Source: Armatimonadota bacterium (GTDB taxonomy: Bacteria > Armatimonadota > UBA5829). Taken from it: a stretch of DNA of 41,035 nucleotides. A model generated the notes under the pieces. It was not told the origin of the DNA. It searched no databases and worked only from the letters and a program-made list of their open reading frames with translations. Where the stretch lies: positions 1 to 41,035 of the forward strand of contig JAPLCU010000187.1 of assembly GCA_026392045.1 (NCBI GenBank). The letters run 5' to 3'. A program made the translations under genes and the position numbers. Below, in pieces: positions 1 to 41,035 of the stretch; within the stretch, counting starts at the first letter, position 1; each line of letters starts with the position of its first letter.

Positions 1-177
1 CCTTCCTTCAGTGGCACAGGCTGGACTCCCGTCGGGGGGGCGGCTGGTGGACCGGGGATGCCGGGAGCGATGCCGGGAGCGCCACAGTATCCTCAGGGAG
101 GGCCAGGCTATCCTCAGGGAGGGCCGGGTTATCCTCAGGGAGGGCCGGCGCCACTTCCCAGAGGGCCGGCGGGCTAG
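1..177 (+). CDS. C-terminal tail of a PilN-like pilus assembly protein (5' partial)
   Basis: Reading frame 1 is open from the first base to a TAG at 175-177 and encodes only a low-complexity tail of 58 residues rich in Gly, Pro, Met and Gln. It contains three copies of PQGGPGY-like units and ends PLPRGPAG. No conserved domain is left in the window. Its position directly upstream of pilO, pilP and the secretin suggests it is the end of pilN, because pilMNOPQ is the usual order. That identity is inference. The tail resembles those of the next three proteins, which supports a shared origin or function. Confidence 0.6.
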   Translation, partial: PSFSGTGWTPVGGAAGGPGMPGAMPGAPQYPQGGPGYPQGGPGYPQGGPAPLPRGPAG

Positions 178-241
178 GTCGATCTTGTTGTCCGTCAGCC
201 GCGTGATTCGGCGGCGGCGTGCGACAGTCTAAGGAATCATA

Positions 242-991
242 ATGAGTCTCTCGAAGCTAAAACAAATACACGTTATTATAATTGGCGCTTTCTTATGCGT
301 GGCTGCGGCTGCGGCTTTGTTCTTCTTGCTTATTAAGCCGCAGAGCGAAGCGCTTGCGGTGGAAACGAAGAGATGTGAGGATGCTTATATGGATCCGTTC
401 GCCGAGAAGAAGGCTCAAGAGAAGCTTGTGGAAGCCAATCTGGCGGTTCACCTGGCACAGCTGAATTTCAACGCGGAAATGAAAAAACGCATGCCTAAAC
501 TCGATTTCTCGGATAGAGGTCTGGGGATGACTGCATTATGGAAAGAGTTTGGGCAGACTCTGGGCTCGGTGGTTAGTAGATTCGCTTATTCAGATAATCA
601 AAATATAGTGTTTCCAATTTTGCAGTCGCCCTTACCACCGGTGAACCCCAATGATCCGATATTCGATCAGGAAGTGATTGAGTTGAAGTTAGGTGTTGTG
701 GTTGCACAGGGGAAGAGTTTTCCGCGTTTAATGAATAATGTTGCGCGTTGGAATAACTGTGGAAGATTGATTATGGTAGGTCCGCCGGCGCTTGCAGGAT
801 CGAGTCCGCGCCTATTGGTGGGCTATTCCCTGACATGCTATATTTTCCCGACTGCTAAGGGTGGCGCCAAGATTCCGCTGGCGGGAACTCCTGGCGCTGC
901 AGGCGCAGCTGGCGCAGCAGCAACTAGTGTTCCTCCTGGTGGCTTTGCCCGCGGCCCCAGCAGTGCGATGCCGCCTGGAGGTAGACCTTAG
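242..991 (+). CDS. pilO: PilO-like type IV pilus inner-membrane assembly protein
   Basis: The product has 249 residues. A short cytoplasmic N-terminus is followed by one transmembrane helix (about residues 11-31), an alpha-helical stretch (about 40-90) and a mixed alpha/beta periplasmic domain to about residue 205, which is the PilO layout. In the type IV pilus, PilO pairs with PilN and links the inner-membrane platform to PilP and the secretin. The C-terminus is an added Ala/Gly/Pro-rich tail (about 207-249, ending AMPPGGRP) that ordinary PilO lacks. An AAGGA ribosome site lies 5 bases before the ATG. Sequence conservation in PilO is low, so the call rests on topology and on the pilP and pilQ neighbours. 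Confidence 0.75.
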   Translation: MSLSKLKQIHVIIIGAFLCVAAAAALFFLLIKPQSEALAVETKRCEDAYMDPFAEKKAQEKLVEANLAVHLAQLNFNAEMKKRMPKLDFSDRGLGMTALWKEFGQTLGSVVSRFAYSDNQNIVFPILQSPLPPVNPNDPIFDQEVIELKLGVVVAQGKSFPRLMNNVARWNNCGRLIMVGPPALAGSSPRLLVGYSLTCYIFPTAKGGAKIPLAGTPGAAGAAGAAATSVPPGGFARGPSSAMPPGGRP

Positions 992-1081
992 GTCTCTCGA
1001 AAAGACTGTTATTGATGAGGCATGTCAAACGGATTTGTTCTACCGGATGCATGGATTCCGGATTGAGTGGAGTGATACTAT

Positions 1082-1909
1082 ATGGATAAGCTTAAAGAAT
1101 GGCTTAAAGATAAGAAAAACCAGCCGATTGTTGCTGGAGCGCTTATTCTGGTTTTGGTTGTTGCGGGCGTTGTCATCTATATGACGATGTCGGGCGGTTC
1201 CAATTCATCAGACCAGACCTTGGATAATTCGCCTCCTGTGCCAAATCAGATACCGCCTACCGGTTCGACGAATCCGAGTTTGAATCCGAGTGAACGGCCG
1301 ACGAGCGCTTCTTCGTCTGGGCTTCCCACTGCTCAGTCAGCTAGCGCCACACCCGCTGGCAAGGATGCGGCGAAGCCTGCTGTGAAGAAAGTTGTGAAGA
1401 CGGCATCGGTCTTGGGGCGAATAGATCCGTTCTTGCCCGTGAACTGGAAGGCGCCGCCACCGCCGCCACCGCCGCCACCACAATGGGTGCAGGTTCCTGA
1501 TCCGGTTGATATTGGCTTGATCGTGAGGTGGACAAAGGGTCTTGGGGCTCCTCCTTTTGGCAGCGAGCTGCAGCAGCCGCCGAGAAGAATGGCTGGTCTT
1601 CTGCTTAATGGAAGAATTTACGCGATTATTGAATCGCCAGCCGGCACCGAGCTTGTGCAGCCTGGCGACATGTTGAAAGATGGGCTTGCTGTTGTTGATA
1701 GGATTGACCGTGATAAGGTAGTTCTTGAGACGACCGTAGGCGAAAAGAGATATATTACCGTGAGGATGGCATCGGCTTCCAAGCAGGATGTGTTGCTATC
1801 GGCTCCAACAAACCCGAATCCCAATCCGAGCGGAATGCCGCCTAGAGGGCCGTTAGGGCCTGGGGGTCTGCCGCGCGGACCAGGCGGCGGATTGCCCAGG
1901 GCAATGTAG
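1082..1909 (+). CDS. pilP: PilP-like pilus assembly protein with poly-proline linker
   Basis: The product has 275 residues. A transmembrane segment (about 16-35) is followed by a Pro/Ser/Thr linker, the signature GRIDPFLP (112-119), nine consecutive prolines (125-133) and a small beta domain (about 140-228) with the PilP-type pattern LLLNGRIYAIIES...GDML. PilP links the PilN/PilO complex to the N-domains of the secretin. The C-terminal 35 residues are Gly/Pro/Arg-rich (GMPPRGPLGPGG and similar), as in the neighbouring proteins. Canonical PilP is a lipoprotein, but no lipobox Cys is visible here, so the protein is probably anchored by the helix. The poly-Pro run should make translation dependent on EF-P. 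Confidence 0.82.
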   Translation: MDKLKEWLKDKKNQPIVAGALILVLVVAGVVIYMTMSGGSNSSDQTLDNSPPVPNQIPPTGSTNPSLNPSERPTSASSSGLPTAQSASATPAGKDAAKPAVKKVVKTASVLGRIDPFLPVNWKAPPPPPPPPPQWVQVPDPVDIGLIVRWTKGLGAPPFGSELQQPPRRMAGLLLNGRIYAIIESPAGTELVQPGDMLKDGLAVVDRIDRDKVVLETTVGEKRYITVRMASASKQDVLLSAPTNPNPNPSGMPPRGPLGPGGLPRGPGGGLPRAM

Positions 1910-1930
1910 GCGAGCCTTTATTGAAGAAAT

Positions 1931-1953
1931 AACGCTCTTCAAGAGTGTTGTTT
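1931..1953 (+). terminator. Weak terminator-like hairpin after pilP
   Basis: AACGCTC and GAGTGTT pair (one G-U) around a TTCAA loop and are followed by a short GTTT. The stem is only 7 bp and the T-tract is poor, so this may attenuate transcription rather than stop it. Confidence 0.35.
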
Positions 1954-1976
1954 ATGGAACCTTACTAGTGTAGAAT
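1948..1976 (+). promoter_or_regulatory. Possible promoter before the secretin genes
   Basis: TTGTTT (1948-1953) and TAGAAT (1971-1976) are spaced by 17 bases, 69 bases upstream of the N0-protein start. The -10 box is good and the -35 is weak, overlapping the preceding hairpin. A small TGTGC/GCACA hairpin follows at 1992-2005. This would allow separate expression of the two outer-membrane genes. Confidence 0.3.
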
Positions 1977-2045
1977 AAGTCTAAGCTAATGTGTGCTAAT
2001 GCACAAATCACAGATACACAATGATGATCTGTGGAGGAGGCTGTA

Positions 2046-2777
2046 ATGAAAAGCAAAGTTTATAAAGTTTTAGTGATGGTCATGGCTACTACGATGCTTA
2101 TTGGCGTATGTGCCTTGGCGTTCGCGCAGGACGCTGCGAACAATGTCAGTTTGGATCTTAAGGACGTAGATGTGAAATCCGCGATTGAGGCTTTATTTAA
2201 AGGCACAGGCATTAACTATACCATTGATCCGGACGTCACTGGGATCATGCCGAGTGTTTCCATGAAAGATGTTCCATTTCTTGTAGCCCTCAGGACTCTT
2301 ACAAGGACGGCCGGCCTCACCTACAGAATGGACAGCGGTATCTATCTTATTAGCAAGAAGCAGGCTGTTACGGATACTACGTCCTCCGCTACAACACCGG
2401 CTGCCACTACGGACTTGGCTACTGTGGATGCTACTACCACGCCTGAGATCATTATCGATAAGATTCCGCTTAACCATGTAGGAGCCGGCGAGCTTCTGGG
2501 CTACCTGAATGGTGACAATGGCGGCACAAACGGATCGGGCAGCGGCAGTCCTTTCGGCGGCATGGGTAGTATGGGTATGGGTATGGGCGGCAGTCCCTAC
2601 GGCGGCGGCATGGGTATGGGTAGCAGTCCCTACGGCGGCGGCATGGGTATGGGCAGCAGCCCCTATGGCGGAAGCAGCTATGGCAGCAGCCCCTATGGCG
2701 GAAGCAGCTACGGCAGCAGCCCCTATGGCGGAGGCGGCAGCCCCTATGGCGGCGGCAGCTACGGTCGCCAATTCTAA
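2046..2777 (+). CDS. Exported secretin-N0 (STN) protein with SPYGG repeats
   Basis: The start is ATG 2046, because the upstream in-frame ATG at 2031 overlaps the strong GGAGGAGG ribosome site (2033-2040). The 243-residue product has a signal peptide (about 1-27, ending AFA), an STN/secretin N0 domain (about 33-107: NVSLDLKDVDVKSAIEALF and onward), a Thr/Ala linker, and the first helix of an N1-like domain (PEIIIDKIPLNHVGAGELL, about 133-151). It then becomes a Gly/Ser/Tyr/Met repeat tail of SPYGG units to the end. It looks like a secretin N-terminus cut off in N1 and capped with repeats. It sits 53 bases before pilQ. I infer it is a periplasmic or outer-membrane accessory of the secretin, and do not know a named family for it. 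Confidence 0.75.
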   Translation: MKSKVYKVLVMVMATTMLIGVCALAFAQDAANNVSLDLKDVDVKSAIEALFKGTGINYTIDPDVTGIMPSVSMKDVPFLVALRTLTRTAGLTYRMDSGIYLISKKQAVTDTTSSATTPAATTDLATVDATTTPEIIIDKIPLNHVGAGELLGYLNGDNGGTNGSGSGSPFGGMGSMGMGMGGSPYGGGMGMGSSPYGGGMGMGSSPYGGSSYGSSPYGGSSYGSSPYGGGGSPYGGGSYGRQF

Positions 2778-2830
2778 TTCTTTACTAAAAAACAGTTTTT
2801 TGTGCTCTTATCCGGAGGAGGAAATATCAA

Positions 2831-4486
2831 ATGCAAGTTATACTGAAGCGGTGGCAAGACATTTCTGCCACGGCTGCGTCAGTAGCAAAGATGTCGTGTG
2901 TAGCAGCGATAGCCATTGTGGCATTTGCTGGTTCAGCCATGGCTATCGATTTAGAGGTAAAAGATTGTCCACTGAAGCAGGTGATTAATACTCTCATCAT
3001 CAACACCGGCAGCGACATTATGATTGTGGACGATGCTAAACTCGACAAGAGAGTAACAGCGACTTTAAAGAATAGAACACTTGAGAGTGCGCTGGATACC
3101 ATCCTCGAGGGTTCTGGAGTTTCTTATAGAGTCAAAGAGGACGGGACCATTATGATTGGTGGGTCGTCTGTTGATGTGCCAACGATCGTTGCCAGTGATA
3201 TGAGAGATGTTCTTACTCCGGTTGTCGTGCTGGCTCCTGAGCCTGAACCCGCAGCTGTTGTAGCGCCCAGGATTATTAGGGAAGTCATTAAGCTTACATA
3301 CTCAAACGCTACCGAGCTTTTGGCTTTGATTCAGCCAATACATGAGGAAATTGCGTCTACTGATCCCTTTGAGGCTTTCAGAGTCCCTATTATTACCGAT
3401 AGGGCATCTAATCCTTTGACTGTTATTGATCAGCAGGGCAGGTCTTATAATCCCAGTACTGTAAATAGTGGTAATGGCGTGCCCCGTAATAATGTGGCCA
3501 TCCCCACTCAGCCTGGCAGCGCTGATCCTGGCGCGGGAAGAACCGCAGATATCAATACTGGCGCTGGACAGTTTCCCGTAGGAGTCCCTGGTAGGCCCAC
3601 TACTACTCCAAACCCAGCGACAGGCACTGCTGGTACTACAACCGGTACTCTTATGCCCGCTGATGTTTCAGCCAGAGCTTTTGAGCTTGATAACTCGATT
3701 ATCGTTATGGGTACTGAAGAAGGCATAGACGAGCTTAAGAAGCTCATCAGAATGTTGGACGTTCCGCCCAAACAGGTCAGTATCAAGGCCGAGTTCGTTG
3801 AAGTCAAAACAACAGACATCAAGAAATTTGGTATTGACTGGAGTTTGGATAGGATCAACGAGAGTTTCAACACCTCATTTGGTCCTGTTGGAAACGTTAT
3901 CTTCGGTTTCAATAGAGGTAACCTGACTGCGCAGATTCGCGCTCAGTTGACCACCGATGTTGGGCGCGTTATCAATGCTCCTATTATTTCAACAATCAAT
4001 AATATGATGGCGTCGCTTCAAGTGAACACAATGATCCCGTATTGGGAAACAGTGTCGACGGTTGTTGGTAACACCGTTATCAATCAAGCCGTGCCGCGCT
4101 TTATCAACGTTTCAACAAACTTGATGGTTATGCCTCGTGTTAATGGTGATGGCACGATCACGATGCAGCTGTCTCCGACTATTTCCGATACCGGCCAAAT
4201 TATCTCTGGTCCTAGTGGACAGTCAATTCCTGAAACAAAGACTATGAATATCACTACATACAGGCGTGTCGCTAATGGCGAGACCATTGTTATCGGTGGC
4301 TTTATTAGGAAGAACGACTCAAACAGCTTCCAGAGAATTCCGATTCTTGCTGACCTCCCGATAATTGGCACTCTATTCCGAACACGTTCAAGACAGATGG
4401 AAGATCGCGAAGTGTTGATTTTCATCACTGCGACGATCATCGCTGACGTTAACTCCAACACAATCGGAAATTCTCTGACACCGTAG
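2831..4486 (+). CDS. pilQ: Type IV pilus secretin PilQ
   Basis: The 551-residue product has a strong ribosome site (GGAGGAGG 2814-2821) and an N-terminal signal peptide ending AMA (about residue 37). It continues with an N0/STN domain (about 39-112), an N1 domain starting IREVIKLTYSNATELL (about 152), and a long Pro/Thr/Gly linker (about 200-280). A second N-domain segment (SIIVMGTEEGIDELKKLIRMLD) leads into the secretin core (about 315-540), with VPPKQVSIKAEFVEV, the beta-barrel and RVANGETIVIGGFIR, and the C-terminal ILADLPIIGTLFR signature. The protein forms the outer-membrane pore through which the pilus passes. No AMIN domain is visible, and the protein is shorter than proteobacterial PilQ. 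Confidence 0.93.
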   Translation: MQVILKRWQDISATAASVAKMSCVAAIAIVAFAGSAMAIDLEVKDCPLKQVINTLIINTGSDIMIVDDAKLDKRVTATLKNRTLESALDTILEGSGVSYRVKEDGTIMIGGSSVDVPTIVASDMRDVLTPVVVLAPEPEPAAVVAPRIIREVIKLTYSNATELLALIQPIHEEIASTDPFEAFRVPIITDRASNPLTVIDQQGRSYNPSTVNSGNGVPRNNVAIPTQPGSADPGAGRTADINTGAGQFPVGVPGRPTTTPNPATGTAGTTTGTLMPADVSARAFELDNSIIVMGTEEGIDELKKLIRMLDVPPKQVSIKAEFVEVKTTDIKKFGIDWSLDRINESFNTSFGPVGNVIFGFNRGNLTAQIRAQLTTDVGRVINAPIISTINNMMASLQVNTMIPYWETVSTVVGNTVINQAVPRFINVSTNLMVMPRVNGDGTITMQLSPTISDTGQIISGPSGQSIPETKTMNITTYRRVANGETIVIGGFIRKNDSNSFQRIPILADLPIIGTLFRTRSRQMEDREVLIFITATIIADVNSNTIGNSLTP

Positions 4487-4509
4487 TTGGATTATGGTTA
4501 TGGTTTTTG

Positions 4510-4537
4510 AAAGGGGATTGCGTTAGCAATCCCCTTT
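4510..4537 (+). terminator. Stem-loop terminator after pilQ
   Basis: A perfect 12-bp stem (AAAGGGGATTGC / GCAATCCCCTTT) with a GTTA loop lies 24 bases after the pilQ stop. There is no T-run downstream, so it may act as an RNA-stabilising 3' end or a Rho-assisted terminator. It marks the end of the pilus block. Confidence 0.6.
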
Positions 4538-4661
4538 CGGCGTAATGGCAGGTTGGCGTTGGGAACGGCTGGAATGCTTTGAGCCGTAGAGTATATGATG
4601 CCATCCTGTTTATCTCATTTGTGGGTCGTCAATACCTCTATTGATGCGTTAGGAGTGGTCT

Positions 4662-5762
4662 ATGCGTGAAATAAGTGTCAACCTTGCTGAACGATCATAC
4701 GTTATAACTATTGGGGTCGGAACTCTGCATAGCCTGGGGGCAATCGTGGCGTCGTGCCGAATGCCAACCAGGGTGGCGCTGATTTCCAACCCTACGGTTG
4801 CGAAATTTTATGCCGAAAGTGCGCTTGCGAGCCTTAAATCTAGTGGTATCGAAGCAACCCTGATCACGGTTCCTGCGGGCGAGCGTTTCAAGACGCTTGC
4901 TACCGTGCGTAAGATATATGATGCTATGTTTGAGATGAAGATGGACCGCGGCGGGGCAGTTGTTGCTTTGGGCGGCGGAGTTATTGGCGATATGGCTGGG
5001 TTCGCAGCCGCCACGTATATGCGCGGGATCGACTTATATCAAGTACCCACGACCCTTTTAGCGCAGGTGGACGCGAGCGTCGGAGGGAAGACGGGCGTTG
5101 ATGTTCCGCGGGGCAAGAATCTGGTTGGGGCGTTCCATCAACCCAGAGCTGTAGTCATCGATACCATTACGCTGGATACTCTGCCGGTGCGTGAGCTGCG
5201 CTCAGGGTTGGCGGAGATTGTCAAGCATGGTATAATTTACGATCAAGAGTATTTCGATTTTCTTGATCAATATGTGCGTGCATTACTCAGTCGTCATACA
5301 GAGCTTCTTGAGGAGGCGATATTCCGTTCGGTTGAAATCAAGCGGGACATTGTGCAAGTGGATGAACGGGAGAATGGGCTTAGAGCGATTCTGAACTACG
5401 GCCATACTGTTGGGCATGCAATTGAAATGCTCAGTGGCTACGGCAAGTATCGGCATGGTGAGGCGCTGGCCATCGGAATGGTCACTGAAGCGCTGCTGGC
5501 CGAAGCAAATGGTATAGCTGTGTCAGGCACGGTTGAAGCAGTTGTTAACACGCTTAAAAAATTCAAATTGCCTGTGCAGATGGATGCGAGCCTGTCGAGC
5601 TCAGACATAGTTCGAGCGATTGAGCTTGACAAAAAGACTGTTGGCGGAAACCTGCGGCTGGCGCTGCCTGTGAGAATTGGTGAGTGCAGAGTTTGCGGGG
5701 ATATTAGTCGTGAAGCGCTTACCAATGCGATTGATGCCCATAGAAGGCTGTGGCTGGATTGA
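4662..5762 (+). CDS. aroB: 3-dehydroquinate synthase
   Basis: The 366-residue product has all AroB hallmarks: NAD-binding GGGVIGDMAGFAAA, TTLLAQVDASVGGKTGVD, KNLVGAFHQP, the metal-site Glu in GLAEIVKHG, and the His ligands in NYGHTVGHAIE and RHGEA. It converts DAHP to 3-dehydroquinate in the cytoplasm, the second step of the shikimate pathway. A GGAG ribosome site (4651-4654) lies 7 bases before ATG. aroB next to pilus genes is a familiar arrangement in several phyla. The 3' end overlaps the next small ORF by 13 bases, suggesting translational coupling. Confidence 0.96.
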   Translation: MREISVNLAERSYVITIGVGTLHSLGAIVASCRMPTRVALISNPTVAKFYAESALASLKSSGIEATLITVPAGERFKTLATVRKIYDAMFEMKMDRGGAVVALGGGVIGDMAGFAAATYMRGIDLYQVPTTLLAQVDASVGGKTGVDVPRGKNLVGAFHQPRAVVIDTITLDTLPVRELRSGLAEIVKHGIIYDQEYFDFLDQYVRALLSRHTELLEEAIFRSVEIKRDIVQVDERENGLRAILNYGHTVGHAIEMLSGYGKYRHGEALAIGMVTEALLAEANGIAVSGTVEAVVNTLKKFKLPVQMDASLSSSDIVRAIELDKKTVGGNLRLALPVRIGECRVCGDISREALTNAIDAHRRLWLD

Positions 5763-5992
5763 GTGGAAAGACACTGGATTCGGGATTGACTTTGTGGATT
5801 GCCATCGCGGGCGCATTGGCAATTATAATGTCTTTGGTGAGCTTTGGCTTGGCAGACGGAGATTTCGCTCTGCAGTTTTTGATCGGGTTAGAGTTCGCGG
5901 GACGATATATATACTTGTTAGTTTTGACCGGATGTATCGTTGGGTTTGCGCTAAAAGCCACCCGGCGAATATATGCTGGAAGGAATGGGTAG
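5750..5992 (+). CDS. Small two-helix membrane protein, unknown
   Basis: This 80-residue ORF starts with GTG at 5750 inside the end of aroB (AGAAGG at 5742-5747 is a weak ribosome site). It has two hydrophobic helices, about residues 13-34 and 41-66, and a basic C-terminus (KATRRIYAGRNG). It overlaps the next gene at its 3' end, so three genes in a row overlap. I recognise no family. A TTG at 5759 is an alternative start. It is judged real because of the uninterrupted frame filling the gap, the membrane topology and the tight spacing. Confidence 0.6.
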   Translation: MAGLSGKTLDSGLTLWIAIAGALAIIMSLVSFGLADGDFALQFLIGLEFAGRYIYLLVLTGCIVGFALKATRRIYAGRNG

Positions 5993-7082
5993 TTTATTGA
6001 GCAGGTCTAAGGTTGCGGTCATTAAGACGCGTCCGGAGAGTGTTATTGAAGATTACGCTCGGCTGATGAAACTGGCAGATTTTGAGGACCATTTGCCCAA
6101 GGACGTGGGCACGATTCTTAAGATCAATATTTCCTGGCATTATTACTTTCCCGCTTGCTCAACGACTCCATGGCAGCTCGATGGTGTCACCCAGGCTCTG
6201 AAAGACGCTGGTTACAATGACTTAATTCCGGCGCAGAACCGCACCGTGGTGGTTGACACGAAGGTGGGTGCGAAGAACAACCATCTGGAGTCGGTAATTG
6301 ATAAGCACGGGCTAGAATTTGTATATCTTTACGAAGATGGTGTAAACTGGGTCAATTATAAGCCTAAGGCCGAGATGCTGGTGCTTGACAAGGTCTTCCC
6401 GGAGGGGATTATGATCCCCGACTTGCTGATAGGCAAGAATGCGGTGCATATGCCCACTCTGAAGACCCATGTATTTACCACTATGACCGGCGCTATGAAG
6501 AATGCCTTTGGTGGATTACTCAATGAGAACCGCCATTGGACGCATTCTGTGATTCATGAGACCCTGGTCGATCTGCTTGCGATTCAGCAGGAGATCCACC
6601 CAGGGATTTTTGCAGTTACAGATGGCACAATTGCTGGCGACGGCCCCGGCCCGCGAGCGATGATGCCTATTGAGAAAGATTATATTATTGCCAGCGCGGA
6701 TCAGGTGGCTATCGATGCAATTGCTGCAAAGATGATGGGCTTCGATCCGTTAAGTTTGAAGTTCTTGAGATTGGCGCATGAGCGCGGCCTGGGATGCGCC
6801 GACCCAAGAGAAATCGAAGTTGTCGGCGAGGATATTTCCGAGGTTAATTTTCATTTCCACGAGAAGATGGAGACGTTTGCCAGTCGCGGTCAGAAACTGA
6901 TCTACCATGGTCCGTTGAAGCCGCTTGAGAATATGCTCCTCAGGAGCTGTATCAGTCCGTGGTCATATCTGGCATCCCGGCTTTATCATGACGGGTTCTG
7001 GTATCCGTGCGTTGGCAAGCCGCGCGTAAATCGGATGCTGAAAACAAAGTGGGGTAAGCTTTTTCAATCCTATGCGAAGTAA
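5973..7082 (+). CDS. DUF362-domain protein
   Basis: The product has up to 369 residues. The N-terminal SKVAVIKTRPESVIEDYARLM, the central KNAVHMPTLKTHVFTTMTGAMKNAFG and the later FAVTDGTIAGDGPGP and DQVAIDAIAAKMMGFDP are typical of the DUF362 family. Members often carry a 4Fe-4S ferredoxin domain, but this one has no Cys cluster. The biochemical function of the family is not established. The start is uncertain: ATG 5973 lacks a ribosome site, while the GGAAGGA at 5978-5984 sits too close to ATG 5985 and 12 bases before TTG 5997. It overlaps the upstream ORF and, by 11 bases, the downstream kinase gene. Confidence 0.85.
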   Translation: MLEGMGSLLSRSKVAVIKTRPESVIEDYARLMKLADFEDHLPKDVGTILKINISWHYYFPACSTTPWQLDGVTQALKDAGYNDLIPAQNRTVVVDTKVGAKNNHLESVIDKHGLEFVYLYEDGVNWVNYKPKAEMLVLDKVFPEGIMIPDLLIGKNAVHMPTLKTHVFTTMTGAMKNAFGGLLNENRHWTHSVIHETLVDLLAIQQEIHPGIFAVTDGTIAGDGPGPRAMMPIEKDYIIASADQVAIDAIAAKMMGFDPLSLKFLRLAHERGLGCADPREIEVVGEDISEVNFHFHEKMETFASRGQKLIYHGPLKPLENMLLRSCISPWSYLASRLYHDGFWYPCVGKPRVNRMLKTKWGKLFQSYAK

Positions 7083-8811
7083 GGGCTTTGGGTGCCCAGA
7101 TTGCGGGAGTTTGAGCGTGATAGGAAAAATTGTAAATTATCGTTATGAGGTTTTGGAGAAGATCGGCGATGGGCCGTTGTTCTATGTTTTTAAGTCGCGA
7201 GACAAAGTGCTGAATCGCTTGGTCGCGCTGAAACTGCCGATCAAGGGCGTTGCGGATTCAGCGGATATAGCCGAATCGCTGGTCATGTCATATCGAGACA
7301 TGATGTCTTTGTCCCACCCAAGCATCGTGCGGGTGCTTGATGCGGACTGTGCGGACGGCGAGTGTTTTATTGCTTGTGAGTTTGCTCGCGGTATCAATAT
7401 CAAAGAGCGCATTCACAGAGCTGGAGCGATCTCTTCGCCGCTAGCCGTAGATGTTATTCTGCCGGTACTTTCGGCGCTTAACTATGCTCATTCGAGGGGC
7501 GTGGTGCACGGTGATCTTGGGGCTCAAGACCTAATCTTGAGCCCGGATGGTGAGGTCAAAGTTACCGATTTCGGCTTGTCTGGAGTGCTCATGGAGCATC
7601 CTGAGGTGGCTGACAAAAGCATAATGCGCTCGATCCATTATCAAGCTCCTGAGGTCACTGAGGGCGCTAAGCCGACTATTGTGTCTGATGTTTATTCGGT
7701 AGGTGTCATTCTTTATCAGATGCTTACCGGTCAATTGCCTTTTGAGGGCGCGACATCGGTTGCGGTGGCTTTGAAAAAGCTCAGGGACATGCCGTCTCTC
7801 CCTCGCACTATCAACACGGCTGTGCCAAAGTCTTTAAGCGATATTGCGATGAGGGCGATTGAGGCCGATCCGCAGGCCAGATACCAGAGCGCCGCAGCGA
7901 TGATCGCTGATCTTGAAGTAGTTAGAGAGTCCATGCGAACCGGCGTGCCGGTATCGTCCATTTCTGCGTATTCTTCAGGCGTGCAGATTGCGCGCAGCGC
8001 CGAAGAGGTAGATGTGGATGTGCCCGAACGCAGTTTTAAGTCGCAATTCGTTACGATGCTGGCGCTGTTCGTAGTGGTCTGTGTCGTCTTCATGGCGGGT
8101 GCGTTTATGATGCAAAATCGCGATGCAACCATCACCGTGCCTAAGCTATTGGGTTTGACCATGTCCGAGGCTCAGGATGTGGCTAGAAAAGCAGGCATAA
8201 CGCTTGAGCAGAATGGCACAGCGCCCAGTGACACTTTCCAGAAAGACCAAATATGCTGGGTGATACCTATAGAGGGAGAGGCCGTTCCGGCAAGCAATCC
8301 AGTTGTAAAGGTGAAGATTTGTTCCGGGCCGAGCCATGTGCCAGTGCCTGATGTTGTGGGAAAAAGTGAATCGGATGCTCACGCGGCGATAGCCGATGCT
8401 GATCTTCAGGTCGGCAGTTCAGCAAAGCAGGAGTATAGCGATAGTGTGCCCAACAATTCGATTATATCACAGGATCCGCCCGCAGGCTCGCTCAGGCCGC
8501 CGGGAACTCAAGTGGATTTGGTGATCAGTCAGGGTCCCAAACCGGTGAATACTAATACGGACACGCCCGAGACGTCCAATGAGGATAACAGTGCGCCTCG
8601 CAAGTTCACGGTCGATGTTGATGTGCCTATTGGCGCTGACGGCGTGCAGGATGTCAAAATCGAGGTCTCCGACGACCGCGGCGATATAACTGCTTATGAT
8701 CAGCGTCATAATCCGGGCGATAAGTTTAGGGTGCCGGTAACAGGCTACGGGTTTTCCGTGCGGATTCGGACTTACGTTGGCGGGGCATTGATCGATGATA
8801 GAACTGAGTAG
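7072..8811 (+). CDS. Membrane Ser/Thr protein kinase with two PASTA domains
   Basis: The 579-residue product begins with a single CPDC pair (8-11) and a kinase domain (about 22-290) with a nucleotide loop IGDGPLFYVF, Lys54 (VALK), DFG (166-168) and APE (192-194). The catalytic loop is atypical. It reads HGDLGAQD (146-153) instead of HRDLKPxN, so the catalytic Asp is kept but the Lys and the metal-binding Asn are replaced by Gly and Asp. A transmembrane helix (about 326-348) and two PASTA domains (about 353-419 and 421-488) follow, then a Ser/Thr-rich linker and a beta-rich C-terminal domain (about 510-579). PASTA kinases sense cell-wall fragments, and rpe next door recalls the Firmicutes prkC-rsgA-rpe order. 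Activity may be reduced. GTG 7117 is an alternative start that omits CPDC. Confidence 0.9.
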   Translation: MRSKGFGCPDCGSLSVIGKIVNYRYEVLEKIGDGPLFYVFKSRDKVLNRLVALKLPIKGVADSADIAESLVMSYRDMMSLSHPSIVRVLDADCADGECFIACEFARGINIKERIHRAGAISSPLAVDVILPVLSALNYAHSRGVVHGDLGAQDLILSPDGEVKVTDFGLSGVLMEHPEVADKSIMRSIHYQAPEVTEGAKPTIVSDVYSVGVILYQMLTGQLPFEGATSVAVALKKLRDMPSLPRTINTAVPKSLSDIAMRAIEADPQARYQSAAAMIADLEVVRESMRTGVPVSSISAYSSGVQIARSAEEVDVDVPERSFKSQFVTMLALFVVVCVVFMAGAFMMQNRDATITVPKLLGLTMSEAQDVARKAGITLEQNGTAPSDTFQKDQICWVIPIEGEAVPASNPVVKVKICSGPSHVPVPDVVGKSESDAHAAIADADLQVGSSAKQEYSDSVPNNSIISQDPPAGSLRPPGTQVDLVISQGPKPVNTNTDTPETSNEDNSAPRKFTVDVDVPIGADGVQDVKIEVSDDRGDITAYDQRHNPGDKFRVPVTGYGFSVRIRTYVGGALIDDRTE

Positions 8812-8813
8812 TT

Positions 8814-8899
8814 CTGAGATAATAACATGGTTGCTTCGGTATCCTGATGCCGAAGCCTGAGATAATAACATGGTTGCTTCGGTATCCTGATGCCGAAGC
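8814..8899. repeat. Tandem pair of 43-bp units carrying the GCTTCGG palindrome (family 1)
   Basis: Two adjacent 43-bp units (8814-8856 and 8857-8899) each consist of CTGAGATAATAACATGGTT and a 24-bp palindrome (8833-8856, 8876-8899). The palindrome arms GCTTCGG/CCGAAGC enclose TATCCTGATG, with further T-G, A-T and T-A pairs inside. The same palindrome occurs at 23088, 23211, 31306, 38882 and 38924. It fills the gap between the kinase gene and rpe. Confidence 0.9.
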
Positions 8900-8923
8900 C
8901 TGCCGCAGTAGGATGCCTTTCAA

Positions 8924-9607
8924 ATGAGGGAAATACAAATAATGCCGTCGCTGTTGTCGGCGGATTTCGGCAATTTGAGCAAAGATATCAATGCCGCCGA
9001 GGCGTGTGGGGCTAGCGCGCTGCACTGCGATATTATGGATGGCCATTTTGTGCCAAATATCACGTTTGGACCAATGATTGTGAAGGCTGTTAGGTCGCTT
9101 ACAAATCTCGCGCTGCACGTGCATCTTATGATTGAACATCCGGAACGTTATCTTGAAGCGTTCGTAGAAGCCGGGGCCAGCGAGATCACAGTTCATGCCG
9201 AGAACGGCCCGCATTTGCACAGAGTCATCGAGCAGATCAAGGGCTTGGGTCTGCCCGTAGGTGTTGCGATTAACCCTTCCACACCGCTGTGCGCGATCGG
9301 AAATGTTATCAATGACATCGATCTGCTTTTGATTATGACCGTGAACCCGGGTTTTGGCGGGCAGCGATTTATTTCAGATATGCTGCCTAAGATCGAAAAG
9401 GCCAGGCAAATGGGCGAGGAAGCGGGAGCGGATTTCGATATTGCTGTGGACGGTGGAATTGATGTGACTACCGCGCCGATGGTTGTTCGAGCGGGCGCAA
9501 ACGTGCTTATAGCGGGTGCCGGCGTGTTTGGCAAAAGACCGCGCATAATGGAAGCATTCAATGCGCTTAAGGCCGCTGCTGAATCGGCCGTTTCAAAGGA
9601 AGCTTAG
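8924..9607 (+). CDS. rpe: Ribulose-phosphate 3-epimerase
   Basis: The 227-residue TIM-barrel protein carries the family motifs PSLLSADF, HCDIMDGHFVPNITFG, LHVHLMIEHPERY, TVNPGFGGQRFI and DIAVDGGID. The metal-binding His and Asp residues lie in HCDIMDGHF, VHLM and DGGI. It interconverts D-ribulose 5-phosphate and D-xylulose 5-phosphate in the pentose phosphate pathway, and ribulose 5-phosphate is also the substrate of the RibB half of the downstream ribBA. The start is ATG 8924, leaving six residues before PSLLSADF, as is usual. It is followed without a gap by the next ORF. Confidence 0.96.
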   Translation: MREIQIMPSLLSADFGNLSKDINAAEACGASALHCDIMDGHFVPNITFGPMIVKAVRSLTNLALHVHLMIEHPERYLEAFVEAGASEITVHAENGPHLHRVIEQIKGLGLPVGVAINPSTPLCAIGNVINDIDLLLIMTVNPGFGGQRFISDMLPKIEKARQMGEEAGADFDIAVDGGIDVTTAPMVVRAGANVLIAGAGVFGKRPRIMEAFNALKAAAESAVSKEA

Positions 9608-9970
9608 ATGTTCGGAATCGCCCAGTGGATAGCTCTCGTGGGGATTATCACGTTTGGCGTGTTGTTTGTGATCGAACTGCTCAAGTGGCGTGAGCCGGGC
9701 GGTGTGATGAGCAGGCGGCACAAGGCGCTGAGGGTTGGGCTTATGGCGCTGCTGGAAGCGCTGCTAGTGATGGTATTTCTCGCGCCGCTGTTTAGCAATC
9801 CCAAGAATATGCTTGGCGAAATGATCTACTGGAGCGTTTGTTTGATGTTGGGGCTGGCGGTGGTGGCGCTTGCGATGTTTGATGTGCGTGAGGTCACCAA
9901 GGAATTGCCCGCGCTGAGCAGACAGGTATTTCACGATGTCTTTGACGATGAACGGCGGGACGGCAAGTGA
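9608..9970 (+). CDS. Small membrane protein between rpe and ribD, unknown
   Basis: This is a 120-residue ORF with ATG directly after the rpe TAG. Its three hydrophobic segments fall at about residues 5-25, 43-62 and 72-92, followed by a charged cytoplasmic tail ending DDERRDGK. Its TGA overlaps the ribD GTG (GTGA), so it is translationally coupled to ribD. I recognise no family. The position suggests only that it is co-expressed with rpe and the riboflavin genes, and nothing in it points to flavin transport. Confidence 0.7.
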   Translation: MFGIAQWIALVGIITFGVLFVIELLKWREPGGVMSRRHKALRVGLMALLEALLVMVFLAPLFSNPKNMLGEMIYWSVCLMLGLAVVALAMFDVREVTKELPALSRQVFHDVFDDERRDGK

Positions 9971-11055
9971 CAAATAGAGATTATATGCTTCGTGCCCTAA
10001 AGCTTGCTCGGATGGGCCGAACCAGCCCGAACCCTATGGTTGGGGCTGTTGTTGTTAAGAACGGCGTGGTGGTCGGCGAGGGTTATCATCCTAAGGCCGG
10101 TGAGCCGCATGCTGAGATTTTAGCTCTAAGGGACGCGGGAACCGAGGCAAAAAGCGCTGTTATGTATGTCACGCTTGAGCCGTGTTGCCATCAAGGTAGA
10201 ACTCCTCCGTGCACGAAAGCATTGATTGAGGCAGGAATTTCAGAAGTGTATGTTGCGATGCTCGACCCGGACCCGAAAGTTGCGTCGAAAGGCCTGGATG
10301 AGCTTCGTGCGGCTGGGATAAAGGTGCATTATCCGTTGTGTGAGGATGAGGCAAAGGGTCTCAATGAGGCATATATTAAGCATCGCACGACGGGAATGCC
10401 GTTTGTGATTCTGAAATCCGCGATGAGCTTGGATGGAAAGATAGCGACACGCACCGGCGATTCAAAATGGATCACCAACGAGCGCTCGCGGGCTTATGCA
10501 CATAAGATCAGAAGCCGGGTGGACGCGATTGTGATTGGTGCAAACACTGCCCGCGCTGATGACCCGGCTTTGAGCGCCAGAATTGGAAAGAAGGTGTATT
10601 ACCCGGCGCGAGTGATTGTGACCAATACTGGGGACTTGCCGGATAGCCTCAAAATGTTCGCGTTGCAGGGTGAAACGATAATCGCTGCGCCATCTTCGGC
10701 AAAAGCGAGTAATCTTATGAAACTTGAACGCGCCGGTGCGCGTATAATATCATTGAGGCTCCTCGACGGCCGACCGTCGATAGCCGATCTAATGGAACAG
10801 CTTGCGGGCATGGGGCATCTCTCGGCGCTTATAGAGGGCGGCGGCGAGATCGCTGCGTCGGCGCTGAGCGAGCGGGTTGTGGATAAAGTTTTGTATTATT
10901 ATGCCCCCAAGATTATCGGCGGGCGAGAGGCAATTAGCCCTGTCGGCGGCTTAGGCTCGGAGTTGGTTGCCGATGCTATTCAACTGGATCGCATTCGAGT
11001 AAGAAGATTTGGCGACGATGTGACCCTCGAATGCTACGTAAAAAGAGACAATTGA
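9967..11055 (+). CDS. ribD: Bifunctional riboflavin deaminase/reductase RibD
   Basis: The 362-residue product starts at GTG 9967, overlapping the upstream stop by 4 bases. Residues 1-145 form the deaminase, with SPNPMVGAVVV, the zinc His-Ala-Glu (48-50) and the Cys ligands in EPCCHQGRTPPC (Cys74 and Cys82 region). Residues 146-362 form the reductase, with KSAMSLDGKIATRTGDSKWIT, IGANTARADDP and EGGGEIAASAL. It catalyses steps two and three from the GTP-derived pyrimidine in riboflavin synthesis. It is the first of four rib genes in pathway order. I find no FMN riboswitch motif ahead of it. Confidence 0.96.
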   Translation: MTNRDYMLRALKLARMGRTSPNPMVGAVVVKNGVVVGEGYHPKAGEPHAEILALRDAGTEAKSAVMYVTLEPCCHQGRTPPCTKALIEAGISEVYVAMLDPDPKVASKGLDELRAAGIKVHYPLCEDEAKGLNEAYIKHRTTGMPFVILKSAMSLDGKIATRTGDSKWITNERSRAYAHKIRSRVDAIVIGANTARADDPALSARIGKKVYYPARVIVTNTGDLPDSLKMFALQGETIIAAPSSAKASNLMKLERAGARIISLRLLDGRPSIADLMEQLAGMGHLSALIEGGGEIAASALSERVVDKVLYYYAPKIIGGREAISPVGGLGSELVADAIQLDRIRVRRFGDDVTLECYVKRDN

Positions 11056-11065
11056 TATCGGGGAG

Positions 11066-11085
11066 GGCGAAGCTCCCGCTGAGCC
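11066..11085. repeat. Degenerate copy of the GGCGAGGCTC palindrome (family 2)
   Basis: GGCGAAGCTCCCGCTGAGCC differs at two positions from the copies at 23051, 23304 and 28804. The GGCTC/GAGCC arms are partly eroded. It lies between ribD and ribE. Confidence 0.7.
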
Positions 11086-11092
11086 GTTTTGT

Positions 11093-11127
11093 GCTGACTG
11101 CTGATAGCTGAAAGCTGAGAGCTAAAG
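11093..11127. repeat. Five 7-bp units before ribE
   Basis: Consecutive heptamers are GCTGACT, GCTGATA, GCTGAAA, GCTGAGA and GCTAAAG. The array ends two bases before the ribE TTG start, so the ribosome-binding region of ribE is made of repeat sequence. Confidence 0.9.
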
Positions 11128-11129
11128 AA

Positions 11130-11768
11130 TTGTTTACTGGTCTCATTGAAGAAATTGGAACTGTCAAAAAGCTTGCCGTTGGGACGGTGGCCCGGCTTGT
11201 TGTCGCCTCGGATAAAGTGATTCATGACGTCGCGCTGGGGGATAGCGTCGCGGTTAATGGCGTGTGCCTGACGGTGACCTCTATCGGCTCTGGCGAAATA
11301 AGCTTCGATGCCGTGCCGGAAACCCTTTCGCGGAGCGCCTTGAAGGATCTGCGTGTTGGCGGCAAGGTCAATCTCGAAGGAAGTCTCAGAGCAGGAGAAA
11401 TGATTGGCGGCCATTTTGTGCAGGGTCATATTGATGGAGTTGGCGTGCTCAAATCGGTGAAGTCACTAAGTGATTCGGCGATCTTTGAGTTTAGCGCCCC
11501 TGCTGAAGTGTTGCATTACATTGTGGAAAAGGGTTCCATCGCGATAGATGGCATTAGCTTGACCGTCGTATCCGTTGGCGATTCGGGGTTCACCATCGCG
11601 GTGATTCCGCATACGTTGAGCGTTACGACCCTCGGCCTGCGCAGGCCTGGGGACAAAGTTAATTTGGAAACTGATATAATAGGTAAATATGTAGAGAAAT
11701 TCCTGGCAGGCAAGCGGGGACAATCAGGCGTAACAGAGAACCTTCTGCGCGATGCCGGGTTTATGTGA
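11130..11768 (+). CDS. ribE: Riboflavin synthase, alpha subunit type
   Basis: The 212-residue product starts with TTG 11130, giving the invariant MFTGLIEEIG. The two homologous lumazine-binding halves are visible: DSVAVNGVCLTVTS with GGHFVQGHIDGVG in the first, and GSIAIDGISLTVVS in the second. It dismutates two 6,7-dimethyl-8-ribityllumazine molecules to riboflavin and works with RibH. No clear Shine-Dalgarno sequence exists, since only AAAG of the heptamer array precedes the TTG. The gene may therefore be weakly translated or depend on its neighbours. Confidence 0.95.
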   Translation: MFTGLIEEIGTVKKLAVGTVARLVVASDKVIHDVALGDSVAVNGVCLTVTSIGSGEISFDAVPETLSRSALKDLRVGGKVNLEGSLRAGEMIGGHFVQGHIDGVGVLKSVKSLSDSAIFEFSAPAEVLHYIVEKGSIAIDGISLTVVSVGDSGFTIAVIPHTLSVTTLGLRRPGDKVNLETDIIGKYVEKFLAGKRGQSGVTENLLRDAGFM

Positions 11769-11792
11769 TTAGATATCACAAGGTATTAGCAA

Positions 11793-13082
11793 ATGGAATC
11801 CAAAGACTATAAGTTCGCTGCAATCTCTGAAGCTCTTGAGGATATCAAGGCTGGAAAAATGGTCATAGTCGTGGATGACGAGGACCGTGAGAATGAGGGC
11901 GATTTCATAATGGCGGCGGAGGCGATAACACCCGAGGCGGTGAACTTCATGGCGAAGTATGGCCGTGGTATGATTTGTGTTTCTGCTACGGAGCAGCGTT
12001 TGGCTGAACTCGGGCTCCCGATGATGGTGGAACACAACACCGCAAAGATGCAGACGGCTTTCACGGTGAGCGTGGATGCGGTTCACGGCACGACAACCGG
12101 CATATCGGCTGCGGATCGTGCCATTACTATTAAGACTTTCGCAGAACCCAATGCCAAGCCATCAGACTTGGCGAGGCCGGGGCATGTCCATCCGCTTCGC
12201 GGTGTTGAAGGCGGCGTGCTGGTGAGGGCGGGCCATACCGAGGCGGTGATCGACTTCGTTAGGCTTGCCGGTGTGGGCTCAAGCGGCGTTTTGTGCGAGA
12301 TTCTGAGTGACGACGGTTCTATGGCTCGTCTGCCTGAATTGATGGAGATAGCGGCCAACTGGAAAATGAAGATCGTCACCATAGCCGATCTCATAAAATA
12401 CCGCAGGGTGAATGAGCGGCTCGTTAACGAGTTTGCCGCCTGCCGCATTCCTACCAAGTATGGTGATTTTATTGCTCACGGTTATCAGGCGACTGTCGAA
12501 TCCAGTCCTTATATAGCGTTGGTTATGGGTGATGTGTCCAATGGTGAGCCTACCCTCGTGCGAATCCATTCGGGGTGCTTTACCGGCGATGTGCTGGGGT
12601 CTTTGCGCTGCGATTGCGGCGAACAGCTCGATATTGCCATGCGGATGGTTGCGCAGGAGGGCAGGGGAGTTGTCCTTTATATCTATCATCATGAGGGGCG
12701 CGGAATAGGGCTTGTGAATAAGCTGAAAGCTTATGTTTTGCAAGATCACGGCGCTGATACTGTTGATGCCAATCACATGCTTGGTTTCCCAAACGATATG
12801 CGCGACTACAGCCTCGGCGCACAAGTATTGGTGGACCTTGGCCTTAGAAAGATCAGGCTCCTAACCAACAATCCAGGCAAGTATGTCGCTTTGCAGGGCT
12901 ATGATCTGGAGATTGTGGAGCGTGTGCCGATTGTGTGCGATCCAAACAAAGATAATGCTCACTACCTGAACACCAAGCGCCAGCGTATGGGTCACATGTT
13001 GGACGAGAGCCTTTTCAAGCACACGGATAGCTGTGATTGCTGCAAAAGTAGTGAGGAACAGGGAACAGGGAACAGGGAATAG
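11793..13082 (+). CDS. ribBA: RibBA: DHBP synthase / GTP cyclohydrolase II
   Basis: The 429-residue bifunctional enzyme has an N-terminal 3,4-dihydroxy-2-butanone 4-phosphate synthase half (1-205; DDEDRENEGDF at 28-38, HVHPLR, RAGHTEAV) and a C-terminal GTP cyclohydrolase II half (206-405). The latter has zinc ligands Cys262, Cys273 and Cys275 (GCFTGDVLGSLRCDC) and the HEGRGIGL motif. It makes both riboflavin precursors. The last residues (EEQGTGNRE) and the TAG stop are encoded by a 7-bp repeat array (13055-13082), so the C-terminus has been extended or remade by repeat DNA. The preceding CDCCK is also unusual and might be a small extra metal site. Confidence 0.96.
   Translation: MESKDYKFAAISEALEDIKAGKMVIVVDDEDRENEGDFIMAAEAITPEAVNFMAKYGRGMICVSATEQRLAELGLPMMVEHNTAKMQTAFTVSVDAVHGTTTGISAADRAITIKTFAEPNAKPSDLARPGHVHPLRGVEGGVLVRAGHTEAVIDFVRLAGVGSSGVLCEILSDDGSMARLPELMEIAANWKMKIVTIADLIKYRRVNERLVNEFAACRIPTKYGDFIAHGYQATVESSPYIALVMGDVSNGEPTLVRIHSGCFTGDVLGSLRCDCGEQLDIAMRMVAQEGRGVVLYIYHHEGRGIGLVNKLKAYVLQDHGADTVDANHMLGFPNDMRDYSLGAQVLVDLGLRKIRLLTNNPGKYVALQGYDLEIVERVPIVCDPNKDNAHYLNTKRQRMGHMLDESLFKHTDSCDCCKSSEEQGTGNRE
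13055..13082. repeat. Four 7-bp units overlapping the end of ribBA
   Basis: GGAACAG occurs three times, followed by GGAATAG. The last TAG is the ribBA stop codon. Related heptamers recur at 28762-28796 and 34067-34164. Confidence 0.92.
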
Positions 13083-13127
13083 AATGGAATTAAGCTTCTG
13101 CCGAAGTTTTTGACAAGGAGGATTGAT

Positions 13128-13598
13128 ATGCCTAAGTATTTTGAGGGTAAGTTGACTGCCGAAGGATTAAAATTCGGCATAATTGCGAGCAGGTTCAATG
13201 AGTTTATCACATCTAAGCTGCTTGGCGGCGCTTTGGATGCGATCAAAAGGCATGGCGCGTCGGAGGACGATGTGGCTGTTGCCTGGGTTCCTGGCGCATT
13301 CGAAATTCCGATGGTGGCGAAGAAAATGGCTGAGAGCGGCAATTATGATGCCGTCATCTGCCTCGGCACCGTCATAAGGGGTTCTACCCCGCATTTCGAT
13401 TATGTCGCCGCCGAGGTTAGCAAGGGTGTTGCTCAGGTTGGAATGTCTACGGGTGTGCCTGCTATTTTTGGGGTATTAACCACTGATAGCATCGAGCAGG
13501 CCATCGAGCGAGCTGGTACCAAAGCTGGAAACAAGGGCTTTGCGGCGGCTGAGGCCGCCATTGAAATGGCCAATCTATTGAAGAGCATGGGCGTATGA
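13128..13598 (+). CDS. ribH: 6,7-dimethyl-8-ribityllumazine synthase
   Basis: The start is ATG 13128, because AAGGAGG at 13115-13121 gives ideal spacing, while an earlier in-frame start would include the ribosome site. The 156-residue product has the RibH motifs [21 protein letters not shown] (substrate loop), [17 protein letters not shown] with the catalytic His, and [11 protein letters not shown]. It condenses the RibD product with dihydroxybutanone phosphate and typically forms a 60-mer or pentamer. It is the last gene of the rib cluster. Confidence 0.96.
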
Positions 13599-13678
13599 CT
13601 GCGGGAACAGAGATCAACTTAATCGGGAACTGAGGTCAACTTGATTCGGAGTGTTTGATGAGATCGCCGTTCCCGCAG
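13599..13678. repeat. Inverted repeat and short direct repeat after ribH
   Basis: CTGCGGGAAC (13599-13608) and GTTCCCGCAG (13669-13678) form a perfect 10-bp inverted repeat 60 bases apart, the first arm overlapping the end of ribH. Inside it, two imperfect copies of GGGAACTGAGGTCAACTTGAT lie side by side. The function is unknown, and the large loop and lack of a T-run argue against a terminator. Confidence 0.6.
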
Positions 13679-13684
13679 AATAGC

Positions 13685-13852
13685 ACTCGCCATCCTGAGG
13701 TACCAACTCGCCATCTTGAGGTACCAACTCGCCATCTTGAGGTACCAACTCGCCATCCTGAGGTACCAACTCGCCATCCTGAGGTACCAACTCGCCATCT
13801 TGAGGTACCAACTCGCCATCCTGAGGTACCAACTCGCCATCCTGAGGCTCTC
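13685..13852. repeat. Eight tandem 21-bp units
   Basis: Units start every 21 bases at 13685, 13706, 13727, 13748, 13769, 13790, 13811 and 13832. The consensus is ACTCGCCATCYTGAGG followed by TACCA. The only internal variation is C/T in CATCYTG, and the last unit changes to GGCTCTC. Because 21 is divisible by 3, all six frames stay open through the array, producing spurious ORFs. No spacers exist, so it is not a CRISPR array. With the following 28 bases, the last unit forms a copy of the dispersed element also found at 38812. Confidence 0.95.
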
Positions 13853-13880
13853 GAAGGATTAGCAGCATGATAAGCCTTCA
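13832..13880. repeat. Dispersed element, family 5, copy 1
   Basis: ACTCGCCATCCTGAGG and CTCTCGAAGGAT are followed by AGCAGCATGATAAGC and TTCAA. The second copy is at 38812-38865, with a few differences. The core CATCCTGAGGCTCTCGAAGGAT resembles a palindromic repeat known from many bacterial genomes. The rest of the 13599-13942 gap holds nothing else that I can identify. Confidence 0.85.
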
Positions 13881-13942
13881 AACTAAATCTTTTTCAATAC
13901 CTTCAGGTAGACCTGCCTGGAGGGATTTTACATGAGGTTTGA

Positions 13943-14497
13943 ATGAAAATCGGTGTTATTAGCGATACACATGGCAACGCCCAAGCGTTCCGAAAAGCTC
14001 TAGAACTTTTCGAGGGGGCTGATATGATTGTGCATGCTGGCGATGTGCTATATCATCCGCCAAGACTCGGTTGGGAAGAGGGGTATGATATCCCGGCGCT
14101 GGTCGATATTCTCAACGGCCTCGATATCCCCATAGTGATCGCGCAGGGTAATTGCGATGCTCAGGTATATGAAGAATTGCTCAATATGCCTGTGCAGGCT
14201 CCTTACGCTCACGCATGCTGCAATGGCATAAACATCGTTGTGAACCACGGTCACACTATCAACCGATTCATCATGCTCGATATGGGCAAACGCTACAAGG
14301 CAAATTATTTCATCTCTGGACATACGCATATTCCCATGTTGGAGCGCGTTGATGGTCTGGTTCTGATGAACCCAGGCAGCCCATCAATTCCAAAATATAC
14401 AGTAGATGGAAAGCCTATACCTAGTGTCGGACTTATCACAGAATCTTGCGCAAAGATTCTAAATATTAACAACGGCTCAACAATCCTCGAGATATAG
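13943..14497 (+). CDS. YfcE-type metallophosphoesterase
   Basis: The 184-residue protein has all calcineurin-like motifs in order: SDTHGN (Asp8, His10), HAGDVLYH (Asp38), QGNCD, VNHGHTI and SGHTHIP. This matches the E. coli YfcE family in length and order. These are manganese-dependent phosphodiesterases active on model substrates, with unknown natural substrate. GAGG (13934-13937) precedes the ATG by 5 bases. The gene stands alone between a repeat array and a 343-base spacer. Confidence 0.9.
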   Translation: MKIGVISDTHGNAQAFRKALELFEGADMIVHAGDVLYHPPRLGWEEGYDIPALVDILNGLDIPIVIAQGNCDAQVYEELLNMPVQAPYAHACCNGINIVVNHGHTINRFIMLDMGKRYKANYFISGHTHIPMLERVDGLVLMNPGSPSIPKYTVDGKPIPSVGLITESCAKILNINNGSTILEI

Positions 14498-14840
14498 GCG
14501 TCAAGTTAGTTATTCCAACCACCCTTTCTCCCTCCATAAATTCAGATGCCAACATTGAATTCTCTAATAATATTGCTGCATGCTCTGAGGATTTTGTAAT
14601 TAATCACCGATAGAATTAATGAAATCTATCATTGGCGATAGGGACTTCTCAATGCGTTGCGATTCACGTATTTGCGTGAGCTTGCCAAATCTGGAGTGCA
14701 TTGTGTTAGTCATCAAGCAGGATTAGTATTACAATGAGCAGACAACTCGACTGCAAGTTTTCTTTATTGGTTCAGATTAGAGCTGGCAACGCACGCAAGA
14801 CATGCCATCTCAAATCTCGTATTGAAAGAAGTAAGAAAGC
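14498..14840. other. 343-base spacer before the GGDEF-EAL gene
   Basis: It is more A+T-rich than the genes around it and free of the repeat families seen elsewhere. It contains a stem-loop at 14603-14639 (ATCACC and GATAGA pairing with TCTATC and GGCGAT across an ATT bulge) and a 36-codon ORF at its 3' end. I looked for the conserved core of the GEMM c-di-GMP riboswitches and did not see it. Confidence 0.5.
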
Positions 14841-14844
14841 ATGA
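14734..14844 (+). CDS. Possible 36-residue leader ORF overlapping the GGDEF-EAL start
   Basis: ATG 14734 opens a 36-codon frame (MSRQLDCKFS to RIERSKKA). Its TGA stop at 14842-14844 overlaps the next ATG as ATGA, the classical geometry of translational coupling. The predicted peptide is very basic. The ribosome site is poor (AGGA is 12 bases upstream), and such a short ORF may be chance. Confidence 0.25.
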   Translation: MSRQLDCKFSLLVQIRAGNARKTCHLKSRIERSKKA

Positions 14845-16520
14845 ATGTCTCTTCACCAAGTCGGTTGGGAATCACATTGACATTCCTCATCTTCTGTTCA
14901 GAGGTGGTGGTAATGTGTCTTTTGCCTATCCTTAAAATACGTTCGGTCTGGGTAACTGCCATAATAGATGCGATTGTGTTGGTTGTGTTATTTGTGCCAT
15001 GGGTTTACGTGTTTGTGTTTCGTCCTTTGAATCTCCAGATCATCGAACGCAAGCGAGTGGAGGACGCGCTGCGCCTGGCCAATGCTGAGATCGACAAAGT
15101 GAACTGCCAACTCGAAACGGCATTGCTTGCTTCTAAAGAATATGCAGTATTTTTGGAGATTGCGAAAGGGGAGATCGAGGAGAATGCTGTCGAGTTGAGT
15201 CACCAGGCAACCCACGATGCGCTCACGGGCTTACCCAATCGCCATTACTTCGAGCAACATCTCAGTAAGCTCATCAAGAGCGCTTCAGGCAAGAAATTAC
15301 GCTCGCTGGCTGTGCTATTCATTGACCTGGACAACTTCAAGATGGTAAATGATACTCTGGGCCATAAAGCGGGTGACGCACTGCTTGTGGACACCGCAGC
15401 CAGATTAAGTTCATGCCTTAGAGAAGGAGATATTCTAGCCAGGATGGATGGTGATGAGTTTACAATCTTGTTAGATAATATCAACTCTAAGGATGCCCCT
15501 GCAAAGGTAGCTCAGCGCATACTTGAGCAGATCTCCATGCCGTATGAGATCGTCGGAAGCAGGCTGGTCATTGGAGCAAGCATAGGGGTAAGCATCTGCC
15601 CGGATAACGCGACGGATGTGGTGGGACTGCTCAAATTCGCTGATGCTGCTATGTATAAGGCTAAGGAGATGGGACGTAATAATTGCCAGTTCTTCTCCGA
15701 CGAAATCAGCCAGGCAAACATGACAAGAATAGAGATGGAACAAGATCTCAGACTCGCTATTGAGCGGGATATGCTTAAGGTATACTACCAGCCCATAGTT
15801 GACATAAAAACAATGCAGATCGCGGGCGCTGAGGCGCTGCTGCGCTGGGACCATCCAGAGAAGGGAATGATCTCTCCCGGAATGTTTATACCTGTAGCCG
15901 AGGAGACTGGCCTGATACTTCAGATGGGTAAATTAGTTCTGGAAACCGCCTGCAAACAGTGCAGAAGCTGGCATGATATGGGTTACGATGACTTTGAGAT
16001 GTCGGTAAACGTGTCGCCCATCCAATTGAGCGACATTGGATTTGTGTCAGAAGTGGATGAAGCTCTTTCTCAGGTCGGTTTGCCTCCGGGCAGCCTGAAG
16101 ATCGAGGTCACCGAAACCACGCTCGCCAAAAACGAAAACGACGAACTGGATGTTTTGGGCATTCTGAAGTCCCTGGGTGTGAGTATATGCCTCGACGATT
16201 TCGGAGTCGGCTTCTCATCGCTCAGCAGGCTCAACAAACTTCCGATCTCTCACTTGAAGATAGATGGGTATTTCATCAGGAACTGCGACCAAAACCAGAA
16301 TGACAGGGCTATGACCGAGTCAATAATTGTGATGGCCCACAATCTTGGCATGCGGGTTACGGCTGAGTGGGTTGAAGACCAGGAACAAATGGCGACTATC
16401 AGATCGCTGGATTGCGACTATGCGCAGGGATACTTAATCAGTCCAGCGCTAGCAGCAGACGCATTTGAATCTTTCCTCAAAGACTGGAGCGCATCGCAGC
16501 AGTCCAGGGATGCCGCTTGA
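14841..16520 (+). CDS. Membrane GGDEF-EAL c-di-GMP turnover protein
   Basis: The 559-residue product has two transmembrane helices (about 11-31 and 36-58) and a helical linker (about 66-120). A diguanylate cyclase domain (about 122-290) follows, with signature DGDEF (203-207) in place of GGDEF and the inhibitory RxxD site REGD (194-197) at the correct five-residue spacing. The phosphodiesterase domain (about 298-550) has EALLRW (331-336), DDFGVGFSSL (452-461), LKIDGYFI and AQGYLISPA. EAL residues look intact, so I infer phosphodiesterase activity with a possibly weakened or regulatory cyclase domain. It probably controls pili or matrix. Its stop lies 10 bases from the convergent neighbour. 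Confidence 0.93.
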   Translation: MNVSSPSRLGITLTFLIFCSEVVVMCLLPILKIRSVWVTAIIDAIVLVVLFVPWVYVFVFRPLNLQIIERKRVEDALRLANAEIDKVNCQLETALLASKEYAVFLEIAKGEIEENAVELSHQATHDALTGLPNRHYFEQHLSKLIKSASGKKLRSLAVLFIDLDNFKMVNDTLGHKAGDALLVDTAARLSSCLREGDILARMDGDEFTILLDNINSKDAPAKVAQRILEQISMPYEIVGSRLVIGASIGVSICPDNATDVVGLLKFADAAMYKAKEMGRNNCQFFSDEISQANMTRIEMEQDLRLAIERDMLKVYYQPIVDIKTMQIAGAEALLRWDHPEKGMISPGMFIPVAEETGLILQMGKLVLETACKQCRSWHDMGYDDFEMSVNVSPIQLSDIGFVSEVDEALSQVGLPPGSLKIEVTETTLAKNENDELDVLGILKSLGVSICLDDFGVGFSSLSRLNKLPISHLKIDGYFIRNCDQNQNDRAMTESIIVMAHNLGMRVTAEWVEDQEQMATIRSLDCDYAQGYLISPALAADAFESFLKDWSASQQSRDAA

Positions 16521-16530
16521 GCTACTTCTG

Positions 16531-17010
16531 TTATAAACCGTCCTGCAGATTAAGTCCAAGGCCGTCAATATTGGTTACTCTCCAGTAATGGGTTGGAATG
16601 ATAAGGCCATGCCAGCCCTTTTCTTTCGCGAGATATACCGTGAGGTCGCGCTTGTAGATGATGCCTCCGCCTTTATTATCTATAATGTTTAACTTGATAC
16701 TTGCCGTGGCGGCGTTATCGGCTATTATTGTCTTTTCCTGAACATATTCTACTTTGTAATCTTGTTCGGTGCGGAGAGCTTGCGCGGTAATGGCGCGCAG
16801 GTTATCATATTTCATGCCTGCCGGGTCTTTATAATTCTTTGAAACGCAGGAGATTGCTCCATCCAGGTCGCGCTTTTGGATTGCCGCAGCTGCCTGGGAG
16901 AAAAGCGCTTTGATTTTGGCTTGGTCGTCTCTGCGGTCGACGGTGAGATATGCGAATATCACATACCCCAAAGCGATAATTGCCACCATGATCCATATAA
17001 TTGCGCGCAT
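16531..17010 (-). CDS. Membrane-anchored NTF2-like small protein
   Basis: The frame is longer upstream, but the start is taken as ATG at 17010 (MRAIIWIMV), preceded by AGAGGTG. The upstream extension would run antisense through the kinase gene. The 159-residue product has an N-terminal membrane anchor or uncleaved signal (about 3-24). A helical and beta domain beginning KIKALFSQAAAAIQKRDLDGAISCVSKNYKD resembles NTF2/SnoaL-like folds used for small-molecule or protein binding. Function is unknown. It is divergent from the Clp1-like gene with 43 bases between the starts, so they may share a promoter region. Confidence 0.75.
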   Translation of the reverse strand: MRAIIWIMVAIIALGYVIFAYLTVDRRDDQAKIKALFSQAAAAIQKRDLDGAISCVSKNYKDPAGMKYDNLRAITAQALRTEQDYKVEYVQEKTIIADNAATASIKLNIIDNKGGGIIYKRDLTVYLAKEKGWHGLIIPTHYWRVTNIDGLGLNLQDGL

Positions 17011-17053
17011 CTCGTTCACCTCTTTCTGTTTTCTATATATACAAGACTGGTTT

Positions 17054-18160
17054 ATGCAGGAATTTGTTTCATCAATTGGGAAAAGGTTCATTGTGAATAT
17101 TAGTCCCGAATGGGTTAACCTGGTTAATGATATCATATCCGTGCCCGGAGTTGTTATGGTCCTCGGCAATACTGATGTGGGCAAGACGAACTTTTGCCTG
17201 CAGCTTTGTGCAGCCGGATACCAGGCTAGTATACCCACATTTATCGTGGATGCAGACGTTGGGCAGTCTGAAATCGGCGCACCGGGTACGATCAGCATGG
17301 CGATAGTAGATAAGCCCATCGAGGCGCTCTCAGACCTGAAGCCAAAGCGGCTCTATTTTGTGGGTGGAACGAGCCCTATCGGCCACATGATGGAGTGTGC
17401 GATTGGCGTCAAAAAGATGGTTGACGCCGCGCTGGAACTTGGCGCAAAGCTTGTTGTTGTAGACACGACGGGCATGGTGGAAGGCGAACCCGGCAGGAAG
17501 CTGAAAACTTACAAAACCGATCTTGTGAGGCCGAATTATTTAGTCGGCATACAAAAGCGGCGCGAGATAGAGCACCTGCTTGCGCCATTTTCGAAGATCG
17601 AGTCTGTTAAGACGATAGCTTTGAAAGCATCCGCTGAAGCTCGGAGGAAACCAACCGAATTTCGCACCGCTCGCAGACGGCTTAATTTCTATAACCACTT
17701 CCACGATGTGCACGGGCATATTATTCGGATGCAGGATGTTTGCTGCTGGAATACGTGGCTTGGCACGGGCCGCCCGATGAAGTGGCAATATATGAAGAGT
17801 ATCGAAGATGCGCTGAAGTGCAAGGTGCTCCACGCGGAAATCACCGGCGACGGCATCTTTATCGTCTCCGAACGCGCTTGTTCCAAATCTGGTATGGTTA
17901 TTTTAGAGGAAGAGTTTAAGACTAGCAAGATAACTATCATGCCTGGCGAACTTTTTGGAAACTTGCTGGTTGGCCTCGCCGACGAAAACGGCCACACGCT
18001 CAATGTGGGCTTGATTCAGGCTATCGATTTCAAGCAAAAATGCATATTCGTTTTGTCTCCAATGAAGACTATTTCCCCGGTGAGGGTTGTTCAATTTGGC
18101 TCTCTTCGGGTTACAAAGGAAGGCCTGGAGCTTGGCGCTCTGAGGTGGGGTGAGTTTTGA
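17054..18160 (+). CDS. Clp1/Grc3-family polynucleotide 5'-hydroxyl kinase-like protein
   Basis: The 368-residue product has the diagnostic motifs of this mainly eukaryotic and archaeal RNA kinase family. They are the P-loop GNTDVGKT (38-45), DADVGQSEIGAPGTIS (66-81), YFVGGTSPIGH (clasp/lid region) and VVDTTGMVEGEPGRKLKTYKTDLVRP. The C-terminal half (about 210-368) is less conserved. Family members phosphorylate 5'-OH ends of RNA or DNA, and a nucleic-acid substrate here is inferred. ATG 17054 has no ribosome site. GTG 17093 is preceded by GGGAAAAGG and may be the true start. The 3' end overlaps the phosphatase gene by TTGA. Confidence 0.85.
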   Translation: MQEFVSSIGKRFIVNISPEWVNLVNDIISVPGVVMVLGNTDVGKTNFCLQLCAAGYQASIPTFIVDADVGQSEIGAPGTISMAIVDKPIEALSDLKPKRLYFVGGTSPIGHMMECAIGVKKMVDAALELGAKLVVVDTTGMVEGEPGRKLKTYKTDLVRPNYLVGIQKRREIEHLLAPFSKIESVKTIALKASAEARRKPTEFRTARRRLNFYNHFHDVHGHIIRMQDVCCWNTWLGTGRPMKWQYMKSIEDALKCKVLHAEITGDGIFIVSERACSKSGMVILEEEFKTSKITIMPGELFGNLLVGLADENGHTLNVGLIQAIDFKQKCIFVLSPMKTISPVRVVQFGSLRVTKEGLELGALRWGEF

Positions 18161-18798
18161 TCAGATTATATTTAATTAGGCATGGTGAGACCGAGTTCAA
18201 TCTTCAAAGACGCATTCAAGGGCAGAGCGACAGCCCTCTCACGTTGCTGGGCATCAAGCAGACGGAGGTTGTGACGCGGCGATTAGCTTCTGAGAGCTTT
18301 GATGCCGTATACTCAAGCGATCTCGACCGTGCTATGCAGACTGCGGAGATCATCGCCCGCTCACACTCGCTGCCGATCCACCCTACGCCGCTTCTGCGCG
18401 AGAGAGCCTTCGGGGTTGTGCAAGGGATGACTCGGCAGGAGATCGAAGAACGCTTCCCCACCGACCAGCACGCATGGCGACGCACTCCATCCGGCGCTCC
18501 TCCTGACGCTGAGACCCATCAGCAGGTAATCGAGCGCTGCGCTCGGTTCATCTCAGAGGTGATTGGAGAACAACCGGACGGCTCACAGGTTCTCGTTATA
18601 TGCCATGGGGGTTCGCTTAGCGGCCTTGTGCTATCTGCTCTGGACTTGCCGATATCCGCCTATCGTAAGCTGCATTTCTCCAACGCCAGCCTATCCATAT
18701 TAGAAGTTGGCGAGAACCCATCGCTGCGATTGATGAATGACACCTGCCACCTGGCGAACGTCGAAGTGACTGATGTTGACGCAGACAACGCCGGGTAA
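18157..18798 (+). CDS. Histidine phosphatase family protein (CobC/GpmB-like)
   Basis: The start is TTG 18157, overlapping the upstream TGA. The 213-residue protein carries LIRHGETEFN with the phospho-accepting His, Arg in the SSDLDRAMQTAEI region, the acidic Glu in LLRERAFG, and the second His in VLVICHGG. The family includes alpha-ribazole phosphatase, phosphoglycerate mutase-like and sugar- or nucleotide-phosphate phosphatases, and sequence alone does not fix the substrate. Direct translational coupling to a polynucleotide-kinase-like gene is suggestive, but no cobalamin gene is nearby. Confidence 0.9.
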   Translation: MIRLYLIRHGETEFNLQRRIQGQSDSPLTLLGIKQTEVVTRRLASESFDAVYSSDLDRAMQTAEIIARSHSLPIHPTPLLRERAFGVVQGMTRQEIEERFPTDQHAWRRTPSGAPPDAETHQQVIERCARFISEVIGEQPDGSQVLVICHGGSLSGLVLSALDLPISAYRKLHFSNASLSILEVGENPSLRLMNDTCHLANVEVTDVDADNAG

Positions 18799-18830
18799 GA
18801 GCCTGCTCCATAGGTTCAGGTATGTGCGGT

Positions 18831-18877
18831 GTTTCGGGATTTGAATGGAGCCGCAGGCGGAATGGAAATCCCGAAAC
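18831..18877. repeat. Dispersed palindrome, family 3, long-loop copy
   Basis: GTTTCGGGATTT (18831-18842) pairs perfectly with AAATCCCGAAAC (18866-18877) across a 23-base loop. Other copies are at 28837 and 32371, and a related one lies inside a coding region at 24382. It lies 33 bases after the phosphatase stop and could also form a transcript end. Confidence 0.85.
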
Positions 18878-19014
18878 CTCCGGACGCACTATCTAACAAT
18901 CCTTGATCGGGTGCGATATCTATCGTGCCCGCCAGCAAGCAACCATAAAGTGACGAAATTATGACACCAATTTGCTTGAATGTGTGTAAGCACGCCCGAA
19001 TGAGGGTAAAACGG

Positions 19015-19068
19015 CTGCAAAGATAGCGACTTAGCAGTCATTATGTGTGCTTGCTATCGAACTTGCAG
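19015..19068 (+). promoter_or_regulatory. Two-step stem-loop abutting the ribosome site of the beta-helix gene
   Basis: CTGCAA (19015-19020) pairs with TTGCAG (19063-19068), and GATAGC (19022-19027) pairs with GCTATC (19053-19058), enclosing a 25-base loop. The 3' arm runs into the AGGAGGG ribosome site (19067-19073) of the gene starting at 19081. Folding could affect access to the ribosome site. I do not recognise a known riboswitch class. Confidence 0.5.
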
Positions 19069-19080
19069 GAGGGTGACGAA

Positions 19081-20517
19081 ATGGCGAGAAAGCTCTTATT
19101 GTTGGTGACGATTCTTTGCTTGTGTGGGTTAGCTCTGCCAGCTCTCGGGACCGTGTTCGTGAAGGTTGGAGGGGTGGGTAACGGCAGCAGTTGGGCGAAT
19201 GCGTTCGGCCAGATTCAATTTGGAATAGAGGCGGCGTTCGCCATAGGCGGCGACCAAGTTTGGGTTGCGGCAGGCACGTACGAAAAAGTGCTGATCCTCA
19301 GAGAGGGCGTGAAACTCTATGGAGGATTCAAAGGTAATGAGGCCAATCTTTCGGACAGACCCGCGTTCCCAAGACCAGCCCCCGACCCATTCGCGTCGAT
19401 AATCGATGGAAAAGGGACGGGAAGCGCAGTCACAATGGCATTTGCGTTGACTTCAAACACCATCATCTCTGGCTTCACAATTACCAACGGCTACAATGAT
19501 TATGGCGGCGGTGGGATATTGTGCTTTTACACCAATCCTATCATATCCCAGAACATCATCACAGGCAATGGTGGGAGCCGTGGGGCCGGGATTTACTGTG
19601 TTGGAGGCGCTGCTACTATCAGCGACAACCTCATCACAGACAACTTCGCGGATGCTTGGGGAGGCGGCATTTGCTGCGAAGCGCAGGCCAAACCCTTTAT
19701 AGGTTACAACACTATCAGCAATAACAGCGCCGCTTATTATGGCGCGGGAATAGACTGCGAATGCCAGTCGTCTCCATGCATACTCAGCAACAATATACTG
19801 GGAAACAGCGCAGGATTTGACGGAGGCGGAATATTTGTATTTGATGGGTCTTCGCCAAGCATTACCGCCAACTGGATAATCGGTAATACGGCCGATTTGT
19901 ATGGCGGCGGCATCTACTGCGCCAACTCTTCGCCGCCAATCACGCGAAATCTCATAACGAGCAACAAATCTCTGCTCAACGGCGGCGGGATATACATTTA
20001 CGACCATTCTTCGCCTACGGTAACAGATAATATCATCGCTGGCAATACTGCGAAAGAATACGGCGGAGGAATCTGCGTTTGGTGGTATTCATTGCCAATC
20101 CTGACCAACAATACAATTGCTTCGAATATCGCATCGAAAAAGGGCGGCGGGATTGCCTATGCCTACAAAAGTTCGGCGAACACCTGGAACAATATAGTCG
20201 CATTTAACTCGTCAGGACTCTACTCATATACAAGCACACCCATTGTGCGCTTCAACTGCGTCTACAACCCTGCCGGGGCGAACTACACCGGCCTCACGCC
20301 AGCTCCAGGCAGCGGAAATATCTCCGTAGACCCGCTCTTTGTGAATCTGGCATTGGGTGATTATCACCTTACGGCTCCATCGCCGTGCGTTAACACGGGG
20401 TTCAACACCGCCCCGGCGATTCCGCCGGTCGATTACGCCGGTTTCAACCGCATAGTCGGCGCAAGGGTGGACATGGGCGCATACGAGTCTGCCTTCTTAT
20501 CACCCATTAGAAGATAA
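19081..20517 (+). CDS. Exported right-handed beta-helix protein
   Basis: ATG 19081 is chosen because AGGAGGG lies 7 bases upstream. An earlier in-frame ATG at 19045 lies within the stem-loop. The 478-residue product has a signal peptide (about 1-23, MARKLLLLVTILCLCGLALPALG). An N-terminal cap (GNGSSWANAFGQIQFGIEAA, VWVAAGTYEKVL, GVKLYGGFKG) is followed by about ten parallel beta-helix turns with the recurring YGGGI or GGGI pattern and Asn ladders (about 130-410). The C-terminal VDYAGFNRIVGARVDMGAYE is typical of choice-of-anchor Q cell-surface proteins. I infer a secreted polysaccharide-binding or adhesive protein. No catalytic residues are identifiable. Confidence 0.9.
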   Translation: MARKLLLLVTILCLCGLALPALGTVFVKVGGVGNGSSWANAFGQIQFGIEAAFAIGGDQVWVAAGTYEKVLILREGVKLYGGFKGNEANLSDRPAFPRPAPDPFASIIDGKGTGSAVTMAFALTSNTIISGFTITNGYNDYGGGGILCFYTNPIISQNIITGNGGSRGAGIYCVGGAATISDNLITDNFADAWGGGICCEAQAKPFIGYNTISNNSAAYYGAGIDCECQSSPCILSNNILGNSAGFDGGGIFVFDGSSPSITANWIIGNTADLYGGGIYCANSSPPITRNLITSNKSLLNGGGIYIYDHSSPTVTDNIIAGNTAKEYGGGICVWWYSLPILTNNTIASNIASKKGGGIAYAYKSSANTWNNIVAFNSSGLYSYTSTPIVRFNCVYNPAGANYTGLTPAPGSGNISVDPLFVNLALGDYHLTAPSPCVNTGFNTAPAIPPVDYAGFNRIVGARVDMGAYESAFLSPIRR

Positions 20518-20540
20518 CAAATAAGCGATAGGATGAGCGA

Positions 20541-20586
20541 AAAAACCGGGCGGCAGGTGATATGCTTGCCGCCCGGTCTTTGTCTT
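20541..20586. terminator. Bidirectional intrinsic terminator
   Basis: A perfect 11-bp GC-rich stem ACCGGGCGGCA / TGCCGCCCGGT (20545-20555 and 20567-20577) is flanked by AAAAA on the left and CTTTGTCTT on the right. It can end transcription of the + strand beta-helix gene and, with a U-run on the other side, of the - strand BRO-N gene. Nothing else is seen between 20518 and 20692. Confidence 0.85.
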
Positions 20587-20692
20587 CAGTTTTATAATGA
20601 TGCGGGAAATCTTGGTTGGATTGGCATCGGGCCTTTGAGGAAAAACTCATTCATACTCACAGGAAGAACTCCTGCAAATCCAGATGAAGCTG

Positions 20693-21565
20693 TTATTCAT
20701 CGCCATCCACCGTCTTTACGCTATTGAGTTTTCTTGTTGGGCTTTCCGGAGGCAAGAAATTATCGCCGGAGACCACACTCCTTCCGGTTTTCTGCTCCAG
20801 CTCAATGCGGGCTTTTTGGGCGATCTTGCCGCCTGTCTTACCTGCTTCTGCATTTTCGGCCATGCCGGTCGCCACCACGCTCTCGGCAATCTGGCGGGTG
20901 GAAAGCTCCGCAAGGGCCGTAAAGATTAGCTCTGCTTCGCTCATGTGGTCCCGCAGGTTCTGGGTCTTGAGACCCTTGATGTCCTTGTGCTTCTTAACTG
21001 AAACGCCGCTCCATTCCTGATGAATGATATTGGTCAGAACGGCATATTCATCTTCTTCGTTTATCTCGTGATCTTTCCAGTAATCGGTGAGTTTGTTGCG
21101 GGTTTCCTGCCCCATCATCCGCTGCTGAATCCATTTCTCGCTTCGTCCGTGCTGCTGCCAGTATTCGCGGGCGCGGTCAAGGGATCGAGCCGGATCGCTC
21201 ATGTCCTGAATCCGCTCGTAACCTACCTTGGCGAGCCAAAGTTTGATGGGTTCCGCTTTGGGACTCGGAACCGATTGTATGATTCGCAGGAGCGTTTCCG
21301 GCGAAGCTGCGTCGGTCAAACGCATCTTTCCGTCCTCGGCAATCATTTTCAACCGGTTACAATCTGTAACCGTTTGACTACCCTCTTTCTTTAGCCGATT
21401 TTTCAGAACTTTCCAGTAATTTCGCGCGGCCTGATGATCTGGCTGCCCAATCAAAGCCGCGATAATATCCACCACCGAGAAAAACCACATTTCGGACCGT
21501 TCATCATAAACCCGGCGAATATTATAACTCTCAAAAACCGCAAGCGCCTGTTCTTTATTCATCAT
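20693..21565 (-). CDS. BRO-N domain protein (phage antirepressor-like)
   Basis: The product has 290 residues. The N-terminal half (MNKEQALAVFESYNIRRVYDERSEMWFFSVVDIIAAL to about residue 120) is a BRO-N/antirepressor domain of the kind found in phages and large DNA viruses and in many bacterial chromosomes. The C-terminal half is helical and charged, with WIQQRMMGQETRNKLTDYW and EEDEYAVLTNIIHQEW. The ending (KTGGKIAQKARIELEQKTGRSVVS) is common in chromosomal BRO-N proteins. ATG 21562 is better spaced from GGAG than 21565. No other phage gene is nearby, so it is probably a lone acquired gene; its role may be DNA-binding. Confidence 0.85.
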   Translation of the reverse strand: MMNKEQALAVFESYNIRRVYDERSEMWFFSVVDIIAALIGQPDHQAARNYWKVLKNRLKKEGSQTVTDCNRLKMIAEDGKMRLTDAASPETLLRIIQSVPSPKAEPIKLWLAKVGYERIQDMSDPARSLDRAREYWQQHGRSEKWIQQRMMGQETRNKLTDYWKDHEINEEDEYAVLTNIIHQEWSGVSVKKHKDIKGLKTQNLRDHMSEAELIFTALAELSTRQIAESVVATGMAENAEAGKTGGKIAQKARIELEQKTGRSVVSGDNFLPPESPTRKLNSVKTVDGDE

Positions 21566-21608
21566 TCAACTCCATTGGACGAACCATCAATTCAATGAAC
21601 GCGATTTC

Positions 21609-22901
21609 TTACATCTGCAGCATTTCAGCATCAAGAATAATGGTCTGGTCGCGGCGTCTTCCAACGCTTACCATGCAGATGGGCGTTTCCACCAAATCGG
21701 CGATTTTTGCGACATAGCGCTTTGTGTTCTCAGGCAGGTCGGCAAATTCTTTGATTTCGGAAATATCTTCGCTCCAGCCCGGCAGTTCCTCAAAAATCGG
21801 TTTGGCTTTTGCTAATTCTTCAATATCTTGCGGGAAATCCGTAACCCGCTTGCCGTCGATCTCGTAGGCCGTGCAGACCTTGACCTTATCGAATCCGCTC
21901 AAAACATCCAGCAGGCTGAGGGTAATGGCAGATGTGGCGTTGAGTGCGGATGTATACCTCACCGCGACCGAATCAAACCAGCCGCATCTGCGCGGGCGGC
22001 CGGTGGTGGTTCCGTATTCATTGCCGTTTTTGCGAATGCGCTCGCCGGTTGCGCACTCAAGCTCGGTTGGGAATGGCCCTTCGCCAACTCTTGTGGTATA
22101 AGCTTTGACCACACCTATTACGCGGTCGATTGAGGTTGGTCCGACTCCCGTGCCGATGCAAGCCCCTCCAGCCCCGCAGTGTGAGCTGGTGACATACGGG
22201 TAGGTGCCGTGGTCGATATCCAAAAGCGAGGCATGCGCGCCTTCAAAAACAATATTCGCATAATTCTTAGATGCATTATAGAGAAGCATCGCCGTGTTGG
22301 TCACAAACGGAGCAATCACTTCCGCATAGGCCTTATACTCGTTAAAGACCGCTTCCGCATCCAGAGGTTTGCCGCCATATACCTTGGTTATGATGTCATT
22401 CTTGCGCTTAATTACCGCGCTAAGCCGCTCGCGAAATCTCTGCGGGTCAACAAATTCGGAAATACGAATACCAATGCGTGACATCTTATCCGCATAGCAC
22501 GGGCCGATGCCCATGCCTGTTGTGCCAATCTTGCTGGAACCTTTGGAAGATTCCTCCAGCTCATCGAAAATATTATGGTAAGGCAGGATGATATGCGCGT
22601 TGCCGCTCACCTTGATCCTGTTGGTGTTTATGCCGCGCTCCTTGAGCGCCAGCAACTCACCGCAGAAGACTTTCGGGTCCAGCACAACGCCATCGGCAAT
22701 CACAACAGTGACGCCCTCATGCAAAATGCCGACCGGCACCGTATGAAATTTATAAACGCTTTCGCCCACCACCACGGTATGGCCGGCGTTATTTCCGCCA
22801 TTATAGCGCACTACATAATCAGCTTCCTGCGCGAGAAAGTCCACAACTTTCCCCTTGGCTTCATCGCCCCACAGCAATCCGATAACTATCACATTTGCCA
22901 T
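21609..22901 (-). CDS. purA: Adenylosuccinate synthetase
   Basis: The 430-residue enzyme has the PurA motifs WGDEAKGK near the N-terminus, YNGGNNAGHTVV with the catalytic His, TTGMGIGPCYADK, ERIRKNGNEYGTTTGRPRRCGWFD and the C-terminal VSVGRRRDQTI. It joins IMP and aspartate with GTP to make adenylosuccinate in purine synthesis. The canonical WGDEGKGK has Ala for the second Gly here. ATG 22901 with AAGGAG 7 bases upstream is preferred over the preceding TTG. It stands alone as a single gene. Confidence 0.96.
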   Translation of the reverse strand: MANVIVIGLLWGDEAKGKVVDFLAQEADYVVRYNGGNNAGHTVVVGESVYKFHTVPVGILHEGVTVVIADGVVLDPKVFCGELLALKERGINTNRIKVSGNAHIILPYHNIFDELEESSKGSSKIGTTGMGIGPCYADKMSRIGIRISEFVDPQRFRERLSAVIKRKNDIITKVYGGKPLDAEAVFNEYKAYAEVIAPFVTNTAMLLYNASKNYANIVFEGAHASLLDIDHGTYPYVTSSHCGAGGACIGTGVGPTSIDRVIGVVKAYTTRVGEGPFPTELECATGERIRKNGNEYGTTTGRPRRCGWFDSVAVRYTSALNATSAITLSLLDVLSGFDKVKVCTAYEIDGKRVTDFPQDIEELAKAKPIFEELPGWSEDISEIKEFADLPENTKRYVAKIADLVETPICMVSVGRRRDQTIILDAEMLQM

Positions 22902-22963
22902 CAAAGAACTCCTTGCCTAATAAGCCGCCACAGAAAAGCGCCTATTGGTCAGTCAACCCTACA

Positions 22964-22992
22964 ACGGTACCAAAAATGAGCCCATTTGTCAA
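22964..22992 (-). promoter_or_regulatory. Possible purA promoter
   Basis: On the minus strand a perfect TTGACA (22992-22987) is followed after 17 bases by TACCGT (22969-22964). The -35 is ideal and the -10 is weak. It lies 63 bases upstream of purA and outside the adjacent repeat cluster. Confidence 0.35.
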
Positions 22993-23012
22993 GGAAATTG
23001 CGGGCAATTTAG

Positions 23013-23323
23013 GTGTTGGGTGTTAGGTGTTGGGTGTTGGGGAAGGGGAAGGCGAGGCTCCCGCCGAGCCGAAAGCTAAGCCCACTTGCTTCGGTATCCT
23101 GATGCCAAAGCCGCGGCCGCAGGCCGCGAGTCCCTGGTGTTGGGTGTTAGGTGTTGGGTGTTGGGAATGGGAGGGCGAGGCTTCCGCCGAGCCGAAAGCT
23201 AAGCCCACTTGCTTCGGTATCCTGATGCCGAAGCCGCGGCCGCAGGCCGCGAGTCCCTGGTGTTGGGTGTTAGGTGTTAGGTGTTGGGTGTTGGGAATGG
23301 GAGGGCGAGGCTCCCGCCGAGCC
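23013..23323. repeat. Composite repeat cluster: two and a half ~123-bp units
   Basis: Units begin at 23013, 23137 and 23260. Each starts with four or five heptamers (GTGTTGG/GTGTTAG) and continues with the family 2 palindrome GGCGAGGCTCCCGCCGAGCC (23051, 23174, 23304). The first two units then add GAAAGCTAAGCCCACTT, the family 1 palindrome (23088 and 23211) and a short palindrome CGCGGCCGCAGGCCGCG (23112 and 23235). The third unit stops after family 2. This fills most of the 22902-23400 gap. ORFs through it in several frames are artefacts of the repeats. Confidence 0.95.
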
Positions 23324-23400
23324 AAATTCTTCGCTCGGAACACTTGCTATAGAATACAAGTCTAACAAGCAATCAGCAGAATCACATGGAGGATGTCCCA

Positions 23401-24189
23401 ATGAACGAACAATACAATTCTCAATCTCCGAGTTACAGCGTATTGGCTAATGTTATAGGTGTTATCGTTCTGGTTGTGGTGGCTTTTATGGTGTTACTGC
23501 CATTGTTTTCTGACCACAGTGATGGTGGTCGTCCCAGCAATTGCCAGACTAATCTTAAACAAATTGGCAACTCAATCAAAATGTATCTGGCCGATTGGGA
23601 TGAGACTTATCCAACCAATCGCCCATTCACAACGAATCACAAACTTGACCCCATCAGCAGTAAAGTGAAATTGAGCGCTATTGGATATGATAAGGTTACA
23701 GGAAAGCCGTATAAGTTCCAACATGGCGTGAATTGGGTTGAGGGGCTTTATGCTTATATGGAATCTATCGTCGAGCGAGGTGACACTTCCAGCGTTTGGA
23801 AATGCCCGTCGGCCTCATTGTCGGCGAAATCGAAATCTGCTGAAGTAAGCTATGCATTTAACCGAAATCTTATCGAACAGCCTGAAAAGATCATCAAAAG
23901 CAGCGGCAGATTGATGATGCTTTCTGAATCAGGCCGTTTGCTGGATTCAGAACTAAAACCCAGCAACAAATCAAACAAGGACCCAAAAGCCGTGCCACAG
24001 AATGCTTTCACCAACACGAAACTCCACAGCAACGGCTCCCATATTCTCTTTGCCGATGGGCATGTTAAGCTCTTTAACGCAGAGGCTTATTTTTACAAAG
24101 GCTGCGAATGGGACCCGAAATCTAAGTGCTGGTTCAGTGTCGGTGACAGGAAAACTCTCAACGCTCATTCAATACAAATCACACCCTAA
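23401..24189 (+). CDS. H-X9-DG domain protein with N-terminal membrane anchor
   Basis: The 262-residue product starts at ATG 23401, with GGAGG 9 bases before. It has a single transmembrane segment (about 15-38) followed by CQTNLKQIGNSIKMYLADWDETYP, the common start of the soluble domain in pseudopilin-like H-X9-DG proteins. Near the C-terminus is HSNGSHILFADGHVK, which exactly fits His-X9-Asp-Gly. Such proteins are hugely expanded in Planctomycetes, Lentisphaerae and Armatimonadota. The usual prepilin cleavage signal (G then F-T-L-I-E) is absent, so it is probably not processed by a prepilin peptidase. Function is unknown. A TATAGAAT at 23348-23355 may be its -10 box. Confidence 0.85.
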   Translation: MNEQYNSQSPSYSVLANVIGVIVLVVVAFMVLLPLFSDHSDGGRPSNCQTNLKQIGNSIKMYLADWDETYPTNRPFTTNHKLDPISSKVKLSAIGYDKVTGKPYKFQHGVNWVEGLYAYMESIVERGDTSSVWKCPSASLSAKSKSAEVSYAFNRNLIEQPEKIIKSSGRLMMLSESGRLLDSELKPSNKSNKDPKAVPQNAFTNTKLHSNGSHILFADGHVKLFNAEAYFYKGCEWDPKSKCWFSVGDRKTLNAHSIQITP

Positions 24190-24341
24190 AGGCAATCAAG
24201 CCCCCACGCTTCCGACATTATAATATAGTGCTATGCTTGTATAAGCGCAGCAAGTATAATAGGGAAAATGCTCGTGCGGCACGAAACAGGTGTCGGACGC
24301 TACTGCTGTGTTTTCTAAACCTAAGCTTAAAGAGGTAAATA
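24190..24341 (+). promoter_or_regulatory. A+T-rich spacer with two TATAAT boxes before the diheme gene
   Basis: TATAAT occurs at 24219-24224 and 24255-24260, each without a convincing TTGACA 16-18 bases upstream. GAGGT (24331-24335) is the ribosome site for ATG 24342. I infer an extended-type or activator-dependent promoter. Confidence 0.3.
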
Positions 24342-27300
24342 ATGATGTATTCCATGCTATCCATGCTTTTGAAGCGCGGGGGTTCCGGGACGAGGGCGTC
24401 CCGAAACAACTTGTTGGCGCTTTGCATTTTACTGTTGAGCGTGTTAACCACATCTCTTAACGCTCAGCCGAACTTCGACCTGGGCAAGGAGTTTGCGCGT
24501 ATCAATGTGGATGCGGTGTCGCGCGCTATTGAAGACCTGGCCCGCACCTATCCGGGTGTTTACGATGCCGCCAAACACCGTGCGGCGCTTGCCGCATTCA
24601 AGGCCAAGCGGGAAGAGATTTTTAAATCATTCAATACCGTCGAACCTGAAAAGCTCGCGGAAGCAGAATCGCTGATCAGAGGCGTGCGTATGGCGCTGCT
24701 CGCGAACCCGTTGCTCGACAGCGACAAGATCATGATGATTCGCAGAGGGCGCGGCTACGGTTTTATCTCGCTCAACAGCCACACCCATGTCACCATCGAT
24801 CGCAGCGGCTGGGACGACGCGATTGTAGTCCTCTCAAACCTGCGCGGCAACCCGAAATTTGAAACTATCTACAAGCCCACGAATGACGTTATTGTGCGGG
24901 ACGTTGATCTTGATTTTTCGGGCGACAAAATGCTCTTTTCCAGCCTGGACGCAAAACGCAAATGGGCTGTTTTTCAGGTCAATATAGATGGAACGGGCCT
25001 GAAGCAGATTTCGCCGACCGACTATCCCGATGTTGATTGGTTTGATCCGTGCTATTTGCCGGATGGCCGTATTGTTATGCTCTCGACCGCCTCTTACCAG
25101 GCTCTGCCTTGCGAAAATGGCAGCCGACCTATGGCTCAAACCTATCTTTTGGACCCGAAAACAGGCAACATCCGCCAGCTCACCTATGAGCAGGATTCTG
25201 ACTACACCCCCAGCGTCACCAACGATGGCCGCATTCTCTATACCCGCTGGGAATACTCCGACCTGATGCATTATTACTCGCGCATCCTTATGACGATGAA
25301 CCCGGACGGCACTTCGCAGTTCTCGCTTTACGGGAGCGGTTCATATTACCCGACGGCTCTCTTGCAGTGTAAATCTATACCTGGCAGCACACAAAAGGTT
25401 GTTGGAATCGTCGGCGGGCATCATGATGAGCCGGAAAAGGGCCGTCTAGTGATTTTTGACCCATCGCTCGCCCGCAAATACCCGTTCAAGTTCACTCCTA
25501 CCGATAAAGACTGGGGCCCCGCGGGTTCGTTCCTGCGTATTATGACCGACGTATTACCCGCGGAGCAGACCGGATGCGTCGCAGAGATTCCCGGGTGGGG
25601 CAAGCCCGTGGTTGGAGATGTCTGCGACCGGCAAACAGGAAACCAGTATGAGTTGGGTAAGCCGTATTTCGTATATCCAACGCCCCTGAGCGACAAATAT
25701 TTTTTAGTAAGCGCGAAGCCCTATGGGCAGCCTTGGGGCGTTTATCTGGTAGACACATTCGACAATATGACCCTGCTTGCGGAGGATGACAAAGACGCTT
25801 CGATGTTTGAGCCTATGATGCTCGCTGCCCGCCCTCGCCCGCCGATTCTGCCAGACCGCATCAAGCCTGATTCAAAGACCGCGACCGTGCATATCGCCGA
25901 TATCTACAAAGGCCCCGGTCTTAAGGGCATTCCGCGCGGTTCGGTGAAAAATCTTCGCATTTTCGCATATCACTTCAACTATGTAGGCACCGGCGGCCAT
26001 GCGTCGTTGGGCATTGAAGCCGGTTGGGATATCAAGCGAATACTCGGAACGGCGCCTGTGGAGGCTGACGGTTCTGCGTGTTTCGAGATTCCGTCTAACA
26101 CTCCCATTTCACTTCAACCGCTGGATAGCGACGGCGCCTCGATGCAGCTTATGCGCTCATGGGTTGTCGGTATGCCTGGCGAGCGCGTTTCTTGCGTAGG
26201 ATGCCATGAGGACATTCGGTCCACCATTCCGGCCAGGCGAACAATTGCAGACAACAGCCCTATTCGTAAGATTACTCCTTGGTACGGTGAGGTGAGACCA
26301 TTCGGTTTCGAGCATGAAGTATATCCTGTGGCGCAGAGGTTCTGCGGGGGTTGCCATGATGGTTCACAGCGTGCCGATGGCCTCAAGCCGTGGCCTATGC
26401 GCAATGCTGATGAGACCTATAAAGCCATTCATCCGTATGTCCGCAGGCCCGGGCCTGAGAGCGAGCAGGAAATGCTGAACCCGATGGAGTATCACGTTTC
26501 CACCAGCCCGCTTATTCAGATGCTCAAGAAAGGGCATTATGGCGTGAAGCTGGACCGCGAAGGCTGGGACAGGCTTTACGCCTGGATTGACCTCAATGCG
26601 CCGTTTGTTGGCAGGTGGAACCCCGGCAATTTTGAGGGACGGCCGCAGAAAGAAAGACGCTGCGAATTGGCCAAGATATTCGCCAATATTGATACTTCAC
26701 CCGAGGATGAATACAAGCGCGTGGACGAAGAGATCAAAGCCCGTCCCGCGCCGGTATACGTGAAGCCCGAGGCCGTTCAGTCGCCGCCTAAAGATAATCT
26801 CACAGTTCCCGGCATGCCTGTTCAGCCAAAACCAGGCGAAGGTCGCAAAGTTATTACGCTTCCGGACGGCCAGAAGATGAACTTCGCGCGTATTCCCGCT
26901 GGGCGCTTTATCATGGGCAGCTTGAACGGTTATTCCGATGAATATCCGCGTGCTGTAGTAAATATCGCAAAACCATTTTGGATGAGCGAGACCGAGATCA
27001 CAAACGCTCAGTATAAGAAATTCGACCCCAACCATGATACTCGCTATATAGACCAGCATGGCAAGGACCACAACTTCCCTGGCTATATCGCCAACCATCC
27101 CAATCAGCCGGTGGCGCGTGTCACTTGGAGCCGTGCAATGGATTTCTGCAAGTGGATGAGCAAGTCTCTCGGGGCAAAGGTGAATTTGCCGACCGAAGCG
27201 CAATGGGAATGGGCTGCGAGGGCCGGTTCTCCTAATGATTTCTTCTATGGCGGCGCTAATGATGACTACACCAAATGGGCAAATCTGGCAGGTAGGGAAT

Positions 27301-27683
27301 TGCGCTGGACATCCGTCGGCTTCGAGGGCGGCCCCATTATCATGCACCGCAACCCATATCCACCAGACATGAATTTCCCGCTGCATGATGAGCGTTTCGA
27401 GGACAAGTGGTTCATAGTTGACTATGTAGGTCAATATGAAGCCAGCCCGTGGGGCCTAAAAGATATCGTCGGCAACGTCAACGAGTGGACCCGCTCCAGC
27501 TACAGGCCCTACCCGTATGTTGATAACGATGGCCGAAACGATGGCAGCCTAACCGAGCGAAAGGTAGCTCGCGGCGGTTCATGGGCCAGCAGACCGGTGG
27601 ATGCCGGATCAGCGATTCGACTGCCCTACCAGCCGTATCAGCAGGTATATGATGTCGGCTTCCGTGTGATTATTGAAGAATAA
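24342..27683 (+). CDS. HzsA-related diheme c-type cytochrome fused to a SUMF1-like domain
   Basis: The 1113-residue product begins with a signal peptide (about 20-41, ending LNA) preceded by an unusual Gly/Arg-rich stretch. A helical domain (about 45-150) and a TolB-like beta-propeller region (about 175-420, with repeated DLDFSGDKMLFSS and NDGRILYTRWE blades) follow. A middle domain carries two covalent-heme motifs, CVGCH (618-622) and CGGCH (668-672), as in proteins related to the alpha subunit of hydrazine synthase. Residues about 840-1113 form a SUMF1/formylglycine-generating-like domain (FARIPAGRFIMGS, EITNAQYKKF, LPTEAQWEWAARAGS, GNVNEWTRS, RGGSWASRP, VGFRVI). Its C-terminus has no Cys, so canonical formylglycine activity is unlikely. 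The protein is probably periplasmic. Redox activity is inferred, and hydrazine synthesis is not. Confidence 0.85.
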   Translation: MMYSMLSMLLKRGGSGTRASRNNLLALCILLLSVLTTSLNAQPNFDLGKEFARINVDAVSRAIEDLARTYPGVYDAAKHRAALAAFKAKREEIFKSFNTVEPEKLAEAESLIRGVRMALLANPLLDSDKIMMIRRGRGYGFISLNSHTHVTIDRSGWDDAIVVLSNLRGNPKFETIYKPTNDVIVRDVDLDFSGDKMLFSSLDAKRKWAVFQVNIDGTGLKQISPTDYPDVDWFDPCYLPDGRIVMLSTASYQALPCENGSRPMAQTYLLDPKTGNIRQLTYEQDSDYTPSVTNDGRILYTRWEYSDLMHYYSRILMTMNPDGTSQFSLYGSGSYYPTALLQCKSIPGSTQKVVGIVGGHHDEPEKGRLVIFDPSLARKYPFKFTPTDKDWGPAGSFLRIMTDVLPAEQTGCVAEIPGWGKPVVGDVCDRQTGNQYELGKPYFVYPTPLSDKYFLVSAKPYGQPWGVYLVDTFDNMTLLAEDDKDASMFEPMMLAARPRPPILPDRIKPDSKTATVHIADIYKGPGLKGIPRGSVKNLRIFAYHFNYVGTGGHASLGIEAGWDIKRILGTAPVEADGSACFEIPSNTPISLQPLDSDGASMQLMRSWVVGMPGERVSCVGCHEDIRSTIPARRTIADNSPIRKITPWYGEVRPFGFEHEVYPVAQRFCGGCHDGSQRADGLKPWPMRNADETYKAIHPYVRRPGPESEQEMLNPMEYHVSTSPLIQMLKKGHYGVKLDREGWDRLYAWIDLNAPFVGRWNPGNFEGRPQKERRCELAKIFANIDTSPEDEYKRVDEEIKARPAPVYVKPEAVQSPPKDNLTVPGMPVQPKPGEGRKVITLPDGQKMNFARIPAGRFIMGSLNGYSDEYPRAVVNIAKPFWMSETEITNAQYKKFDPNHDTRYIDQHGKDHNFPGYIANHPNQPVARVTWSRAMDFCKWMSKSLGAKVNLPTEAQWEWAARAGSPNDFFYGGANDDYTKWANLAGRELRWTSVGFEGGPIIMHRNPYPPDMNFPLHDERFEDKWFIVDYVGQYEASPWGLKDIVGNVNEWTRSSYRPYPYVDNDGRNDGSLTERKVARGGSWASRPVDAGSAIRLPYQPYQQVYDVGFRVIIEE
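24382..24407. repeat. Palindrome inside the signal-peptide coding region
   Basis: GTTCCGGGAC (24382-24391) and GTCCCGAAAC (24398-24407) pair at 9 of 10 positions around GAGGGC. It resembles family 3 (GTTTCGGGATTT arms). It encodes the residues GSGTRASRN ahead of the hydrophobic core of the exported cytochrome. Confidence 0.65.
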
Positions 27684-27743
27684 CAGCCTCGTGTTCGGGC
27701 AGGATATCAATCACGTTGGCATTCTGAGTAGCCCATAATAGTG

Positions 27744-27783
27744 GACGGGGCCGAAAGCTCTGTCGAGAAGCTCCGACCCCGTC
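27744..27783. terminator. Stem-loop between convergent genes
   Basis: GACGGGG (27744-27750) and CCCCGTC (27777-27783) pair across a 26-base loop that can itself pair AGCT with AGCT. There is no T-run, but its position between the convergent diheme and GNAT genes fits a shared transcript end. I see nothing else in 27684-27860. Confidence 0.4.
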
Positions 27784-27860
27784 AAGTAGGATGTGATGTG
27801 TCTACCAAAGGGAATTTACCCCTCAGATTGTTAACTCAAACATTGCCTGCTAAAAATATT

Positions 27861-28658
27861 TTAACGGTCAGTTGCCCGCAAACGGGCGTTATAAGCTATC
27901 TCGATGGCGTTCATAATGTCATCCTCGCTAATCGGACCGTCGAAAAACGTTAATTTGCCATCTATAAACACGCCGGTGGACATTCCCTTATCAAGAATCG
28001 CGGCGCGGTCGTTTTGATCATGCACTTCTAACGTCACCTTGTCCTCCCCAACCTGGGCAAGAACTGTCTCCACCAGGTTTCTGTTGTGGACAAACGTATA
28101 GCACCGGCGGCAATCAAGGATATCCACTTTGATTCTCGGTTCCATGTGAGGTTTCGGCTTGAAGTCTGGCTCCAGATAACGCGGAGGCTCAGCCTCCGTA
28201 TTGAACCCCACATAATAAAGCGTGCCCTGGCCGCGCGTGTCGGTTGCGGTCATTCCCATGTGGGCGAAAAATGCGCCTGGTTTGTATTCAAAACCGGTAT
28301 TGATCCTATCTGAGAAACCCTCTGCGGCAAGCCCTGTCGCTCCATTTTTGTGAGCATCAGCCATGGCCGCTTCCACAAGAGCCTTTCCCGTGCCCGCCTT
28401 CTGATATTCGGGCTTCACATACACACACTGCACCATATAAAGGCCTTCGCCTTCAACATCCAGCGGGGCTTCTTCAATGGGATAGTAAAGCACAAAACCA
28501 GCAACTTCGCCATTATCAGCTCTAGCTATTTGACCCCTCAGGAGGTTGCCGTCCAGCCAAGCTTCCATCTGATCATACATTTCCTCAGATTTCGGCTTGC
28601 CATGAGCGCAGAAGACGCCTCCTCGAAGGTTATCCGTGTTGAGCTTTTCGATTTTCAT
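27861..28658 (-). CDS. GNAT acetyltransferase fused to a thioredoxin-like domain
   Basis: The start is ATG 28658 (MKIEKLNTDN) with GAGGAAA upstream. A longer frame runs into repeats and is rejected. The 265-residue product has a GNAT fold (about 1-155) with acetyl-CoA motif VYVKPEYQKAGTGKALVEAA (79-98). A C-terminal thioredoxin-like domain (about 175-262) has a CRRC redox pair (183-186), the beta strand KVTLEVHD and the cis-Pro-equivalent region MSTGVFIDGKLTFF. It resembles the YoaP-like GNAT proteins. The substrate is unknown. The CxxC suggests redox control of the acetyltransferase or handling of a thiol or metal. Confidence 0.8.
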   Translation of the reverse strand: MKIEKLNTDNLRGGVFCAHGKPKSEEMYDQMEAWLDGNLLRGQIARADNGEVAGFVLYYPIEEAPLDVEGEGLYMVQCVYVKPEYQKAGTGKALVEAAMADAHKNGATGLAAEGFSDRINTGFEYKPGAFFAHMGMTATDTRGQGTLYYVGFNTEAEPPRYLEPDFKPKPHMEPRIKVDILDCRRCYTFVHNRNLVETVLAQVGEDKVTLEVHDQNDRAAILDKGMSTGVFIDGKLTFFDGPISEDDIMNAIEIAYNARLRATDR

Positions 28659-28761
28659 AATGTTTCCTCGATTCTGAGGCTGCCTGCACAATACATGGTC
28701 ATTATACACCATATATCGCACAATTGGCCCAAAATCTGGTAGAATGGGCGGAGAAAAGGAA

Positions 28762-28796
28762 GGGACAGGGAATAGGGAACATGTTACAGGGAACAG
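28762..28796. repeat. Five 7-bp units
   Basis: The heptamers are GGGACAG, GGAATAG, GGAACAT, GTTACAG and GGAACAG. The same GTTACAG-type variant unit occurs in the array at 34067. Confidence 0.88.
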
Positions 28797-28803
28797 TGGG
28801 GAG

Positions 28804-28967
28804 GGCGAGGCTCCCGCCGAGCCTTGCTCTTGTGAGGTGTTTCGGGATTTGAGCGCAGCGGAAATCCCGAAACACTTGTTCGGGCGGATTTGCAATCCGG
28901 CCCGTAAGTGGCTATCTGGGATCTTCGATCCCCTGCCATCAAACTATCAAACCATCGGACTATCAAA
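28804..28967. repeat. Palindrome cluster upstream of the ABC ATPase gene
   Basis: In order: family 2 palindrome (28804-28823); family 3 palindrome with 14-bp arms GTGTTTCGGGATTT / AAATCCCGAAACAC (28837-28850, 28862-28875) and loop GAGCGCAGCGG; a further palindrome CGGGCGGATT / AATCCGGCCCG (28881-28904); and an octamer array of CCATCAAA, CTATCAAA, CCATCGGA and CTATCAAA (28936-28967), ending 5 bases before ATG 28973. No ribosome site other than this repeat exists. Confidence 0.88.
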
Positions 28968-28972
28968 CTAAA

Positions 28973-30244
28973 ATGAACTATAAGATCAAAGCAGACAACA
29001 TAACCGCAGGTTACGACGGCGAGCGCATACTAAACGGTGTCTCATTAGAGTTGGCGGCCTCTGATTTCGTCGGGATTATCGGCCCGAACGGCAGCGGCAA
29101 GACCACGCTGCTGCGCGCGATGTCTCGATCACTTGCGCCTGAGTGCGGTGAGGTGCGTTTGGACGGCAAGAACATATATTCCATACCCGCGCGTGAGTTT
29201 GCAAGGCAGGTTGCGGTAGTTCCTCAGGACACCATTGTAACATTCGATTTCACGGTGCTCGAAATCGCCTTGATGGGTCGTTCACCGAGGCTCGGCAGGT
29301 TTGCAGTTGAGGGCGCAAAGGACACCCAGATCGCTATGGATGCTTTAGCGCGAACTGGCACATTGCACCTTAAAGACCGCCCAATAATGACGCTTTCCGG
29401 GGGCGAGAGGCAGCGGGTGATGATGGCGAGGGCGCTTGCGCAAGAACCTGACGTGCTTCTCTTGGACGAACCGACCTCTCATTTGGATATTAGTTTTCAA
29501 TATGAGATTATGGACCTCGTAAAGAGCCTGAACCGCGAACGCGGGCTTACGGTATTGGCCGTGTTGCACGATCTAAACCTTGCCAGTCAGTATTGTGATC
29601 GGCTGATTCTTATTGGCGGCGGCGAGGTGCAGGCAAGCGGATCGCCCGAAGATGTGATCACATCCGAGAACATTCGCCGGGTGTATGGCGCAGAGGTTTG
29701 GGTGCGCAAACACCCCACAACCCATCGGCCATACGTGATATCGGGTGTTAAGCCAAAGTCGCATGTGCCATCTGCCGCGTTCGATTCGCCGTTGCGGGTG
29801 CATGTGGTTGGGGGTGGGGGAACCGCCGCGCCGATTCTCGCAAAGCTTATCAGACGTGGCTACGAGGTTTCGTGCGGCATTTTGAGCGCAGGTGATGCCG
29901 ACCAGGAAGTTGCAGAAGCTCTGGACATAGTTCACATTGCCCAGCCGATATTTTCGCAGTTCACGTCCGAAGCAATAATAGAGCACACAGAGCTGGTAAG
30001 TTCGGCGGATATTGTTGTTCTTACTGATGTGCCGGTGGGGAATGGCAACCTATCTAATATAGAATCAGTCCGCGATGCCGCCAAATCTGGCAAGAAAACT
30101 CTGCTACTGAAGCCCGATCTGATCAACACACGCGATTTTACCGATGGGCAAGCCGCTAAATTGATTGAGGAAATGATCATATTGGGCGCGGAGGCTGTTG
30201 GCTCAATAGATGAAATCCTGCACTCTATAGAAACAGGCCACTAG
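28973..30244 (+). CDS. Orphan FecE/BtuD-type ABC transporter ATPase with C-terminal extension
   Basis: The 423-residue product has a complete ABC ATPase (about 5-255): Walker A GPNGSGKT (37-44), LSGGERQ (141-147), Walker B VLLLDEP (161-167) and H-loop HD (199-200). It is of the iron-siderophore/heme/cobalamin importer type. Residues about 270-423 form an extra domain starting VHVVGGGGTAAPILAKLIRRGYEVSCG, which looks Rossmann-like. It contains SSADIVVLTDVPVGNGNL, possibly a nucleotide- or corrinoid-binding domain. No permease or binding protein lies nearby. A remnant of a second copy of its 3' end is at 31102-31272. It overlaps the convergent membrane gene by 20 bases. Confidence 0.9.
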   Translation: MNYKIKADNITAGYDGERILNGVSLELAASDFVGIIGPNGSGKTTLLRAMSRSLAPECGEVRLDGKNIYSIPAREFARQVAVVPQDTIVTFDFTVLEIALMGRSPRLGRFAVEGAKDTQIAMDALARTGTLHLKDRPIMTLSGGERQRVMMARALAQEPDVLLLDEPTSHLDISFQYEIMDLVKSLNRERGLTVLAVLHDLNLASQYCDRLILIGGGEVQASGSPEDVITSENIRRVYGAEVWVRKHPTTHRPYVISGVKPKSHVPSAAFDSPLRVHVVGGGGTAAPILAKLIRRGYEVSCGILSAGDADQEVAEALDIVHIAQPIFSQFTSEAIIEHTELVSSADIVVLTDVPVGNGNLSNIESVRDAAKSGKKTLLLKPDLINTRDFTDGQAAKLIEEMIILGAEAVGSIDEILHSIETGH

Positions 30245-30830
30245 GGGCCTGCGCCCACAAAACGCCAATCAATACTGTCAATCCAGCGATGAGCCAAAAG
30301 ATGGCGGACAGAACGAATAAAGCTGTTCCAACTATTTGATTTCTATGTGATCGCAGCATATATAGAGCTGCAAAACAGCCCAAACCCGTTGTGATGAGAG
30401 CTATCGCAAGAGCAGGAATCACAAGAACTTCCAAGCCTGCCATTCCGTGCATTGTCGCAACATGTAGATTATGCCACATCTGCGAACCGAGGAACTTCAA
30501 TCCAACTATCAATTCCATCAATCCCGCGAAAGCGGCATAAGTGCCCAGAGGCAGCAAGTTCAATCCTCGCCAAATAGCAACCGCGAGGCCAATGAAGAAG
30601 AGACCCAGTAACATGCTCATGATATCGAGAGCGCTGCCTGCCATTCCCTTCAATAGCCAACCGCGGATAACCGGCGAGCCAAGAACTATCGCCACGCCGC
30701 CAGGTACCGCAAGCGCTTGGGCCCATTTCTTCTGATCAGGGTCGGTCAGCCCGCGATACAGATATCGCGCTAATATGAACAACGCGGCTGCAGTGTTGAA
30801 AGCTATGTATGGAAAGCTGGAATCTAACAT
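30225..30830 (-). CDS. Multi-pass membrane protein, possibly DUF981-like
   Basis: The 201-residue product has about six hydrophobic helices, starting with SFPYIAFNTAAALFILARYLY, and a well-placed GAGGTGATCG ribosome site before ATG 30830. Charged residues are few, and there are His residues in WHNLHVATMHGM that could bind a metal or heme. The general pattern recalls DUF981 proteins, but I hold that weakly. Its 3' end overlaps the ABC ATPase gene by 20 bases on the opposite strand. It may belong functionally with the ATPase, because remnants resembling both genes occur together just downstream. Confidence 0.65.
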   Translation of the reverse strand: MLDSSFPYIAFNTAAALFILARYLYRGLTDPDQKKWAQALAVPGGVAIVLGSPVIRGWLLKGMAGSALDIMSMLLGLFFIGLAVAIWRGLNLLPLGTYAAFAGLMELIVGLKFLGSQMWHNLHVATMHGMAGLEVLVIPALAIALITTGLGCFAALYMLRSHRNQIVGTALFVLSAIFWLIAGLTVLIGVLWAQAPSGLFL

Positions 30831-30930
30831 CGATCACCTCTATGATTATTGCGCCACAATAATTGTTGGCATATGAGCTTTCCACATAAGGCGTCCAGAT
30901 TCCTCCTTCGCAGGGCGAAAAAACATTGTG

Positions 30931-31110
30931 TCACTTTTGCATAGTAGCGGGCATCCACTTCCCGAAGCCCTGCATATGATCCCAGAACCCCAAATAACCC
31001 GTCAAAGCAAGTATTCCGGCGGCTATCATGAGCACAATCGCCCCAATTAGCCGTATATTCTTATTTGTGCGCAGATAAAGGGTTGGCAGCGCAAACACTC
31101 CGCCAAAACC
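30931..31110 (-). pseudogene. 3' remnant of a membrane protein gene
   Basis: On the minus strand, a frame ending in TGA at 30931-30933 reads FAGFGGVFALPTLYLR, then NKNIRLIGAIVLMIAAGILA and so on to WMPATMQK. It has no ATG start, and a TAG interrupts it just upstream at about 31128. By eye, LYLRTNKNIRLIGAIVLMIAAG resembles the C-terminal LYMLRSHRNQIVGTALFVLSA of the intact neighbour at 30225, suggesting a truncated paralogue. A 55-residue protein starting at an internal GTG cannot be excluded. Confidence 0.5.
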
Positions 31111-31272
31111 GGCAAAAAAGTGCTCCTCCTAAAGCCCGAACTCATCTCATCACGCGACTTCACCGATGGGCAAGCCACGAAATTGATTGATGAAATAATT
31201 TCATTGGGCGCAGAGTCGTTGCAGTCGATAGAAGAACTGCTTAGAGCAATAGATGTTGTGGTAAAGGCATAG
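31102..31272 (+). pseudogene. 3' remnant of a second ABC ATPase gene
   Basis: The frame ending TAG at 31270-31272 encodes AKTGKKVLLLKPEL, SSRDFTDGQATKLIDE and LGAESLQSIEELLRAID. It matches residues about 373-420 of the intact ATPase (AKSGKKTLLLKPDL, RDFTDGQAAKLIEE, LGAEAVGSIDEIL). The rest of the gene is missing. DNA differences are spread at third positions, so it was once a functional diverged paralogue. The break point joins it to the membrane-protein remnant in the opposite direction. Confidence 0.8.
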
Positions 31273-31279
31273 CGCTTTG

Positions 31280-31329
31280 TTAGGTTCTAGGTCTTAGGTT
31301 TAGTTGCTTCGGTATCCTGATGCCGAAGC
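31280..31329. repeat. Three 7-bp units followed by a family 1 palindrome
   Basis: TTAGGTT, CTAGGTC and TTAGGTT (31280-31300) are followed by the GCTTCGG/CCGAAGC palindrome (31306-31329) and its usual right flank CCTACCGCATAT. Confidence 0.88.
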
Positions 31330-31405
31330 CTACCGCATATCATGAATAATATAGGCTGCATGCAATTTTTTTTGACTTTTTAACTCAAGAATGCCGCCCC
31401 TCTGC

Positions 31406-31433
31406 TTGCGGCGCAAATATACCCTGCTATAAT
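31406..31433 (+). promoter_or_regulatory. Promoter of the C39-like peptidase gene
   Basis: TATAAT (31428-31433) is perfect, and TTGCGG (31406-31411) lies 16 bases upstream. A transcript starting near 31440 excludes the in-frame ATG at 31432 and supports the start at 31507. Confidence 0.55.
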
Positions 31434-31506
31434 GAAAACAGGCGCTGCGCTGCAGCAGCGACTACCGCGCAATACAATCCGCGCATTACCTATCCCGGAG
31501 TTGACA

Positions 31507-32283
31507 ATGATACACTGCAAAAAGTCCCTGGCCACATCTATCGCATTAGCGTTGAGCCTGATGGTGTTAGCTACGATTGCGCCGGCGGGCGTCAGCCCAA
31601 AATCTTCAAAGATCGAGGGGGTTATTCGCACAAAGCAGATCACCAACTATTGCGGGCCTGCCACCATGACCTCCGTGCTGCGACACTATGGCAAATCGGT
31701 CACTCAGGAAATGATCGGCACGAGTATATTCGACTCCACTTCCGGTGCCACAAATGGCGCGGATATGCTCCTATACGCTCGAAATTTGGGTTTCGCGGCC
31801 TATTCCTGGAACTCAAGCATCGAAGATGTTAAGCTCAAAATAGCAGCGGGAATTCCAGTGATAGCGCTTCAGCAAAATAGTTCCTACGATACATCCGGCC
31901 ATTACAGGGTTTTCACAGGCTTCAATGACGCAACCCAACAGTTTTCCGTGATGGACCCTTACTATGATGATATCACTGCGTTGGCTTACTCAAGATGCGA
32001 GCAGCTATGGAAAAGTATGGGCTATTGGGCGCTGGCGATAATCCCTGCTGATAAAGATACATTTAAGACCGAACTCAACGACAACAACCCCGTGGTTCAC
32101 ATGGACCTTGCGCAGGTTCTATACAAGCGCAAGGACTACGATAACGCCCTAAAAGAAGCCAAAATCGCGCTTGCCCTGGAACCCGGCAACCCATTCACAA
32201 CATCGCTAATGGGCAAAATAAGGGGAGCGGAAAGTGGAAAGCGGAGAGCAGAGAGCCCGGAAGGGACGCTTCGCGAGTTTTGA
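31507..32283 (+). CDS. Exported C39-like peptidase with C-terminal TPR
   Basis: The start is ATG 31507 (GGAG 6 bases upstream). The 258-residue product has a signal peptide (about 1-28) and a papain-like C39 domain with Cys49 (NYCGPATM), His132 (GHYRVFTGF) and Asp150 (SVMDPYYDD). A short TPR-like segment (about 196-240, PVVHMDLAQVLYKRKDYDNALKEAKIALALEPGN) follows. C39-family proteins cleave peptides, often at double-Gly leaders, but here it is exported and not fused to a transporter. The last 20 or so residues (GAESGKRRAES and onward) are encoded by a 7-bp repeat array, and the TGA stop belongs to the next array. Confidence 0.85.
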   Translation: MIHCKKSLATSIALALSLMVLATIAPAGVSPKSSKIEGVIRTKQITNYCGPATMTSVLRHYGKSVTQEMIGTSIFDSTSGATNGADMLLYARNLGFAAYSWNSSIEDVKLKIAAGIPVIALQQNSSYDTSGHYRVFTGFNDATQQFSVMDPYYDDITALAYSRCEQLWKSMGYWALAIIPADKDTFKTELNDNNPVVHMDLAQVLYKRKDYDNALKEAKIALALEPGNPFTTSLMGKIRGAESGKRRAESPEGTLREF

Positions 32284-32308
32284 ATTATGAATGTTGAATT
32301 ATGAATGG
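32225..32308. repeat. Two 7-bp arrays spanning the end of the C39-like gene
   Basis: Array one (32225-32259) is GAGCGGA, AAGTGGA, AAGCGGA, GAGCAGA, GAGCCCG and lies inside the coding sequence. Array two (32281-32308) is TGAATTA, TGAATGT, TGAATTA, TGAATGG, and its first TGA is the stop codon. Confidence 0.88.
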
Positions 32309-32316
32309 GGAAGGGA

Positions 32317-32460
32317 CGGGCGGGATTGCAAATCCGCCCCGAACAAAGGTAATCCGCCCGAACAAAGGTATGTTTCGGGATTTCCGCTGCGCTCAAATCC
32401 CGAAACACCCAACACCCATCACCCAGCCCCCATCCCCCATCCCCCAACACCCAGCCCCAT
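32317..32460. repeat. Palindromes and an eight-unit 7-bp array before rimI
   Basis: CGGGCGGGATT pairs with AATCCGCCC (32317-32340), and AATCCGCCC...GAACAAAGGTA is then directly repeated. Next is the family 3 palindrome TGTTTCGGGATTT / AAATCCCGAAACA (32371-32407), with its loop CCGCTGCGCTC inverted relative to 28837. The heptamers ACACCCA, ACACCCA, TCACCCA, GCCCCCA, TCCCCCA, TCCCCCA, ACACCCA and GCCCCAT follow (32405-32460). This last array is the reverse-strand form of GTGTTGG-type arrays. Confidence 0.9.
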
Positions 32461-32528
32461 CCCCTCCTCCCAAAAATTGACATTCGCTGTTTCCTCGTGC
32501 TAGACTACGGGAAAATGATTGGTAGAAC

Positions 32529-33080
32529 TTGGTAGGTGAGCTTTTGGATTTTTCTTTTGAATTACGGCAAATGAATGTGGAAGATGTGCCGATGGTGATG
32601 CAGATTGAGCGTGAGTGCTTTGCAACGCCGTGGCATGAAAGCGCTTACCTCACCGAAATCACCAATCGGTCGGCATTTTATATCGTTGCTTGCATCGATT
32701 CTGAGGTCGTTGGGTTTGCGGGGATGTGGATTATTATGGACGAAAGCCACATTACCACCCTTGGGGTTGCGCGTGACCAGCGCGGGAAGAAGATCGGCGA
32801 GCTGCTGCTTGTTTCGTTGTTGGATGAGGCTATCAAGCGTGGGGCTAATCGGGCTACTTTGGAAGTGCGCGGCAGCAATGAGATCGCGCAGAACCTTTAT
32901 CGCAAGTATGACTTCATACCAGCCGCTATTCGTAGGGCTTACTATACCGACAACTATGAGGATGCAGCGGTTATGTGGATTGACAAAATGAATTCACCTT
33001 CTTTTAAGACCAAATATAAGGCTTTGAGGCAGCGCCTTGCTGATGCTACCGGCTTGCTTCTGTCGGAGGGCGTAGCTTGA
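32529..33080 (+). CDS. rimI: Ribosomal protein alanine N-acetyltransferase
   Basis: The product is a 183-residue GNAT protein with IERECFATPWHESAY, ITTLGVARDQRGKKIGELLL (acetyl-CoA site), ATLEVRGSNEIAQNLYRKYDFI and RRAYYTDNYEDAAVMW, the RimI pattern. It acetylates the N-terminal Ala of ribosomal protein S18 in E. coli. The gene partner tsaD follows with a 4-base overlap, the widespread rimI-tsaD arrangement. The start is not fixed: TTG 32529 or TTG 32544 (AGGTGAG 3 bases upstream) both keep the conserved FELRQM. Confidence 0.93.
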   Translation: MVGELLDFSFELRQMNVEDVPMVMQIERECFATPWHESAYLTEITNRSAFYIVACIDSEVVGFAGMWIIMDESHITTLGVARDQRGKKIGELLLVSLLDEAIKRGANRATLEVRGSNEIAQNLYRKYDFIPAAIRRAYYTDNYEDAAVMWIDKMNSPSFKTKYKALRQRLADATGLLLSEGVA

Positions 33081-34069
33081 GAATTCTTGGGATTGAGACC
33101 AGTTGCGATGAGACCAGCGCGGCGGTGGTGGATGATGGCGTAAAAATCATATCCAATATTGTGGCCTCGCAGACCGATATCCATAAACAGTTCGGAGGGG
33201 TGGTGCCGGAGATTGCTTCGAGGCGGCATGTGGAGTTGATCTTGCCGACCGTTCAGAAAGCGCTGGACGAGGCCGGTTGCACTTTGAAAGAGATCGATTG
33301 CATCGGTGTGATTAATCGTCCGGGGCTTATAGGCGCGCTGATTGTTGGCGTTGCGGCGGCGAAAACTATTGCTTACGCCGCGAATCTGCCGCTGGTGGCT
33401 GTGCATCATTTGGAGGCGCATATCTGCGCGAATTGGCTGGTTTCGAGCGATATAAAGTTTCCTCTAGTGTGCCTTGTGGTTTCTGGCGGACACAGCGATT
33501 TGATTCTTATGTCTGATTTTGGCAAGTATGAGATTTTGGCGCGAACCCGTGATGATGCCGCTGGCGAGTGTTTCGATAAATGCGCGAGGGTTATGGGGCT
33601 TGGTTATCCTGGCGGGCCTATGATTGATAAGCTCGCAAAAGAGGGCAACCCGCACACGATTCGGTTCCCACGCGCAAAGGTCGGCGATTCGCTGGATTTC
33701 AGCTTTAGCGGATTGAAGACAGCCGTTATTCGGTATATGGAGACGGCATCCGCTCAGACCTCTATTCCCGATGTCGCCGCGAGTTTCCAGCAGGCTGTGG
33801 TGGATGTGCTTGTCGATCACACATTCCGCGCGGTTGAGGAGCGCGGAGTGGGGCAGGTGTTGCTTGCAGGCGGAGTTGCTGCCAATAGCGGATTACAGGC
33901 CGCAATTAAGGCGAAAGGGCAGGAACTTGGGATAGCAGTCAATGCGCCCCCGCCGGCGCTTTGCACCGACAACGCCGCAATGGCCGCTGCCGCCGCATTT
34001 TTCGCTTACGGACGCGGGGAGCGCGCTGGGCTTGATCTGGATTCGTTTGCATCAGAGAGAATCGGGTAG
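33077..34069 (+). CDS. tsaD: tRNA N6-threonylcarbamoyladenosine transferase TsaD
   Basis: The 330-residue product begins at TTG 33077 (TTGA overlap with rimI). Motifs are ILGIETSCDETSAAVV, GGVVPEIASRRH, the iron-binding HHLEAH (110-115), LVVSGGHSDL, GECFDKCARVMGLGYPGGP, SFSGLKTAV, AGGVAANSGL and CTDNAAMAAAA. It transfers the threonylcarbamoyl group to A37 of tRNAs decoding ANN codons. The stop TAG (34067-34069) is the first triplet of a long heptamer array. Confidence 0.96.
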   Translation: MRILGIETSCDETSAAVVDDGVKIISNIVASQTDIHKQFGGVVPEIASRRHVELILPTVQKALDEAGCTLKEIDCIGVINRPGLIGALIVGVAAAKTIAYAANLPLVAVHHLEAHICANWLVSSDIKFPLVCLVVSGGHSDLILMSDFGKYEILARTRDDAAGECFDKCARVMGLGYPGGPMIDKLAKEGNPHTIRFPRAKVGDSLDFSFSGLKTAVIRYMETASAQTSIPDVAASFQQAVVDVLVDHTFRAVEERGVGQVLLAGGVAANSGLQAAIKAKGQELGIAVNAPPPALCTDNAAMAAAAAFFAYGRGERAGLDLDSFASERIG

Positions 34070-34164
34070 GGAGGGGTAGGGAATAGGTTACAGGGAATAG
34101 GGAATAGAAGGGAAGGAAAGGTGTTGGGTGTTGGGTGTTGGGTGTTAGAAGGGAAGGGATAGGT
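34067..34164. repeat. Fourteen 7-bp units starting at the tsaD stop codon
   Basis: In register from the TAG stop: TAGGGAG, GGGTAGG, GAATAGG, TTACAGG, GAATAGG, GAATAGA, AGGGAAG, GAAAGGT, GTTGGGT three times, GTTAGAA, GGGAAGG, GATAGGT. Different heptamer families follow one another without loss of phase. Confidence 0.92.
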
Positions 34165-34189
34165 TCTTTTCTTCTGTGGATAGATACTA

Positions 34190-34219
34190 TTGCAAAACAA
34201 AATGTTGTCGTGGTATAAT
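34190..34219 (+). promoter_or_regulatory. Promoter of the tRNA-Ala gene
   Basis: TTGCAA (34190-34195) and a perfect TATAAT (34214-34219) are 18 bases apart, with the expected transcript start near 34226, about 11 bases before the tRNA. Confidence 0.7.
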
Positions 34220-34236
34220 ACTTTCGTTGAACGTGT

Positions 34237-34312
34237 GGGGCTATAGCTCAATTGGGAGAGCGCAACACTGGCAGTGTTGAGGTCCGGGGTTCGAGCCCCC
34301 GTAGCTCCACCA
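34237..34312 (+). tRNA. tRNA-Ala (anticodon GGC)
   Basis: A full 76-base cloverleaf is present. The acceptor GGGGCTA pairs with TAGCTCC, including the G3-U70 pair that identifies alanine tRNAs. The D arm is GCTC...GAGC, and the anticodon stem CAACA/TGTTG carries loop CTGGCAG with anticodon GGC. The T arm is CGGGG-TTCGAGC-CCCCG, and the CCA end is encoded. It reads GCC and GCU codons. Confidence 0.97.
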
Positions 34313-34406
34313 TTTATATTTTATCCACAGACAGGCGACGCCATTGATTCATCTGTCAATCTGCTTCAAATCAATCAGCCTGCCTCGACCTGGAGGCAGT
34401 TTTTTT

Positions 34407-35096
34407 GTGTATACGGTCCTTGCGGCATTTCTTGCGCTTGGATTAGTGTCTGCGTCGATTGCTGCCGGTCCCGCTAAGCTTATTGATGCCCCAGACGTGA
34501 TGGTGATGATTCTGAGCGTCATGCCTCCTTATGATCAGGTAAGCATCCAGTATAATAGCGTCATGAACTCTGATCAGACTAGCGCTGATCTTTCGGTGTT
34601 GGCCCGCGAGACGGGTTGGTTGTTCAAAAATGTGGAGAGTTCCACGCAATCTGCCGGGACGCCGGGAAGTGTGCCGACAACTTCCACCAACTTCATAATG
34701 TTGCGCATTGCCAATTACACTGAGGGCCTTTTGCCGCTATCGCCGTTTGTCGACACATTCAAACGCTTTAAGCGCATCGAGATCCGTTACCTGGTGACCA
34801 AAGATTACAGGTTCCGGGGGCTGAGGGATTATGAGAATAAGTATGTAAGAATCGGCATGAGCCAAGAGGGGACTTCATACTTATATAGAGTGCAGGTTAA
34901 AGATCGTGGTTTTGACAAGATTCAGATTCCTCTAAAACCCACGCCGAAACCTGTTGTTGGGCGCGCTGCCGGGATGTCATTTTGGGCGAGAATTTTGCTT
35001 ATATTTGGAGTTGCGGCAATTGGGGCTGTTTTGGCTTATCTTTTAACCAGTTTTATAGCAAAACGGCGGGCAGGAAACGATAATGTGGAAACATAG
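34407..35096 (+). CDS. Exported single-pass protein upstream of pilT genes, unknown
   Basis: I choose GTG 34407 (GGAGG at 34392-34396) because it begins directly with a signal sequence (VYTVLAAFLALGLVSASIAAG). An ATG at 34344 would add 21 hydrophilic residues. The 229-residue product has an extracytoplasmic domain (about 22-190, ARETGWLFKN, NFIMLRIANYTEGLLPLSPFVDTFKRF, EIRYLVTKDYRF). A C-terminal transmembrane helix (about 194-220) and a short basic cytoplasmic tail (KRRAGNDN) complete it. I recognise no family. Placement 43 bases ahead of the first pilT suggests a pilus-associated membrane protein. Confidence 0.65.
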   Translation: MYTVLAAFLALGLVSASIAAGPAKLIDAPDVMVMILSVMPPYDQVSIQYNSVMNSDQTSADLSVLARETGWLFKNVESSTQSAGTPGSVPTTSTNFIMLRIANYTEGLLPLSPFVDTFKRFKRIEIRYLVTKDYRFRGLRDYENKYVRIGMSQEGTSYLYRVQVKDRGFDKIQIPLKPTPKPVVGRAAGMSFWARILLIFGVAAIGAVLAYLLTSFIAKRRAGNDNVET

Positions 35097-35139
35097 CGTT
35101 GTGGGGTAAAGCGAACGTTGTTCTATGAGGAATTGCACG

Positions 35140-36201
35140 ATGGATATAAGAGAGATCGCCACACAAGCGGCTGCAATACGCGCGTCAGATATTTTCATTA
35201 AGACAGGCTCACCACCTATGATACGCCTAAACGGCAAGATCACAACTATTGGCGATTATCCAGTTCTTACTCTTGAAGATGCGCAGATGATGGCTTATGC
35301 GGTTATGAGCCATGAGCAGATAGGCCGGTTTGAGCGCAGGCATGAGCTTGATCTTGCGTTTACTATTGAGGGTGTTGCGCGGTTTAGGGTGAATGTGTAT
35401 CAGCAGCGCGGTGCGCCGGGAATAGTATTGCGCATTATTCCCTTGAGTCTTAGTTCCCTGGAAGACCTTGGGATGCCGCCCGCGATTGCAGGGCTTTGTG
35501 AACATCGGCAGGGACTGGTTTTGGTGACGGGGCCGACTGGCTGCGGCAAGTCGACCACTCTTGCCGCAATGATCGATCTTATAAACTCCACGAGGCGCAG
35601 CAATATCGTTACGGTGGAAGACCCGATCGAGTTTATTCATCATGACAAGATGAGCGTGGTTAATCAGCGCGAGGTGGGCATAGATACGGATTCGTTTACT
35701 GAGGCGCTGAAGTATGTGGTCCGGCAGAGCCCGGATGTGATTCTTATTGGTGAGATGCGCGATGTTGAGACGATGAACGTCGCATTGGCCGCTTCTGAGA
35801 CGGGACATCTGGTGCTTTCGACTGTGCACACATGCAGCGCAGCGGAGACTTTGGATCGTATTATGAATATGTTCCCGCCTCATGATAAACCGCAGGTTTG
35901 TATGCGGTTGGCGGTGGCGCTGAAGGGCGTTGTCTCCCAGAAACTGGTTCCTAAGGCGGACGGCGCTGGCAGAGTTGCTGCGGTGGAGATTTTGATTGCG
36001 AACCCGACCGTGAGCAAGTTGCTTGAGGAAGGCCGCTCCGGGCAGATATACACAGCCATTTCCGAAGGTCAGTTTTGGGAAATGCAGACTATGAACCAGT
36101 GCTTGGCGAAATACTGCATGGATGGAATAATTACCGAAGATGAGGCCCTTGCACATGCGGGCAACTACACTGAACTCAAGCAGATGCTTCGCAGGAAATA
36201 G
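35140..36201 (+). CDS. PilT-family ATPase, divergent paralogue (PilT-1)
   Basis: The 353-residue product starts at ATG 35140 (GAGG 9 bases before). An N-terminal PAS-like domain with SDIFIKTGSPPMIRLNGKI leads into a RecA-like ATPase with Walker A GPTGCGKS (131-138), the Asp box TVEDPIEF, Walker B VILIGEMRD and the His box HLVLSTVHT. PilT ATPases power pilus retraction at the inner membrane. The usual C-terminal AIRNLIRE motif, needed for retraction in characterised PilT, reads VSKLLEEG here. This copy may therefore be a PilU-like accessory or have another role. Confidence 0.9.
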   Translation: MDIREIATQAAAIRASDIFIKTGSPPMIRLNGKITTIGDYPVLTLEDAQMMAYAVMSHEQIGRFERRHELDLAFTIEGVARFRVNVYQQRGAPGIVLRIIPLSLSSLEDLGMPPAIAGLCEHRQGLVLVTGPTGCGKSTTLAAMIDLINSTRRSNIVTVEDPIEFIHHDKMSVVNQREVGIDTDSFTEALKYVVRQSPDVILIGEMRDVETMNVALAASETGHLVLSTVHTCSAAETLDRIMNMFPPHDKPQVCMRLAVALKGVVSQKLVPKADGAGRVAAVEILIANPTVSKLLEEGRSGQIYTAISEGQFWEMQTMNQCLAKYCMDGIITEDEALAHAGNYTELKQMLRRK

Positions 36202-36274
36202 GTTTTTTGATCATTATGGGAACTGCTTGGTCCCTGAAGTCGTCTACATTAGAGAGACTTATGCATTTTTGTAA

Positions 36275-36422
36275 CTGGATCGCCCTGGAAATCACTGGAT
36301 CGCCCTGGAAATCACTGGATCGCCCTGGAAATCACTGGATCGCCCTGGAAATCTATTCCAGGGCGCAGCAGAGTAGATATTGGATCGCCCTGGAAATCTA
36401 TTCCAGGGCGCAGTAGAGTAGA
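36275..36422. repeat. 20-bp tandem array and two perfect hairpins between pilT genes
   Basis: CTGGATCGCCCTGGAAATCA occurs four times in tandem (36275-36354), the last unit changing at its end. There it becomes the left arm of a perfect hairpin CGCCCTGGAA-ATCTA-TTCCAGGGCG (36341-36365). A second hairpin copy lies at 36386-36410, within a 42-45-bp direct repeat ending CAGTAGAGTAGA. Nothing else is seen between the two genes except the ribosome site of the next one. Confidence 0.93.
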
Positions 36423-36468
36423 CATTTTGCATTTTTGACTTTTAACCCAAAGTAGGAGTGATATAAAG

Positions 36469-37542
36469 TTGCTGTTAGACCAACTTCTCACGGAACTGGT
36501 GGCGCACGAAGGTTCCAACTTGCACTTAAGATATGGTGAGCCGCCGATTATGCGCATTCATGGAAAGCTCATACGCACTGATTATGATAGAATCGAGCGG
36601 GTGGAGGATTTAGTCTACCCAATTTTGAGCGATGATAGGCGACAACGGCTTGAAGAGTTTTGGGAACTCGACACGGCTTATGCAATCAAGGATGTTGCTC
36701 GGTTCCGCGTCAACTGCTTCAAGCAGCGCGGGCATATGGGTACTGTGTTCCAAGTGATCCCAATCAATATCAGGACAATTGATGAATTGGGATTACCTCA
36801 GGTTACCAAAGAGATTTGCAAGAAGCCTAGAGGTTTGGTTTTGGTAACGGGCCCTACGGGGTGTGGTAAATCGACGACTCTTGCGGCTATGATCAACCAA
36901 ATTAATATTACGAAACATGATCATATTGTAACTGTTGAGGATCCTATCGAGTTTGTTCATCTAGATAAGCTGTGTGCGGTAAATCAGCGCGCAGTAGAGG
37001 TGGATACACACTCGTTTGCTGAGGCTTTGAAGCACGTTCTAAGGCAGGACCCGGATGTTATTCTGATTGGTGAATTAAGAGACCTTGAAACGATTGCGCT
37101 GGCTATCACAGCGGCGGAAACCGGGCACCTTGTGTTCGGAACGCTCCATACTACAGATGCGCCGCAGACTATAGACCGCGTTATTGACGTTTTTCCACCT
37201 GAACAGCAGCCCCAGATTAGAATGCAGCTTTCGGTTACTATCCAGGCGGTTATTTCTCAGCAGCTATTGCCGAGGATTGATTCGCAAGGAGGCCGAGTTG
37301 CTGCATTTGAGGTTATGATGGCGACTCAGGCTATTCGTTCTCTGATCCGTGAGGGTAAGACGCATCAGCTTTATTCAGATATCCAGGCAGGCGGCGAGCA
37401 TGGAATGATCTCACTCGATCAATACCTGCTTGGGCTGCTCAAAGAACGGCTGATCAGTTATGATGATGCTATCGCGAAATCCTCTAACCCGCGAGAGCTG
37501 GAGAGAATGGCGGCTAAGGCGTTTGCGGTGGTGAAGAAATGA
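36469..37542 (+). CDS. pilT: Pilus retraction ATPase PilT (PilT-2)
   Basis: The 357-residue product starts at TTG 36469, 9 bases after AGGAG. It has SNLHLRYGEPPIMRIHGKL, Walker A GPTGCGKS, VEDPIEF, VILIGELRDLETI, HLVFGTLHTTDAPQTIDRVID and the retraction motif AIRSLIREGK close to the canonical AIRNLIRE. It hydrolyses ATP to depolymerise the pilus. Its end overlaps the next pilT by 4 bases (ATGA), so the two are co-translated and may form hetero-oligomers or work in turn. Confidence 0.94.
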   Translation: MLLDQLLTELVAHEGSNLHLRYGEPPIMRIHGKLIRTDYDRIERVEDLVYPILSDDRRQRLEEFWELDTAYAIKDVARFRVNCFKQRGHMGTVFQVIPINIRTIDELGLPQVTKEICKKPRGLVLVTGPTGCGKSTTLAAMINQINITKHDHIVTVEDPIEFVHLDKLCAVNQRAVEVDTHSFAEALKHVLRQDPDVILIGELRDLETIALAITAAETGHLVFGTLHTTDAPQTIDRVIDVFPPEQQPQIRMQLSVTIQAVISQQLLPRIDSQGGRVAAFEVMMATQAIRSLIREGKTHQLYSDIQAGGEHGMISLDQYLLGLLKERLISYDDAIAKSSNPRELERMAAKAFAVVKK

Positions 37543-38630
37543 GTAATGAGTTTGTAGATAATCTGTTGAGACGCACATACGATTTAGATGGGTCGGACCT
37601 GCATCTTAAGACTGATAATCATCCTTTGATTCGTGTGTATGGTGATCTTCACAAGCAAACTGATCAGCCGATCCTCACGCCCGAAATGACCAGGAAAATT
37701 GCATACAATATTATGAACGAGCAGCAGCAGAAGCGCTTTGAAGCCAATTTAGAGATGGACCTGGCTTATGAAATTAAGGGGCTGGCACGTTTTCGTACTA
37801 ATATGATGATGCAGCGTGGTCATGTCGGTATTGTCATGAGGCTTATTCCAAGCATTGTCAAGACAATGGAAGAGCTTTTCATGCCTCCGGTGTGCAAATA
37901 TTTCTGTGAGAGACCGAGAGGTATGGTTCTGGTGACGGGGCCTACGGGGTCTGGTAAATCGACCACGTTGGCTGCTATGATCAATTATATCAACACCGAG
38001 CGATCAGAGCACATTATGACGGTCGAGGATCCTATAGAATTTGTGCATGAGTGTAAGAACTCTCTGATAAATCAGCGTGAACTGGGCACTGATACACTAT
38101 CTTTCGCGAATGCTTTGAAATATGTCTTGAGGCAGAACCCGGACGTGATTTTGGTAGGTGAAATGAGAGACCTTGAGACAATTCACCTAGCCATCACGGC
38201 GGCGGAAACCGGTCACCTTGTATTTGCAACTCTGCATACTCCAGACGCAGTGCAGACTGTGGACCGCATTATCGACGTATTCCCAACCTATCAGCAATCG
38301 CAGATCAGGCAGCAGTTGGCTAACAACATGATCGGAATTGTATCGCAGAACCTGCTGCGGCGCGCTGACGGCAAAGGGCGAATTGCGGCGTTTGAGACGC
38401 TTGTGAATACGCCCGCTATCAGAAACCTTATTCGCGAGGGAAAGACATTCCAGGTTACCTCGATTATTCAGACCGGTGGTAAGCAAGGAATGATGACCCT
38501 GGACCAGTATTTGGGTTCATTGGTCAAGAAGGGGCTGATTACTATGGCTGAGGGATTATCGAGAGCAAGCAATGTGAGAGAGTTTAATGCATTCCTGGAA
38601 GAAGGCTCTGGCAAAGCGCCTTCGAGGTAG
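37539..38630 (+). CDS. pilT: Pilus retraction ATPase PilT (PilT-3)
   Basis: The 363-residue product has SDLHLKTDNHPLIRVYGDL, Walker A GPTGSGKS, VEDPIEFVHECKNSLINQRE, VILVGEMRDLETIHLAI and HLVFATLHTPDAVQTVDRIID. The retraction motif AIRNLIREGK is exactly as in classical PilT. This makes it the most canonical of the three copies. The C-terminal tail (about 345-363) is short and polar. ATG 37539 overlaps the stop of PilT-2. Confidence 0.95.
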   Translation: MSNEFVDNLLRRTYDLDGSDLHLKTDNHPLIRVYGDLHKQTDQPILTPEMTRKIAYNIMNEQQQKRFEANLEMDLAYEIKGLARFRTNMMMQRGHVGIVMRLIPSIVKTMEELFMPPVCKYFCERPRGMVLVTGPTGSGKSTTLAAMINYINTERSEHIMTVEDPIEFVHECKNSLINQRELGTDTLSFANALKYVLRQNPDVILVGEMRDLETIHLAITAAETGHLVFATLHTPDAVQTVDRIIDVFPTYQQSQIRQQLANNMIGIVSQNLLRRADGKGRIAAFETLVNTPAIRNLIREGKTFQVTSIIQTGGKQGMMTLDQYLGSLVKKGLITMAEGLSRASNVREFNAFLEEGSGKAPSR

Positions 38631-38743
38631 CGATAGGCTTTGAGTTTAACTCCTGAGCATCCAAACATTTGTAAGAGCTCAGTCTTAATGTTTTGTCAGT
38701 CCGAACTTGATTCACTAGCGTCCCATAGCATTCGATGTAATAG

Positions 38744-38778
38744 TTTTGAGTTCTGAGTTCTGAGTTCTGAGTTCTGAG
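38744..38778. repeat. Five 7-bp units after pilT-3
   Basis: TTTTGAG is followed by four perfect TTCTGAG units. It starts 113 bases after the pilT-3 stop, in a 395-base spacer otherwise filled by dispersed elements. Confidence 0.92.
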
Positions 38779-38811
38779 TTATTGATTTGTCTTCGCACGA
38801 GTCATTCAGTC

Positions 38812-38865
38812 CAACTCGCCATCCTGAGGCTCTCGAAGGATGAGCAGCATGATAAGCTTTCAATT
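38812..38865. repeat. Dispersed element, family 5, copy 2
   Basis: CAACTCGCCATCCTGAGG, CTCTCGAAGGATGAGCAGC and ATGATAAGCTTTCAA match the element at 13832-13880 nearly base for base. Here the 21-bp left end is single, not amplified. Confidence 0.88.
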
Positions 38866-38881
38866 CTAGCATTTTTAAGTT

Positions 38882-38960
38882 GCTTCGGTATCCTGATGCC
38901 GAAGCCTACCGCATATAAAAGTTGCTTCGGTATCCTGATGCCGAAGCCTACCGCATATAA
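38882..38960. repeat. Two tandem family 1 palindromes with conserved right flank
   Basis: GCTTCGG/CCGAAGC palindromes at 38882-38905 and 38924-38947 are each followed by CTACCGCATATAAA. The period is 42 bases, as at 8814. Confidence 0.92.
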
Positions 38961-38962
38961 AG

Positions 38963-38991
38963 TTGACACGACCTATTGCGTCCTGTAAGAT
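38963..38991 (+). promoter_or_regulatory. Strong sigma-70-type promoter before the chaperone gene
   Basis: Perfect TTGACA (38963-38968), a 17-base spacer and TAAGAT (38986-38991) lie 35 bases before ATG 39026. The -35 box begins two bases after the repeat flank. A GGAGG ribosome site lies at 39011-39015. Confidence 0.75.
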
Positions 38992-39025
38992 TAAGTGTGT
39001 CTTTTCATCGGAGGAATGATTCTAT

Positions 39026-40612
39026 ATGGGCATTTATAAATTAAGAACTGAGCTTGGCCATTATTTCAAGTGGATATTGTTGGGCGTATTGGTGCCTATC
39101 TTCGTGATTGGTGGAATGTTTGCGTTTAATCAGGGTGGCATGCCTACTGGCAGAGGTCCGCGGTCTGATGTTGATTCTGAAGTCATCGCAAAAGTGAATG
39201 GACTTGATATTACTCGCGGAGAACTTGAAGGTTCTTGGCTGCGCACTTTGGAACAGATTAACCAGAGTGGCGGTCAGTCCCTGCTAATGCTTGCTCAGTA
39301 TCGCGGTATGATTTTCCAGCAGATGGTGCAGAGCAAGGTTATGTTGGCGGCTGCTGAGCAAGGGGGAGTCGATATAAGCGACGCGACCGTTGACGAGGAA
39401 ATCACCAAGGCTGTTACCGTGTTTTTGAAAAATGATCGAAAATCAATTCTAGGCAAATTGACTAAGCAAGAGGAAGCTGTTGATCCCAGGGACGACAGCA
39501 ATTACAGATCCGAGCTCGCTAAGCTGGATCCGCCGTCGTCTGTTGGTGATCGTGAGAGAGCGGCCATAAGCATGATCCCACGTGATCAGGTGCGTGCGCA
39601 ACTTGCTCAGCAGGGCTTGGTTAAGAAAATCCAGGATAGCGCCAAGCGTGTTACTGACGCTGATGTAAAAGCGAGCTACAATGTTTATAAGTTGACTCGG
39701 ATTGCTGTTGTGGGCGCTGCCAGGGAGCAGCTTAAAACAAAGGCTGATAAGATTGTGGCCGAGGCCAAAGGCGGGGCTGATTTCAAAGCTCTCGCAAAGA
39801 CCGCCAACGCCGGTGGTCCTTTCGCTAAATCAGGCAGCCAGGTGGTGTATTCGTTCAACACTCGAAATGAGGTCATCCCGGCTGTTCGTGATGCTGCTGA
39901 GAAGATGAAGCCTGGTGATGTGAGCCCTGCTATTGATCTTGACTCTGCTTATATTGTGTTTAAGCTTGATGAGGTTGTGCCGAAGCTGCCTGCTAAGATG
40001 GACAAAAAGACCCTTGATGAACGCAAGAAGCAGATCGAACAGGAACGCCAGACGGCTGCGTCTACGGAGTTCCAGCAGAAGATTACCAAGGCTCGCAAGG
40101 TAGAAGTGATTGATCCTGAAATGAAAGGCTATTGGCTGCTTAGCGAGGCAATGACCAATCCTGCGAAGTCTGTCATGCTGAGGAAAGCTGCTGAGGCCTC
40201 ATTCAAGGCAGCGCTAAAGAAGAAAGAAAACAACATCTATGCGAGTGCGCAATTGGCGACGCTTTATTTTGAGGATGGCAATTACAAGGATACTGAAACT
40301 CTGCTTAATGGGCTTCTGAATGCTGCACACACCGGCGAGAGCGCTGAAATGCGCAAGATGTTCGGTGATGTGCAGGTGAAGTTGAACAAGAACAAGGATG
40401 CTGTTGTGAACTACAAGATCGCGGGTGAAATTGCCAGGAACAATAACCCCGCGGTGATGAAACAGCTCATTGCGGCCTATAAGGGAATCGGAAGAACCGA
40501 TTTGGCGAATGAGATGGTTGCTCAGAAGGCTGATTATGATAAGCGAAAGGCAGCTTTTGAAGCAATGCAGAAAAAGCAGCCAGCCGCGCCCAATACCGCG
40601 CCTAAGCAGTAA
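39026..40612 (+). CDS. SurA/PpiD-like membrane-anchored periplasmic chaperone with TPR
   Basis: The 528-residue product has one N-terminal transmembrane anchor (about 16-34). A SurA_N/PpiD-like helical domain (about 45-210, EVIAKVNGLDITRGELEGSW, QMVQSKVMLAAAEQGGVDIS) and a parvulin-like segment (about 225-330, KADKIVAEAKGGADFKALAKT, FNTRNEVIPAVRDAAEKMKPGDVSPAIDLDSAYIVFKL) follow. C-terminal TPR-like helices (about 375-500) end the fold. Such proteins help fold exported and outer-membrane proteins. The isomerase segment lacks several conserved catalytic residues, so it may be chaperone-only. It is a single gene with its own promoter and terminator. Confidence 0.85.
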   Translation: MGIYKLRTELGHYFKWILLGVLVPIFVIGGMFAFNQGGMPTGRGPRSDVDSEVIAKVNGLDITRGELEGSWLRTLEQINQSGGQSLLMLAQYRGMIFQQMVQSKVMLAAAEQGGVDISDATVDEEITKAVTVFLKNDRKSILGKLTKQEEAVDPRDDSNYRSELAKLDPPSSVGDRERAAISMIPRDQVRAQLAQQGLVKKIQDSAKRVTDADVKASYNVYKLTRIAVVGAAREQLKTKADKIVAEAKGGADFKALAKTANAGGPFAKSGSQVVYSFNTRNEVIPAVRDAAEKMKPGDVSPAIDLDSAYIVFKLDEVVPKLPAKMDKKTLDERKKQIEQERQTAASTEFQQKITKARKVEVIDPEMKGYWLLSEAMTNPAKSVMLRKAAEASFKAALKKKENNIYASAQLATLYFEDGNYKDTETLLNGLLNAAHTGESAEMRKMFGDVQVKLNKNKDAVVNYKIAGEIARNNNPAVMKQLIAAYKGIGRTDLANEMVAQKADYDKRKAAFEAMQKKQPAAPNTAPKQ

Positions 40613-40642
40613 CTTGGCTTCGCAATGATAGATATTTCACGG

Positions 40643-40676
40643 GGGAGCCCATTCGGCTCCCTCGTTTTGTTTTTGG
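40643..40676 (+). terminator. Intrinsic terminator after the chaperone gene
   Basis: GGGAGCC (40643-40649), loop CATTC and GGCTCCC (40655-40661) are followed by TCGTTTTGTTTTT. This is a textbook rho-independent terminator 30 bases past the stop. Confidence 0.88.
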
Positions 40677-40785
40677 GGTTGGAGTCGATAGTAATCCTTA
40701 TAGTAGATTATTGGAACTAATTCCTGTGTTCTATCCGTAAGTTTGCATGTCTGGTATGTCTATATCAAACTTTGGAGGTTAAGAG

Positions 40786-41035
40786 ATGAGGAGTTTACCG
40801 GTCAGAACCTGTTTGATTATCATATGGGCGTTCCTATTGATAATGGCATCAGCTACTGTGTTTTGTCGCGATATCGAACTGGTTATTTTCGGAGGTCTTG
40901 GAGCAGCAATCTTGATCTTTGTCGGATTATTATTTCGTCCAAAACCGGATGCTACTAACACGAAGTATATTGACTCGGTAGATTCATTGGTTTTGCTGGT
41001 TATAGTGTCTGTAATGCTCACAAGTTGGCCGATGC
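40786..41035 (+). CDS. Membrane protein, 3' end outside the window
   Basis: ATG 40786 has GGAGG (40774-40778) 7 bases upstream, and the frame stays open to the last base (83 codons). It encodes two hydrophobic helices separated by a short loop (CLIIIWAFLLIMASATVF, then LVIFGGLGAAILIFVGLLF). The linker RPKPDATNTKYIDSVDS and a third helix (LVLLVIVSVML) follow. I recognise no family. The opposite-strand frames over the same interval are shadows. Confidence 0.65.
   Translation, partial: MRSLPVRTCLIIIWAFLLIMASATVFCRDIELVIFGGLGAAILIFVGLLFRPKPDATNTKYIDSVDSLVLLVIVSVMLTSWPM

Follow-up and report, generated by a model that had tools for sequence, protein, structure and literature searches.

The 41,035-nucleotide window analysed in this study (contig JAPLCU010000187.1, assembly GCA_026392045.1, from an Armatimonadota bacterium of the GTDB lineage UBA5829) carries on its forward strand a full-length reading frame, 24342-27683, that is open throughout and encodes an HzsA-like diheme protein of 1113 residues fused to an FGE-like domain. 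A likely ribosome-binding site, AGAGG (24331-24335), lies six bases before the ATG. The nearest upstream gene stops at 24189, the downstream gene is on the opposite strand, and no neighbor at operon distance was found within the window. The protein is predicted to begin with a Sec signal peptide (residues 1-41, 24342-24464), recognized by eye as a basic and then hydrophobic stretch ending in SLNA before Q; AlphaFold pLDDT is low in this region, at residues 1-17 and 35-42. Next come a helical region (residues 42-126, 24465-24719, from the AlphaFold secondary structure), a beta-propeller of the TolB/HzsA type (about residues 127-500, 24720-25841), and the HZS_alpha middle domain (residues 533-623, 25938-26210; PF18582, E 2.6e-31). 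The first CxxCH motif, CVGCH (residues 618-622, 26193-26207), is equivalent to the heme alphaI site, and the second, CGGCH (residues 668-672, 26343-26357), to the heme alphaII site. His732 (26535-26537), in a KGHxxVxL motif, is a candidate distal ligand of the second heme. The C-terminus is formed by an FGE-sulfatase (SUMF1-like) domain (residues 850-1110, 26889-27671; PF03781, E 1.8e-38), where the FGE active-site position, RGGSWASRPVDA (27570-27605), has Ser as the equivalent of Cys336 and Ala as that of Cys341.

The preliminary description of this DNA had proposed a propeller, a diheme HzsA-like core, and a SUMF1-like domain in one protein, with both CxxCH motifs between the propeller and the FGE-like domain. 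Pfam, AlphaFold, and Foldseek agree on this layout. HZS_alpha scored 108.5 bits (Pfam cut-off 26.6) and FGE-sulfatase 133.1 bits (cut-off 23.3); the profile check suggested at that stage thus returned matches to both families far above the cut-offs. The AlphaFold model (pLDDT 88.8, pTM 0.86, from an alignment of 38 homologs) has both HzsA chains of 5C2V as its top Foldseek matches (E 2e-23), followed on the C-terminus by the PvdO, FGE, and TvpA folds. A direct sequence comparison finds only weak similarity to HzsA (5c2v, E 2.7e-4), but a profile built from 15 relatives aligns with Kuenenia HzsA (5c2v_A) across the propeller, the middle domain, and the second heme site at E 9.2e-35. Sequence and fold comparison establish that the N-terminal three quarters of the protein is an HzsA homolog with both heme-attachment motifs. 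Together with the signal peptide, these motifs suggest an exported diheme c-type protein, as had been claimed.

The window contains several other features. A tandem array with a unit like actcgccatcYtgaggtacca lies at 13690-13890, with at least 45 matches dispersed across the genome, and a REP-like palindromic repeat of about 50 bases (tttcgggattt...aaatcccgaaa) lies at 18827-18877, with at least 41 genome matches. A further palindrome, of 23 bases (24383-24405), falls within the signal-peptide coding region; a repeat origin was rejected for it, as the genome holds only two copies. A CLP1-type polynucleotide kinase P-loop domain (16910-18160, E 1.5e-35) is encoded here in a bacterium, a BRO-N domain protein (20693-21565, reverse strand) matching the phage family phrog_15286 (E 9e-85) is a lone phage-type gene, and three type II/IV secretion ATPase (PilT/PilB-like) genes occur in succession at 35125-38630.

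To define the family, genome contigs were scanned with eight fused homologs as queries, which gave at least 552 matches. The best 80 of these form the fused-locus set, and motifs were counted in 73 of the 80; in the other seven loci the gene was cut or hidden by a longer antisense reading frame. As labeled in their records, where some organism names look doubtful, the best 80 of the at least 552 belong to Verrucomicrobiota, Kiritimatiellota, Lentisphaerota, Planctomycetota, Hydrogenedentota, Armatimonadota, and Bacteroidota, with one Bryobacterales MAG; the genomes are drafts or MAGs, including bins with an estimated 2% contamination. The fusion is present in about six bacterial phyla, and its 73 full-length homologs rule out an artifact of a single assembly. 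In the tree, the closest homologs of the window protein among the matches listed are from Verrucomicrobiota and Lentisphaerota MAGs. Both CxxCH motifs, which the preliminary description had allowed might vary among homologs, are found in 73/73 fused homologs at a distance of 49-55 residues, and all of them have a [KRTA]GH motif beyond the second heme site. The pair is therefore not a chance occurrence. His732 is invariant in 38/38 aligned sequences. The genome of the window gene has nine HZS_alpha reading frames; large expansions or tandem runs of HzsA-like genes are also seen in G041 (26 HZS_alpha matches), L084, L126, L138, and L152.

The window was described earlier as lacking a hydrazine synthase beta or gamma gene, a cytochrome maturation gene, and an electron partner. 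That is correct for the window only, since such genes are found elsewhere in the genome. Sequence and fold comparison demonstrate a single fused beta-gamma homolog (G000:C28:68485-70197), not beside the window gene, which combines a propeller with a CCP/MauG-type diheme part, as well as c-type maturation genes (ccmB, ccmC, and ccmF/nrfE-like, on C149). This beta-gamma protein matches NCBIfam hydrazine_BC at E 8.7e-54; its matches to the HzsB and HzsC models do not reach the equivalog cut-offs. A profile of its relatives matches HzsB (E 8e-48) and HzsC (E 4.5e-40), and the relatives also match CCP_MauG (PF03150) and CCP structures. A strong beta-gamma match (E<1e-60) occurred in 6/7 genomes with HZS_alpha and in 0/54 without it (Fisher p 1.3e-7, a value that overstates independence because the genomes are related). 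Beta-gamma genes were found in 9/80 fused loci (the best 80 of at least 552), mostly directly adjoining the fused gene, and also in G054; by coordinates they lie near unfused alphas in G015, G028, G041, and G054. With draft or MAG genomes and many short contigs, these counts of adjacency are lower bounds. L105 and L158 are examples of such adjoining pairs; in L105 the genes run in the order beta-gamma, chorismatase/Rid-like, fusion, ResB, and CcsB, so that genes for c-type maturation belong to the cluster.

A chorismatase (FkbO/Hyg5)/Rid-like gene, scoring below the chorismatase cut-off, recurs near HZS_alpha and beta-gamma genes (L105:1891-3207, L127:7861-9105, L148:13086-14222, L158:12975-14069, L049:12147-13316, L068:1971-3338), and in the genome of the window one such gene sits beside an HZS_alpha paralog. 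A conserved operon around the window gene was considered but does not hold: nothing homologous to the upstream DUF1559/pseudopilin-like gene (23386-24189) lies beside the relatives, and blastn of the window against L079-L082 found only the fusion gene itself in common.

The same data bear on whether the protein works with a beta-gamma unit at all. It may instead be a non-catalytic surface or periplasmic cytochrome, with an electron-transfer or structural role and no beta-gamma partner, whose propeller and FGE-like domain serve only as anchors. The gene is indeed solitary in the window and in its nearest relatives (L079-L082), which have no beta-gamma beside them, and one beta-gamma stands against nine alphas in this genome. 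However, the propeller residues C257, H310, H360, and H361 are invariant in 38 aligned sequences that keep the whole HZS_alpha domain, which resembles a maintained active site, and beta-gamma co-occurs with the family at the genome level. A lone cytochrome is therefore considered unlikely; the putative partnership of the window protein with beta-gamma is drawn from its family and its genome.

Residues 850-1110 share the FGE subclass of the C-type lectin fold with FGE/SUMF1, SUMF2, PvdO, and the DGR protein TvpA (TM 0.60-0.72). According to PMC5006420, the FGE class serves as a general-purpose fold for binding. One alternative is that the domain is a PvdO-like oxidase that lacks the Cys pair, making the whole protein an oxidase with two centers. 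PvdO (5hha) is the best-scoring FGE-class Foldseek match (TM 0.71), and the NCBIfam PvdO model gives E 3.1e-18, but with a score of 65.9 that falls below the cut-off of 500; moreover, TvpA, a binding protein, is equally similar (TM 0.72). A PvdO-like activity is thus doubtful. Still less probable, to the point of being very improbable, is an active FGE-like domain that forms formylglycine in sulfatases or carries out EgtB/OvoA-type sulfoxide synthesis, with the hemes giving or taking electrons. The strong PF03781 match, the presence of FGE and EgtB among the Foldseek matches, and sulfatase genes near some homologs would agree with it. However, FGE relies on Cys336 and Cys341 for its activity (PMC4505483), and among the 66 homologs with a readable motif the equivalent of Cys336 is Cys in none and that of Cys341 in six. 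No Pfam match to a DinB-type domain, as in EgtB, was found in the fusion protein, the NCBIfam EgtB score (51 bits) is below its cut-off of 360, and about 20 further FGE-domain matches occur in the genome. The sulfatase-activation or ergothioneine-like chemistry suggested in the preliminary description is accordingly not borne out. As Cys336 is never retained in the readable motifs, the FGE-like part looks dead as an FGE, and its loss of the cysteines and its fold make substrate binding, also raised in that description, the favored function.

The key residues of hydrazine synthase were compared in the same way. According to PMC12758564 and PMC12607021, Tyr591 is the proximal ligand of heme alphaI in that enzyme, and His587 and Cys303 bind zinc. 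At the Tyr591 position (H+4 after the first CxxCH), the window protein has Arg, and none of the 73 homologs has Tyr; N/R/S/L and others are found instead. The Cys303 position aligns to a Gly/Ser stretch (331-334); in the relevant part of PMC12758564, Cys303 is likewise described as absent in Scalinduaceae, and non-anammox homologs as lacking key residues. The part of HzsC that holds gammaCys165 and gammaAsp168, residues at heme gammaI, is missing from the beta-gamma profile, and the NCBIfam hydrazine_alpha score is 38.8 bits against an equivalog cut-off of 800. The homology to HzsA and the beta-gamma homolog in the genome would suit a true hydrazine synthase alpha subunit bearing one more domain, in an organism that forms hydrazine from ammonium and either NO or hydroxylamine, but this reading can be set aside almost entirely in view of these losses.

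A phylogeny of the fusion, also proposed in the preliminary description, placed all fused sequences in one clade of the HzsA-part tree (SH-aLRT 99), with support of 99/99 in a careful run without long branches. The trees thus indicate that the fusion arose once. In the sister branch, G035, an unfused alpha gene is followed by a separate exported FGE-like gene whose start overlaps the alpha stop (TGATG). The FGE-like protein of G035 is sister to the fused FGE-like domains (support 97) and has the same RGGSW-DRP motif. A sequencing frameshift was considered for this gene pair, as the frames do differ; it was rejected since the downstream gene starts at TGATG and encodes a signal peptide of its own. 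In the branch beyond, G015, the unfused alpha is followed by a beta-gamma gene. The HzsA-like and FGE-like partners were either neighbors before fusion or split once in the G035 line; the trees accommodate both orders, and the second signal peptide in G035 favors separate genes first.

The heads attached to the HzsA-like core appear to be exchangeable. NPCBM and laminin-G/ConA are carbohydrate-associated modules; a Parabacteroides HzsA-like protein has both FGE-like and NPCBM heads, and one HzsA-like paralog of G041 carries Laminin_G_3. In the genome of the window, the paralog L049:8291-12007 (G000:C123) has the HZS_alpha core with a C-terminal Mal s 1-like propeller that replaces the FGE-like domain. 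In Parabacteroides faecis JCM 18682 (L155:2574-12819), SusC, SusD, an NPCBM-HzsA-FGE fusion, and a lyase-like protein are encoded in order, the last with weak similarity to the BT3328 hyaluronate lyase family (E 2.9e-9). Other members repeatedly have sulfatase, gluconolactonase-like, 3-keto-disaccharide hydrolase, and Gfo/Idh/MocA genes nearby, which are common in these phyla anyway. This genomic context is a hint that the protein acts in connection with sugars and not in hydrazine synthesis.

With slightly better than even confidence, we favor an exported diheme c-type protein that acts as the alpha-like subunit of an HZS-like redox complex, does not make hydrazine, and carries a glycan-directed FGE-like head. 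The alpha-like subunit would dock on a shared beta-gamma unit, with heme alphaI as the substrate site and heme alphaII as the electron-transfer site, and electrons may enter or leave via the MauG-like hemes of beta-gamma. The FGE-like domain, having lost FGE catalysis, would be a binding head of the C-type lectin fold that brings the substrate, most likely a glycan or a glycan-linked molecule, to the heme core. The alpha paralogs would have different heads on the same core, and thus one beta-gamma could serve many alphas. This genome has a single beta-gamma for nine alphas, and G041 about two for its 26 HZS_alpha matches. A wider and more tentative possibility, well short of probable, is that a large family of modular HZS-like heme complexes participates in glycan use, in which a shared MauG-like beta-gamma combines with many alphas bearing FGE-like C-type lectin-fold, NPCBM, laminin-G, or propeller heads, a chorismatase/Rid-like enzyme acts on the product, and the hydrazine synthase of anammox is a specialized offshoot of a carbohydrate-directed redox machine.

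Hydrazine synthase was long regarded as standing alone; relatives have come to light in recent work, with no role assigned to them, and hzs-like genes are also reported in PMC10732223. A concrete, testable hint of roles for HZS-like proteins outside anammox comes from the fusion with its one-time origin, the gene pair that is split in the sister lineage, the interchangeable heads, and the sugar loci, and the same evidence bears on where hydrazine synthase came from. The SusCD locus with the NPCBM-HzsA-FGE fusion sits in a cultured gut bacterium. Our literature search returned no paper linking hydrazine synthase with an FGE domain or with chorismatase; three that mention the enzyme together with polysaccharide utilization seem, from titles and abstracts, to be unrelated. 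FGE-type fusions and carbohydrate-binding heads are not mentioned in the relevant passages of PMC12758564.

In sum, the window protein resembles HzsA of Kuenenia stuttgartiensis (5C2V) in its propeller, HZS_alpha middle domain, and two CxxCH sites; in contrast to HzsA, it lacks Tyr591 and Cys303, has an extra FGE-like domain, and belongs to a large set of paralogs. Compared with FGE/SUMF1, its C-terminal domain is without the catalytic Cys pair and is joined to a heme protein. The gamma half of the putative partner is like the MauG/bacterial cytochrome c peroxidase family, whereas beta-gamma relatives, unlike MauG/CCP, carry a fused propeller and are related to HzsB-HzsC. Unlike in hydrazine synthase, beta and gamma form one fused gene, encoded elsewhere in the genome. 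HzsA homologs beside fused beta-gamma are likewise described, in the relevant passages of Hagglund et al. 2025 (PMC12758564), for the non-anammox HzsA-like and beta-gamma-like clades I-IV, and as in that family, the window protein is an HZS_alpha homolog devoid of the key residues of hydrazine synthase, with a beta-gamma homolog in its genome.
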